Origin: Methanoregula sp.
Lineage (GTDB): Archaea; Halobacteriota; Methanomicrobia; Methanomicrobiales; Methanospirillaceae
NCBI RefSeq assembly: GCF_003170075.1
Contig: NZ_PMZU01000035.1
Span: forward strand, 26,096 to 66,393
Direction: 5' to 3'
Length of the DNA stretch: 40,298 bases
Shown: positions 1-40,298 of the stretch, in pieces
Layout of the letters: each line of letters starts with the position of its first letter
Numbering within the stretch: position 1 is the stretch's first letter
Made by a program: the position numbers and the translations under genes
The notes under the pieces: model-generated
Database searches by the model: none
The model's input: the letters and a program-made list of their open reading frames with translations, nothing else
Told to the model about the DNA's origin: nothing

Positions 1-415
1 ACATTACATTTTGTAATATTAAACCTATGCTTTATCAAGTCTTGCTTACAAAAAATGGGCGGATGGCGGCCAAGGAGTGCCCCCTTCGGCGCTTTGACAC
101 CTCAACGGTACCACCATACTGAAACCACATGAGATCTTTTTGTGGTTGACATCGTTTATCGCACTCACCGAGGTACCGTATATCATCATTCATCAGCGTA
201 AAAAGATTGAAAAAAGCACAGTGCTTCATGAAGGGCATGATTCCCCGATACAACCACGTGATCCAGACAGGGGGAAATTCTGCATTGTTACGGTGCGGTG
301 CTTCCGTATGTATGACCCGGGTCTCAACGGATCTTCGAGCAGAACCAGCAGGTTCGTTGCGGATCGGTCAACACAGTTGTCAGTTCACGACATTTACTAC
401 AAATAATAAAAAAAA
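1..415. other. Intergenic region downstream of spt5, no gene seen
   Basis: No convincing protein gene is visible; the short open frames on both strands lack family resemblance and lie in AT-rich, non-codon-like sequence. It holds the minus-strand poly-T signal just after spt5 (408-415) and a small palindrome at about 219-231 (arms AAGCAC/GTGCTT). In many euryarchaea spt5 is followed directly by rpl11; here at least 400 bases separate it from whatever lies left of the window. Confidence 0.5.
408..415 (-). terminator. Poly-T transcription terminator after spt5
   Basis: On the minus strand a run of eight T follows the TAA stop of spt5 immediately. Archaeal RNA polymerase terminates at such T tracts without needing a hairpin. 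It would end the dtdA-ftsZ-secE-spt5 operon. Confidence 0.55.
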
Positions 416-940
416 TTACCGGTCGCTGATCTTCTCAACGACCCTGACATTATCTCCGCGGACAGTGATCGGGATCGGGACCACACTTTCGTACAGCTCG
501 ACCGTGATCTCTTCCTTTGCCGAATCGACGCGCTTGACCACGGCCTTCTCGCCCTTGAACGGCCCGGCAATCAGCTCGACAATCGTGCCCTCATCGATGC
601 CGGCCACGACAGGTTTCGGGATCAAAAAGTGACCCACTTCGGCAAGCGTCGTCTGGCCCTTTGCGACCGCACGCGCATGGGCGATCATCTCCACAAGCTG
701 CTCGATCCTGTTCCGCTGCTCGGGGGTTTCGACAAGGACGTATCCCTGGAGTTCGTTGGGGACAATAATCGAGGTGACCTTAATGTCAGTTGCCTTCATC
801 TCGATGGCCTTTAAAATATTGTCGGCCACCGTCCGCTCCTGCCGGGAGGTCGTCTTGATCGCGAAGATCCGGTTATTGAAGACCTCCGGTGCGGGAGGGA
901 TCGATGGCGCTGTCGATGCGGGAGTTGGTTCCTGAGTCAT
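416..940 (-). CDS. spt5: Transcription elongation factor Spt5 (NusG family)
   Basis: 174 residues. Spt5 binds the RNA polymerase clamp together with Spt4 and keeps elongation processive; it also couples transcription to translation. The NGN domain covers roughly residues 22-110 (FAIKTTSRQERTVADNIL at its start, then the GYVLVETPE strand) and a KOW domain follows at about 120-172 (VELIAGPFKGEKAVVKRVD is the KOW core). A short Pro/Thr-rich N-terminal tail of about 20 residues precedes the NGN domain. The gene lies 11 bases after secE, and is the last gene of the minus-strand operon dtdA-ftsZ-secE-spt5. The secE-spt5 pairing matches the secE-nusG pairing of bacteria and is typical of euryarchaea. 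Length and domains are normal; confidence is high. Confidence 0.96.
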   Translation of the reverse strand: MTQEPTPASTAPSIPPAPEVFNNRIFAIKTTSRQERTVADNILKAIEMKATDIKVTSIIVPNELQGYVLVETPEQRNRIEQLVEMIAHARAVAKGQTTLAEVGHFLIPKPVVAGIDEGTIVELIAGPFKGEKAVVKRVDSAKEEITVELYESVVPIPITVRGDNVRVVEKISDR

Positions 941-951
941 GGCGATCAGGA

Positions 952-1158
952 TCAGAATCCTAAGAGCGTTTTGTGGTCGAAGATCAGGTAGATGATAAAC
1001 CCGATCATCCCGATAAGGAGAACACCGGCTGCCGCGACGGTCGCAATCTTGGTGAACTCCTCACGGGTGGGAGTGCGCGCGAGTTTCAGGACACGGAAGT
1101 ATTTGCGGAATAACTCCTCGTGCATGTTGATTTTGATATCAGGTTTTGAAATTTCCAT
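952..1158 (-). CDS. secE: Protein translocase subunit SecE/Sss1 (Sec61 gamma)
   Basis: 68 residues. This is the single-helix gamma subunit that clamps the two halves of the SecY channel in the cytoplasmic membrane. An amphipathic cytosolic helix (residues about 15-38, with KLARTPTREEFTKIA) is followed by one transmembrane helix (about 42-62) and a very short C-terminal tail. The Arg-Thr-Pro-Thr-x-x-Glu-Phe sequence is characteristic of archaeal/eukaryal Sss1. It sits 6 bases downstream of ftsZ and 11 bases upstream of spt5, so all three are probably on one transcript. Size is as expected for the family. Confidence 0.93.
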   Translation of the reverse strand: MEISKPDIKINMHEELFRKYFRVLKLARTPTREEFTKIATVAAAGVLLIGMIGFIIYLIFDHKTLLGF

Positions 1159-1164
1159 AACTGC

Positions 1165-2256
1165 TCACTTGAGAAAATCGATCTCAAACTGTTTCTGTAC
1201 TTTGGGGGTAAGCTTCTCATTGCGACCATATATTTGTGGCGACCGTACGCCCGTGACCACAAGCAGGGTCCGCATCTTGCCCTGCATCGTCGGGTCGACC
1301 TGCGCACCCCAGATGATCCGGGCGTTCGGGTCGACGCGGGAAAAGACTTCCTGCACGACACCTTCGGCGTCCGCCATCGTCATGTCCGGGCCGCCAACCA
1401 CGTTCACAAGCGCGGCAGTCGCACCCGATATATCCACATCGAGAAGCGGGGAACGGATCGCCTTTTTCACCGAGTCGACCGCCTTATCCTCGCTGTCACT
1501 CTCGCCCATCCCGATCATGGCGACCCCGCCGCGCTCCATGACAGTGCGCACATCAGCAAAGTCCAGGTTCACGAGGCCCGGCATCGTGATCAGTTCGGTG
1601 ATGCCCTTGACCGCCCGCATGAGCACTTCGTCAGAGACCTTGAATGCCGCAGACAGGGGGAGCTTGGGAACGACTTCGAGCAGCCGGTCGTTCGGAACGA
1701 CAATGACCGTATCCGCCACATCCCGGAGGCGTTCGAGGCCTGCTTCTGCGTTCTCCATCCGGATCGCACCCTCGGAGGCAAACGGCAGGGTAACGACCGC
1801 GATCGTGAGCGCGCCTTCTTCCCGGGCGGCCTTTGCCACGACCGGCGCAGAGCCGGTCCCGGTGCCGCCACCGAGGCCGACCGTAATAAAGATCATGTCG
1901 CAGCCGGAGACGGCAGCCCGGATATCCTGCTCGTTCTCAAGCGCGGCTTCCTCACCGATCTGCGGGATAGAGCCGGCGCCGAGGCCCCGGGTCCGCTGCC
2001 GGCCGATCAGCATGCGCTGGTCGGCGTGGGTCCGTATCAGGTGCTGGGCATCCGTGTTGACGGCGATGAGTTTTGCACCGTGGATACCCTCTTCCATCAT
2101 GCGGGTGATGGTGTTGGAGCCGGCCCCCCCGCAGCCGATCACGGTGATCTCGGTCTTGAGTTCGCTTAAGATCTGATCAAGATCCTCGTTATTCTGCGAT
2201 GGGGACGCAGTCTCGTCCCTTGCCTTTGTGAGTGCCTCTTCAACAATCGACCTCAT
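1165..2256 (-). CDS. ftsZ: Cell division GTPase FtsZ
   Basis: 363 residues. FtsZ is the tubulin-like GTPase that polymerises into the division ring. The nucleotide-binding GCGGAGSNT motif occurs near residue 42, the tubulin signature [10 protein letters not shown] near residue 130, and the T7-loop/C-terminal GTPase-activating domain follows (residues about 225-345). A roughly 30-residue charged, disordered N-terminal extension precedes the fold, common in archaeal FtsZ1. The ATG overlaps the TGA stop of the preceding dtdA gene as ATGA, so the two are translationally coupled. Downstream are secE (6 bases away) and spt5. Many euryarchaea carry two ftsZ paralogues; the operon with secE and spt5 suggests this is FtsZ1 (inference). 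Confidence 0.97.
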
Positions 2257-3569
2257 GAATTTTTCTCCAGTCCCGGGATGTGGATCTTTGTTTCAGTACG
2301 GACCGATACCATTTCCGGCAGGATTACCCGTCCATCATGCTCCACTGCCTGCCCAAGAGCAAGCTGCCGGTAGGCAGGTCCGGCCGGGATTCCCAGTTCG
2401 CGCGCTTTTTCGGGATCGAACCGGACCTTTCTGATGATCAGGCAATCACGTTCCGTCGCTGTGATTTCCTTACTACGTATGATTTTTACGCACAACGTAT
2501 TTAAAGCATTTATTATTTCCGAAGAATCTTTCCTAAAAACCACAAACTGCGGGAGCAGAACGTTGTTCTCATCGGTCAGGTGCACGACGGAAAGCGACCC
2601 GAGATCCCGGATCAGCGCAGGTTCATCGGCTTTTTTTGCTTCTGTAAGCAGCGCCGGGTCAAGGGAGACCGCTGCAAGGGGGCCGGTGCCGTCCAGTGCA
2701 TGGATGAAGCACCGGGTGTTAGGCGAAACGGTAAGGGCCAGTGCCCGTACGGCAGAGTAGGTTTCCCACGATAAATGCCCCAGGGAGGCGATCTCGCTCT
2801 CGGACAACCGGGGGATCGCGAGGGCGTCGAGGATCGCAGTCAGCCTTTCAAGGTCGGGATGGGTCACGGCCTTCCGGTCGATGTAGGCGGCAACGGCTCC
2901 GCTCTCTCTGACCATCGCCTGCACCATCTCCCGGTCCAAGGCGGCAACCTGCCGACGGGAACTGGCGATATGCCCGAATGCCCCCCGGGTGGCAAGGGCG
3001 ATGGCAGTCTCGCGGGGAGCGTAATGGGTCCCCCCGATGCCGATCAGCGGGATGGCATTGACCGGTTCTGCACCAAGCACGGCTTCCGCAACGGCCCGGC
3101 CGGCGACCGGGTCTCCCCACTCCTTTTCGGTGCTGCCGATCTCGACAAAGAACGAGGGATGCACAAGTCCTGTCGGGCCGTGATGGGTTACCTCATAGGA
3201 GACCTGGTACCCCTCCGGGCAGTGCCGGGCGAGCGCCCGCAGGGTTGCCTGCATCATCTCCGGTGCAGCCAAAGGGAGCGTGCGGGGACTCCCGCCCAGC
3301 TCCGCCACCCCGTAATTCCCGGTGACGTGGACTGTGAGCACCGGCACCGGGTTGACGCTTGAGTGCCGTGAGAGAAAGATCACAAGATCGGCATCGATGC
3401 CGGCATCGACACCCTCCGCGTAGATGAGCCGCCCGTCCACTTCGAAAAACTCATAGGTCCGGTCGCCCTTCTGGCCCGTACCGGGAGATGTGGCGAGGCA
3501 CTGTTCGATATGGTGCCTGATGTTGCATCCCGCAATATCCTGGTGGGAATTGATCAGCGCTACCTTCAT
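2253..3569 (-). CDS. dtdA: D-aminoacyl-tRNA deacylase (archaeal DTD2 type)
   Basis: 438 residues from the ATG at 3569. The enzyme hydrolyses D-amino acids from mischarged tRNA, a chirality proofreading step. The N-terminal about 275 residues are the archaeal DTD2 fold: VALINSHQD at the start, a TVHVTGNYG strand near 79-87, the [20 protein letters not shown] active-site segment at about 128-147, and a conserved [11 protein letters not shown] stretch. The remaining about 160 residues are a C-terminal extension ending with [16 protein letters not shown], a motif like the C-terminal element of RNase Z. The frame is open further upstream to 3857, but that would overlap the oppositely oriented small gene and adds unconserved sequence, so 3569 is the chosen start. 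First gene of the ftsZ-secE-spt5 operon; its stop overlaps the ftsZ start. Confidence 0.9.
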
Positions 3570-3641
3570 GCCTGAATATATACTGTTCTTGACGAAAAGC
3601 CTCGCTGGCTCCGGATCTTTTGTGCCGGCTTCGCAAATGCT

Positions 3642-3848
3642 ATGATAAGGAACGCACAATTCACTGTTACTATGGACGAGAAAAAGATTGAGAAGGCATT
3701 TGCGGACGAGAAGATCGCAAAAACGATCACCTGCCCACAGGCATTCGCAATTGCAGAAAAACACAGGATCCCAAAAGCGGACATCAGCGAGTACTGCAAC
3801 ACCCACGGGATCAAGATCCATGCCTGCCAGCTGGGCTGCTTCAAATGA
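3642..3848 (+). CDS. Small conserved Cys-containing protein upstream of moeA
   Basis: 68 residues from ATG 3642, or 58 residues if translation begins at the second ATG (3672, MDEKKIEKAF), which gives the better-looking N-terminus. No strong ribosome binding site decides between them. The sequence looks helical: a Lys/Glu-rich first helix, TCPQAFAIAEKHRIPKADI resembling a small helix-turn-helix unit, then a C-terminal HGIKIHACQLGCFK with two Cys spaced CxxxC. I recall similar small uncharacterised proteins ending in CQLGxF in methanogens and anaerobic bacteria (from memory, not searched). It ends 9 bases before moeA, so co-transcription is likely and a link to molybdopterin metabolism or redox/metal sensing is possible, but function is unknown. 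Confidence 0.75.
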   Translation: MIRNAQFTVTMDEKKIEKAFADEKIAKTITCPQAFAIAEKHRIPKADISEYCNTHGIKIHACQLGCFK

Positions 3849-3857
3849 GCAGGTCAA

Positions 3858-5063
3858 ATGAGTCTTTTTTTATCCGTTGTCCCGGTGAGCGAGGCAGTCG
3901 CCACAGTGCACCGCCTTGCCGGGCTCGTGCCTCATGAGACGGTGCCCCTTGCCGAAGCATGCGGCCGGGTGCTGGCCGCTGACGTGCATGCGGACGTGGA
4001 TATCCCGGGATTTACCCGGTCGGTGATGGACGGGTACGCGGTGCGGGCTGCCGATACGACCGGCGCCGGCGATGCAGTGCCGGCGATGCTCACCCTCCGG
4101 GGCAGGATCCTGATGGGAAAAACCGCCGACCAGCCGGTAAAACCCGGGGAGTGCTGTTACATCCCGACAGGGGGTATCCTCCCGGAGGGAACCGACGCGG
4201 TCGTGATGGCGGAAAACACCGAGCCGTTCGGAGATAATATCCTCGTAAAAAAGCCGGTGGCGCACAATGAGAACGTGCTCCAGTACAATGAGGATTTTAA
4301 AAAGGGAGAGACCGTCCTCTCCCGCGGGCGCCGGCTCTCGGCGCAGGATGTGGGCATCCTCGCCGCGGTCGGGTGCGCAGATGTTCCGGTCACCCGCAAG
4401 CCGAAGATCGGCATCCTCTCTACCGGAAATGAACTGGTACCGGTCACCGAGATACCAAGGATCGGTCAGGTGCGGGACGTCAACAGTTACGTGATTGCCG
4501 CGTTCGTCCGCGACCACGGGTGCATCCCGGTAACGTACGGGATCGTCAGGGACGACCGGGCCACCTTTGAGGCGGCGCTTGCCCGGGCTGTCGGGGAATG
4601 CGACGCGGTGCTGATCTCGGGCGGGAGCTCAAAAGACGACCGTGACATGGCAGCAGCCGTCATCGCTCAACGGGGCGAAGTGCTGATCCACGGGGTCGCC
4701 ATTGCGCCGGGAAAACCCACAATCATCGGGCGGTGCGGAACCATCCCGGTCATCGGGCTGCCCGGCCACCCGGCTGCAACCTTTATCGTCATTGTCGTTA
4801 TCGTCAGGCATCTGCTTGATGACATGACCGGCAGTGCCGCGCCGGAACCGGTGACGGTGACGGCAAAACTTGCGATGAATGTACCGTCAACAAAGGGGCG
4901 GGAAGACTATATCCGGGTCTCTGTGAGGGACGGGATCGCAACCCCGCTCTTCGGGAAATCCGGCCTCTTAAATACGCTCGCAAAGAGCAACGGCGTGATC
5001 CGGATCCCGGCCGAAAGCGAGGGGATCGAGACCGGCCGGCAGGTAGAGATTATTCTCTGGTAA
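3858..5063 (+). CDS. moeA: Molybdopterin molybdenumtransferase MoeA
   Basis: 401 residues. MoeA inserts molybdate (or tungstate) into adenylylated molybdopterin, completing the molybdenum cofactor used here probably by formylmethanofuran dehydrogenase, formate dehydrogenase and the sulfite-oxidase-fold protein at 20.3 kb. Visible elements: N-terminal SVMDGYAVRAADT (about residue 54), PTGGILPEGTDAVVMAE in the middle, the MPT-binding domain with GILSTGNELV (about 186), SGGSSKDDRDMAAAVI (about 254) and IGLPGHPAATFIV (about 296), then the C-terminal beta domain (about 325-401). An upstream AGGT lies close to the ATG. It follows the 68-residue protein by 9 bases. Full family length, no anomalies. 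Confidence 0.96.
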   Translation: MSLFLSVVPVSEAVATVHRLAGLVPHETVPLAEACGRVLAADVHADVDIPGFTRSVMDGYAVRAADTTGAGDAVPAMLTLRGRILMGKTADQPVKPGECCYIPTGGILPEGTDAVVMAENTEPFGDNILVKKPVAHNENVLQYNEDFKKGETVLSRGRRLSAQDVGILAAVGCADVPVTRKPKIGILSTGNELVPVTEIPRIGQVRDVNSYVIAAFVRDHGCIPVTYGIVRDDRATFEAALARAVGECDAVLISGGSSKDDRDMAAAVIAQRGEVLIHGVAIAPGKPTIIGRCGTIPVIGLPGHPAATFIVIVVIVRHLLDDMTGSAAPEPVTVTAKLAMNVPSTKGREDYIRVSVRDGIATPLFGKSGLLNTLAKSNGVIRIPAESEGIETGRQVEIILW

Positions 5064-5081
5064 CTCTGTACTCCCGCATCC

Positions 5082-5087
5082 TTTTTT
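5082..5087 (+). terminator. Poly-T terminator after moeA
   Basis: A T6 run in AT-rich sequence about 20 bases after the moeA stop codon, consistent with archaeal intrinsic termination. Confidence 0.4.
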
Positions 5088-5303
5088 ATCACCGGTTCTT
5101 GCGTGTTTCACGGCCGGGATGGTTGCCGATACGATGCCGGCCACACGGGGGGCACCGGTTCCGGAAATCTGCCCGATCTGACCATTCGTCCACCATAGTT
5201 TAACCCCGGGGCTAGTACCGGGAAGGACTGCCCCATTGATCAAATTAAATAATTTATTTACTATGGAGAGCAAGAAACTGAATTAGTATAAGAGAGCCCA
5301 GGT

Positions 5304-6197
5304 ATGCCGCAAGCTATTGCTATCCTCTGCATCGATGATGACCCCCTGTTTCTGAATGCATTCAAGGCACGGCTCGAAAAGGAAACGGATCTTGCTGTCA
5401 CATCCGCATCGAATGCTGCCGAAGCACTTGATCTGCTCAACCGACAGTATTTCGATGTGATCATCTCTGATTACATAATGCCCGAGATGGACGGGCTCAC
5501 CCTGCTTAAAGAGATTCGCGAACGGGGCGGCCAGTCAATCTTTGTAGTAGCCACGGGAAAGAGACTCGCGCATATCGCAAAGGACGCCCTCAACACCGGG
5601 GCCGACTATTACCTGCAGAAAGGCACCGACATTGCAAACGAGGTCTCGCAGCTGCTCGATTTTGTCAGGACCCGGGTCCCGCAGAAGAATGCCGAGGACG
5701 AACTGGTCGCATGGGGCCGTTTCTACAATTCCATCGTGGACAATGGTCCGGAGCTCATCTGCCGGATCAAACCCGATGGCGCACTCAGCTTTGTAAATGA
5801 GCCCTGCGTCCACCTCCTTAAAAAACCCTACCAGCAGCTCGTGCAGGAGAATTTTTTTGCATATGTTCCCGACAGCGAACGCCCGGAGATCCTCACCTGT
5901 CTCCAGGCACTCTCTCCACAAAAGCCAGACTGCCTCCTCCTGCACAACGTTCTTGCAGGTGACGACAGACGAGTCCTTCTCGAATGGGGGTATCACGGGT
6001 TTTTCTCCGCACAGGGTGTGGTCCAGGAATACCAGCTCACGGGAAGGGACGCAGGCTCTCTCATCCGGATTGGCCGGCCGGATGTCGGAACAAAGCAAGA
6101 ACTGCCTTCTGCCGCAACCCGGATCTGGATCACTCAGCCCCACAGGACAGCCGGATTTTCGAGACGGAAAAGGGAGAGATCGAAAAGATCATACTGA
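5304..6197 (+). CDS. Response regulator receiver domain protein with PAS domain, C-terminus probably decayed
   Basis: 297 residues as read. A CheY-like receiver domain occupies residues 1-125: acidic pocket DDD at 11-13, phosphoacceptor Asp56 in SDYIMPEMDG, and the conserved Lys in YYLQKG near 108. A PAS domain follows (about 135-255: YNSIVDNGPELICRIKPDG to GVVQEYQLTGRD). Such receiver-PAS proteins are abundant in Methanomicrobiales and normally continue into further PAS or a histidine kinase domain. Here everything after about residue 258 turns into basic, Ser/Arg-rich sequence without a domain, which suggests a frameshift or truncation near 6075. The neighbouring frame from about 6135 to 6256 (containing FETEKGEIEKIILKKPVPL) looks more protein-like. 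No kinase or output partner is adjacent. An AT-rich promoter region lies at about 5238-5262. Confidence 0.8.
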   Translation: MPQAIAILCIDDDPLFLNAFKARLEKETDLAVTSASNAAEALDLLNRQYFDVIISDYIMPEMDGLTLLKEIRERGGQSIFVVATGKRLAHIAKDALNTGADYYLQKGTDIANEVSQLLDFVRTRVPQKNAEDELVAWGRFYNSIVDNGPELICRIKPDGALSFVNEPCVHLLKKPYQQLVQENFFAYVPDSERPEILTCLQALSPQKPDCLLLHNVLAGDDRRVLLEWGYHGFFSAQGVVQEYQLTGRDAGSLIRIGRPDVGTKQELPSAATRIWITQPHRTAGFSRRKRERSKRSY

Positions 6198-6287
6198 AAA
6201 AACCTGTGCCGCTCCCGGGATACGTGGAGATTATAAAGACGGGCGTACCGCCTTGAAGGGGTATATCGATCACAAGAAGGCGTTTAT

Positions 6288-6765
6288 CTACATCAAAACC
6301 CGATGAGAAGGTTTGCCCCAGACTTTGTCAGTTTCGAGTGCCAAGACAAAACAGTTCACCTTTTTCCTGCCCTTTCGGACGGACAGATCCGGGTACAAAA
6401 ATGCTGTGTTCTTTGTCTGCACGAAAAAAGTTCAGGCTCTGGCCAGCTTCACCGGTACCTGGTACACGGCATCACTGACACCCGATTCCTTGCGGTCATC
6501 GATATCGATGAAAAAGTGGCCTTTGTTCTTAATCGTCAGGGTGTTGCTCCGGGGTGATGTAATATCGATGAGTTTTACGAGAGGGACAATGCCCTCGTAG
6601 GTCCAGGTATTCTGCACGAAATCCCAGACTGATGTGATTGTCCCCGGGGTTTGTGTTGTTCAGTCACATCAAGCACGAAGGGGATCGGGGTAATCATTCC
6701 GGAACCGGGCGTGGTGACCCAGACTATGGCCCCGAATAAAAACCGGCTGGTACAAGAAAACTACT
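6288..6765 (-). pseudogene. Possible decayed secreted-protein gene (frameshift plus in-frame stop)
   Basis: On the minus strand three protein-like pieces line up: an upstream segment (about 6755-6660) reading VWVTTPGSGMITPIPFVLD, a second frame from about 6655 to 6435 reading TITSVWDFVQNTWTYEG and ending VYQVPVKLARA before a TGA at 6432-6434, and, in the same frame after that stop, TFFVQTKNTAFLYPDLSV to a TAG at 6288. The switch between the first two needs one frameshift near 6650. The pieces have the look of a beta-rich extracytoplasmic protein, but I recognise no family, and no start codon or signal peptide is present. It could also be chance open frame; the call is tentative. Confidence 0.3.
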
Positions 6766-6830
6766 TTGTCATATAGATCCAACATTCATCGATACGTTTG
6801 GGCATCCCGCCATCGTAACAGAGGGATTTT

Positions 6831-9800
6831 GTGAAGGAAGTCACCGCGAACTTCAATACAAAGGAGATCGAGCGCGAGGTGCAGGAATACTGGCGCACCC
6901 ACGAGACCTACAAGGCAGTAAAGCAACACCGGAGTGCGGGTAAGGCATTCTTTTTTGTCGACGGCCCGCCATACACCACGGGGCAGATCCACTTGGGCAC
7001 CGCGTGGAACAAGATCATCAAGGACTCGCTCCTCCGGTACCAGCGGATGAACGGCAGGAATGTGATCGACCGTGCGGGCTACGATATGCACGGCCTCCCG
7101 ATCGAAGTCAAGGTCGAGCAGGCGCTCGGATTTTCGTCAAAAAAAGATATCGAGAAGTTCGGGATCGGGCACTTCATCGAGAAGTGCAGGGAGTTTGCCA
7201 TCAGGAACAAGAAACTGATGGATGCCCAGTTCGAGAGCCTCGGGATCTGGCTGGATTTCCCGAACGCGTACCAGACGATCACGCCCGGGTACGTGGAAGC
7301 AGCCTGGTGGACGCTTGCCCGGGCAGAGGAAAAAGGGATGCTGGAACGGGGGTTCCGGGTCGTGAACTGGTGCCCCCGGTGCGAAACGGCGATCGCGGAC
7401 GCCGAGGTTGAATACTGGGACGAGACCGACCCCTCGGTCTTTGTCAAGTTCCCGATTAAGGGGAAAGCAAACGAGTTTCTCGTTATCTGGACGACGACAC
7501 CCTGGACGCTGCCGGCAAACGTCGCAGTCGCCGTCTCAAAGGAGTTTGTCTACGCGAGAGTCCACGCGGAGAAAAACGGCCATAAGGAATACCTCTGGAT
7601 GGCAGAGCCACTCATAAAATCGGTGCTCAAGAAAGGGCGGTACCAGAAGTTCGAGGCGCTGGAGACAAAGACGGGTGCAGACCTGGTCGGCTGGGAGTAT
7701 GACTCCCCGCTCGCGGAACAGGTCCCGCTCCAGCACGAGATTGCGCACCGGGTCGTTGCCGCGGATTTTGTCGCGATGGAGAACACCGGCATGGTGCATA
7801 TCGCGCCGGGCCACGGCTGGGACGACTACGTGCTCGGGACAAAGGAGAAACTTGCCATTGTCTGCCCGGTCGACGGAGCCGGGAAATTTTTGCCCGTGGC
7901 AGGAATATTTGCCGGGAAATTTGTCCGGGATGCAAACCAGGACGTACTCGATGCGTTGGGCGACCACCTGATGGCGACAGAAAAGATCACTCACCGGTAC
8001 GGCCACTGCTGGCGCTGCAAGACGCCGATCATCTTCCGGGCGACCTCGCAGTGGTTCCTAAAGGCCTCGGAGATCCGGGACCTCATGCTGGCCGAGGTCG
8101 AAAAGGTCACGTGGTATCCCGAGTGGGCGGGCAGTGCACGGTTCTACGACTGGATCAAGGAGGCACGAGACTGGTGCATCTCCCGGCAGCGGTACTGGGG
8201 CATCCCGATCCCGGTCTGGGTCTGCGATAAGTGCGACAAGTACCGGGTCATCGGCACCATCGCTGAACTCGAAAAGGCGAGCGGAACAACCGTGCCCGAT
8301 CCGCACCGCCCGTTCGTAGACTCGGTGACGATCCCCTGCGAATGCGGCGGCGAGATGCACCGGGTCGGGGACATCTTTGATGTCTGGTTCGATTCCGCAG
8401 TCGCCTCGTGGGCGACGCTCGGCTTCCCGGCAAAGACAGCGGAGTTCGAGAAACTCTGGCCGGCGGATTTCATCACCGAAGGCCAGGACCAGACCCGGGG
8501 CTGGTTCTACTCGCAGCTCGGCGCAAGCACGATTGCATTCGGAAAAGCGCCATACAAGAGCGTTTGCATGCACGGGTTTGCACTCGATGCCGAGGGGAAG
8601 AAGATGTCAAAGAGCCTCGGCAACGTGGTATCTCCCGAGGAAGTGATCGCAAAAGTTGGCGTTGACGTGCTCAGGTTCTACGTGCTTTCCACCTCTGCCC
8701 CGTGGGACGACCTGAAATTCAACTGGGACGGCGTCGCGACCGTCAACCGTGCGGTCAACATCCTCTGGAACGTGTACCGGTTCCCGCTGCCGTACATGAT
8801 CCTCGACAAGTTCGAGCCGCAGTCAAAGGACGGGGTCTGGGACAAGGCATATATCGCCTCGCACCTCCATGAACTTCCCGACGAGGACCGCTGGATCATC
8901 TCCCGAGTGAACACGGTGGCAGGCATCGTGGATGCGGCGACAAAGGAGTGCCAGCTCCACCGGGCGACCCGGGAGCTGATCAACTTCATCCTCGAAGACC
9001 TCTCGCGCTGGTACGTCCAGCTCGTCCGGCCCCGGATGTGGCTGGAAGGCGAGTCCGAACAGAAACGGTTTGCCTACGAGACGATTTACTACGTGATGCG
9101 CCGGCTCATCGGGCTTATGGCGCCCTTCTGCCCACATATCACCGAGGAGATCTACGGTAACCTCCGGTGCAGAAACGATCCGGCAAGCATGCACATGCTC
9201 GACTGGGAGACCTGCGACGATTCTCTCGTAAACGCAGAACTGGAGCACGCAATGGAACTCGCCCGCTCGTTTGACGATGCTGTGCAGAACGCCCGGCAGG
9301 CCGGGAAACGCAAACTCCGCTGGCCGGTGGATGAAGTCGTGATCGTGACTGCCAAGGAAGAAGTAAAGGCTGCAGTTGCACGGCTCAATGCGATCTGCAT
9401 GGACCGGGCAAACGCCCGCAAGGTCACGGTCGTGATGGGCCGGTGGGACCGGATCGGCTGGCACGCGGAGCCGGTCATGAAGGCGCTCGGGAAAGGGTTT
9501 GGCAAGGATTCATTCAAGGTCAAGGGACTCATTGAAGCCGCGGACGGCAATGCAATCAAGGCCGCTACCGGTGCCGGGCAGACCTATACGCTTACAAGTG
9601 GCGATGCGAAATTCGAGATCGGTGCAGAGCATGTGACCTTCACGGAAAAACTTCCGGCCGATATCTTCTCTGCACCTATGGAGGACGGAACCGTGTACGT
9701 GGACGTGGCACTCACACCCGACCTTGAAGCAGAAGGCTACGCCCGGGAAGTGATCCGCCGGATCCAGGAGATGCGCAGGCAGCTCGATCTCGCGGTCGAG

Positions 9801-10013
9801 GATTTCATCACGGTCGACGTAGCAGTTGCCGACAAAAGGATCTGCGACCTTGTTGGGGCGAACTGGAAACCCGGGATCGCAGAAGAGGTACGGGCAAAGA
9901 ACTTGTCACTGCATAATGCAAATGAGCCGGCAGCATCTGCGTACCAGCTCATCAAAGAGTGGGATGTTGAAGGGATCGCAATGACAATCGGGATCTCGAA
10001 AGCGAGCCCATAA
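6831..10013 (+). CDS. ileS: Isoleucyl-tRNA synthetase
   Basis: 1060 residues, class I aminoacyl-tRNA synthetase charging tRNA-Ile. Start is GTG at 6831, preceded by GAGG at 6821-6824. The HIGH-type signature reads HLGT (residues 54-57, within YTTGQIHLGTAWN), the KMSKS loop is exact at residues 591-595. Between them lies the CP1 editing insert (about 195-400, with VIWTTTPWTLPANVAVAV) and zinc-binding Cys pairs (WCPRCETAIAD near 180, HCWRCKTPI near 392, CDKCDKY near 465, CECGG near 504). The anticodon-binding domain begins around 690 (DRWIISRVN). The long form with a C-terminal extension is normal for archaea. The gene stands alone, preceded by a decayed intergenic stretch and followed by a T6 run. 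Confidence 0.97.
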   Translation: MKEVTANFNTKEIEREVQEYWRTHETYKAVKQHRSAGKAFFFVDGPPYTTGQIHLGTAWNKIIKDSLLRYQRMNGRNVIDRAGYDMHGLPIEVKVEQALGFSSKKDIEKFGIGHFIEKCREFAIRNKKLMDAQFESLGIWLDFPNAYQTITPGYVEAAWWTLARAEEKGMLERGFRVVNWCPRCETAIADAEVEYWDETDPSVFVKFPIKGKANEFLVIWTTTPWTLPANVAVAVSKEFVYARVHAEKNGHKEYLWMAEPLIKSVLKKGRYQKFEALETKTGADLVGWEYDSPLAEQVPLQHEIAHRVVAADFVAMENTGMVHIAPGHGWDDYVLGTKEKLAIVCPVDGAGKFLPVAGIFAGKFVRDANQDVLDALGDHLMATEKITHRYGHCWRCKTPIIFRATSQWFLKASEIRDLMLAEVEKVTWYPEWAGSARFYDWIKEARDWCISRQRYWGIPIPVWVCDKCDKYRVIGTIAELEKASGTTVPDPHRPFVDSVTIPCECGGEMHRVGDIFDVWFDSAVASWATLGFPAKTAEFEKLWPADFITEGQDQTRGWFYSQLGASTIAFGKAPYKSVCMHGFALDAEGKKMSKSLGNVVSPEEVIAKVGVDVLRFYVLSTSAPWDDLKFNWDGVATVNRAVNILWNVYRFPLPYMILDKFEPQSKDGVWDKAYIASHLHELPDEDRWIISRVNTVAGIVDAATKECQLHRATRELINFILEDLSRWYVQLVRPRMWLEGESEQKRFAYETIYYVMRRLIGLMAPFCPHITEEIYGNLRCRNDPASMHMLDWETCDDSLVNAELEHAMELARSFDDAVQNARQAGKRKLRWPVDEVVIVTAKEEVKAAVARLNAICMDRANARKVTVVMGRWDRIGWHAEPVMKALGKGFGKDSFKVKGLIEAADGNAIKAATGAGQTYTLTSGDAKFEIGAEHVTFTEKLPADIFSAPMEDGTVYVDVALTPDLEAEGYAREVIRRIQEMRRQLDLAVEDFITVDVAVADKRICDLVGANWKPGIAEEVRAKNLSLHNANEPAASAYQLIKEWDVEGIAMTIGISKASP

Positions 10014-10019
10014 TAAACT

Positions 10020-10026
10020 CTTTTTT
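10020..10026 (+). terminator. Poly-T terminator after ileS
   Basis: CTTTTTT begins six bases after the ileS TAA stop; simple archaeal T-tract terminator. Confidence 0.45.
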
Positions 10027-10610
10027 CAGCACTGGAGAAAACCTGTGCTCATCCCATTTTTCCGAATCGTTTAGATACGTTTTGAGGGTACCCCCACTCA
10101 TCCCCAAAGGGGGAGGCAGCCCATTTAATGCAATATCTCACATCCGGGCAGCACCGGAAACGCCCGTAAAACCGTCCGTTTCAATCTATCCGGAAATGCA
10201 GCAATTTATTTGCCCGGTTTGCAAAAATAAGCCCGGATTGAATCCCATATAATGCCCTCCGCAGCCCCATATCCGCGTTCTGTTCGATCCCACGTCCGCC
10301 AACACCTCCCGGAAAAACCCGACCGCTGGAACGCTGCTATTTAGTACCCCATTTCTCCAGCGTGAAAATGCCCCTTTGACCCTGAATGAGGGCCTGTTTT
10401 TGGGGAATGAGTGCCTCCCGGCCGGAAAATGAGGATGATCGGAGCCCAAAACAGGCCCGGAATACCCGGTGTCGCAGGGGATCCTGAAAATATCGGTCAC
10501 GAACGGGGGGGATGGATCAGGACGTTATCGGGCACATGGGAAATACCGGACCCGGTCGTCATGGATGAGCCCGGTGACACACTCAGTTACTCATTGCCAA
10601 TGAGAACATT
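10027..10610. other. Long intergenic region with inverted repeats
   Basis: About 600 bases without a convincing gene between ileS and the AAA ATPase. It contains a 14-base inverted repeat with one bulged T: GGGCCTGTTTTTGGGG at 10390-10405 and CCCAAAACAGGCCC at 10445-10458. Smaller GC-rich inverted repeats occur (for example around 10102-10128, CCCCACTCATCCCCAAAGGGGG). Short open frames here have no protein-like character. The structure could be a remnant of a small non-autonomous element or an untranslated RNA, but neither is demonstrated. Confidence 0.45.
10390..10458. repeat. Imperfect 14-bp inverted repeat
   Basis: Left arm 10390-10405 and right arm 10445-10458 are reverse complements over 14 bases apart from one extra T in the left arm, with about 39 bases between. 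A transcript could form a long hairpin. No target-site duplication or transposase is seen. Confidence 0.6.
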
Positions 10611-10639
10611 TTAGTATTTCTACTAACTACTAATTAGTA
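10611..10639. promoter_or_regulatory. Four alternating copies of TACTAA/TTAGTA at the start of the AAA ATPase gene
   Basis: The 29 bases directly before and into the ATG carry TTAGTA (10611-10616), TACTAA (10621-10626), TACTAA (10628-10633) and TTAGTA (10634-10639). The last two form the perfect palindrome ACTAATTAGT abutting the start codon. The arrangement looks like an operator for a dimeric or tetrameric DNA-binding protein and probably overlaps the AT-rich core promoter and any leader. The regulator is unknown. Confidence 0.55.
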
Positions 10640-11991
10640 TGAGTTCCCGGGAGATCCTGCGCCACCTTGTGATCCAGCAGAAGAACCAGATCGAAAAAGG
10701 CGGCGATTATATCGAACGGTCGATCCTTCCTGAGGTTCTCGATGCATTCAGCGACAACCGGGTGCTGATCCTCACCGGGATCCGGCGGTGCGGCAAATCA
10801 ACGCTCTTAAAACAGATCATGCAGACGAAAACCCGGTACTGCTATATCAACTTCGAAGACGAGCGTCTGCTGGATTTCCGCGCAGAAGACTTTGAGACGC
10901 TCAATGAAGTCCTCTTCGAAGTATACGGCATGCCTGATATCTATTTCTTTGACGAGATCCAGAACATCGACCGGTTCGAAACCTTTGTCCGGCGGCTCCA
11001 GGACCAGGGCAAAAAAGTCGTGATCACCGGCTCAAATGCCACACTGCTCAGCCAGGAATTCGGGACCCGGCTCACCGGGAGATACAAACTCTTTGAAGTC
11101 TACCCGTTCTCCTTTGCGGAATTCTTACGGTTCAACAGGATCGGAACCGGCAGGGATTCCCCGTACCTGATAGAAGAGCGGGTCAGGCTCATTTCCGCAT
11201 TTGAAACCTATACCCAAACCGGCGGGATGCCGGAATATCTCAAAAATTCCGACCCCGATTACATCAGGACGCTGTACGACAATATTCTCTACCGGGACAT
11301 CATTGCCCGGTATTCCATCCGGAGACAGCGGCTCGTACGGGAACTGGTCAGTATGCTCGCATCGTCCATCTCGCTCCCGTTCACCTATAACTCCTTAAAA
11401 AAGACGCTCGGGCTCAAAAACGCGATCACTGTCAAGGAATACATCTCCTACCTTTCCGGCGCATACCTGTTCTTTGAGCTCTCCAAGTTTGACTACTCAG
11501 TAAAAAAACAACTGAACTCCCCGCGAAAAATCTACATGATCGATAACGCGTTTGGCATTCTCAACGGGTTTTCATGCTCGCCCAATACCGGGCGGCTTCT
11601 TGAAAATATTGTGTTTGTCGAGTTGCTGCGCAGGGAAAGCAAAGTGTATTATTATTCCGGGGATCATGAATGCGATTTTATCATCAGGTGCGGCCGGAAA
11701 ATAACCCGGGCCATACAGGTGTGTCATGAGCTCAATAACGACAACGAGGACCGGGAGATCGGCGGGCTTCTTGAGGCCATGGACAGTTTCGGGTTGCTCG
11801 AAGGTATCATCCTGACAAGCCACCAGGAAGAGACCCGCAAACTTGGAGACTCGACCATTACCCTTCAACCGGTCTGGAAGTGGCTTATTGAGGAGAGCAC
11901 GGGATACACGATCACGCTGGGACATGCAGAAAAAGACAAGGAAAAAACTCCCGACCGGTCACGCACCGGTACTGCAGACCAGCTTCTTTAA
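10639..11991 (+). CDS. AAA family ATPase with C-terminal DUF4143 domain
   Basis: 450 residues. The N-terminal AAA_14-type ATPase has Walker A GIRRCGKST (residues 47-55) and Walker B IYFFDEIQNI (about 101-110, DE at 105-106), followed by sensor-1-like VVITGSNA and the LTGRYKLFEVYPFSFAEFL segment typical of this family. The DUF4143 region spans about 205-370 (FETYTQTGGMPEYLKN, then NILYRDIIARYSIR, then ENIVFVELLRR, a restriction-endonuclease-like core with SGDHECDFIIR). Cellular role is not established; family members are common in archaea and Bacteroidetes and are suspected to be involved in mobile-element or defence-like processes. The gene is isolated, has its own repeat-rich upstream region, and its last 33 bases overlap the convergent thg1 gene. 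Confidence 0.88.
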   Translation: MSSREILRHLVIQQKNQIEKGGDYIERSILPEVLDAFSDNRVLILTGIRRCGKSTLLKQIMQTKTRYCYINFEDERLLDFRAEDFETLNEVLFEVYGMPDIYFFDEIQNIDRFETFVRRLQDQGKKVVITGSNATLLSQEFGTRLTGRYKLFEVYPFSFAEFLRFNRIGTGRDSPYLIEERVRLISAFETYTQTGGMPEYLKNSDPDYIRTLYDNILYRDIIARYSIRRQRLVRELVSMLASSISLPFTYNSLKKTLGLKNAITVKEYISYLSGAYLFFELSKFDYSVKKQLNSPRKIYMIDNAFGILNGFSCSPNTGRLLENIVFVELLRRESKVYYYSGDHECDFIIRCGRKITRAIQVCHELNNDNEDREIGGLLEAMDSFGLLEGIILTSHQEETRKLGDSTITLQPVWKWLIEESTGYTITLGHAEKDKEKTPDRSRTGTADQLL

Positions 11992-12696
11992 GAACGCCTG
12001 CCCTTCTGGTGTCGTAAAAAGCGGGAGGTCGCGGTCAGCTGCAACCACGCTCCGTGTCACCGTCACGTGCTCTTTTGTGATCGGGTTGTAGCCTTCTTTT
12101 TGTATCTCCTTTTTGCAGACAAGCACCCCCCGGCGCTGCCAGGCCGGTGTCTTTGCGAGGTTGACGCCCCGTTTGTGCATCATCTCGTGGAGCTCCTGCG
12201 CCGGCATCCCCTTGAGCTGCCTCGCCGCGTCGGTCCCGTCCATCCCTTCCGCAATCAGCGCCTGCTGGCAGTAGGCATTCAGGTGGTTGCGCCATGCCTC
12301 GTCCTGCCGGCCGGTCATGTACTCGATCGCAGACTCGGGGGTTGCCTGCACGATCCGCGCATCGAAGGCGAGCGGTTCTTTCGCATCAAGGGCGAGCGTC
12401 AGGGCACTTGCCGCGTACGAAGCGGCCACCGAATCGATCTTCTCCACCCGGCCCGAGAAGGGGAGCTCGGTGAGGTACAGGCTGATCTCGTCCGAGAACG
12501 TGTACGCGAAAACCGGTGAAAGGCCGCTCTCCCCGACGAGCATCCGGCAGACTTCGACCATTGCACCGCAGAACCGGTCGTCAAACGGTTTGGCAAACCC
12601 GAACTTCCGGGTCAGCCCATGGAATGCGCGGCCATCGAGCCTGACAAAGACCGGGGGAATCGTGGCAAGAGTTGAAAAGATCTCCCGGTTTTCCAT
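11959..12696 (-). CDS. thg1: tRNA-His guanylyltransferase, Thg1 family
   Basis: 245 residues from the ATG at 12696, which has AGGTG six bases upstream; the frame is open farther but the extra residues are unlike the family. Thg1 adds a guanylate in the 3'-to-5' direction to the 5' end of tRNA-His (G-1). Motifs: FVRLDGRAFHGLTRKF (residues 17-32, with metal-ligand Asp21) and AYTFSDEISLYL (with Asp69-Glu70). A substrate-binding NHLNAYCQQAL segment near residue 160 and the C-terminal conserved domain follow. Archaeal family members range from true Thg1 to Thg1-like repair proteins. The tRNA-His gene at 34.5 kb in this window lacks an encoded G-1, supporting a true G-1 addition role. The gene is convergent with, and overlaps by 33 bases, the AAA ATPase. 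Confidence 0.93.
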   Translation of the reverse strand: MENREIFSTLATIPPVFVRLDGRAFHGLTRKFGFAKPFDDRFCGAMVEVCRMLVGESGLSPVFAYTFSDEISLYLTELPFSGRVEKIDSVAASYAASALTLALDAKEPLAFDARIVQATPESAIEYMTGRQDEAWRNHLNAYCQQALIAEGMDGTDAARQLKGMPAQELHEMMHKRGVNLAKTPAWQRRGVLVCKKEIQKEGYNPITKEHVTVTRSVVAADRDLPLFTTPEGQAFLKKLVCSTGA

Positions 12697-12775
12697 AGAA
12701 CACACCTGTCGCGGGAGAAAGAAAAGGGAGCAGTCCCGCACCACCCGGACTATCGCTACTGCTAAAAAACCCGGT

Positions 12776-13042
12776 TTATTGTTCCTCGATCGTTCCGGAT
12801 GCAAACGCGCCCGGCAGGTGGCGGATAAGCACAATATCATCGATGGCACTGATGATCCGGTAGGGGATCTTGAGGCCCTTGTAGTTCTTGAGCTCGAAGA
12901 GCTGGTCGTTTACCTTGCCCACAACAAGCGATTCGATCTTTTTAGAGTCCACATCGATGACAACATCGTCGACTTCTCCGATGTACATGCCCTTGTCAGT
13001 GTAAATCGAAAGCCCGAATAAATCCGTAATCTGGGTTTCCAT
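12776..13042 (-). CDS. PRC-barrel domain protein
   Basis: 88 residues from ATG 13042 (METQITDLFGLSIYTDKG). The whole protein is one PRC-barrel: beta strands with GLSIYTDKGMYIGEVDDVVID, a central KKIESLVVGKVND and C-terminal GLKIPYRIISAIDDIVLI. PRC-barrel proteins of this size are widespread in euryarchaea, and some are linked to cell division machinery (CdpB family) or to RNA metabolism. The AT-rich stretch CCATATGGTATATAC directly upstream (about 13050-13065, minus strand) could serve as TATA element and would give a short leader. It is divergent from the site-2 protease at 13096 with only 53 bases between, so the two share a promoter region. Specific role not determinable from sequence alone. 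Confidence 0.88.
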   Translation of the reverse strand: METQITDLFGLSIYTDKGMYIGEVDDVVIDVDSKKIESLVVGKVNDQLFELKNYKGLKIPYRIISAIDDIVLIRHLPGAFASGTIEEQ

Positions 13043-13095
13043 CGTTATCAGATGAAAGTATATACCATATGGGTTAAAAAGATAATCCATACTTT

Positions 13096-14229
13096 ATGGA
13101 CGGATCTCTTCGGATCGGGCGGCTTTTTGGTATCCCGATCCTGCTCCACTACACATTCCTGCTGGTCATCCCGCTGTTTGCGTACATTATCGGCAGCCAG
13201 ATAGGGTCCACGACGGACATGCTCAAAGAAATTTTCAGCGTTCCGATCGACACGGGCATGATCACATCGGGTTTCATGCCCTGGATCCTCGGGACGGTCG
13301 TCGCGCTCGGACTCTTTCTCGGGGTGCTTGTCCACGAGCTCGCCCACTCGCTTGTCGCCCGGGCAAAGGGCATCAGGATGCAGAGCATCACGCTCCTGAT
13401 GTTCGGCGGCGTCGCCCAGATGGACGAAGGGGCGCCGGAACCCAGAACTGAGCTCCCCATGGCACTTGCCGGGCCGATCATGAGCCTCATCTTCGGTCTT
13501 TTCTGCTGCGGGCTCGTGTACGTGACCCCGGAGATGGCCTCTGACGCTCCCACACAGGGCGTCCTCATCTTTATCTTCGGGTATCTCGGTGTGCTCAACA
13601 TCATTCTCTTTGCGTTCAACCTGATCCCGGCCTTCCCCATGGACGGCGGCCGGGTGCTCAGGGCGATACTTGCGATCCGTATGCCGCTTGACCGTGCGAC
13701 ACGGATCGCGGCAAATGTCGGCAAGGCATTCGCCATCATCTTCGGGATTATCGGACTCTTCCTCTTCAACCCGTTCCTGATCCTGATCGCGCTCTTCATC
13801 TACATCGGCGCGAGCATGGAGTCCACGGCCGTTCAGTACCATGTCCTTTTACAGAATGTGACGGTGGGGAACATGATGAGTACCCCGGTAACCACGGTCC
13901 CCGAAAACACGCCGCTAGCAAAGGTGATCGAAATGATGTATGCGAGCAAACACCTTGGGTTCCCGGTCACCGAACGGGATACGCTGGTGGGCATCGTGAC
14001 CCTTGCCGATATCAACCGGACGTCACCGATCGACCGCGAGGCGATGCAGGTAAAGGATATCATGACCCGGGATATTATCACCCTCCCGCCCACGGCATCG
14101 GTGATAGACGCACTCCGGATCATGTCAACCCGGAACATCGGCAGGATACCGATCGTGCATGAGGACCGGATTGTCGGGATCGTGACCCGTACCGATATTC
14201 TGAAACTGACCGAGTTAAAAAAGATCTAA
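13096..14229 (+). CDS. Site-2 protease (M50 family) with two CBS domains
   Basis: 377 residues. An intramembrane zinc metalloprotease with about six transmembrane helices in residues 1-235. The catalytic HELAH is at residues 80-84 and the third zinc ligand lies in NLIPAFPMDGGRVLRA (Asp183). Two CBS domains follow (about 250-305 and 315-375; MSTPVTTVPENTPLAKVIE and MTRDIITLPPTASVIDALR), which probably bind an adenine nucleotide and gate activity. This S2P-CBS architecture is well known from Methanocaldococcus jannaschii, whose protease domain has a crystal structure. It is divergent from the PRC-barrel gene and convergent with the radical SAM gene, ending nine bases from it. Confidence 0.95.
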   Translation: MDGSLRIGRLFGIPILLHYTFLLVIPLFAYIIGSQIGSTTDMLKEIFSVPIDTGMITSGFMPWILGTVVALGLFLGVLVHELAHSLVARAKGIRMQSITLLMFGGVAQMDEGAPEPRTELPMALAGPIMSLIFGLFCCGLVYVTPEMASDAPTQGVLIFIFGYLGVLNIILFAFNLIPAFPMDGGRVLRAILAIRMPLDRATRIAANVGKAFAIIFGIIGLFLFNPFLILIALFIYIGASMESTAVQYHVLLQNVTVGNMMSTPVTTVPENTPLAKVIEMMYASKHLGFPVTERDTLVGIVTLADINRTSPIDREAMQVKDIMTRDIITLPPTASVIDALRIMSTRNIGRIPIVHEDRIVGIVTRTDILKLTELKKI

Positions 14230-14238
14230 AAACCATTT

Positions 14239-15900
14239 TTAGCATACAAGCAGCGGGTCGAGCGGTGAGCTCCCCGCGACTTTCTTAAACACCGCAACAT
14301 CTGCAAACGGTCTTTTTGCGATCACAGCGGCCACCCGTTTCTTGCCGATACCGGGCATCCAGCGGAGCGCTGAGGCCGGCAGGGTGTTGACATTGAGCGG
14401 GAGCGGGAGGGCAGTGATCGACCGCATTCCCCAGTCCACCACCACGGCATCGATGACGGTGCGGATGGGAAGGTTGACCGGGATGCCCGCGAGGATCGGG
14501 TACGACCCGGGCTGCCGGCCAAACGAGAGTTCCCCGGAGACCTCGATCCGCACATCGCGGAGGATGGTACCGATGGGGAAGACCCGCTGGAGCATCGGGA
14601 GATCGATCTTATTCCTGACGAACTCCTTGAATGCCTTAAAACGCCTCTCGTTTTTCCCGAGCGTGTTATCCATGTACGCCGGCGTCCCCTCAAAGGGCAT
14701 CACCTGCCGGATGTTGACGCGCCGGACCATGAGCCCGGCTGTAAGCACGCGGGCAAGGAACTGCTCGTTTTTGTCGTAGGTCGCCGGGGTCTCGCCCGCA
14801 AGCCCGCAGACAAAGTTGAGGCCGGGCAGCAGTCCGGGGATCCCGTCCTGCCTCGCCCCCCCGACTTCGTTTACTATCTCTATGGCCCGGAAGACCTCGT
14901 CCGGCTGCGCCTTGAGGTTGTTTGCCGCGATCACAGCCGGATCTGCGGTTTCCATCCCGAACGCGGCGACATCGCCGGGTGTGTGGTACCGGATGATCGC
15001 GGCAAGCGCTTCCCGGCTCTTCTCCTCGTGCCGGGCGATGGTGGCCGGGTTCGTGTTGTCGATGTGGAGCGTTTTTAAGGCCGGCGCCGAGGCACGGATC
15101 GCAGAAAAGAGTTTTTCGAGGAGGTCCGGCCGTGGCGCCGGGTACTCCCCCTCCCCCGCACCGTAGGCAAGGATATCCGGCTGCCGGCCGACCCGGAAGT
15201 GCCGGGCGCCGTGGCGAGAGAGCGCTGCGACTTCAGCAGCAACCCCGGCAACCGTCCGGTACCGGGGCCGGCCGTAGAAGGGCTCGGTGCAGAACGAGCA
15301 GCCACCCGTAGCCCCGTGTGAGCAGCCCCGGGCGGTCTCGAGCTCGCACATCACGTACGGGAAATCCGGGTGCTGCGTGATGATCCCGGCCCCCGCGACG
15401 CTCCATGGGTCGGTCAGGGTGTAATCGAAGACCCCGGTGGGCCCGCGCCCGGCAAGGTACCGGTCGAGCGCTACGGCCGGCTCTCCCGTAAGCAGTGCGT
15501 CAAAACCGGTGATCAACTGCCGGACGGCTTTTTTCCCGCCCTCCCCGGCGTACCCGAACCCGATGGGACCTCCGATCAGTTTCTTTGCGCCCCGGACCAT
15601 GTGGCCCACCTGCTGGATCTCGGTGAGGGTTGCCGGCGTGCCGCCAAGGTATTTTCCCGGTACCGTGACCCCCGCGATCATCACGAGCAGGCCGGCCCGG
15701 TCCATCGTGGCTGCCAGCCGCGGGTCGTTTCTCAGCTGGTCTATCGTGAGGTACCGGACGGAAAAGCCGTTGTCGGCAAGCGCCCCGGCAACCGTCCGGA
15801 TATAGGGAGAAACATACGGCGGGACGCCGAGACATGCGGGTTCATCCACATACCCATCGAGGATGACCGCTTCCCGGTTTTTATTTCCCTCAAGAGTCAT
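14239..15900 (-). CDS. Radical SAM protein with C-terminal helix-hairpin-helix (COG1031 type)
   Basis: 553 residues. N-terminal about 170 residues resemble a Rossmann-like region with VILDGYVDEPACLGVPPY at the start. The radical SAM core starts with ETARGCSHGATGGCSFC, giving Cys193, Cys201 and Cys204, a CX7CX2C spacing instead of the usual CX3CX2C; this is characteristic of the archaeal COG1031 group. The C-terminus carries a helix-hairpin-helix (LRWMPGIGKKRVAAVIAKRP, about 515-535), suggesting nucleic-acid binding. Substrate and reaction are unknown. The start overlaps the end of mptE by 11 bases, so this is the third gene of an operon with the RCK-DHH protein and mptE. Confidence 0.9.
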   Translation of the reverse strand: MTLEGNKNREAVILDGYVDEPACLGVPPYVSPYIRTVAGALADNGFSVRYLTIDQLRNDPRLAATMDRAGLLVMIAGVTVPGKYLGGTPATLTEIQQVGHMVRGAKKLIGGPIGFGYAGEGGKKAVRQLITGFDALLTGEPAVALDRYLAGRGPTGVFDYTLTDPWSVAGAGIITQHPDFPYVMCELETARGCSHGATGGCSFCTEPFYGRPRYRTVAGVAAEVAALSRHGARHFRVGRQPDILAYGAGEGEYPAPRPDLLEKLFSAIRASAPALKTLHIDNTNPATIARHEEKSREALAAIIRYHTPGDVAAFGMETADPAVIAANNLKAQPDEVFRAIEIVNEVGGARQDGIPGLLPGLNFVCGLAGETPATYDKNEQFLARVLTAGLMVRRVNIRQVMPFEGTPAYMDNTLGKNERRFKAFKEFVRNKIDLPMLQRVFPIGTILRDVRIEVSGELSFGRQPGSYPILAGIPVNLPIRTVIDAVVVDWGMRSITALPLPLNVNTLPASALRWMPGIGKKRVAAVIAKRPFADVAVFKKVAGSSPLDPLLVC

Positions 15901-16558
15901 GGCCGATCAGGGCAAGGAGTTTTTTTGCCCACATAAGTTTTCCGCGCTTGACCGGGTCGACATTTTTATCGTCGAGATCGAAACCGATCAGCGTGACCGT
16001 TTTCGCACCGAGCGCATCAGCGGCAAAGACCGCACGGTCGCCATCAGAAAACCCACCAAAGTTGTGAACGTGTGAGAGCGGTGTGCTCTGCGTGGTGGCG
16101 ACAACAGGGCCGGTGAATCTCTTTGTCCAGTGCCGGAGGAGCGGGATGTTGTCGCCGTGCGCATGGACGACCACAATGGTTCCTGCCGCGTTCATTTCAG
16201 GGAGCAGGTCGGTTGCCCCGTCAAGGTCCGTAAAAACGGCATCCGGCCGGATCCCGTGCGTGAAGAGGACATCGGCCGCTGCATCAGCGGCAAAGACCAC
16301 GCTCCCTTTGGGGATGCGGCCGAGTTCCTTTACGAGGCAGGGGGCGTTCCCGCAGACCACGACGTCGCGGCCCCTGACAAGCCGGGCCAGCACGGGAAGA
16401 TCGTCCCGGTCAGTCAGGGTCGCAAGAAGTGCAGCGGCCTTTTCGTCGTCCTCGCGGGAGAAACCGAAGTACCTAAGGATCTCGCGGTAGTGAGGCTCCC
16501 AGAGAGAAAAGTCCACACGGTCACCTGCGAGGGTGAGTTGGGGCCGGCATGGCTTCAT
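15890..16558 (-). CDS. mptE: 6-hydroxymethyl-7,8-dihydropterin pyrophosphokinase (MptE-like, DUF115)
   Basis: 222 residues. MptE transfers pyrophosphate from ATP to 6-hydroxymethyl-7,8-dihydropterin, activating it for the next step of tetrahydromethanopterin/tetrahydrosarcinapterin synthesis. The DUF115 core is clear: VVCGNAPCLVKEL near residue 92, VVFAADAAADVLFTHGIRPD near 107-126 followed by VFTDLDG, then VVVHAHGDNIPLL near 149 and DGDRAVFAADALGAK with TVTLIGFDLDD near 190. The gene starts inside the stop codon of the RCK-DHH gene (ATGA overlap) and overlaps the radical SAM gene by 11 bases, so all three are coupled. Family length is normal (about 220-240). Confidence 0.9.
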   Translation of the reverse strand: MKPCRPQLTLAGDRVDFSLWEPHYREILRYFGFSREDDEKAAALLATLTDRDDLPVLARLVRGRDVVVCGNAPCLVKELGRIPKGSVVFAADAAADVLFTHGIRPDAVFTDLDGATDLLPEMNAAGTIVVVHAHGDNIPLLRHWTKRFTGPVVATTQSTPLSHVHNFGGFSDGDRAVFAADALGAKTVTLIGFDLDDKNVDPVKRGKLMWAKKLLALIGHDS

Positions 16559-18024
16559 TCCTCATTTTTCTTATCCTCGTTTTCAAGGCCGACAAGGTTC
16601 TTGAACTTCTGGAGGATCGGCTCGATGGAGATATCGAGGAGCGACACCTTGTCGGACACGTTCCCGAAATAGTGGAGCGGGAGGTTTGCTGCCGCCATGT
16701 TCGGGTGGCCGCCCGCGTCTCCCATGTCCCCGAATGCCTCGGCAAGGGCATTCCCGATATGCAGCCGGATGTCCCGGTTCCGGGCCGAGATCACGATCGA
16801 CGTATCCGTGATCCCGTACACGAGTGCCGTGTTCACGCCTTCGAGCGTGATGAGCAGGTCGGCTGCCTGCGGCAGTGCGTCCCGGTTCATCACGTAGCCG
16901 ACGTTCGAGAAGAGGTACCCGCTCTGGATCTTCCGGTTCTGGATCGCCTTCCCGATTACGTCGAGCGTTTCCTGCGACATGGACGGCGACATGATCTTGT
17001 CGAGGAGATCCGCATCCGTGAGCGGGAGGAGGAAACCGGCGTTCCCGAGATCCTGCGGGGTAACGTTTCTCTTGAACTCCTTTGTGTCCGTCCTGATACC
17101 GTACAGGAGTGCAGTCGCGACCCTCTTGTCGACCGGAATATCAAGCTCCTGGAGATACTGGGTCATGATGCTCGCGGTCGCCCCGATGCCGGGCCGGATA
17201 TCCGTGAATGTACCTTGGCCGGCCGCGTGGTTCCCGTCCTTATGGTGGTCGATAATAATATGAATCTTCGTCTGGGGAGGAATATCGTTGTTGGCACCCG
17301 GACCCGAACAGTCCACCATGGCAAGGTAGGTGCATTTCTGGAGTGCGTCGGGTGTTACGTGCTCCATCTTGATATCGAGAAGGTTCACAAACGTCCGGTT
17401 CTCCTGGTGCCCGATATTTCCCTCGTAAAAGATCCGGGTGGTGAGCGTCTTTGAATTCGCGTGCCGTGCGATCTCGGCAAGGGCCATGGCGCTTGCGATC
17501 GCGTCCGGGTCCGGGTTCTTGTGGGTGATGATCCCGAGGATACCATCCCAGCCGGCAAGGAGCGAGAAAAGCCGTTGCGAGATCCGGCTCGCGTGCTGCT
17601 TTTTGCTCTGGAAGACGGCGGTTTTTGCGACGATCTCCTGCGGGTATATAACAAGATCTGCACCGGCTGCCGTGAGCTTGCCGCCGGTCAACGGGTCGAT
17701 CGCCCGGGCGATCACCTGTACGGCCGGGTATCGTTTTTTTATGGCAAGGACGGCGGCGAGATTTGCGTCCGCGTCGCCGGTCATCACGAACGCGATCTCG
17801 AACGCAGGGAGCCCGACAAGCATTTCAGACGAGGTGATGTCCCGCATGTACGCGTCATACTTCTGGTCGCGGAGGTGGCGCACGCGCGACTCGTCACGGT
17901 CGACGACGATCACGCGCTCGTTTTCCTTCGCAAGTTCGAGGATGATGTTGTACCCGTTTGTCCCGCACCCAAAGATACAGTATTTTATCGGGGCTGCCGA
18001 CTCAAATGCGGCGGTGTCAGGCAT
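16555..18024 (-). CDS. RCK-N (TrkA-N) / DHH-DHHA1 phosphoesterase fusion
   Basis: 489 residues from ATG 18024. An NAD-binding RCK-type Rossmann domain covers residues about 10-140 (YCIFGCGTNGYNIILELA, then VIVVDRDES). A DHH phosphoesterase follows at about 165-330: motif I ITHKNPDPDAIASAMAL, an AMVDCSGPGANN stretch for motif II, and motif III IIIDHHKDG. The DHHA1 domain occupies the C-terminal part, with the GDAGGHPNMAAANL nucleotide-binding loop near 455. DHH-DHHA1 enzymes include nanoRNase/pAp phosphatases and c-di-AMP phosphodiesterases; the fused RCK domain suggests nucleotide- or ion-responsive control. Farther upstream ATG-like starts add unconserved residues. A TATA element about 28 bases upstream fits a leaderless transcript. 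Stop overlaps the mptE start. Confidence 0.9.
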   Translation of the reverse strand: MPDTAAFESAAPIKYCIFGCGTNGYNIILELAKENERVIVVDRDESRVRHLRDQKYDAYMRDITSSEMLVGLPAFEIAFVMTGDADANLAAVLAIKKRYPAVQVIARAIDPLTGGKLTAAGADLVIYPQEIVAKTAVFQSKKQHASRISQRLFSLLAGWDGILGIITHKNPDPDAIASAMALAEIARHANSKTLTTRIFYEGNIGHQENRTFVNLLDIKMEHVTPDALQKCTYLAMVDCSGPGANNDIPPQTKIHIIIDHHKDGNHAAGQGTFTDIRPGIGATASIMTQYLQELDIPVDKRVATALLYGIRTDTKEFKRNVTPQDLGNAGFLLPLTDADLLDKIMSPSMSQETLDVIGKAIQNRKIQSGYLFSNVGYVMNRDALPQAADLLITLEGVNTALVYGITDTSIVISARNRDIRLHIGNALAEAFGDMGDAGGHPNMAAANLPLHYFGNVSDKVSLLDISIEPILQKFKNLVGLENEDKKNEE

Positions 18025-18047
18025 GTTAGAAGAAGATGTACCACCCC

Positions 18048-18056
18048 CACGTATAA
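18048..18056 (-). promoter_or_regulatory. TATA box of the RCK-DHH/mptE/radical SAM operon
   Basis: Minus-strand CCCTTTATACG lies with its centre about 28 bases upstream of the ATG at 18024, the distance expected between an archaeal TATA box and a transcription start. The mRNA would therefore be leaderless or nearly so. Confidence 0.5.
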
Positions 18057-18133
18057 AGGGATTCTCCGGGCAGCCGGGCTTTCGTGCTCCAAAACATTTA
18101 TTCGGCTGTATCGTCCACATTATTAGGCTACGT

Positions 18134-18207
18134 GGGTCTGTAGCTTAGTTCGGCATAGCGGCGGACTCTTAATCCGCAGGTCAAGGGTTCGAATCCCTTC
18201 AGGCCCG
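18134..18207 (+). tRNA. tRNA-Lys (anticodon CTT)
   Basis: A complete cloverleaf. Acceptor arms GGGTCTG (18134-18140) and CAGGCCC (18200-18206), discriminator G at 18207, no encoded CCA. Anticodon stem GCGGA/TCCGC with loop CTCTTAA, anticodon CTT at 18168-18170. T arm AGGGTTCGAATCCCT fits the consensus. A TATA-like CATTTATT occurs about 35 bases upstream (18095-18102), and a T-rich stretch follows. No intron. Confidence 0.96.
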
Positions 18208-18329
18208 CTTTTCTTTTCGTAATTGTTTCCGATGCGATTCTCCGGTACGTTCTTTCAGCTAGACCGCCCTCTCATTCAGGAGGCGTCCCGGTATTTCCGT
18301 TCCTGGACCGGTGGCAATAAAATCCCGGC

Positions 18330-18998
18330 TCACCGGATCCAGCCCATCTTCACCCACCGCTCGTACTCATCGGTGCGGAGATCCCGGTTCTCAAGAACAA
18401 GTGACCTGAAGTACGCCCGGTTGTCCGCAAGAACCGCTTCCTGGACCGGATCGGGGTACCCGTCCCGAACCGCGTCCACGAGTTTTTTCCCGAGTGCCCG
18501 GGCGGCAGGTTCCTCTGCATCGACGGACTCAGCTTTTCCCCCAATGGCAACGCTGATGCCACCCACCGAAACGACACCGAGATAATTGAGCACGTGGCTG
18601 AGGTACACAACCACATCATCACCCCCGGATTCTTCCGTAGTCGCAACGGCGCACCCGAACTTCCCGGCCAGCTGCTGGTAATGGATTGCATCCGCGAGCC
18701 GGTCGAAGAACACTTTCATCTGGCCGGAGATATTGTCGATATAGACCGGTGAACCAAAAACGATGGCATCGGCCGCCTGCATCCGGGCCATGAGAGGCGG
18801 GACATCGTCATCGTTGACGCAGATGCCATTTAAGCTGCATGCTTCGCACGCGGAACAGGGAATGATCCGGTGATCGGCAAGGTCGATCATTTCGATCTCT
18901 GCACCGGCGTCTGCTGCCCCTTCGAGAACAAAACCGGCCAGCTTCCGTGTGGTACTCCGGATCGTCCGGGGGCTCCCGTGGATAGCGAGGATCTTCAT
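18330..18998 (-). CDS. Iron-sulfur flavoprotein (Isf family, flavodoxin-like FMN protein)
   Basis: 222 residues from ATG 18998, preceded by AAGGAAG; upstream in-frame residues are not family-like. Flavodoxin-like fold binding FMN: ILAIHGSPRTIRSTTRKL at the N-terminus is the phosphate-binding loop and FGSPVYIDNISGQMKVFFDR near 85-104 is the second FMN-contact segment. A compact cysteine motif CSACEACSLNGIC (Cys48, 51, 54, 60; CX2CX2CX5C) matches the 4Fe-4S ligand pattern of Methanosarcina Isf. Isf homologues transfer electrons from ferredoxin and can reduce oxygen or peroxide. About 350 bases to the right, oppositely oriented, lies rubrerythrin, which supports an oxidative-stress role. Confidence 0.9.
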   Translation of the reverse strand: MKILAIHGSPRTIRSTTRKLAGFVLEGAADAGAEIEMIDLADHRIIPCSACEACSLNGICVNDDDVPPLMARMQAADAIVFGSPVYIDNISGQMKVFFDRLADAIHYQQLAGKFGCAVATTEESGGDDVVVYLSHVLNYLGVVSVGGISVAIGGKAESVDAEEPAARALGKKLVDAVRDGYPDPVQEAVLADNRAYFRSLVLENRDLRTDEYERWVKMGWIR

Positions 18999-19300
18999 TT
19001 TCGTTGTGCTTCCTTTGTACAGGTCATTGGGCGGGAAGGGATATGAGGAAATTGGATTTGTTCCTCCATCCATTTCCTGATGTATTCCCACAGTGCTCGT
19101 ATACCAGCACAACGTCAGGCAGCTCACAACATTCATAATATACGAGAACAATTACCGGTCATTCAGACAGTGCGCCAGCCATCACATGCGGTGTTCCGGC
19201 ATGTATCCTCTCCTCTGCGTCAACAATGAGCCGGGACCACTCGGAACCGGCAGGCAGCATCGGCCCGCGACAATTATAGTACAGGGACGATCCAGCAGAG

Positions 19301-19307
19301 TATAAAT
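19301..19307 (+). promoter_or_regulatory. TATA box of rubrerythrin
   Basis: TATAAAT sits 41-47 bases upstream of the rubrerythrin ATG. Transcription would start near 19330, leaving a short leader that includes AAGGTG (19334-19339) as ribosome binding site eight bases before the ATG. Confidence 0.6.
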
Positions 19308-19347
19308 CGCAGGCAGACAGAGTGGATAAAAAAAAGGTGCGTATCAC

Positions 19348-19920
19348 ATGAAATTCAAAGGCAGTAAGACGGAAAAAAACCTGCTCGCGGCATTTGCCGG
19401 CGAGTCGCAGGCACGGAACCGGTACACGTTCTTTGCGAGCGCGGCAAAAAAAGAAGGCTACGAACAGATCGCAGCGATCTTCCAGCAGACCGCTGAAGAG
19501 GAGAAGGAGCACGGGAAACTCTTCTTCAAACAGTTGAAGGGGGGCGACGTGGAGATCACAGCATCTTATCCTGCGGGCGTGATCGGGAAAATGAAGGAGA
19601 ACCTCGCCGCTGCCGCTGATGGTGAGAAGAAAGAGTGGGGCACACTCTATCCAAATTTTGCAGAAACTGCCGAAAGAGAGGGATTCCATGACATCGCCGC
19701 CCTGTTCGAGGAGGTGGCAACGGTAGAATCCCATCACGAGGAACGATACCGCCGGCTGCTCGCCAACGTCGATGCGGGCCAAGTATTCATTAAAGATACC
19801 CCTGTGAAGTGGTACTGCCGGAACTGCGGGTATGTCCATGAGGGGACGTCAGCACCGCTGGTGTGCCCGGCATGCAGCCACCCGCAGGCCTATTTCGAGG
19901 TACAGGCACGGAATTATTAA
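19348..19920 (+). CDS. rbr: Rubrerythrin
   Basis: 190 residues. A non-heme di-iron peroxidase that reduces hydrogen peroxide in anaerobes. The ferritin-like four-helix domain (about 1-145) has the iron-ligand motifs [11 protein letters not shown] (Glu near 15), [10 protein letters not shown] (ExxH near 50), a second Glu cluster at [14 protein letters not shown], and [16 protein letters not shown] (ExxH near 130). The C-terminal rubredoxin-like domain (152-190) has [10 protein letters not shown] and [13 protein letters not shown], the four Cys ligands for iron. Normal length. Its own TATA and ribosome binding site are visible. A T7 run follows the stop. Confidence 0.96.
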
Positions 19921-19925
19921 CGCAC

Positions 19926-19932
19926 TTTTTTT
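19926..19932 (+). terminator. Poly-T terminator after rubrerythrin
   Basis: CTTTTTTTAAAC a few bases after the TAA stop; T7 tract typical of archaeal termination. Confidence 0.5.
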
Positions 19933-20003
19933 AAACTATACGGGCGCTCCTACCGCAATTGCCATAACGATCTCATACAAAACAGGAAGCAGGGGGACAT
20001 ATC

Positions 20004-20270
20004 ATGGCCGAAAGAAACATGCAGACAGTCAAATGGGGCGTGGACCTTGCGCTGGGCATCACCCTGCTGGTAACATTCGTGACCGGGCTTTTCAAGTGGA
20101 CGCTCCTTATGCAGACGCTGGGCCTCAGCGATCTCGTGCTCCCTATCGCAGTGATGAGCGTCCTCCATGACTGGGCAGGGTTCCTTCTCGGGTGCTTTGT
20201 GCTGGTTCACCTGTACCTCAACCGGGCGTGGATCCTGACCATGACCCGCAGGATACTTGCCGGGAAATAG
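20004..20270 (+). CDS. Small two-helix membrane protein, DUF4405-like
   Basis: 88 residues with an AGGGGGA ribosome binding site just upstream. Two transmembrane helices are visible (about 10-38 and 44-72, the second continuing LLGCFVLVHLYLN). Two histidines, His55 in LHDWAGF and His69 in LVHLYLNRAW, are spaced 14 residues on the same helix, the spacing seen in di-haem-binding helices of cytochrome-b-like proteins and in DUF4405 proteins. The gene faces a sulfite-oxidase-fold molybdoprotein, ending 35 bases from its end, which recalls the MsrP/MsrQ (YedY/YedZ) pairing of an extracytoplasmic molybdoenzyme with a membrane haem protein. Haem binding is inference; a Methanomicrobiales host would not be expected to make classical cytochromes. 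Confidence 0.82.
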   Translation: MAERNMQTVKWGVDLALGITLLVTFVTGLFKWTLLMQTLGLSDLVLPIAVMSVLHDWAGFLLGCFVLVHLYLNRAWILTMTRRILAGK

Positions 20271-20290
20271 CCTGAATTTAAGAAAAAACA

Positions 20291-20297
20291 GGATTTT
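20291..20297. terminator. Bidirectional T/A tracts between convergent genes
   Basis: Between 20270 and 20306 the sequence has AAAAAA (20282-20287) and TTTTTTT (20291-20297). Each tract is a T run for one strand, so both convergent genes can terminate here. Confidence 0.4.
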
Positions 20298-20305
20298 TTT
20301 GGAGA

Positions 20306-21004
20306 TCAGGCGCCGACGTAGCTCTGGTTGAGATCCCCGCTGTTGGAGTACCCGCGTTCTTCCCAGTAGCCCCGGTACCCGGGATCATCGGTGAGTTCGA
20401 TCTTCTCGATCCACTTGATCCATTTGTACCCCCACTTGTCCTCCGCCACAAGCTGGAAGGGGTAGCCACGGTCAACGGGCAGGGTGATGTTATTAACCCT
20501 GTAGGCCATGATGATGTCGCGGCCCATGATATACCCGAGCGGGAACGATGTGGTATACCCGTCAGCGGCAGTAAAGACGATCGTATTTGCACGGGGATCC
20601 GGGCCGGCGTCTTTTACCAGATCGCGGACCTGCACACCCTCCCAGAGGATCGTGGCATCCCAGCCTTCGACACAGTGGAGAGTGACAAGCTTCGTATAAT
20701 GCGGGTATTTTCCCAGGACGTCATTGTAGGTATACGAAAGGCTCTGGTTGACAAGCCCGGTGATATTGAGCCGGTAATCCGTCATGTTGATGTGCTGCGG
20801 CCCCTTGATCGAGTTGTCCGGAAGCGACTCTGCAGCGGTGAGATCCTTGCCCTCGTACGACGCGATCTCCACCCCGGGGAGCGGCGTGGGAGATCCGGTT
20901 GAAGGCGGAAGGGCAGACTTCTGCTCCTGTATGACAAAGACAACAAAGGCTCCAAGGAGTACGGCAGCAGCCACGAAAATCACCAGGGCCTGCTTTTTCA
21001 TCAT
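20306..21004 (-). CDS. Molybdopterin-dependent oxidoreductase, sulfite oxidase fold
   Basis: 232 residues from the MMKKQAL start (ATG 21004), chosen because it gives a clean positively charged N-terminus before the hydrophobic helix (residues 5-25); six more residues are possible upstream. The helix is an uncleaved signal anchor or signal peptide, placing the enzyme outside the membrane. A Pro/Ser/Thr-rich linker leads into the oxidoreductase-molybdopterin domain (about 65-225). The Mo-ligand cysteine is Cys111 in TLHCVEGWDATILWEG, with VQVRDLVKDAG and the PLGYIMGRDIIMAYRVN and DRGYPFQLVAEDKWGYKW segments characteristic of the fold. Substrate is not predictable. A TTTTATTA element about 26 bases upstream suggests a leaderless transcript. 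Cofactor depends on moeA-type genes. Confidence 0.88.
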   Translation of the reverse strand: MMKKQALVIFVAAAVLLGAFVVFVIQEQKSALPPSTGSPTPLPGVEIASYEGKDLTAAESLPDNSIKGPQHINMTDYRLNITGLVNQSLSYTYNDVLGKYPHYTKLVTLHCVEGWDATILWEGVQVRDLVKDAGPDPRANTIVFTAADGYTTSFPLGYIMGRDIIMAYRVNNITLPVDRGYPFQLVAEDKWGYKWIKWIEKIELTDDPGYRGYWEERGYSNSGDLNQSYVGA

Positions 21005-21142
21005 ACAGGGAACTGTCATCAACAGGTAATAAAAGGTTGGAATGGGGAACGGCTTTTTCCGGCTGGCTGATCAACGGGCGGTACATGAAAAGAGCAGGGA
21101 GGTGTTTTTCCTACGGATAAAAACCCGGCCCCGTGCTTGTGA

Positions 21143-21889
21143 TTATTCATCCACTTTTTTCGCGCAAAACTCAAATACGCACTTTTTATCGCCCGGATGA
21201 TGTGCCTCGTGAGGCCTTGTTACCAGCACCGGCCCGGTAAACCCGGCGGCATATAGATGCCGGATCAGGTCAGCCCGGGGCATCACCCGTGGTGGCCCCT
21301 GATTATCCGGGGAACAGGTATCTCCATCCTCAAGCCCGAGCGTGGATCCAAAGAGAATGCCACCAAGCCTGAGCACTCGCCAGACATTATTCAGGTACCC
21401 GCACAGCTCGTCCTCATCCGCTATCACGTGGATCACGGAGCCGGAGTAGACCGTATCAAAGGTCTCCTCCCCGAATGAGAACATATCGTTCACCACGAAG
21501 AGTGCCCGGATCGCATCCCTGTCACGGTACAGATCAAACCCGAGGTTGATGCTCTCCCATGTGAGATCAAAACCGGTGATCTGTTCGCGCGAAAAACCGT
21601 CGCGGAGGAGCTGCCGGATATTGTCGCCGGTCCCGCATCCGTAATCGAGAAACGGTCCGGTGCGTTGGAGCATCCGGTTGTAGAAAAAATGGCCCCGGAT
21701 CCGCGGCTCTCCAAGGATCGAAAGGATGTGCGGGTAGGGGACACCGTCCTTTCCGTACTTCGCGATGAGCTCGTCGCAGTAACCATCCGGGTACGTGACC
21801 CCGAGTACCCCGACCCGACCCATTGCGGCACGAAGTTCCCCTGCAAGCGTTTTTCCATCCCGGAAACTGCGGGAATGTGTGGCTGGCAT
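21143..21889 (-). CDS. Class I SAM-dependent methyltransferase
   Basis: 248 residues. Motif I is FLDYGCGTGDNIRQLL (residues about 76-91), followed by ITGFDLTWESINLGF (motif post-I) and VYSGSVIHVIADEDEL (motif IV/V region); LGGILFGSTLG follows as the conserved strand after motif III. The N-terminal about 70 residues are an unusual lead with DELIAKYGKDGVPYPHIL and an arginine-rich FFYNRMLQRTG just before motif I. The protein is not recognised beyond the methyltransferase fold, so substrate is unknown. It is preceded upstream by the transglutaminase-like gene in the same direction, about 95 bases apart. Confidence 0.83.
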   Translation of the reverse strand: MPATHSRSFRDGKTLAGELRAAMGRVGVLGVTYPDGYCDELIAKYGKDGVPYPHILSILGEPRIRGHFFYNRMLQRTGPFLDYGCGTGDNIRQLLRDGFSREQITGFDLTWESINLGFDLYRDRDAIRALFVVNDMFSFGEETFDTVYSGSVIHVIADEDELCGYLNNVWRVLRLGGILFGSTLGLEDGDTCSPDNQGPPRVMPRADLIRHLYAAGFTGPVLVTRPHEAHHPGDKKCVFEFCAKKVDE

Positions 21890-21985
21890 GATGGATGTAG
21901 TGTTGGCTCCCGATCGTCATTGAAGGTTTTTGAGATACAGAATCATGATAAGCAGTGCCGCAGATTGTTTGTTTTACGCGTTTTA

Positions 21986-22576
21986 TTACTCTTCCACGTC
22001 AGGCATGTTCCGCCGTACATCCAAATAATCGGTGTACTTTGTGAGCAGGTCGACCACGAGGGGGAGCGGATCGCTGAAGGTCCCGGTCAGGTCGGCCTCG
22101 CCCGGTTCTTTTGGGACAAACGCGAGGTGTTCCTCCGGTGGCGTAAACTCCGCGTGCACGTCCGCACGGTTGCCCCGGGCATCTGCCCGGTACCAGCCGT
22201 ACTCTTCGAACCAGACCGCGTTGAGACCGTGCAGGTAGAAAGCCGGGCCAACATCACTGTGGTTTTTAAGGCGCTGATAACAGAATCCGGCGGGGATCTT
22301 GTTTGCACGGAGCAGGGCGGCAAGCAGGTGGCTTTTTGCAAAACAGGAGCCGGTGGTGTGCGCGAGGACCGCGGAAGCCGAAAGCGTGACCGGGTTTGTC
22401 TTGTAGTCCCAGCTGTGCCGGATCCCGTCGCGGACGAACACAAAACAGTTCCGTGCGATCTCCCCCTCCCCTTTGCAGCCTTCGGCGAGTGAAAGGGCTT
22501 TCTTTCGCACGGCCGGGTGGTCGTGGTCGATGACGGGGGTTGCACGGAGGAATTCTTCGTGACCGGAATGCTTCAT
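21986..22576 (-). CDS. Transglutaminase-like cysteine protease/transferase family protein
   Basis: 196 residues, no signal peptide, so cytoplasmic. The papain-like catalytic triad of the transglutaminase-like superfamily is visible: Cys in HTTGSCFAKSHLLAALLRA (about residue 78), His in YLHGLNAVWFEEYGWYRA (about residue 114) and Asp in ADARGNRADVHAEF (about 128-135). The GDIRH-like segment RDGIRHSWDYKT precedes the Cys, as in this family. Function of such small archaeal members is not established; amide hydrolysis or peptide cross-linking is possible. Upstream neighbour is the AN1 zinc finger gene and downstream the methyltransferase, same strand. Confidence 0.82.
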   Translation of the reverse strand: MKHSGHEEFLRATPVIDHDHPAVRKKALSLAEGCKGEGEIARNCFVFVRDGIRHSWDYKTNPVTLSASAVLAHTTGSCFAKSHLLAALLRANKIPAGFCYQRLKNHSDVGPAFYLHGLNAVWFEEYGWYRADARGNRADVHAEFTPPEEHLAFVPKEPGEADLTGTFSDPLPLVVDLLTKYTDYLDVRRNMPDVEE

Positions 22577-22685
22577 TGTAGGGAACGTTCATCACGGGAA
22601 GATAAAATAAACGCGGTAACCTACGACCGGAAGTGTTTACCCTTACCGTCGCCATCCAAAACACCGCGGCCTCTTTAGGTACGGT

Positions 22686-23024
22686 TCAGGAGATCGGCAG
22701 GTTCCCGGTCAGCCTAAGGAAGAGCAGAACCACCAGCAGGATAACGATGGCTGCAACTAAAATCTTCAGATACGGGATATTTCCAAACGAGAGCCGCCCG
22801 GGTTTTTTGCCTTTCGGAGCCGCTGCGTATCCTCCCCCATATGCCGATACCCCGCCCCCGCCATAGCGTAGGCCAACACCCGGCGCCGGGGTCTTTTTCC
22901 ATTCCGCAAGGCCGGCGCACGCGTGGTTGGGCGGCAGCCGGTGCTCGTCGCAGAAATTTTTACCGCAGTACTGGCAGTGGAATGGCAGCGAGACAGTTTT
23001 CCCGCATGAGTCGCAGCGTGGCAT
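22686..23024 (-). CDS. AN1-type zinc finger protein with C-terminal membrane anchor
   Basis: 112 residues. The N-terminal 40 residues form an AN1-like zinc finger, with CDSCGK, HCQYCGKNFCDEHRLPPNHAC supplying two zinc sites through Cys and His. A low-complexity Gly/Tyr/Ala linker (GLRYGGGGVSAYGGGYAAAPKGKKPG) follows, then one transmembrane helix (about 84-106, KILVAAIVILLVVLLFL). Archaeal AN1 proteins of this type are frequently fused to rhomboid-type or other membrane parts; here the anchor is a single helix. A role in protein quality control is suggested from eukaryotic AN1 proteins but is inference. It is divergent from the methyltransferase at 23123. Confidence 0.86.
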   Translation of the reverse strand: MPRCDSCGKTVSLPFHCQYCGKNFCDEHRLPPNHACAGLAEWKKTPAPGVGLRYGGGGVSAYGGGYAAAPKGKKPGRLSFGNIPYLKILVAAIVILLVVLLFLRLTGNLPIS

Positions 23025-23122
23025 TTCTTTATTTCACTCTCGCCCGGGATCTCATAAGGACTCCGGTGTGCTGCCGTGTCGTGAAGAAATAATGATAAGC
23101 ATATCAGAAACTATGGTGTGGT

Positions 23123-23701
23123 ATGGATTTCTTTGACTCGGCATACAAGGGCACACCACCCTGGGACATCGGCCGGCCCCAGAAGGAGTTCGTCGAGCTG
23201 GTCCGGCGGGGAGAGATAACAGGATCTGTCCTGGACATAGGATGCGGGACCGGGGAGCATGCCCTCTTCTTTGCGGGGGAAGGGCACGAAGTGTGGGGGA
23301 TCGACTCCACCTCCCTTGCGATCCAGAAGGCAAAGGAGAAGGCTGCCGGAAGAGGACTCCAGGTGCATTTTCTTGTCCTGAACGCACTGGACCTCGCGAG
23401 GCTCAACAGGAAGTTCGATACCGCCACTGACTCCGGGCTTTTCCATACCCTGTCCGATGAAGACCGCCCGATCTTCGTGGATAACCTTGCAGCCATCCTG
23501 TCCCCGGCCGGGAAATACTTCATGCTCTGCTTTTCCGAACTGGAGCCCGGCGGATACGGTCCGAGGAGGGTAACAAAGAGTGAGATACAGGACAGCTTCC
23601 GGGACGGGTGGTCTATCAATTACATCAGGCCGGCGGTCTTCGAGAGTCGCACCCGGGCCGAAGGACCCCGTGCCTGGCTCTCATCGATATCAAAAAAATG
23701 A
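23123..23701 (+). CDS. Class I SAM-dependent methyltransferase (thiopurine/tellurite-type)
   Basis: 192 residues. It starts MDFFDSAYKGTPPWDIGRPQ, the WDxGxPQ signature found in small methyltransferases of the TehB/thiopurine-methyltransferase-like group. Motif I is VLDIGCGTGEHALFFAGEGH (about 39-58), then VWGIDSTSLAIQKAKEKA, ALDLARLNRKFDTATDSGLFHTL (motif IV) and ILSPAGKYFMLCFSE (motif VI). Related proteins methylate small thiol, metalloid or arsenic-like substrates; the actual substrate is unknown. No operon partner. Full length for the subfamily. Confidence 0.87.
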   Translation: MDFFDSAYKGTPPWDIGRPQKEFVELVRRGEITGSVLDIGCGTGEHALFFAGEGHEVWGIDSTSLAIQKAKEKAAGRGLQVHFLVLNALDLARLNRKFDTATDSGLFHTLSDEDRPIFVDNLAAILSPAGKYFMLCFSELEPGGYGPRRVTKSEIQDSFRDGWSINYIRPAVFESRTRAEGPRAWLSSISKK

Positions 23702-23767
23702 CGAATCACTGACAGAACCGTCACCACATCAGAACATTAGAGCCAAAAAAGGATCCGAAATCCCAGA

Positions 23768-24367
23768 TCAGAACACGATCTCGCTTCTGGGAAAACGGAT
23801 CTTCGGTCCCTGCTTGTCTGCTGCGTACCCGATCGGGCAGAGCATCACCGGCGTGAGATGTCCCGGAATTTTGAGGATCCGGGAATAGGCTTTCGGGTCG
23901 AACCCCCCCATCGGACAGGAGTCAAAGCCGAGCGACTTTGCGCCGTTCAGGGCATTTCCCAGCGCGAGGTAGGTCTGTGCCTGTGACCACGCGGCCTGCT
24001 GCTCCTTTGACATGCCCGCGGCAAACTGTGCTGCCATGCCGGTCACCCTGTCGACTACATCTTTTGGGATGTGATTCGCAGTCATCAGTGCCCCGAGCCG
24101 TTTAATCAGGCTGTCGTAATCAGAATCCGCGCAGAAGATAAGCAGGTGCGAACAGGTCGTGATCTGCTCCTGGTTGTTTGAAGCCGGGCGGAGCGTCTCT
24201 TTCACCTTTTTGTCCGTGATCACCTTGATCTTCCAGGGCTGGACATTCAGGGCCGATGGTGCAAACCGCACCAGTTCCAGCAGCTCATTCACCTTAGCTT
24301 CGGGAATTGTTCTCCCATCAAACTTCTTTGTTGCATACCGCTGCATTACGCATTCTGCAAACTGCAT
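23768..24367 (-). CDS. Nitroreductase family FMN oxidoreductase
   Basis: 199 residues from ATG 24367, which follows GGTGGTGACAGA. FMN-dependent nitroreductase fold: RYATKKFDGRTIPEAKVNEL at the N-terminus is the FMN-phosphate-binding Arg region, FAPSALNVQPWKIKVI (about 39-54) is the signature, and the C-terminal GFDSCPMGGFDPKAYSRILK (about 152-171) and VMLCPIGYAADKQGPKIRFP segments complete the FMN site. Acts as a dimer using NAD(P)H or reduced ferredoxin; natural substrate unknown. Stands alone between the two convergent or divergent neighbours. Confidence 0.92.
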   Translation of the reverse strand: MQFAECVMQRYATKKFDGRTIPEAKVNELLELVRFAPSALNVQPWKIKVITDKKVKETLRPASNNQEQITTCSHLLIFCADSDYDSLIKRLGALMTANHIPKDVVDRVTGMAAQFAAGMSKEQQAAWSQAQTYLALGNALNGAKSLGFDSCPMGGFDPKAYSRILKIPGHLTPVMLCPIGYAADKQGPKIRFPRSEIVF

Positions 24368-24521
24368 TCTGTCACCACCGTGGTATGATCCGATCATCCA
24401 CCGCCCGGATGTAAATGGTTTCTCATGGCCGTGTGGCGCGGCCTGTCTGGATTGTGTGGGCCGTCAGGTGCCCTGACCGATCAATTACCTTATGCTTTGA
24501 AAAGCCGGATTATCAGGGTAT

Positions 24522-24894
24522 ATGGGACGCTTTGTAAGGGGCGACGTGATCCTTGCCCCGGTTCCCTTTGAAGAGCGGAGCGAAGACCCGGCCTGCCGTA
24601 GTCGTGGCCGCACGGGAGAACGGGGACGTCTGCGTCTGCCCGGTCAGCAGTAAACCCTCTTCGGACTCGCCCTGTGTCCCCATCGGCCTTGACGATTTTT
24701 CTGAAGGAGGTCTCGATCTCTTCAGCGAAAGTTTTGTCCTTACCTCAAAGGTCACCGTGCTCAGGGCCGGCGACGTGATCGGGAAGAAGGGCCGGCTCGC
24801 GGCTGATGCCATAGACACGATTGGCGAACAGGTACCGTACACGTCCCATCCCCCGCAGAACCGGAAGAGTGCCCGCCGGTCCCCCCAGAAATAA
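24522..24894 (+). pseudogene. MazF/PemK-like toxin gene interrupted by a frameshift
   Basis: The first frame from ATG 24522 reads MGRFVRGDVILAPVPF, the typical N-terminus of MazF/PemK proteins, then runs into a stop at 24651. The next frame (+1) supplies the rest: SGAKTRPAVVVAARENG followed by CVCPVSSKP, FVLTSKVTVLRAGDVIGKKGRLAAD and a C-terminal tail ending at 24894. Joining them requires skipping one base near 24570. The MazF core and its conserved SGxKTRPAVVV strand are therefore intact apart from this shift. Possible explanations are a real inactivating indel, a sequencing or assembly error, or programmed +1 frameshifting. No antitoxin gene is recognisable upstream. Confidence 0.72.
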
Positions 24895-24952
24895 TAAACG
24901 CCGTTTGGCCGTTCTGGTTCCGCCGGATCAGTAACCTTAATATTTCCGGCAT

Positions 24953-24958
24953 GGAGGT
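24953..24958 (+). promoter_or_regulatory. Shine-Dalgarno sequence fixing the MptG start
   Basis: GGAGGT lies seven bases before the ATG at 24966. The ATG at 24951 overlaps this element and is therefore not the likely start. Confidence 0.7.
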
Positions 24959-24965
24959 TGTGTGG

Positions 24966-26498
24966 ATGGATATTGCACACCGTCTCAAAGAGATAGAAGA
25001 GCATGTGGGCAGGCTCTCCCCCGTGCAGAAAATTCTTCTGGGTACTGACGGATCGGTCACGCAGCTGCTGGAGTCAGTCACCGGTCACCCGGTATCGGTC
25101 CGGACCCGCGAACAGGAAGTCGTGAAAGCCGATACACTCGCAGCAGAACGCCTCGACATTGCGCCCGGCGATGCGGTGAATCACCGGATCGTGGAACTCT
25201 TGGACGCCGCAACCGGTGAAGTGCTGGTCTATGCGAAATCGCAGACGCCAATTGCCCGACTTGCACCGGAGTTCCGTGACGACCTCATGAAGGCCGACAT
25301 ACCGATTGGCAGGATCATCGAGCGCCACCATATCGAGGCCCGGAGGGAGATCCTTGCCGCCCGTGTCACCTCCGCGAATGATGACGTGAGCGGGATCTTT
25401 TCGATCTGCAAAAACGAACCGCTGCTGATGCGCCAGTACCAGATTATCCATGGCGGAGAACCGCTCATCTTCATTGAAGAGCGGTTCCCGTACAACAAAT
25501 TCCTTGACGAGCGCCGGGTGATTGTAAGGACGCCGTCGCGCATCCATATTACACTGCTTGATATGAACGGCAGCCTGGGAAGAGTTGACGGTGGAATCGG
25601 GATTGCACTTGACGACCCCTCGGTTCTTCTTGAGGCACGGGCAAACCCTTCAATTGAAGTCCATGGTTGTGACAGCCGTACCGCGGCACTGATCCGGGAT
25701 AGTGCAAAAAACGTGCTCGCCCAGATTCATGCGGGTGGCAGCGTTTCGATCACGGTCCGGGAACACTTCCCGACCCACATCGGCCTTGGGGGCGGTTCCC
25801 AGCTGGCGCTTGCCACGGCCCGGGCCTGCTGTGAATTGTACGGAAAAACCATGACTACGGGAGACCTTGCAAGGATGGTCGGGCGCGGCGGGACCTCCGG
25901 TATCGGTACAGCAGCATTTGAGCATGGGGGTTTCATCGTTGACGGTGGGCACCGGTTCGGGCCGGACTGCGAAAAAACCGGGTTCGCACCATCCTCCGCG
26001 TCAATTGGCGTACAGCCGCCGCCGGTGCTCATGCGTCACGATTTTCCCGTTGACTGGCGCATCCTGCTTGCGATCCCGGCACTCCCGGAAGGGGCGAGTG
26101 GAACGAGGGAAGCCGAGATCTTCCGGACCTGCTGCCCGGTCCCGCTTGATGAGGTGCAGACGCTCTGCCACGAGATCCTGATGCGGATGCTTCCCGGGAT
26201 CGCGGAACAGGATCTCGATCAGTTTGGCACATCGGTCAATACCATCCAGCAGCTTGGTTTTAAAAAAGTCGAACTCTCCTTCCAGCCCCGGGAAGTGACC
26301 GGTCTCCTTGACGCAATGCGTGCGGCCGGGGCCGCCGGGGCTGGGATGAGTTCGTTTGGCCCGACCCTGTACGCCATCGGTGATACGGGGATGCAGGGGA
26401 TCGAACGGGCAGCGCAGTCGTATATGCAGGATATCGGGGGTGGATCCACGATGATCACCTCCGCACGCAACAGCGGCGCAGCGGTACGGATCGCGTAA
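24966..26498 (+). CDS. mptG: Chorismate lyase-like / beta-RFAP synthase fusion (MptG-type)
   Basis: 510 residues. The C-terminal about 325 residues (from about 180: VRTPSRIHITLLDMNGSLGR) are a GHMP-fold beta-ribofuranosylaminobenzene 5'-phosphate synthase, the first committed step joining an aryl acid to PRPP in methanopterin synthesis; motif FPTHIGLGGGSQLALATA and GRGGTSGIGTAAFEHGGF are visible. The N-terminal about 175 residues resemble the archaeal chorismate lyase-like family (DUF98): KILLGTDGSVTQLLE, IGRIIERHHIEARREI, MRQYQIIHGGEPLIFIEERF. Chorismate lyase makes 4-hydroxybenzoate, the proposed aryl substrate in methanogens, so the fusion would join two consecutive steps. The family relationships are from known sequence patterns; both activities remain inferred. 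Confidence 0.9.
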   Translation: MDIAHRLKEIEEHVGRLSPVQKILLGTDGSVTQLLESVTGHPVSVRTREQEVVKADTLAAERLDIAPGDAVNHRIVELLDAATGEVLVYAKSQTPIARLAPEFRDDLMKADIPIGRIIERHHIEARREILAARVTSANDDVSGIFSICKNEPLLMRQYQIIHGGEPLIFIEERFPYNKFLDERRVIVRTPSRIHITLLDMNGSLGRVDGGIGIALDDPSVLLEARANPSIEVHGCDSRTAALIRDSAKNVLAQIHAGGSVSITVREHFPTHIGLGGGSQLALATARACCELYGKTMTTGDLARMVGRGGTSGIGTAAFEHGGFIVDGGHRFGPDCEKTGFAPSSASIGVQPPPVLMRHDFPVDWRILLAIPALPEGASGTREAEIFRTCCPVPLDEVQTLCHEILMRMLPGIAEQDLDQFGTSVNTIQQLGFKKVELSFQPREVTGLLDAMRAAGAAGAGMSSFGPTLYAIGDTGMQGIERAAQSYMQDIGGGSTMITSARNSGAAVRIA

Positions 26499-26660
26499 TG
26501 TTTCCCGGATGCAGGCCCGGGTTTCCACCCGGTTATCGCTATATAGGGGATGCCACAGCGGCGGGGGCGGAGGCAACACTTGCCGAAGTCCCAAAGAGCA
26601 TTAAGAGTAATATATTGAGGATTTCTACAAAGCCAAAAAAAGAAAAACACCGGAGACCGA

Positions 26661-27134
26661 TCACTGGATCGCGTAGAGATTCTCATCGATGATCTTGTAG
26701 ACTTTCCCCGAGGTTGTCACCCAGACCTCGCAGTGGTCGCCGTTCCTGGTTCCTAAAACGACCATCTCGTCGCCACGCCTAGGCTGGTTGCCCCCGTCCA
26801 TGAGCTGATCAGTCACCGTGCCATCCGAGCGAGTGACTTTCATCCTGACGCTCTGGACATAGATTTCACCATTGCCGCCATTGTACAGCAGGTGGATGTT
26901 GCTTGTGGGCCGGTCTTTGGTCAGCTGGAGATCGACATACAGGTTGGCAGGCAGCGGGACGACGGATTCTAACGTAGTGGTGGTCTCTACTACAGTTGCG
27001 GTTGTCTCGGGCACCGGCGTTGTGACCGTTGTGCCGACGGGTTTTATCTCAGCCTGGGTCGGGCTCGTGCACCCGGCAAACAGCGCACAGAAAAAAAGCG
27101 TGATACATATGGCTGCTATTGTTGCGTATTTCAT
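26661..27134 (-). CDS. Secreted lipoprotein, function unknown
   Basis: 157 residues from ATG 27134, which follows AGGGTTGTTC; a TTG two codons upstream is possible but less likely. The N-terminal helix (about 3-18) and the lipobox LFAGC give a lipoprotein signal peptide with Cys near residue 22. A Thr/Val-rich spacer (about 30-60) leads to a beta-rich domain (about 65-157: LYVDLQLTKDRPTSNIHLLY to VYKIIDENLYAIQ) that resembles a small immunoglobulin-like or OB-like extracellular fold, but I recognise no named family. Paralogous small lipoproteins of this layout are common in Methanomicrobiales. Located on the cell surface. Confidence 0.8.
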   Translation of the reverse strand: MKYATIAAICITLFFCALFAGCTSPTQAEIKPVGTTVTTPVPETTATVVETTTTLESVVPLPANLYVDLQLTKDRPTSNIHLLYNGGNGEIYVQSVRMKVTRSDGTVTDQLMDGGNQPRRGDEMVVLGTRNGDHCEVWVTTSGKVYKIIDENLYAIQ

Positions 27135-27336
27135 GAACAACCCTTTTGTTTTTTGATATTTTTTATTTTGCGTTCAGAATTGAAGCATTGAGGGCCGGAA
27201 AGGACCGGCACGTACATCTTTTCCGGTACTTCATGTTTTCATGCAGAGGGGCGGGAAAATCCTGCAAAATCCCCGAAAAGAACAGTTAAATTAAAAAGGA
27301 CACCCGGATTAACCTTACCTATCAGGAGTATGAGGA

Positions 27337-27951
27337 ATGTTCTGTCCAAAATGTGGGAAAGAGACTGACGCTTCCGGACAATTCTGCCAGTGGTGCGGAG
27401 CCCCGATTGAGACGGCCTCCGCAGTACCGGCAGCGGTCGTTGCGCCGGAGGTTGACGAAGCTCCCGATGTCGGCATCTATGCCGGCCTTGGGAGACGGTT
27501 CGTCGCATTCATCGTAGACTTTATTCTAATCGCCCTCTTCGGCATTATTGCGGTTGCATTCTTCAACCAGGAAAACGGGATTATGTACCTGTACTATCTC
27601 GTGGTTTCCCGTGCGCCGATTACCTCGTTAACCGAGGCCGGAACACCGATCGCCGCTCTCGGGCCGATCGTTGCCGCAGTCGGGATTCTGATCGTCGTCG
27701 TTCCCTGGCTCTACTACGCGGGCTTTGAATCCTCGCGGGGACAGGCGACACCGGGAAAAGTCCTGATGCATCTTGAAGTGACCGATCTTGAAGGCAACCA
27801 TATCTCCTTTGCCCGGGCAACGCTGCGGTTCTTCGGGAAATTCATCTCGGTCCTGATCATCTTCATCGGGTTTTTGATGATCGGCCTCACCAAGAAGCGC
27901 CAAGGTCTCCACGACAAGATCGCTGGCTGCCTCGTACTCCTCATGGACTAA
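27337..27951 (+). CDS. RDD family membrane protein with N-terminal zinc ribbon
   Basis: 204 residues. Residues 1-25 form a zinc ribbon (CPKCGKETDASGQFCQWCGAP; two CxxC pairs). A Pro/Ala/Val spacer follows, then an RDD domain (about 48-200) with the hallmark GLGRRFVAFIVDFILIALFG and a later FARATLRFFGKFISVLIIFIG segment (third transmembrane region) and LHDKIAGCLVLL at the C-terminus. Three or four transmembrane helices. RDD proteins are suspected to be transporters or transport-linked, with the substrate unknown. Ribosome binding site AGGAG (27321-27325) precedes the start. A T8 tract follows the stop. Confidence 0.92.
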   Translation: MFCPKCGKETDASGQFCQWCGAPIETASAVPAAVVAPEVDEAPDVGIYAGLGRRFVAFIVDFILIALFGIIAVAFFNQENGIMYLYYLVVSRAPITSLTEAGTPIAALGPIVAAVGILIVVVPWLYYAGFESSRGQATPGKVLMHLEVTDLEGNHISFARATLRFFGKFISVLIIFIGFLMIGLTKKRQGLHDKIAGCLVLLMD

Positions 27952-27954
27952 ATC

Positions 27955-27962
27955 TTTTTTTT
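27955..27962 (+). terminator. Poly-T terminator after the RDD gene
   Basis: T8 tract four bases after the stop codon. Confidence 0.5.
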
Positions 27963-28039
27963 ATCGTACTCCCCCGCCGCATGGGGATAACCTGTTTTAT
28001 GCCGATGCATACAGCCATTCTGCCGGATAAAAGAGACAA

Positions 28040-28309
28040 TCACCGGTACCGCAGCTTGATCCCGAGCAGGACGAGGATCAAAACAAGCGAGATGCCGTTT
28101 GCCACTATGATGGGAAGGGCGTTTGTCCAGACCCCGTATACGAACCAGAGGGAGACCCCGACGGCATAGAGCACGAGCATGGTAAGGGAGATGTCTTTTG
28201 TTTCTTTAAGTTTCCAGCTCCGGATAACCTGTGGGACATATGCAACGGTCGTGAGGGTCCCGGCAATAAAACCGACCATCGTGATGGTGTCCATACCGCT
28301 CATTTTCAT
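28040..28309 (-). CDS. SemiSWEET-type sugar transporter (PQ-loop, MtN3 family)
   Basis: 89 residues. Three transmembrane helices as expected for a SemiSWEET half-transporter that works as a dimer: MVGFIAGTLTTVAYVPQVIRSW holds the PQ motif near residue 27-28, the second helix is DISLTMLVLYAVGVSLWFVYG and the third is IVANGISLVLILVLLGIKL. Such proteins facilitate passive sugar movement; the physiological substrate in a methanogen is unknown. The start could be any of three ATGs within the first six codons (28309, 28303, 28294). A TATAAATG element about 24 bases upstream of 28309 suggests a leaderless transcript. Confidence 0.92.
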   Translation of the reverse strand: MKMSGMDTITMVGFIAGTLTTVAYVPQVIRSWKLKETKDISLTMLVLYAVGVSLWFVYGVWTNALPIIVANGISLVLILVLLGIKLRYR

Positions 28310-28329
28310 TTAGTGGGTTATCCGTTCAT

Positions 28330-28337
28330 TTATACCG
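28330..28337 (-). promoter_or_regulatory. TATA box of the SemiSWEET gene
   Basis: Minus-strand GGTATAAATG about 22-28 bases upstream of the ATG at 28309; spacing fits transcription beginning at or next to the start codon. Confidence 0.5.
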
Positions 28338-28374
28338 ATGGGCACACGGGTAACGAAAGTTGCAAAAAAAGCAG

Positions 28375-29280
28375 TCATCCGCCCGGGGCACACACCCCAA
28401 TCGCGATGCGGACCTGCTTAAAGTGCGGCGGGTAAAAGAGCCTTCCCGACACCCGCAGCGGATCGAAAAAGAGTATAGTATCGCCTTCTTTTTCCGCGGT
28501 CACGATGTACGAGTAGTACCGCAGCCGCATAACTTCCGGCAGCGCGAGACAGGGAGCGACCTCTTCCGGGCTCGTATTTTTGTATTTCGGGTAGTTCACC
28601 GGGTCAGTCATCCCAAGGCCGATCCGGTAGTCCCTTACCGTCCAGGCATACCCGCTGTCGCTGATCGCAAGCCACCGCAGCGGGTTTACCTGCGGGATCG
28701 CCCGCATGGTGCCGCGAAGTGCCGGCCGTGATGCAAGGAACGCGACGAACCGGACGAGCAGGAACGCGACCAGGATCGCCGCGTAGGTTGTTATCCCTTC
28801 CGCGAGGGTGACGACACCAAGCGCCAGCCAGATCAGGAAAAAGAGGCTGACGGTCAGCATGAACAGGCTCGGGCCCGGAAGGATAAAAAGTGCATATTTT
28901 TTATCTGACTTCGGGGCGAAGAGCGGGATGCCGGGCGTTGCCGGGAGATCCATGGCGATATGGAGGAATGCGCCGAAGAGCACCGCGGCAAAACCGGCAG
29001 GGCCGGCGCGGACGAGGAGAGCCGGATTGATAAGCCCGACAAGGGCCGCAAGGGTGATGCCGGTATATGCAAGGGCCGACATCACGACCGCTCCCGTAAG
29101 GCTGTGGGCGATCCCGCCGTGAACAAAAAGGTAGAGCGACGGGTGGCTGTCGGAGATGAGGGAGAAAATTATGTCCGTATCGATAATAACGGCACCGATT
29201 ACTGCAAACGGGATGAATTGAGGGAACCCGATGGAGTACGCGATGATAGCGGCGGCAAGTGCATGGGTGAGGGAATCCAC
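28375..29280 (-). CDS. Membrane-bound metal-dependent hydrolase (DUF457, YdjM-like)
   Basis: 301 residues. The start MDSLTHALAAAIIAYSIG (His6 is a likely metal ligand) and the FLISDSHPSLY-type segment with FVHGGIAHSLTGAVV (His about 50-60) and AFLHIAMDLPATPG (HxxxD near 110) are the conserved residues of DUF457, a family of membrane proteins proposed to be metal-dependent phosphatases or hydrolases. About five transmembrane helices in the N-terminal 190 residues, then a soluble C-terminal part (about 205-301) ending in a positively charged GYAWTVRDYRIG segment and a strand-rich tail. No ribosome binding site or partner identifies its role further. Confidence 0.83.
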   Translation of the reverse strand: MDSLTHALAAAIIAYSIGFPQFIPFAVIGAVIIDTDIIFSLISDSHPSLYLFVHGGIAHSLTGAVVMSALAYTGITLAALVGLINPALLVRAGPAGFAAVLFGAFLHIAMDLPATPGIPLFAPKSDKKYALFILPGPSLFMLTVSLFFLIWLALGVVTLAEGITTYAAILVAFLLVRFVAFLASRPALRGTMRAIPQVNPLRWLAISDSGYAWTVRDYRIGLGMTDPVNYPKYKNTSPEEVAPCLALPEVMRLRYYSYIVTAEKEGDTILFFDPLRVSGRLFYPPHFKQVRIAIGVCAPGG

Positions 29281-29495
29281 ACGTTCCGTTTATGGGCGAA
29301 ACAAGAAAAGGCTGCCCGTCCCTGCAAAACGCCGGGGCCCCGATCGTAAAGGGCAGCCCGTACCGGCAGCTCCGCTCCTGTCGTTGATTGCAAAAATGAC
29401 AGGAATAATAGATATAACCCGACGGTTACATCACCGGAAAGTACTCAAAACCCGGGTGATAAAGTATAACATTACCAAGGAGTATTAAACCAGGA

Positions 29496-30248
29496 ATGAA
29501 AATACCATCAGTCCGCTGTCTCAGTAACCTGAAGGGAACCGGGCCTCTTGTCCTGATCGTTCTCTCTATCCTCACGGTCCTTGCGGCCGGGTGCACGGGT
29601 ACAGGTACGACCCCCCAGTCCCCTGCGGTCACGAATCCCCTGTCGTCGGTCACCTCTTCAGGATCCGCAGCCTCGAAATTATCCTTCGACCCCATTGTCG
29701 GTGTCTGGAGAAGCCCGGGCGCCGTGTACAAATTTGAGATCTCCTTCGATGTAAATGGCAAAACAGAGGAGACCTATTCGAGCGTCCCCCATGTGTATTA
29801 TAACGGGACGTGGATTCCTGCGGGAGACAATATGTACCTTGTGACCCGCGAGACCGGGGAAAAAACCCTCTGGATCCATGACATGTCCGCCAATACCATC
29901 TACAAACAGGAGGCCCCCAGTATTGTCTATTCCCTCTACCAGGGGACCAGCATGTCAGCGGGAAGATCGGCCGGCACCGCAGGTTCCTCTGCGGTCTTTT
30001 CCGGGACCGGAAATATGGTTGTGCCTTTTGCCGCGACCGAATCCGGGTTATGGGTGTTTACCATAAACTATTCCGGCCAGAGCAATTTCATTGTCTGGCT
30101 CGGGGACAACCAGGGCAACCGGCTTGCTCTCCTCGCAAACGAAATCGGCATTTATTCCGGGGTAAAGCCCCAGAAACTTGACGCAGGGAAATATTACCTG
30201 AACGTTACGGCAAGCGGCCCGTGGACCATCCAGGCCTCGGTATCGTAA
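29496..30248 (+). CDS. Secreted lipoprotein, function unknown
   Basis: 250 residues. Signal peptide with helix LVLIVLSILTVLAAG and lipobox LAAGC (Cys near residue 33), then a Thr/Ser/Pro spacer and a folded part. Two regions look protein-like: VGVWRSPGAVYKFEISFDVNGK (about 69-90) and a beta-rich C-terminal segment FVIWLGDNQGNRLALLANEIG to NVTASGPWTIQASVS, typical of a surface carbohydrate or jelly-roll type domain, but I recognise no family. It is a cell-surface lipoprotein on its own transcript; ribosome binding site AAGGAG at 29478-29483. Confidence 0.78.
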   Translation: MKIPSVRCLSNLKGTGPLVLIVLSILTVLAAGCTGTGTTPQSPAVTNPLSSVTSSGSAASKLSFDPIVGVWRSPGAVYKFEISFDVNGKTEETYSSVPHVYYNGTWIPAGDNMYLVTRETGEKTLWIHDMSANTIYKQEAPSIVYSLYQGTSMSAGRSAGTAGSSAVFSGTGNMVVPFAATESGLWVFTINYSGQSNFIVWLGDNQGNRLALLANEIGIYSGVKPQKLDAGKYYLNVTASGPWTIQASVS

Positions 30249-30544
30249 CACCGTTCCTCTTTTTCAGGGTATTGCGGGAGTTCATGATGGCCAAAGCGAC
30301 GGTCGAAGATGCGTTCCTTCTCATCTGCAGGCATACCATTGCTAGTATCCTTTCAAGACGATACCAAGCACGGCAGTGTTGTTCCGCGTTGGCGGTTGGT
30401 TTTAAATGCTACCGTGGTGAAAAACAGGTTACCACCCGCAAACTAAAATCAGCACTCCTTATCGGATGTGTGTAGCATATTCTGGAATAGATTAATACCC
30501 TACAAAATTAAGCATTGAAGTGAAAATTTTTATTGAGGTGTGAT

Positions 30545-31216
30545 ATGGATCCTGTTTCAGTCAATCTGGCAAATCAATGGTATAGTATCATTATGACCTA
30601 TCTCCCCGGCATCATAGGTGCGCTTATTATCCTGCTTATCGGCTGGATAGTAGGCCGTCTCCTCGGCAAAGCGGTCCGGATCATTCTGGACAAAATTACC
30701 GCGATGCATGTGATCGAGGACACACACATCTCGGACACGTTTAAACGTGCCGGTGTAACGATCGGCTATCTTGGGGATATCGCCGTGCGGCTTATCGTTT
30801 ACCTGATCGCGATCCTTGCCGCGGTCGATGTCCTCCATATGGAGTTTACGAGTGCCCTGATGTCCACCATTGTCAGTTACATTCCCCATATCGTTGCGTT
30901 CATCATCCTTATCGTGGTTGGATTAATCCTTGTTGACTATTTCATCGATTTCTTAACAAATTACTATGGGGGCCGGGTCGAGTTCATTTCACCGGTACTG
31001 ATGTTACTCCGAATCTTCCTTTATTTCGTGGTTGCCATCCTTGCGCTCTCCCAACTCATGCTGGATCTCACGATCATCTATACGTTCGTCACGCCGATTG
31101 CATGGGGTATCGGCATTGGTCTTGGTGCGGCGATTGCGATCATTGTCGGCTTCGGCCTGAAAAACCGGAGTGAGGCCATCATGGACCGGTTGATCGATAC
31201 AATCGTAAAAAAGTGA
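30545..31216 (+). CDS. Small-conductance mechanosensitive channel-like TM-helix protein
   Basis: 223 residues from ATG 30545, which has GAGGTG four bases upstream. The protein carries the conserved transmembrane-helix repeat seen in MscS-related proteins: YLPGIIGALIILLIGWIVGRLLGKAVR near the N-terminus and its second copy around YIPHIVAFIILIVVGLILVDYF, with two further helices before GLGAAIAIIVGFGLKNRSEAIM. The usual MscS cytoplasmic beta domain is missing, so it may be an accessory or truncated relative rather than a complete channel. A genuine MscS gene lies on the opposite strand 2.7 kb away. An AT-rich promoter zone lies at about 30478-30530. Confidence 0.85.
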   Translation: MDPVSVNLANQWYSIIMTYLPGIIGALIILLIGWIVGRLLGKAVRIILDKITAMHVIEDTHISDTFKRAGVTIGYLGDIAVRLIVYLIAILAAVDVLHMEFTSALMSTIVSYIPHIVAFIILIVVGLILVDYFIDFLTNYYGGRVEFISPVLMLLRIFLYFVVAILALSQLMLDLTIIYTFVTPIAWGIGIGLGAAIAIIVGFGLKNRSEAIMDRLIDTIVKK

Positions 31217-31244
31217 ACTGAAATAAAACGAAAAAAGTATCTCC

Positions 31245-31250
31245 TTTTTT
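31245..31250 (+). terminator. Poly-T terminator after the TM-helix protein
   Basis: T6 tract about 30 bases after the stop codon of the preceding gene. Confidence 0.35.
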
Positions 31251-31299
31251 ATTGACACAAATCTTTGCTCTCCCAAGGATGTGCAGTTCCATCGCATTA

Positions 31300-31400
31300 T
31301 AGGAGTCGCTGCGAACGGTGGTAGCGAGCCGATGGCAAGCCCCCGTGAGTGTCTCTCATGGGGGGTAATTCCCGGAATAGTTCAGGAAATGCCGGGTGCT
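31300..31400. ncRNA. Candidate small structured RNA, strand not decided
   Basis: The 10-bp stem with five-base loop at 31340-31364 is the strongest hairpin in the window outside tRNA and has one G-T wobble; two weaker stems flank it (31306-31327 and about 31371-31394). It may also be a strong convergent terminator. No known RNA family is recognised. Confidence 0.35.
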
Positions 31401-31594
31401 AAAATGGTAATTTACCCTTTTTTTATTCTGGCTCGAAAGCCTTTGTGATCTGTTACTGATAAGCAAAGACGGGATAAAAAAGCACCGGGGCTGCCAGAGA
31501 ATCCGTTTCAATAACCGTATCAACAATAAAACGGTTCCTCCCGATTGAGGGCAGATAAAGAATGGCTGTAGTTGATACTATATTAAAAAAAAGA

Positions 31595-33118
31595 TTACAC
31601 CAGCATGAACGTGAAGAAATAAAACGCAATCAGCGGAATGAACAGCACGAGAAACAGGGGGCGGTTCCATTTCCAGATCGCACTGCCGTCCATCGTGGAA
31701 ATGGGTATCAGGCTGTAGACTGCAGTGATGAGGTTAATGGTAAATCCCAGACCACCGGCGATTGCCCAGACCCCTCCAAATTGAACCATGAACAGGAAGA
31801 CCAGCATGAGGATGATACTGATAACAGGTCCCGCAACCATCTCAATTCCCAGCTCGCGTGTCTCATCCGCATTCTCATCCCGTTCCACGATATTCCGGTA
31901 GGACTGGGCAAAGGCATTCCCGTAGAGCCAGGCCGTCAGAAACATGATAACCGTGCCAAGGCCCCAGAACTGGATATCGGTGTCGTGGCCGTACCGGTTT
32001 GCAAAATACCTGTGGGCAGAATCGTGAAGTATGACCGAGAACGCACCGACCAGTATGTAGATGAGCACCATCTGCAGGGTAAGGGCAGCGCGATCCGCGA
32101 GCAGGAATGCCACTGCCACCATAATGACGGCTGCCTCAACGACAAGGAGTTCCGTCGCTGACAGGCCGAAGAAGTGCCGCTCCCGTTTCTTTGCTTCGAT
32201 TCCCCGGGCCTCGATTTCTTTCTCGCTGATCTTTTCGACTGCATGACCCCCGGCAAGATCGGCTAAGAACTTGGCAAATTTTGCACCGAACTGGGCGATA
32301 GTGCTGATATTGGCGAGGAGGAACTGGACAAATATCACGCCAAAACTCGTCAGCACCGCAGCGAGGGCCATGAACTGCGGGGGGATAAATGCTGCAGTGG
32401 GGAGGTTCTTGTCGGTGGTGCCCTTCGCATCCTGGATCAGGCCGACGATTCCTGTAGCATGGGCCTTGACCAGGGTAACCGGCGTGGGCACCGGAACCGG
32501 GGCCGGACGACTTGCATTGATGTAATGTGTCCGGACGAGCGCGTCGCTGCCGAAGTGGCTGCTCACTTTTAACCTGACATCATAGATGCCTGCCAGCGTA
32601 TAGGTATGAACCGGATTCTGGTCCGATGAGGTTGTCCCGTCACCGAAGTCCCACTTCCAGTCAGTGGGCGTGTTCTTTGAAAGATCAGTAAATGTAACCG
32701 TGAGCGGAATAGTCCCATCGGCTGGTGAGGCAGAAAAGTTTGTTTCTGGCGGGAAGCCCGCCCCGATGAAATCAGCAACAGTCTTGGTATCCGAGCCGTA
32801 CTGGTTGGTCACGGTCAGGCTGACAGTGTATTCTCCGTTATAATGATAGGTATGCGTCGGGTTCTGCATTGCCGAGCTTGCGCCGTCGCCAAACTCCCAC
32901 AGATAGGTCATTGGCAGAGAGCCCCGGGATGTATCAGCGAAACTGACCGTAAACGGGGACGGACCGTACTGGACACTGGTGTAAAAATCGGCAACCGGCG
33001 GGTTAATTACCGAGATGTAACCACTCCCGTTACCTGCTGATGTATCCGCGGCAACGCTGACTGGCAGGAGCGCTGTACAGAGCAAGGCGACAAGCAGGAT
33101 AGGTGTGAGGTATTTCAT
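31595..33118 (-). CDS. PKD-domain surface protein fused to an M50-like membrane protease domain
   Basis: 507 residues from ATG 33118 (MKYLTPILLV), with AGGGA upstream. A signal peptide (1-23) is followed by two PKD domains (about 38-115 and 122-200; WEFGDG and WKWDFGDG hallmarks) outside the cell, then a helical hydrophobic region beginning about 245. The C-terminal part from about 320 has the architecture of site-2 proteases: HDSAHRYFANRYGHD at 365-379, in the place of HExxH, and YSLIPISTMDGSAIW (Asp477) in the place of NxxPxxxxDG. Asp replaces the catalytic Glu, so it may be an inactive or altered homologue. The combination of extracellular PKD domains and a protease-like membrane core is unusual. 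Confidence 0.85.
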   Translation of the reverse strand: MKYLTPILLVALLCTALLPVSVAADTSAGNGSGYISVINPPVADFYTSVQYGPSPFTVSFADTSRGSLPMTYLWEFGDGASSAMQNPTHTYHYNGEYTVSLTVTNQYGSDTKTVADFIGAGFPPETNFSASPADGTIPLTVTFTDLSKNTPTDWKWDFGDGTTSSDQNPVHTYTLAGIYDVRLKVSSHFGSDALVRTHYINASRPAPVPVPTPVTLVKAHATGIVGLIQDAKGTTDKNLPTAAFIPPQFMALAAVLTSFGVIFVQFLLANISTIAQFGAKFAKFLADLAGGHAVEKISEKEIEARGIEAKKRERHFFGLSATELLVVEAAVIMVAVAFLLADRAALTLQMVLIYILVGAFSVILHDSAHRYFANRYGHDTDIQFWGLGTVIMFLTAWLYGNAFAQSYRNIVERDENADETRELGIEMVAGPVISIILMLVFLFMVQFGGVWAIAGGLGFTINLITAVYSLIPISTMDGSAIWKWNRPLFLVLFIPLIAFYFFTFMLV

Positions 33119-33248
33119 AGTTTCCCTGATCCACAGAATCCCGGGCATTTGTGCATAGGAAACTGTTCCGGATATTCACACTGGTTTTCCTTCTGGCATC
33201 TTAAAGAAATTGGTTGGAAAAACGAGGGAATACGCTTGAGGCCTTTAT

Positions 33249-34253
33249 TTAGCAAAAGGGAATCTCTTCTTTCCGGAACCGCTCGATGATCCGGACGTTC
33301 ATGTAGTCCTGAATAATGTTGTCATACTGGAAGCCGGCTGCATAGACCGTGATCAGGAATGTGATTGTGGACTTGTCCATCTGCATGAGGTATACTGTCG
33401 GGGATGGATCGTGAGCAAACAAGTCTGGCCGGCTCTTTACCGCCTCATCGCAAATCTCTCCAAGCACCCTCTTGATACGAGTAATATCTTCAGAATTTGA
33501 GACCGTTACCGGGATCTGGATCCTGACCTGCGGGTTTGGCAGGGAATAGTTATGAACCACGCTTGTTGCTATCTTGGTGTTGGGGATGCTCACGACATCT
33601 TTATCGAGCGTGAGGAGACGGGTGCTCCGGGGACCGATATGGGTCACGTCCCCGAGAACATCGTTAATCAGCACCCGGTCCCCCACTTTGAACGGCTGGT
33701 CGGTGATGATGACCGCACCGCCAAAGAAGTTCGAGAAGAGATCCTGTGCAGCAAGGGCAATGGCAATGCCGACGACTCCTGCACCGGCAATGAGCGGTGT
33801 AATATTGACACTGTACAGGGTCAGGATATAGAGGATCCCGATAAACCAGATGAAGTACTTCCCGATCTTCTGGAGGATCTCCACGATCCGGTCATCGAGG
33901 TCGGTCTCGGTCGTCTCGGCAAGGGCAGTACCGTAGATCCGCAGAAAATCGTCAAGGAATGTTGCAACAATCCATGTTCCGACGATGACATATGCCGATA
34001 AAAGGATGTTTGCATCAGCAATCCACTGGTATTCGGGATAGAGATCAATCAGGTGATGGATCGCAAAGAAAAACGGGATGAAGAACGCGAGTATCGTAAG
34101 CGGTGCGCCAAGTGAGTGCACAATAAGATCATCCATCATTGTCTCTGTCTTCTCTGCCTGCTTCTTGAGGAAGATGAAGACAAAATGGACAACAACAGCG
34201 GCAATAATCCCTGCCGCAAGGAACAAGATCGTATCTACAATTGCCGGGTCCAT
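33249..34253 (-). CDS. mscS: Mechanosensitive ion channel MscS
   Basis: About 334 residues from ATG 34253 (MDPAIVDTILFLAAG); an alternative ATG at 34271 adds six residues, and neither has a clean ribosome binding site. Four or five transmembrane helices precede the pore helix with the conserved GVVGIAIALAAQDLFSNFFGG (about 178-198). The MscS beta domain follows, with VGDRVLINDVLGDVTHIGPRSTRL, then VSIPNTKIATSVVHNYS. It opens under membrane tension to release solutes in hypo-osmotic shock. The protein is standard length for archaeal MscS. Same strand as the PKD/M50-like gene, with a 130-base gap. Confidence 0.95.
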   Translation of the reverse strand: MDPAIVDTILFLAAGIIAAVVVHFVFIFLKKQAEKTETMMDDLIVHSLGAPLTILAFFIPFFFAIHHLIDLYPEYQWIADANILLSAYVIVGTWIVATFLDDFLRIYGTALAETTETDLDDRIVEILQKIGKYFIWFIGILYILTLYSVNITPLIAGAGVVGIAIALAAQDLFSNFFGGAVIITDQPFKVGDRVLINDVLGDVTHIGPRSTRLLTLDKDVVSIPNTKIATSVVHNYSLPNPQVRIQIPVTVSNSEDITRIKRVLGEICDEAVKSRPDLFAHDPSPTVYLMQMDKSTITFLITVYAAGFQYDNIIQDYMNVRIIERFRKEEIPFC

Positions 34254-34539
34254 GCGGTATAGTGTTGGCATTTCCTGAAGATGAAGATTGCAGGTGCTCA
34301 CGGGCATCTGCCCATGCCGGGGGAGAGTGCCGGCAGATTGAGAGCGGGATCGCGCAGTTTTACAAATCAATGCCCCTCTTTCTCTTTAGGCGATCAACTA
34401 CTCAAGCGCATGAAAAGAATCCGGTTCCAGACCTGCAGGAAGATCAGAATCGCTTTTTACGTGATCGCTTTGCAACTGGGGAGAAATACGATCGGTTTGA
34501 GCCTTAAAAAGAGAAGGAGACTTTAACTAACGATAACGA
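34254..34539. other. Intergenic region, mscS to tRNA-His, no gene seen
   Basis: No family-like protein is visible. Short frames on the plus strand here show no similarity to anything I recognise. The stretch is the upstream region of mscS and the 3' side of tRNA-His. Confidence 0.4.
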
Positions 34540-34613
34540 GGCCAGGGCCGAGATTTGAACCCGGGTCGAGGGATCCACAGCCCCTTAGGATAACCAGACT
34601 ACCCTACCCTGGC
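34540..34613 (-). tRNA. tRNA-His (anticodon GTG), G-1 not encoded
   Basis: Minus-strand cloverleaf. Acceptor GCCAGGG (34613-34607) pairs with CCCTGGC (34547-34541); discriminator C73 is at 34540, no encoded CCA. Anticodon stem AGGGG/TCCCT with loop CTGTGGA gives anticodon GTG; T arm CCGGG-TTCAAAT-CTCGG. The base at -1 in the genome is T, not G, so the extra G-1 essential for histidylation must be added post-transcriptionally, consistent with the Thg1 gene at 11.96 kb. A TTAAATTAAT element about 35 bases upstream (34646-34655) fits as TATA. Confidence 0.95.
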
Positions 34614-34645
34614 AAATGTTCCTGTTAATTTGGTCGTGGACTCTG

Positions 34646-34655
34646 ATTAATTTAA
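34646..34655 (-). promoter_or_regulatory. TATA-like element of tRNA-His
   Basis: TTAAATTAAT on the minus strand, 33-42 bases upstream of the first acceptor base, at a spacing suitable for a short-leader tRNA precursor. Confidence 0.4.
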
Positions 34656-34870
34656 CTCCCTGCTCTGAAGTGCATCCCGCACACGGATGACCGGCCGGGC
34701 CCTGACTGCTGTCCGGGAGCGATTATTAATAGGGTGGGGCGTCCATTAAGTTATCAGGTGGCCTTGACAGGATATTCGTAGGGTGGGCATGCGGCGTCTG
34801 ATGATGCCGCACCACGGATAATTTTTTTTTAATCCGCGATCAGGGCACGTGCGAACGGGAAGGTGGGGAG

Positions 34871-36649
34871 ATGGCGGCAGACCCGAAGATAAGGACGCCG
34901 ATTGTGTGCGTCATGGGGCATGTGGATCATGGCAAGACCTCACTTCTTGACCGGATACGCGGCTCGTCGGTCGTCGCATCGGAAGCGGGTGCGATCACCC
35001 AGCATATAGGGGCGACGATTGTCCCCATCGAAGCGATCCGCACGATGAGCGGGTCGATGGAGAAGATCCCCATAAACATCCCCGGCCTGCTCTTCATCGA
35101 TACCCCGGGGCACCACGCGTTTACCACGCTCCGGGCCCGGGGAGGGGCGCTTGCCGACATGGCGATCCTCGTTGTCGATATCAACCAGGGATTCCAGCCC
35201 CAGACGGTCGAGGCGCTCCAGATCCTGCGGAACTGTAAGACGCCGTTTGTGATCGCGGCGACAAAAATTGACCGGCTCCACGGCTGGCGGATCAACAAGG
35301 ACGAGTCGTTCCTTTCGACGTTTGCAAAACAGAACGAGCGGGTCAAGACCGAGATCGAGACGAAAACCTACGAGATCGTAGGCAACCTCTCGGACCTCGG
35401 GTTCTCAGCGGATCGTTTCGACCGGGTCTCAGATTTCCGGCGCAACCTTGCGATCGTGCCGGTAAGTGCCCACACGGGCGAAGGGATCGCCGACCTCCTG
35501 ATGGTCATGATCGGGCTTGCCCAGCGCTACCTTGGCGAGGAACTCAAGCTCTCGGCCGAGGGGCCGGGGGTAGGCACGGTCCTTGAAGTAAAAGAGGAGC
35601 GGGGCCTCGGGGTGACGCTCGATGTGATCCTATATGACGGCACGCTCTCGGTGGGCGACGAGATCGCAATGGCCTCGCAGGATGACATCGTGGTGACCAA
35701 GGTCCGCTCGCTCCTGAAACCCCACCCGATGAAGGAGATCCTTGTCGAGGACAAGTTCGAGCACGTCAAGTCGGTGGTCGCGGCGGCGGGGATCAAGGTC
35801 TCGGCCCCGGGCCTCGAAAAGGTGATCGCGGGTTCGCCGCTCTTTGTCGTCCGGGGCAATCTCGACGAGCTCGCGGCCCGGATCAGAAAGGAAATGCGGG
35901 AGATCCATGTCAACCTTGCCGAAGAGGGCATCGTAATCAAGGCCGACACGATTGGCGCCCTTGAAGCGCTCTGCAAGGAACTGGAGGCGAAAGATATCAA
36001 GGTGATGCGGGCGCAGGTCGGCCCGGTAAGCCGGCACGACTTGATCGACACCGAGACGATCAAGAACCCGGCGTTCCACGTGCTCCTGTCGTTCAACACT
36101 CCTATCCTTCCCGATGCAGCGGAGATTATCAAGGACCCGCTCTACACGCAGGTGAAAGTGTTCTCTGCCCAGGTGATCTACCAGCTTATCGACCAGTATG
36201 TCGCGTGGCGGGACGAGCAGAAACGGATCGCGGAGAAGGCGCAGTTCGAGCATGTGATGATGCCGGCCAAGATCCGGCTGCTGCCGGACTGCGTGTTCCG
36301 GCAGAGCAACCCGGCGGTAGTCGGGGTTAGGGTACTGGGCGGGAAACTCCGGGGCGATGTCGATCTCGTCAAGCTGGATGGGAAAAAGGTCGGGCACTTA
36401 AAGTCCATGCAGATCCGGCAGGAGACGATCCGCGAGGCGGACGCCGGGCTCGAAGTGGCGATCTCGATTGAGGGCGCAACGATCGGCCGGCAGCTGAATG
36501 TGGGCGACGACCTGCTCGTGGATCTCCCCGAGCGGCACGTGAAGGTTCTCGAACGCGAAATGCTCAAGAACTTAAATATCAGCACGCAGGAAGTGCTTGC
36601 CGAGTTCGTGGCAATCCGGCGCAAGGCTGAGCCGTTCTGGGGCAAGTAA
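34871..36649 (+). CDS. infB: Translation initiation factor aIF5B (IF2 type)
   Basis: 592 residues. GTPase that joins the ribosomal subunits at initiation. G1 GHVDHGKT (residues 16-23), G3 DTPGH (77-81), G4 TKID (131-134), then G5 SAHTGEGI near 200. Domain II starts about 225 (VGTVLEVKEERGLGVTLDVILYDG), domain III is at about 340-440, and domain IV at about 460-580. No intein, no N-terminal extension, full archaeal length. The ATG follows GGTGGGGAG. The 140 bases upstream contain AT-rich sequence suitable for promoter use. It is followed by rps6e in the same direction, 180 bases apart, with a separate promoter. Confidence 0.97.
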   Translation: MAADPKIRTPIVCVMGHVDHGKTSLLDRIRGSSVVASEAGAITQHIGATIVPIEAIRTMSGSMEKIPINIPGLLFIDTPGHHAFTTLRARGGALADMAILVVDINQGFQPQTVEALQILRNCKTPFVIAATKIDRLHGWRINKDESFLSTFAKQNERVKTEIETKTYEIVGNLSDLGFSADRFDRVSDFRRNLAIVPVSAHTGEGIADLLMVMIGLAQRYLGEELKLSAEGPGVGTVLEVKEERGLGVTLDVILYDGTLSVGDEIAMASQDDIVVTKVRSLLKPHPMKEILVEDKFEHVKSVVAAAGIKVSAPGLEKVIAGSPLFVVRGNLDELAARIRKEMREIHVNLAEEGIVIKADTIGALEALCKELEAKDIKVMRAQVGPVSRHDLIDTETIKNPAFHVLLSFNTPILPDAAEIIKDPLYTQVKVFSAQVIYQLIDQYVAWRDEQKRIAEKAQFEHVMMPAKIRLLPDCVFRQSNPAVVGVRVLGGKLRGDVDLVKLDGKKVGHLKSMQIRQETIREADAGLEVAISIEGATIGRQLNVGDDLLVDLPERHVKVLEREMLKNLNISTQEVLAEFVAIRRKAEPFWGK

Positions 36650-36699
36650 GAGACCCCGCGTACCGGCATATACGGCTGCACTTTCGCGTGACGCGAGGA

Positions 36700-36708
36700 T
36701 TTAATAGC
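36700..36708 (+). promoter_or_regulatory. TATA box of rps6e
   Basis: GATTTAATAG at about 36698-36707 implies a transcript start near 36731, giving a leader of roughly 100 bases for rps6e, which contains short GC hairpins (CGGGTCACCCG at about 36776-36786). Confidence 0.4.
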
Positions 36709-36829
36709 GTTACAGTAGAATAACATGGGTACTTCACGTGCACAGGCGTTCTTGCGCCGGAGAGCCGGAGAGTGAACGGGTCACCCGACAACGGGAGCGG
36801 CCCGGGATAATCAATAAGGAGAATCAAGC

Positions 36830-37270
36830 ATGGTTGAGTTAAAGGTAGTTGTTTCAGACCCAAAGACCGGTCGCGCCTACAATGTTGATGCCAGCACCGG
36901 GGCAGCAGGATCGATCGTAGGGAAAAAAATCGGGGACGAACTTGACGCGGGCCCGCTCGGGCTTGCAGGCTATAAGATCCTGATCACCGGGGGCACGGAC
37001 CAGACCGGGATTCCCGCGAGAAAGAGCCTCCCCGGCGCAGGAAGAAGAAGACTCCTCCTCGCTGAAGGCGTCGGGTTCCACCCGGGGATGGAGGGCGAGC
37101 GCAAGAGAAAGATGATCCGCGCCCACGAGATCACCCCCGAGTTCGTGCAGGTCAACGCACGTGTGACCGCGTACGGCGATAAGCCCCTTGACGAGATCTT
37201 CCCCAAGGTCGAGAAGGCTGAAGGCGAGAAGAAGGCCGACAAGTCAAAAGAGAAGAAGGCCCGGAAATAA
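36830..37270 (+). CDS. rps6e: 30S ribosomal protein S6e
   Basis: 146 residues. Archaeal/eukaryal-type small-subunit protein. VVSDPKTGRAYNVDA at the N-terminus, the central GKKIGDELDAGPLGLAGYKILITGG, a basic SLPGAGRRRLLLAEG stretch and RKRKMIRAHEITPEFVQVN match S6e. The about 20-residue Lys/Glu-rich C-terminal tail (GEKKADKSKEKKARK) is a normal lineage variation. AAGGAG (36816-36821) lies eight bases before the ATG. T6 tract follows at 37287-37292. Confidence 0.96.
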   Translation: MVELKVVVSDPKTGRAYNVDASTGAAGSIVGKKIGDELDAGPLGLAGYKILITGGTDQTGIPARKSLPGAGRRRLLLAEGVGFHPGMEGERKRKMIRAHEITPEFVQVNARVTAYGDKPLDEIFPKVEKAEGEKKADKSKEKKARK

Positions 37271-37286
37271 TTCCGCGGCAGAATAC

Positions 37287-37292
37287 TTTTTT
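37287..37292 (+). terminator. Poly-T terminator after rps6e
   Basis: T6 tract about 17 bases after the stop codon. Confidence 0.4.
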
Positions 37293-37382
37293 CGCGTTAT
37301 TGTTTTTGTTGTTGTGCGTTGTTGGTACGCATGCGTCATGGCCGGGGTTTGTTCCCGGGCCGAAAAGGAGATCTGTTTTTAA

Positions 37383-37673
37383 AACACTCTTGGGGGCTGC
37401 GGCGGGAGTCACACGCGGGACATCGGCATTCTGGGATCAATCAAGGGCTGGACGGTGTTCTTCGGCGGGAATGGCGGCACCCGCCCGCGGTTCGGCGACG
37501 TGATTGCTCACGGCTTCACCCCGACCGAAGCCCTCGACTGCACCCAGCGTCTCGTGGAATATTACCGGAAGCATGCGAAACCTCATGAGAGGACAGCAAG
37601 GTTTGTGGAGGGGCTGGGAATCGAAACGATAAAAGGTGAGCTGTTACCGCTGATGCCGTATGTGGGGGTGTGA
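37383..37673 (+). pseudogene. C-terminal remnant of a nitrite/sulfite reductase family protein
   Basis: One open frame from just after a TAA at 37380-37382 reads a family-like C-terminus: RDIGILGSIKGWTVFFGGNG, then TRPRFGDVIAHGFTPTEAL and ERTARFVEGLGIETIKGEL up to the TGA at 37671-37673. This resembles the final part of the siroheme/4Fe-4S domain of small nitrite/sulfite reductase proteins. The N-terminal two thirds, including most cluster Cys, is absent, and there is no plausible start or ribosome binding site. It is therefore a truncated gene, not a functional CDS. Immediately following in the same frame are another 57 codons (37674-37847) of open but unrecognised sequence. Confidence 0.55.
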
Positions 37674-38053
37674 GGGGAGCAGACCCCGTCATTACCCCAC
37701 ACCGACGGCAAAAACCGCTGCGAATTCACGAAGGGAAACGGTGTGGTCAATGGCCCGTCCGATGTCGATGCGCTCGTCTCGTACGTCGGGTCGCTCCCGC
37801 AACGGGTGTACGGGACTGCAAATGAGAGAATTATCCGGAGTGCGTGAGCTGCCCCCGGCACCTGGTACACATTTTCAGGCGCCGGGTAGATCGCGATAGA
37901 TATTTTCAGTGGGGATACGAAGACAGCCGGAAAATTTCCCGGCACAATCACAATAGCGATTTTTTTCAGATGCAGTTCTATCAAAAAAGTATCCCGATCA
38001 ATTATTCAGCCAAACGACACGCGGAAAAAAGGATTCCCGCCGGATCGTCAGGG
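37674..38053. other. Decayed region downstream of the reductase remnant
   Basis: In the plus strand the frame continues from 37674 to a TGA at 37845, with readable but unidentified content (CEFTKGNGVVNGPSDVDALV and SYVGSLPQRVYG). The following bases to the next gene show no recognisable gene on either strand. It looks like eroded coding sequence adjoining a surface-protein gene. Confidence 0.3.
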
Positions 38054-38578
38054 TTATATGCTTGCCGTAACCGTAACCTTTCCGTGTGCCGCGCTCGTGC
38101 TGTTGGTTGCGACCTGGCTGCCGTTCTTATAGATGCTTACGGTCAGCGGGTGGGTGGCAGTGTTGTCGCTTTTCTGGAAGACCGCCGTTACCGTGCTGGT
38201 TGCATTGGCAACCAGGTACATTCGGGTTCCCGAGTCCGTTTCCTTTACGGTCTCGCCATTGGTCGTATAGGTGCCGGAGAAACCACCGATATAATCGACC
38301 TTGACATAGACCCCCGTGGCCGGGATGGTCACCGGTGTTGTCGTGGCAATAACAATAGCAGACGTTGTTGACGCCGATGTGATGAATGAGGCCGCTGCGC
38401 TTGTGGTTGGTTTTACCGTAGCGGTACCGGAAGAGGTGGTTCCTGCCGACGATCCCGCGAGACCGGAGAGAAAGAAGAATGCGACAATCACGACCACAAT
38501 GATGCCGACCACCGTGACAATCAGAAGCCAGGGGATCTCAGGCGACCGGCGCCTGCCCCCATGCGTATGTGTATGCAT
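38054..38578 (-). CDS. Membrane-anchored Thr/Ser-rich surface protein
   Basis: 174 residues from ATG 38578, or five more from a GTG at 38593. A His/Arg-rich N-terminus (MHTHTHGGRRRSP) precedes a transmembrane helix (about 18-38, LLIVTVVGIIVVVIVAFFFLSG). A roughly 50-residue Thr/Ser/Ala-rich spacer follows, then a beta-rich extracellular domain (about 85-174: VYVKVDYIGGFSGTYTTNG to AHGKVTVTASI). No named family is recognised, though Methanomicrobiales encode many such single-helix surface proteins. An AATATTAAAC element about 27 bases upstream of 38578 suggests a leaderless transcript. Confidence 0.78.
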   Translation of the reverse strand: MHTHTHGGRRRSPEIPWLLIVTVVGIIVVVIVAFFFLSGLAGSSAGTTSSGTATVKPTTSAAASFITSASTTSAIVIATTTPVTIPATGVYVKVDYIGGFSGTYTTNGETVKETDSGTRMYLVANATSTVTAVFQKSDNTATHPLTVSIYKNGSQVATNSTSAAHGKVTVTASI

Positions 38579-38684
38579 GTGTAACTGTATCACGTTGTGT
38601 TTAATATTGCTTTTTAGAGCAAATCCGGCACCGCAGGGAGAATTGCCCGGATACGGCCCCGGTCAGGACAAAAATGCACTGGCG

Positions 38685-39146
38685 TTATTCTTTCTTAAGC
38701 GCTGCGGAAAGGGCATCGCGCAGATCCTCATACGGCACCAGGTATTTCTTTGCAAGCAGGACAAGCGCTGCCGGGGGCAGCAGGTTCCCGTCGAACTGTT
38801 CCTTGATGAGTTTGTTCATCTCGGCAACTACGTCCGTCTCCGGCACCTCCCGGGCCTTCACGATCCGGCCGATCAGTTCCTGCGCCGGATCGTTAGCCTC
38901 GAAAATGGCCGAGGTCGGCTTAAACCCAATGGGAATTGTCACGGTGGCCGGGTCAAAGAGGATCGAGAAGACGCCATTCTCCTGCCGGATGAGACCCGCC
39001 TCTTCAGCCTTCCTGAGCAGGACGGCCGCCTGATCGGTGCTCATCCATTTGCGGTCGAGCGCATAGTAGTAGACGAGCTCGTTCTTGCGCATTCCTGTCT
39101 TGCGGGTGTGTTTGAACGGTGCAGCCACCGTGATCTGAATGGTCAA
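38685..39146 (-). CDS. DUF2240 family protein
   Basis: 153 residues. The sequence matches the archaeal DUF2240 (COG3612) family: VYYYALDRKWMSTDQAAVLLRKAEEAG looks like a winged-helix-type start, then FSILFDPATVTIPIGFKPT, IGRIVKAREVPETDVVAEMN and the C-terminal helix KYLVPYEDLRDALSAALK. Function is unknown; the winged-helix character suggests DNA binding or a role in replication. Its start codon (39144-39146) overlaps the stop (39143-39145) of the upstream unknown gene, so the two are translationally coupled. Confidence 0.85.
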   Translation of the reverse strand: MTIQITVAAPFKHTRKTGMRKNELVYYYALDRKWMSTDQAAVLLRKAEEAGLIRQENGVFSILFDPATVTIPIGFKPTSAIFEANDPAQELIGRIVKAREVPETDVVAEMNKLIKEQFDGNLLPPAALVLLAKKYLVPYEDLRDALSAALKKE

Positions 39147-39565
39147 TTCGGGTTACCAAGAAGGATTTTTTTCATGTCGCGGGCGTCAAGACCTTCCCCG
39201 GGACCCTCTTTTGCGATGTCGATGTCGGTGCTGGTGTTCCGGTCGGTGAGCCGGACGTAAAAGACATCGTTTGCAACCGGGACTTTCCCGGTCCCGCGCA
39301 GGGCAAGCGCAAGCACCGTGACCTTGAGATCGGCAGATTCGGTGATGACGCCGGGGCGCAGGACATCTGGTGTGATATCGCCGAATTCTGCCCGGTTGAT
39401 GGCAATCTCCACTTTGACCCGAACCCGGACCAGTTCTTTGCCGGTGGTCTTGGTGGACTCCTGTCCGTTCAGTTCTGCGATATATTTCAGGGTTTCAGGA
39501 AACGTCATTCCCATCGCAAACGAGAGATCCACCCGTTGCGGGTAACGATAACAGATCCTTCGCAT
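39143..39565 (-). CDS. Unknown conserved-looking protein in operon with DUF2240
   Basis: 140 residues from ATG 39565, or 123 residues from the ATG at 39514 (MGMTFPETLKYIAEL), which looks more natural. No ribosome binding site is decisive. I do not recognise the family: the content is mixed alpha/beta, with a Lys-rich middle (LVRVRVKVEIAINRAEFGD), a beta-rich VLRPGVITESADLKVTVLALALRGTG and a C-terminal FYVRLTDRNTSTDIDIAKEG ending in a helix. No signal peptide, so cytoplasmic. Translational coupling to DUF2240 suggests a shared function. Downstream partner is unknown in role. Confidence 0.7.
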   Translation of the reverse strand: MRRICYRYPQRVDLSFAMGMTFPETLKYIAELNGQESTKTTGKELVRVRVKVEIAINRAEFGDITPDVLRPGVITESADLKVTVLALALRGTGKVPVANDVFYVRLTDRNTSTDIDIAKEGPGEGLDARDMKKILLGNPN

Positions 39566-39682
39566 AGTTACACTATGGGAGAGCCAAACCTAAAAAAACA
39601 ATTGCTGCGCCCTAGGGGGCATTTTTAAACCTGCGCGGTAGCGTGCCGGTTGCAAAAGAGGTCGTTTCACGAAATGTAAATG

Positions 39683-39691
39683 AAAAAAAAA
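39683..39691 (-). terminator. Poly-T terminator after rps8e
   Basis: T9 tract on the minus strand about 20 bases after the rps8e stop codon. Confidence 0.5.
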
Positions 39692-39710
39692 GGTATCCTC
39701 TTTTGCAGGT

Positions 39711-40088
39711 TTATTCGAGTAATACAGCGTTGATGATACCGTCCTGGCCGGGGCGGCTCATGATCCGGGCGCGTCCGATCTCGGTCCTGACGATTGCTCC
39801 CTTGGTGAGCAGGCTCCGCCGGACGTAGTTCGGGTTTGCGCCGTTCTCTTCAACGGTCTCGATCTTAACTTTCTTGGTCTCGCCGTTCGTGAGATTCGCC
39901 ACGTTCGCGTAATTTGCACGCATGGACCGGACCTTCGTGTTCCCGCCCGTGGTGCGGATGATCTTCGCCCGGGCTTCACCGAGGTGCGTGTCTGCGGGTG
40001 CGAGCCCGACTTCAAATCTCCGCTTTCCCTGTGCCGGCCGGCGCCGGCCGCCGGTTACCTTCCGTACTGATTCTCCCTGCCACTGCAT
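39711..40088 (-). CDS. rps8e: 30S ribosomal protein S8e
   Basis: 125 residues. Archaeal/eukaryal-type ribosomal protein. The basic N-terminus with RKVTGGRRRPAQGKRRFEVG and the conserved ARAKIIRTTGGNTKVRSMRA (about 39-58), followed by NPNYVRRSLLTKGAIVRTEIGRARIMSRPGQDGIINAVL, identify S8e. Complete length. AAAGGAGG (40096-40103 reversed) lies a few bases before the ATG, and AT-rich sequence suitable for a TATA box lies 60-80 bases upstream. Downstream T9 tract terminates it. Confidence 0.97.
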   Translation of the reverse strand: MQWQGESVRKVTGGRRRPAQGKRRFEVGLAPADTHLGEARAKIIRTTGGNTKVRSMRANYANVANLTNGETKKVKIETVEENGANPNYVRRSLLTKGAIVRTEIGRARIMSRPGQDGIINAVLLE

Positions 40089-40095
40089 GGTGTTC

Positions 40096-40102
40096 CTCCT
40101 TT
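40096..40102 (-). promoter_or_regulatory. Shine-Dalgarno of rps8e
   Basis: Minus strand reads AAGGAGG about seven bases before the rps8e ATG, the strongest ribosome binding site in the window. Confidence 0.6.
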
Positions 40103-40205
40103 ATATTCGTGTATTCCGGAAAAATCCCCTTCCCGAGAATGGTGCTCTATATATTCTTTTCAGAGTTATTTATACTATTTCCCGATGGGGACGATTTTTG
40201 TGTCT

Positions 40206-40298
40206 TCATGCGAGGATAGCATCAAGGAGCGGTGCAATGTTCTCGCCAGTCTTCATGTTGGTCAAAAAGACCGGCATCTTCGGGTTGTACCGGTGGAT
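40206..40298 (-). CDS. hypB: C-terminal fragment, likely hydrogenase maturation GTPase HypB
   Basis: Only the last 30 codons are inside the window, continuing past its right edge. They read NPKMPVFLTNMKTGENIAPL and LLDAILA before the TGA. The pattern NPKxxVFLTxxKTGEN near the C-terminus resembles HypB, the nickel-inserting GTPase needed for [NiFe]-hydrogenase maturation in methanogens. The short length prevents certainty; other G3E GTPases share this type of ending. Confidence 0.65.
   Translation of the reverse strand: MHRYNPKMPVFLTNMKTGENIAPLLDAILA

Follow-up and report, generated by a model that had tools for sequence, protein, structure and literature searches.

A PKD-domain homologue of site-2 proteases with a conserved HDxxH motif, encoded beside mechanosensitive channel genes in Methanoregula

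Archaeal site-2 proteases (S2Ps) of the MJ0392 type (3b4r, from M. jannaschii) have a membrane core in which one helix bears motif 1 and a later one the Asp that provides the third metal ligand, together with a GP segment. An intramembrane metal site is likewise found in SpoIVFB and in RseP, the latter acting in the envelope stress response, and each depends on a glutamate, E44 and E23, respectively: S2P activity is abolished in SpoIVFB E44Q (PMC11486902) and in RseP E23Q (PMC7728848). EGY3, an S2P homologue of plant chloroplasts, is thought to be inactive and is linked to stress (PMC9355673). The Synechocystis S2P Sll0528 is required for salt and hyperosmotic acclimation and is proteolytic as a recombinant protein; its abstract mentions neither PKD domains nor mechanosensitive channel (Msc) neighbours (PMC4284730). 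PKD domains, including one of a Methanosarcina mazei surface-layer protein, are unusually force-resistant (PMC2862302); those of polycystin-1 and of this M. mazei protein are force-resistant folds in surface proteins that are not known to be fused to an S2P core.

Such a fusion is predicted in the window analysed here, a 40,298-nucleotide stretch of DNA from Methanoregula sp. (contig NZ_PMZU01000035.1), in a gene on the minus strand at 31595..33118. Translation of this open reading frame gives 507 aa with no internal stops, and the residue numbering of an earlier first-pass annotation, with H365, D366, H369 and, in SLIPISTMDG, D477, is correct. A predicted signal peptide (residues ~1-23; 33050..33118, minus strand, as are all features of the gene) coincides with a hydrophobic segment at 6-24 and with an AlphaFold helix of low confidence at 4-16. 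Pfam recognises the two PKD domains that had been claimed (residues ~41-194; 32537..32998; PF18911, E 7.8e-35, and PF00801, E 2.5e-24). By hydropathy, a first membrane helix (residues ~251-268; 32315..32368) then leads from the ectodomain into a charged, probably cytoplasmic linker, which is followed by a multi-helix C-terminal core. PKD repeats behind a signal-peptide-like N terminus are as expected of an exported PKD-domain surface protein, and the signal peptide and hydropathy together indicate that the PKD part probably lies outside the cell. The ATG at 33118 is favoured as start codon over an upstream ATG at 33148, because it is the position at which the orthologues begin and is preceded, ~85 nt upstream, by a conserved box resembling a promoter. 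The closest named relative, from a Methanoregula metagenome-assembled genome, is 75% identical across the core.

The core had been described as M50- or S2P-like, and profile comparison bears this out. A search with the single protein gives a weak match to Peptidase_M50 (PF02163, residues 356-445, E 6.2e-5, 22.9 bits with a cut-off of 27.2 bits), and six of seven family members match the same model. Alignment of the family profile to canonical archaeal S2Ps by hhalign gives a probability of 99.5% (E 2.6e-22), with HD placed over HE and DG over DG, and an hmmsearch of the PDB with the family profile ranks MJ0392 first (E 9.3e-4) with an identical register. Both alignments pair D366 with the catalytic Glu and D477 with the third zinc ligand. 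Because of these alignments to the canonical enzymes and to 3b4r, homology of the membrane core to S2P can be regarded as firm despite the single-protein Pfam score. Hydropathy places HDSAH where a membrane helix ends, and the direction of that helix would be compatible with that of an S2P, whose motif 1 is expected inside the membrane and close to the cytoplasmic face, if the PKD part is outside. The topology and site geometry given here are predicted from alignment and hydropathy; an AlphaFold model from a shallow alignment of two sequences (the window protein and L039) has a pLDDT of 40-45, its PKD region being beta-rich with a block reaching 82. NCBIfam yielded no informative family for the protein, and a scan of viral contigs found no relatives of it.

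The motifs themselves are as first reported. The HExxH of active M50 proteases, with its catalytic Glu, is replaced by HDSAH at residues 365-369 (32012..32026), D366 taking the place of the Glu. An AGPVI segment (residues 429-433; 31820..31834) corresponds to the GP segment, and the second zinc-ligand motif, (N)xxPxxxDG, is retained in ISTMDG (residues 473-478; 31685..31702) as D477-G478, with Ser for Asn. Thus the protein shares the arrangement of MJ0392 but differs from it in having HDxxH rather than HExxH, in the Asn-to-Ser change, in its large PKD ectodomain and extra N-terminal membrane helix, and in its sub-cut-off M50 score. The intramembrane metal site predicted here is a feature in common with SpoIVFB and RseP, and the role proposed below is likened to that of RseP; unlike these enzymes, however, the window protein has Asp at the required Glu, a PKD rather than a PDZ ectodomain, and no CBS domain.

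To what extent HDxxH is conserved was determined among proteins within the host's phylum. Of 39 genomes searched in the genus, 20 contain orthologues, as do two from a second genus in the same family; these 22 proteins are 63-77% identical, and all of them have HD[F/L/S]xHR together with TMDG. A second HD subfamily, HD-B, comprises four proteins (L030, L031, L040, L041) that are ~36% identical and have HDLxHK with PNDG. Seven further HD proteins belong to f14, a distant archaeal family of the same phylum (G248, G257, G266), and six of these have the full ligand set. Random substitution at the HD pair was therefore not seen: both residues are kept in 33/33 HD-family proteins (22 + 4 + 7), which rules out a chance change in one genome, and the complete H/H/D metal-ligand set, the Asp of motif 2 included, is kept in 32/33. 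Only 24 of 236 columns are conserved in all or all but one of these 33 proteins from two archaeal groups, and among them are H365, D366, H369, D477, G478, and G430-P431 of the AGPVI segment, the last two invariant in 33/33. Each Asp is encoded by GAT in some proteins and by GAC in others, and the two His codons likewise both appear at each His; as the residues are fixed while synonymous codons vary, conservation is at the protein level.

HExxH is present in every canonical short archaeal S2P that was examined, one from the host genome (L059) among them, and the wider family of S2Ps with ectodomains also contains HExxH members with CDG. In trees built without the motif columns, in which several branches are long, the HD proteins fall into two to four groups, and grouping all HD proteins in one clade is weakly rejected (AU p 0.028 and 0.046). 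From these sequences, repeated origin of HD and a single origin with reversal are equally short and cannot be told apart. Elsewhere in the family, two proteins (L042, L044) have an intact HELAH with Glu as third ligand (PCEG/CEG), a further type of acidic replacement within the metal site. One f14 locus (L154, G266:C172) has a tandem pair of HD proteins, and its genome has four strong HD copies in all, with ORFs of 456 to 699 aa.

Several of the relatives lacking one ligand lack others as well. Multiple losses are found in proteins with HDLVS and K, with CDLAR and A, and with PKxxQ, the last in a clade (L050, L051, L057, L062) in which a PKxxQ-like sequence replaces HExxH and MEG mostly replaces MDG; the members of this clade are apparently full pseudoproteases. 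Retention of the whole H/D/H...D set in the HD proteins, set beside several relatives that have lost the other ligands along with the first, argues for a working metal site. Binding of metal by the core is strongly indicated by these comparisons, and the site is quite probably real.

Whether a peptide bond would be cut at such a site is a separate matter. Asp is one methylene shorter than Glu, and in other zinc peptidases Glu-to-Asp changes usually cost most of the activity. D366 may thus inactivate the protein, leaving an S2P fold that binds membrane segments as a scaffold or chaperone and controls the folding, turnover or placement of channels or surface proteins; for the rhomboids, iRhoms are the inactive scaffold analogue. 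This would agree with the loss of S2P activity on E-to-Q change at the equivalent residue of SpoIVFB and RseP, with the existence of clear pseudoproteases in the PKxxQ clade, with the Ser in place of Asn, and with the presence in the host genome of a canonical HExxH S2P able to do the ordinary cleavage. It would also resemble what is proposed for EGY3, except that the HD family, unlike that chloroplast protein, retains the metal ligands and the carboxylate: H365, H369 and D477 are conserved, whereas an S2P pseudoprotease of the EGY3 kind would be expected to have lost its metal-binding residues, as the PKxxQ clade has. A scaffold free of chemistry should need no joint H, D, H and D, yet these are kept in nearly every HD protein, while in the clearly dead clade motif 1 has changed and, in most members, so has the third ligand. 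Nor is loss of the Asn specific to HD, since the HE members of the family lack it as well. A scaffold without catalysis is a possible, tentative explanation.

The same conservation can be taken the other way, with Asp acting as general base around a repositioned metal or water in an active intramembrane protease that carries out regulated intramembrane proteolysis of a membrane-tethered regulator. The full, invariant set of carboxylate and metal ligands favours such activity, as does the persistence of HD in two or more strongly diverged lineages; the AU values fit repeated origin or repeated loss. The shorter side chain of Asp is nevertheless expected to be a poor base, a literature search found no HDxxH peptidase, and a likely substrate, for instance an anti-sigma-like protein, is not evident among the conserved neighbours. 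Protease activity of this kind is possible but short of probable. Given the inactivity of the E-to-Q mutants and the shorter Asp, the evidence on cleavage is mixed, and peptide cleavage of any kind by the protein is somewhat doubtful.

The genomic setting points to a stress function. The gene had been placed between two mechanosensitive-type channels, of which one is genuine: an MscS-type channel of 334 aa lies directly upstream on the same strand (33249..34253, minus strand; PF00924, E 2.7e-20). The other, a plus-strand gene at 30533-31216 that is convergent to the PKD-S2P gene, is matched by PF05552 TM-helix repeats alone and lacks the beta domain of MscS; for this reason, and because it is near none of the other orthologues, it was rejected as part of any module.

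Using MscS and MscL proteins from the orthologous loci as queries, the context of 20 such loci was compared, two further loci being cut by contig ends. In 18 of the 20, the gene is directly preceded on its own strand by MscS, MscL or both, a figure that describes an inherited association among related loci and not 18 independent events. MscS occurs alone in seven (the window included), MscL alone in six and both in five, so that MscS is found at the window and 11 other loci; the MscL assignments were confirmed by Pfam (E 2e-20 to 4e-24). No Msc neighbour is present in any of 13 related, non-orthologous loci (HD-B, HE and f14; Fisher p 1.8e-7 against 18/20), one of which, L169, has little upstream sequence. 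In total, just three MscS and one MscL are encoded in the host genome. The Msc neighbour is retained while other neighbours in the window differ among orthologous loci, IF2, a YdjM-like gene, a lipoprotein and the 30533-31216 gene being absent from the others. HD itself is not tied to Msc, as HD-B and f14 are without such a neighbour; and since two orthologous loci (L091, L164) lack one, adjacency is not required. The suggestion of an envelope-stress context is strengthened by the 18 loci with a mechanosensitive channel gene. Among the titles listed in a literature search, none described Msc channels linked with an S2P or other protease, and to our knowledge there has been little work on the regulation of mechanosensitive channels in archaea.

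The linkage could, however, be functionally meaningless, the protein serving more generally in surface-layer assembly or in adhesion as a member of a set of paralogues that carry various outer domains. The family is indeed expanded, with 3-5 matches in some genomes and varied ectodomains, and PKD domains are common among surface proteins of the host genome. The gene may also be expressed independently: a TTTAAG at 33200..33205 (minus strand), ~85 nt upstream of the start codon, belongs to a recurrent promoter-like box (CCAATTTCTTTA[A/T]G), and about half of the orthologous loci, or more, have a similar box between ~-79 and -93, which suggests that the PKD-S2P gene has its own promoter. Co-transcription with the channel is then not necessary, and the case for a strict Msc and S2P operon is weakened. 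An Rfam search found no leader element. A role unconnected with the channels is nonetheless unlikely, as two unrelated channel families swap at one position while the other neighbours have changed.

The best explanation, held with a probability of roughly 0.5, is that the protein is a PKD-bearing HDxxH variant of the S2Ps that works with MscS or MscL when the envelope is under tension or the cell meets an osmotic downshift. Involvement in mechanical or osmotic stress is the best-supported reading: the gene linkage argues for it, and the force resistance of PKD domains and the need for an S2P in the salt acclimation of Synechocystis agree with it. The association of PKD-S2P with Msc suggests a conserved archaeal device against such stress at the cell surface. 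The protein would be anchored in the surface layer through its PKD domains, and strain, or a ligand at the surface, would alter how accessible the intramembrane metal site is. A single-span membrane partner would then be bound, and perhaps slowly cleaved, by the core, and channel level or assembly would be tuned, or a signal released. Of these steps, substrate binding or cleavage is weakly suggested, and force sensing, like the identity of the partner, is speculative. In its strongest form, an archaeal mechanosensor-protease in which surface-layer tension borne by PKD gates an Asp-based intramembrane metal site, where a partner in control of the MscS and MscL channels is processed or held, the proposal is improbable; if true, it would represent peptidase chemistry and a stress pathway of a previously undescribed kind.

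What is new is a variant of the S2P superfamily with an unexpected conserved link to mechanosensitive channels. If the preferred reading is right, the family offers a natural, long-conserved Glu-to-Asp S2P site with its ligands intact, in which the ability of Asp to act as a base is put to the test, as well as a candidate partner of archaeal mechanosensitive channels. The exchange of MscS and MscL at one locus makes a functional tie to tension relief testable by simple genetics.

Other genes recur or stand out near members of the family. Response-regulator or PAS proteins are encoded within two genes of PKD-S2P at L080, L084, L087, L092, L094, L096, L097 and L098 (one verified by Pfam), and genes for a cation P-type ATPase and a DedA protein (VTT domain) recur downstream at L085, L086 and L091 (one of each verified by Pfam). 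At L168, directly upstream of an HD-B gene, lies a gene for an 889-aa membrane protein (3768-6434, plus strand), the N-terminal start of which looks, by eye, like an oligosaccharyltransferase (AglB/STT3). In the window, a tRNA gene (34540-34613, minus strand) is located between MscS and IF2.
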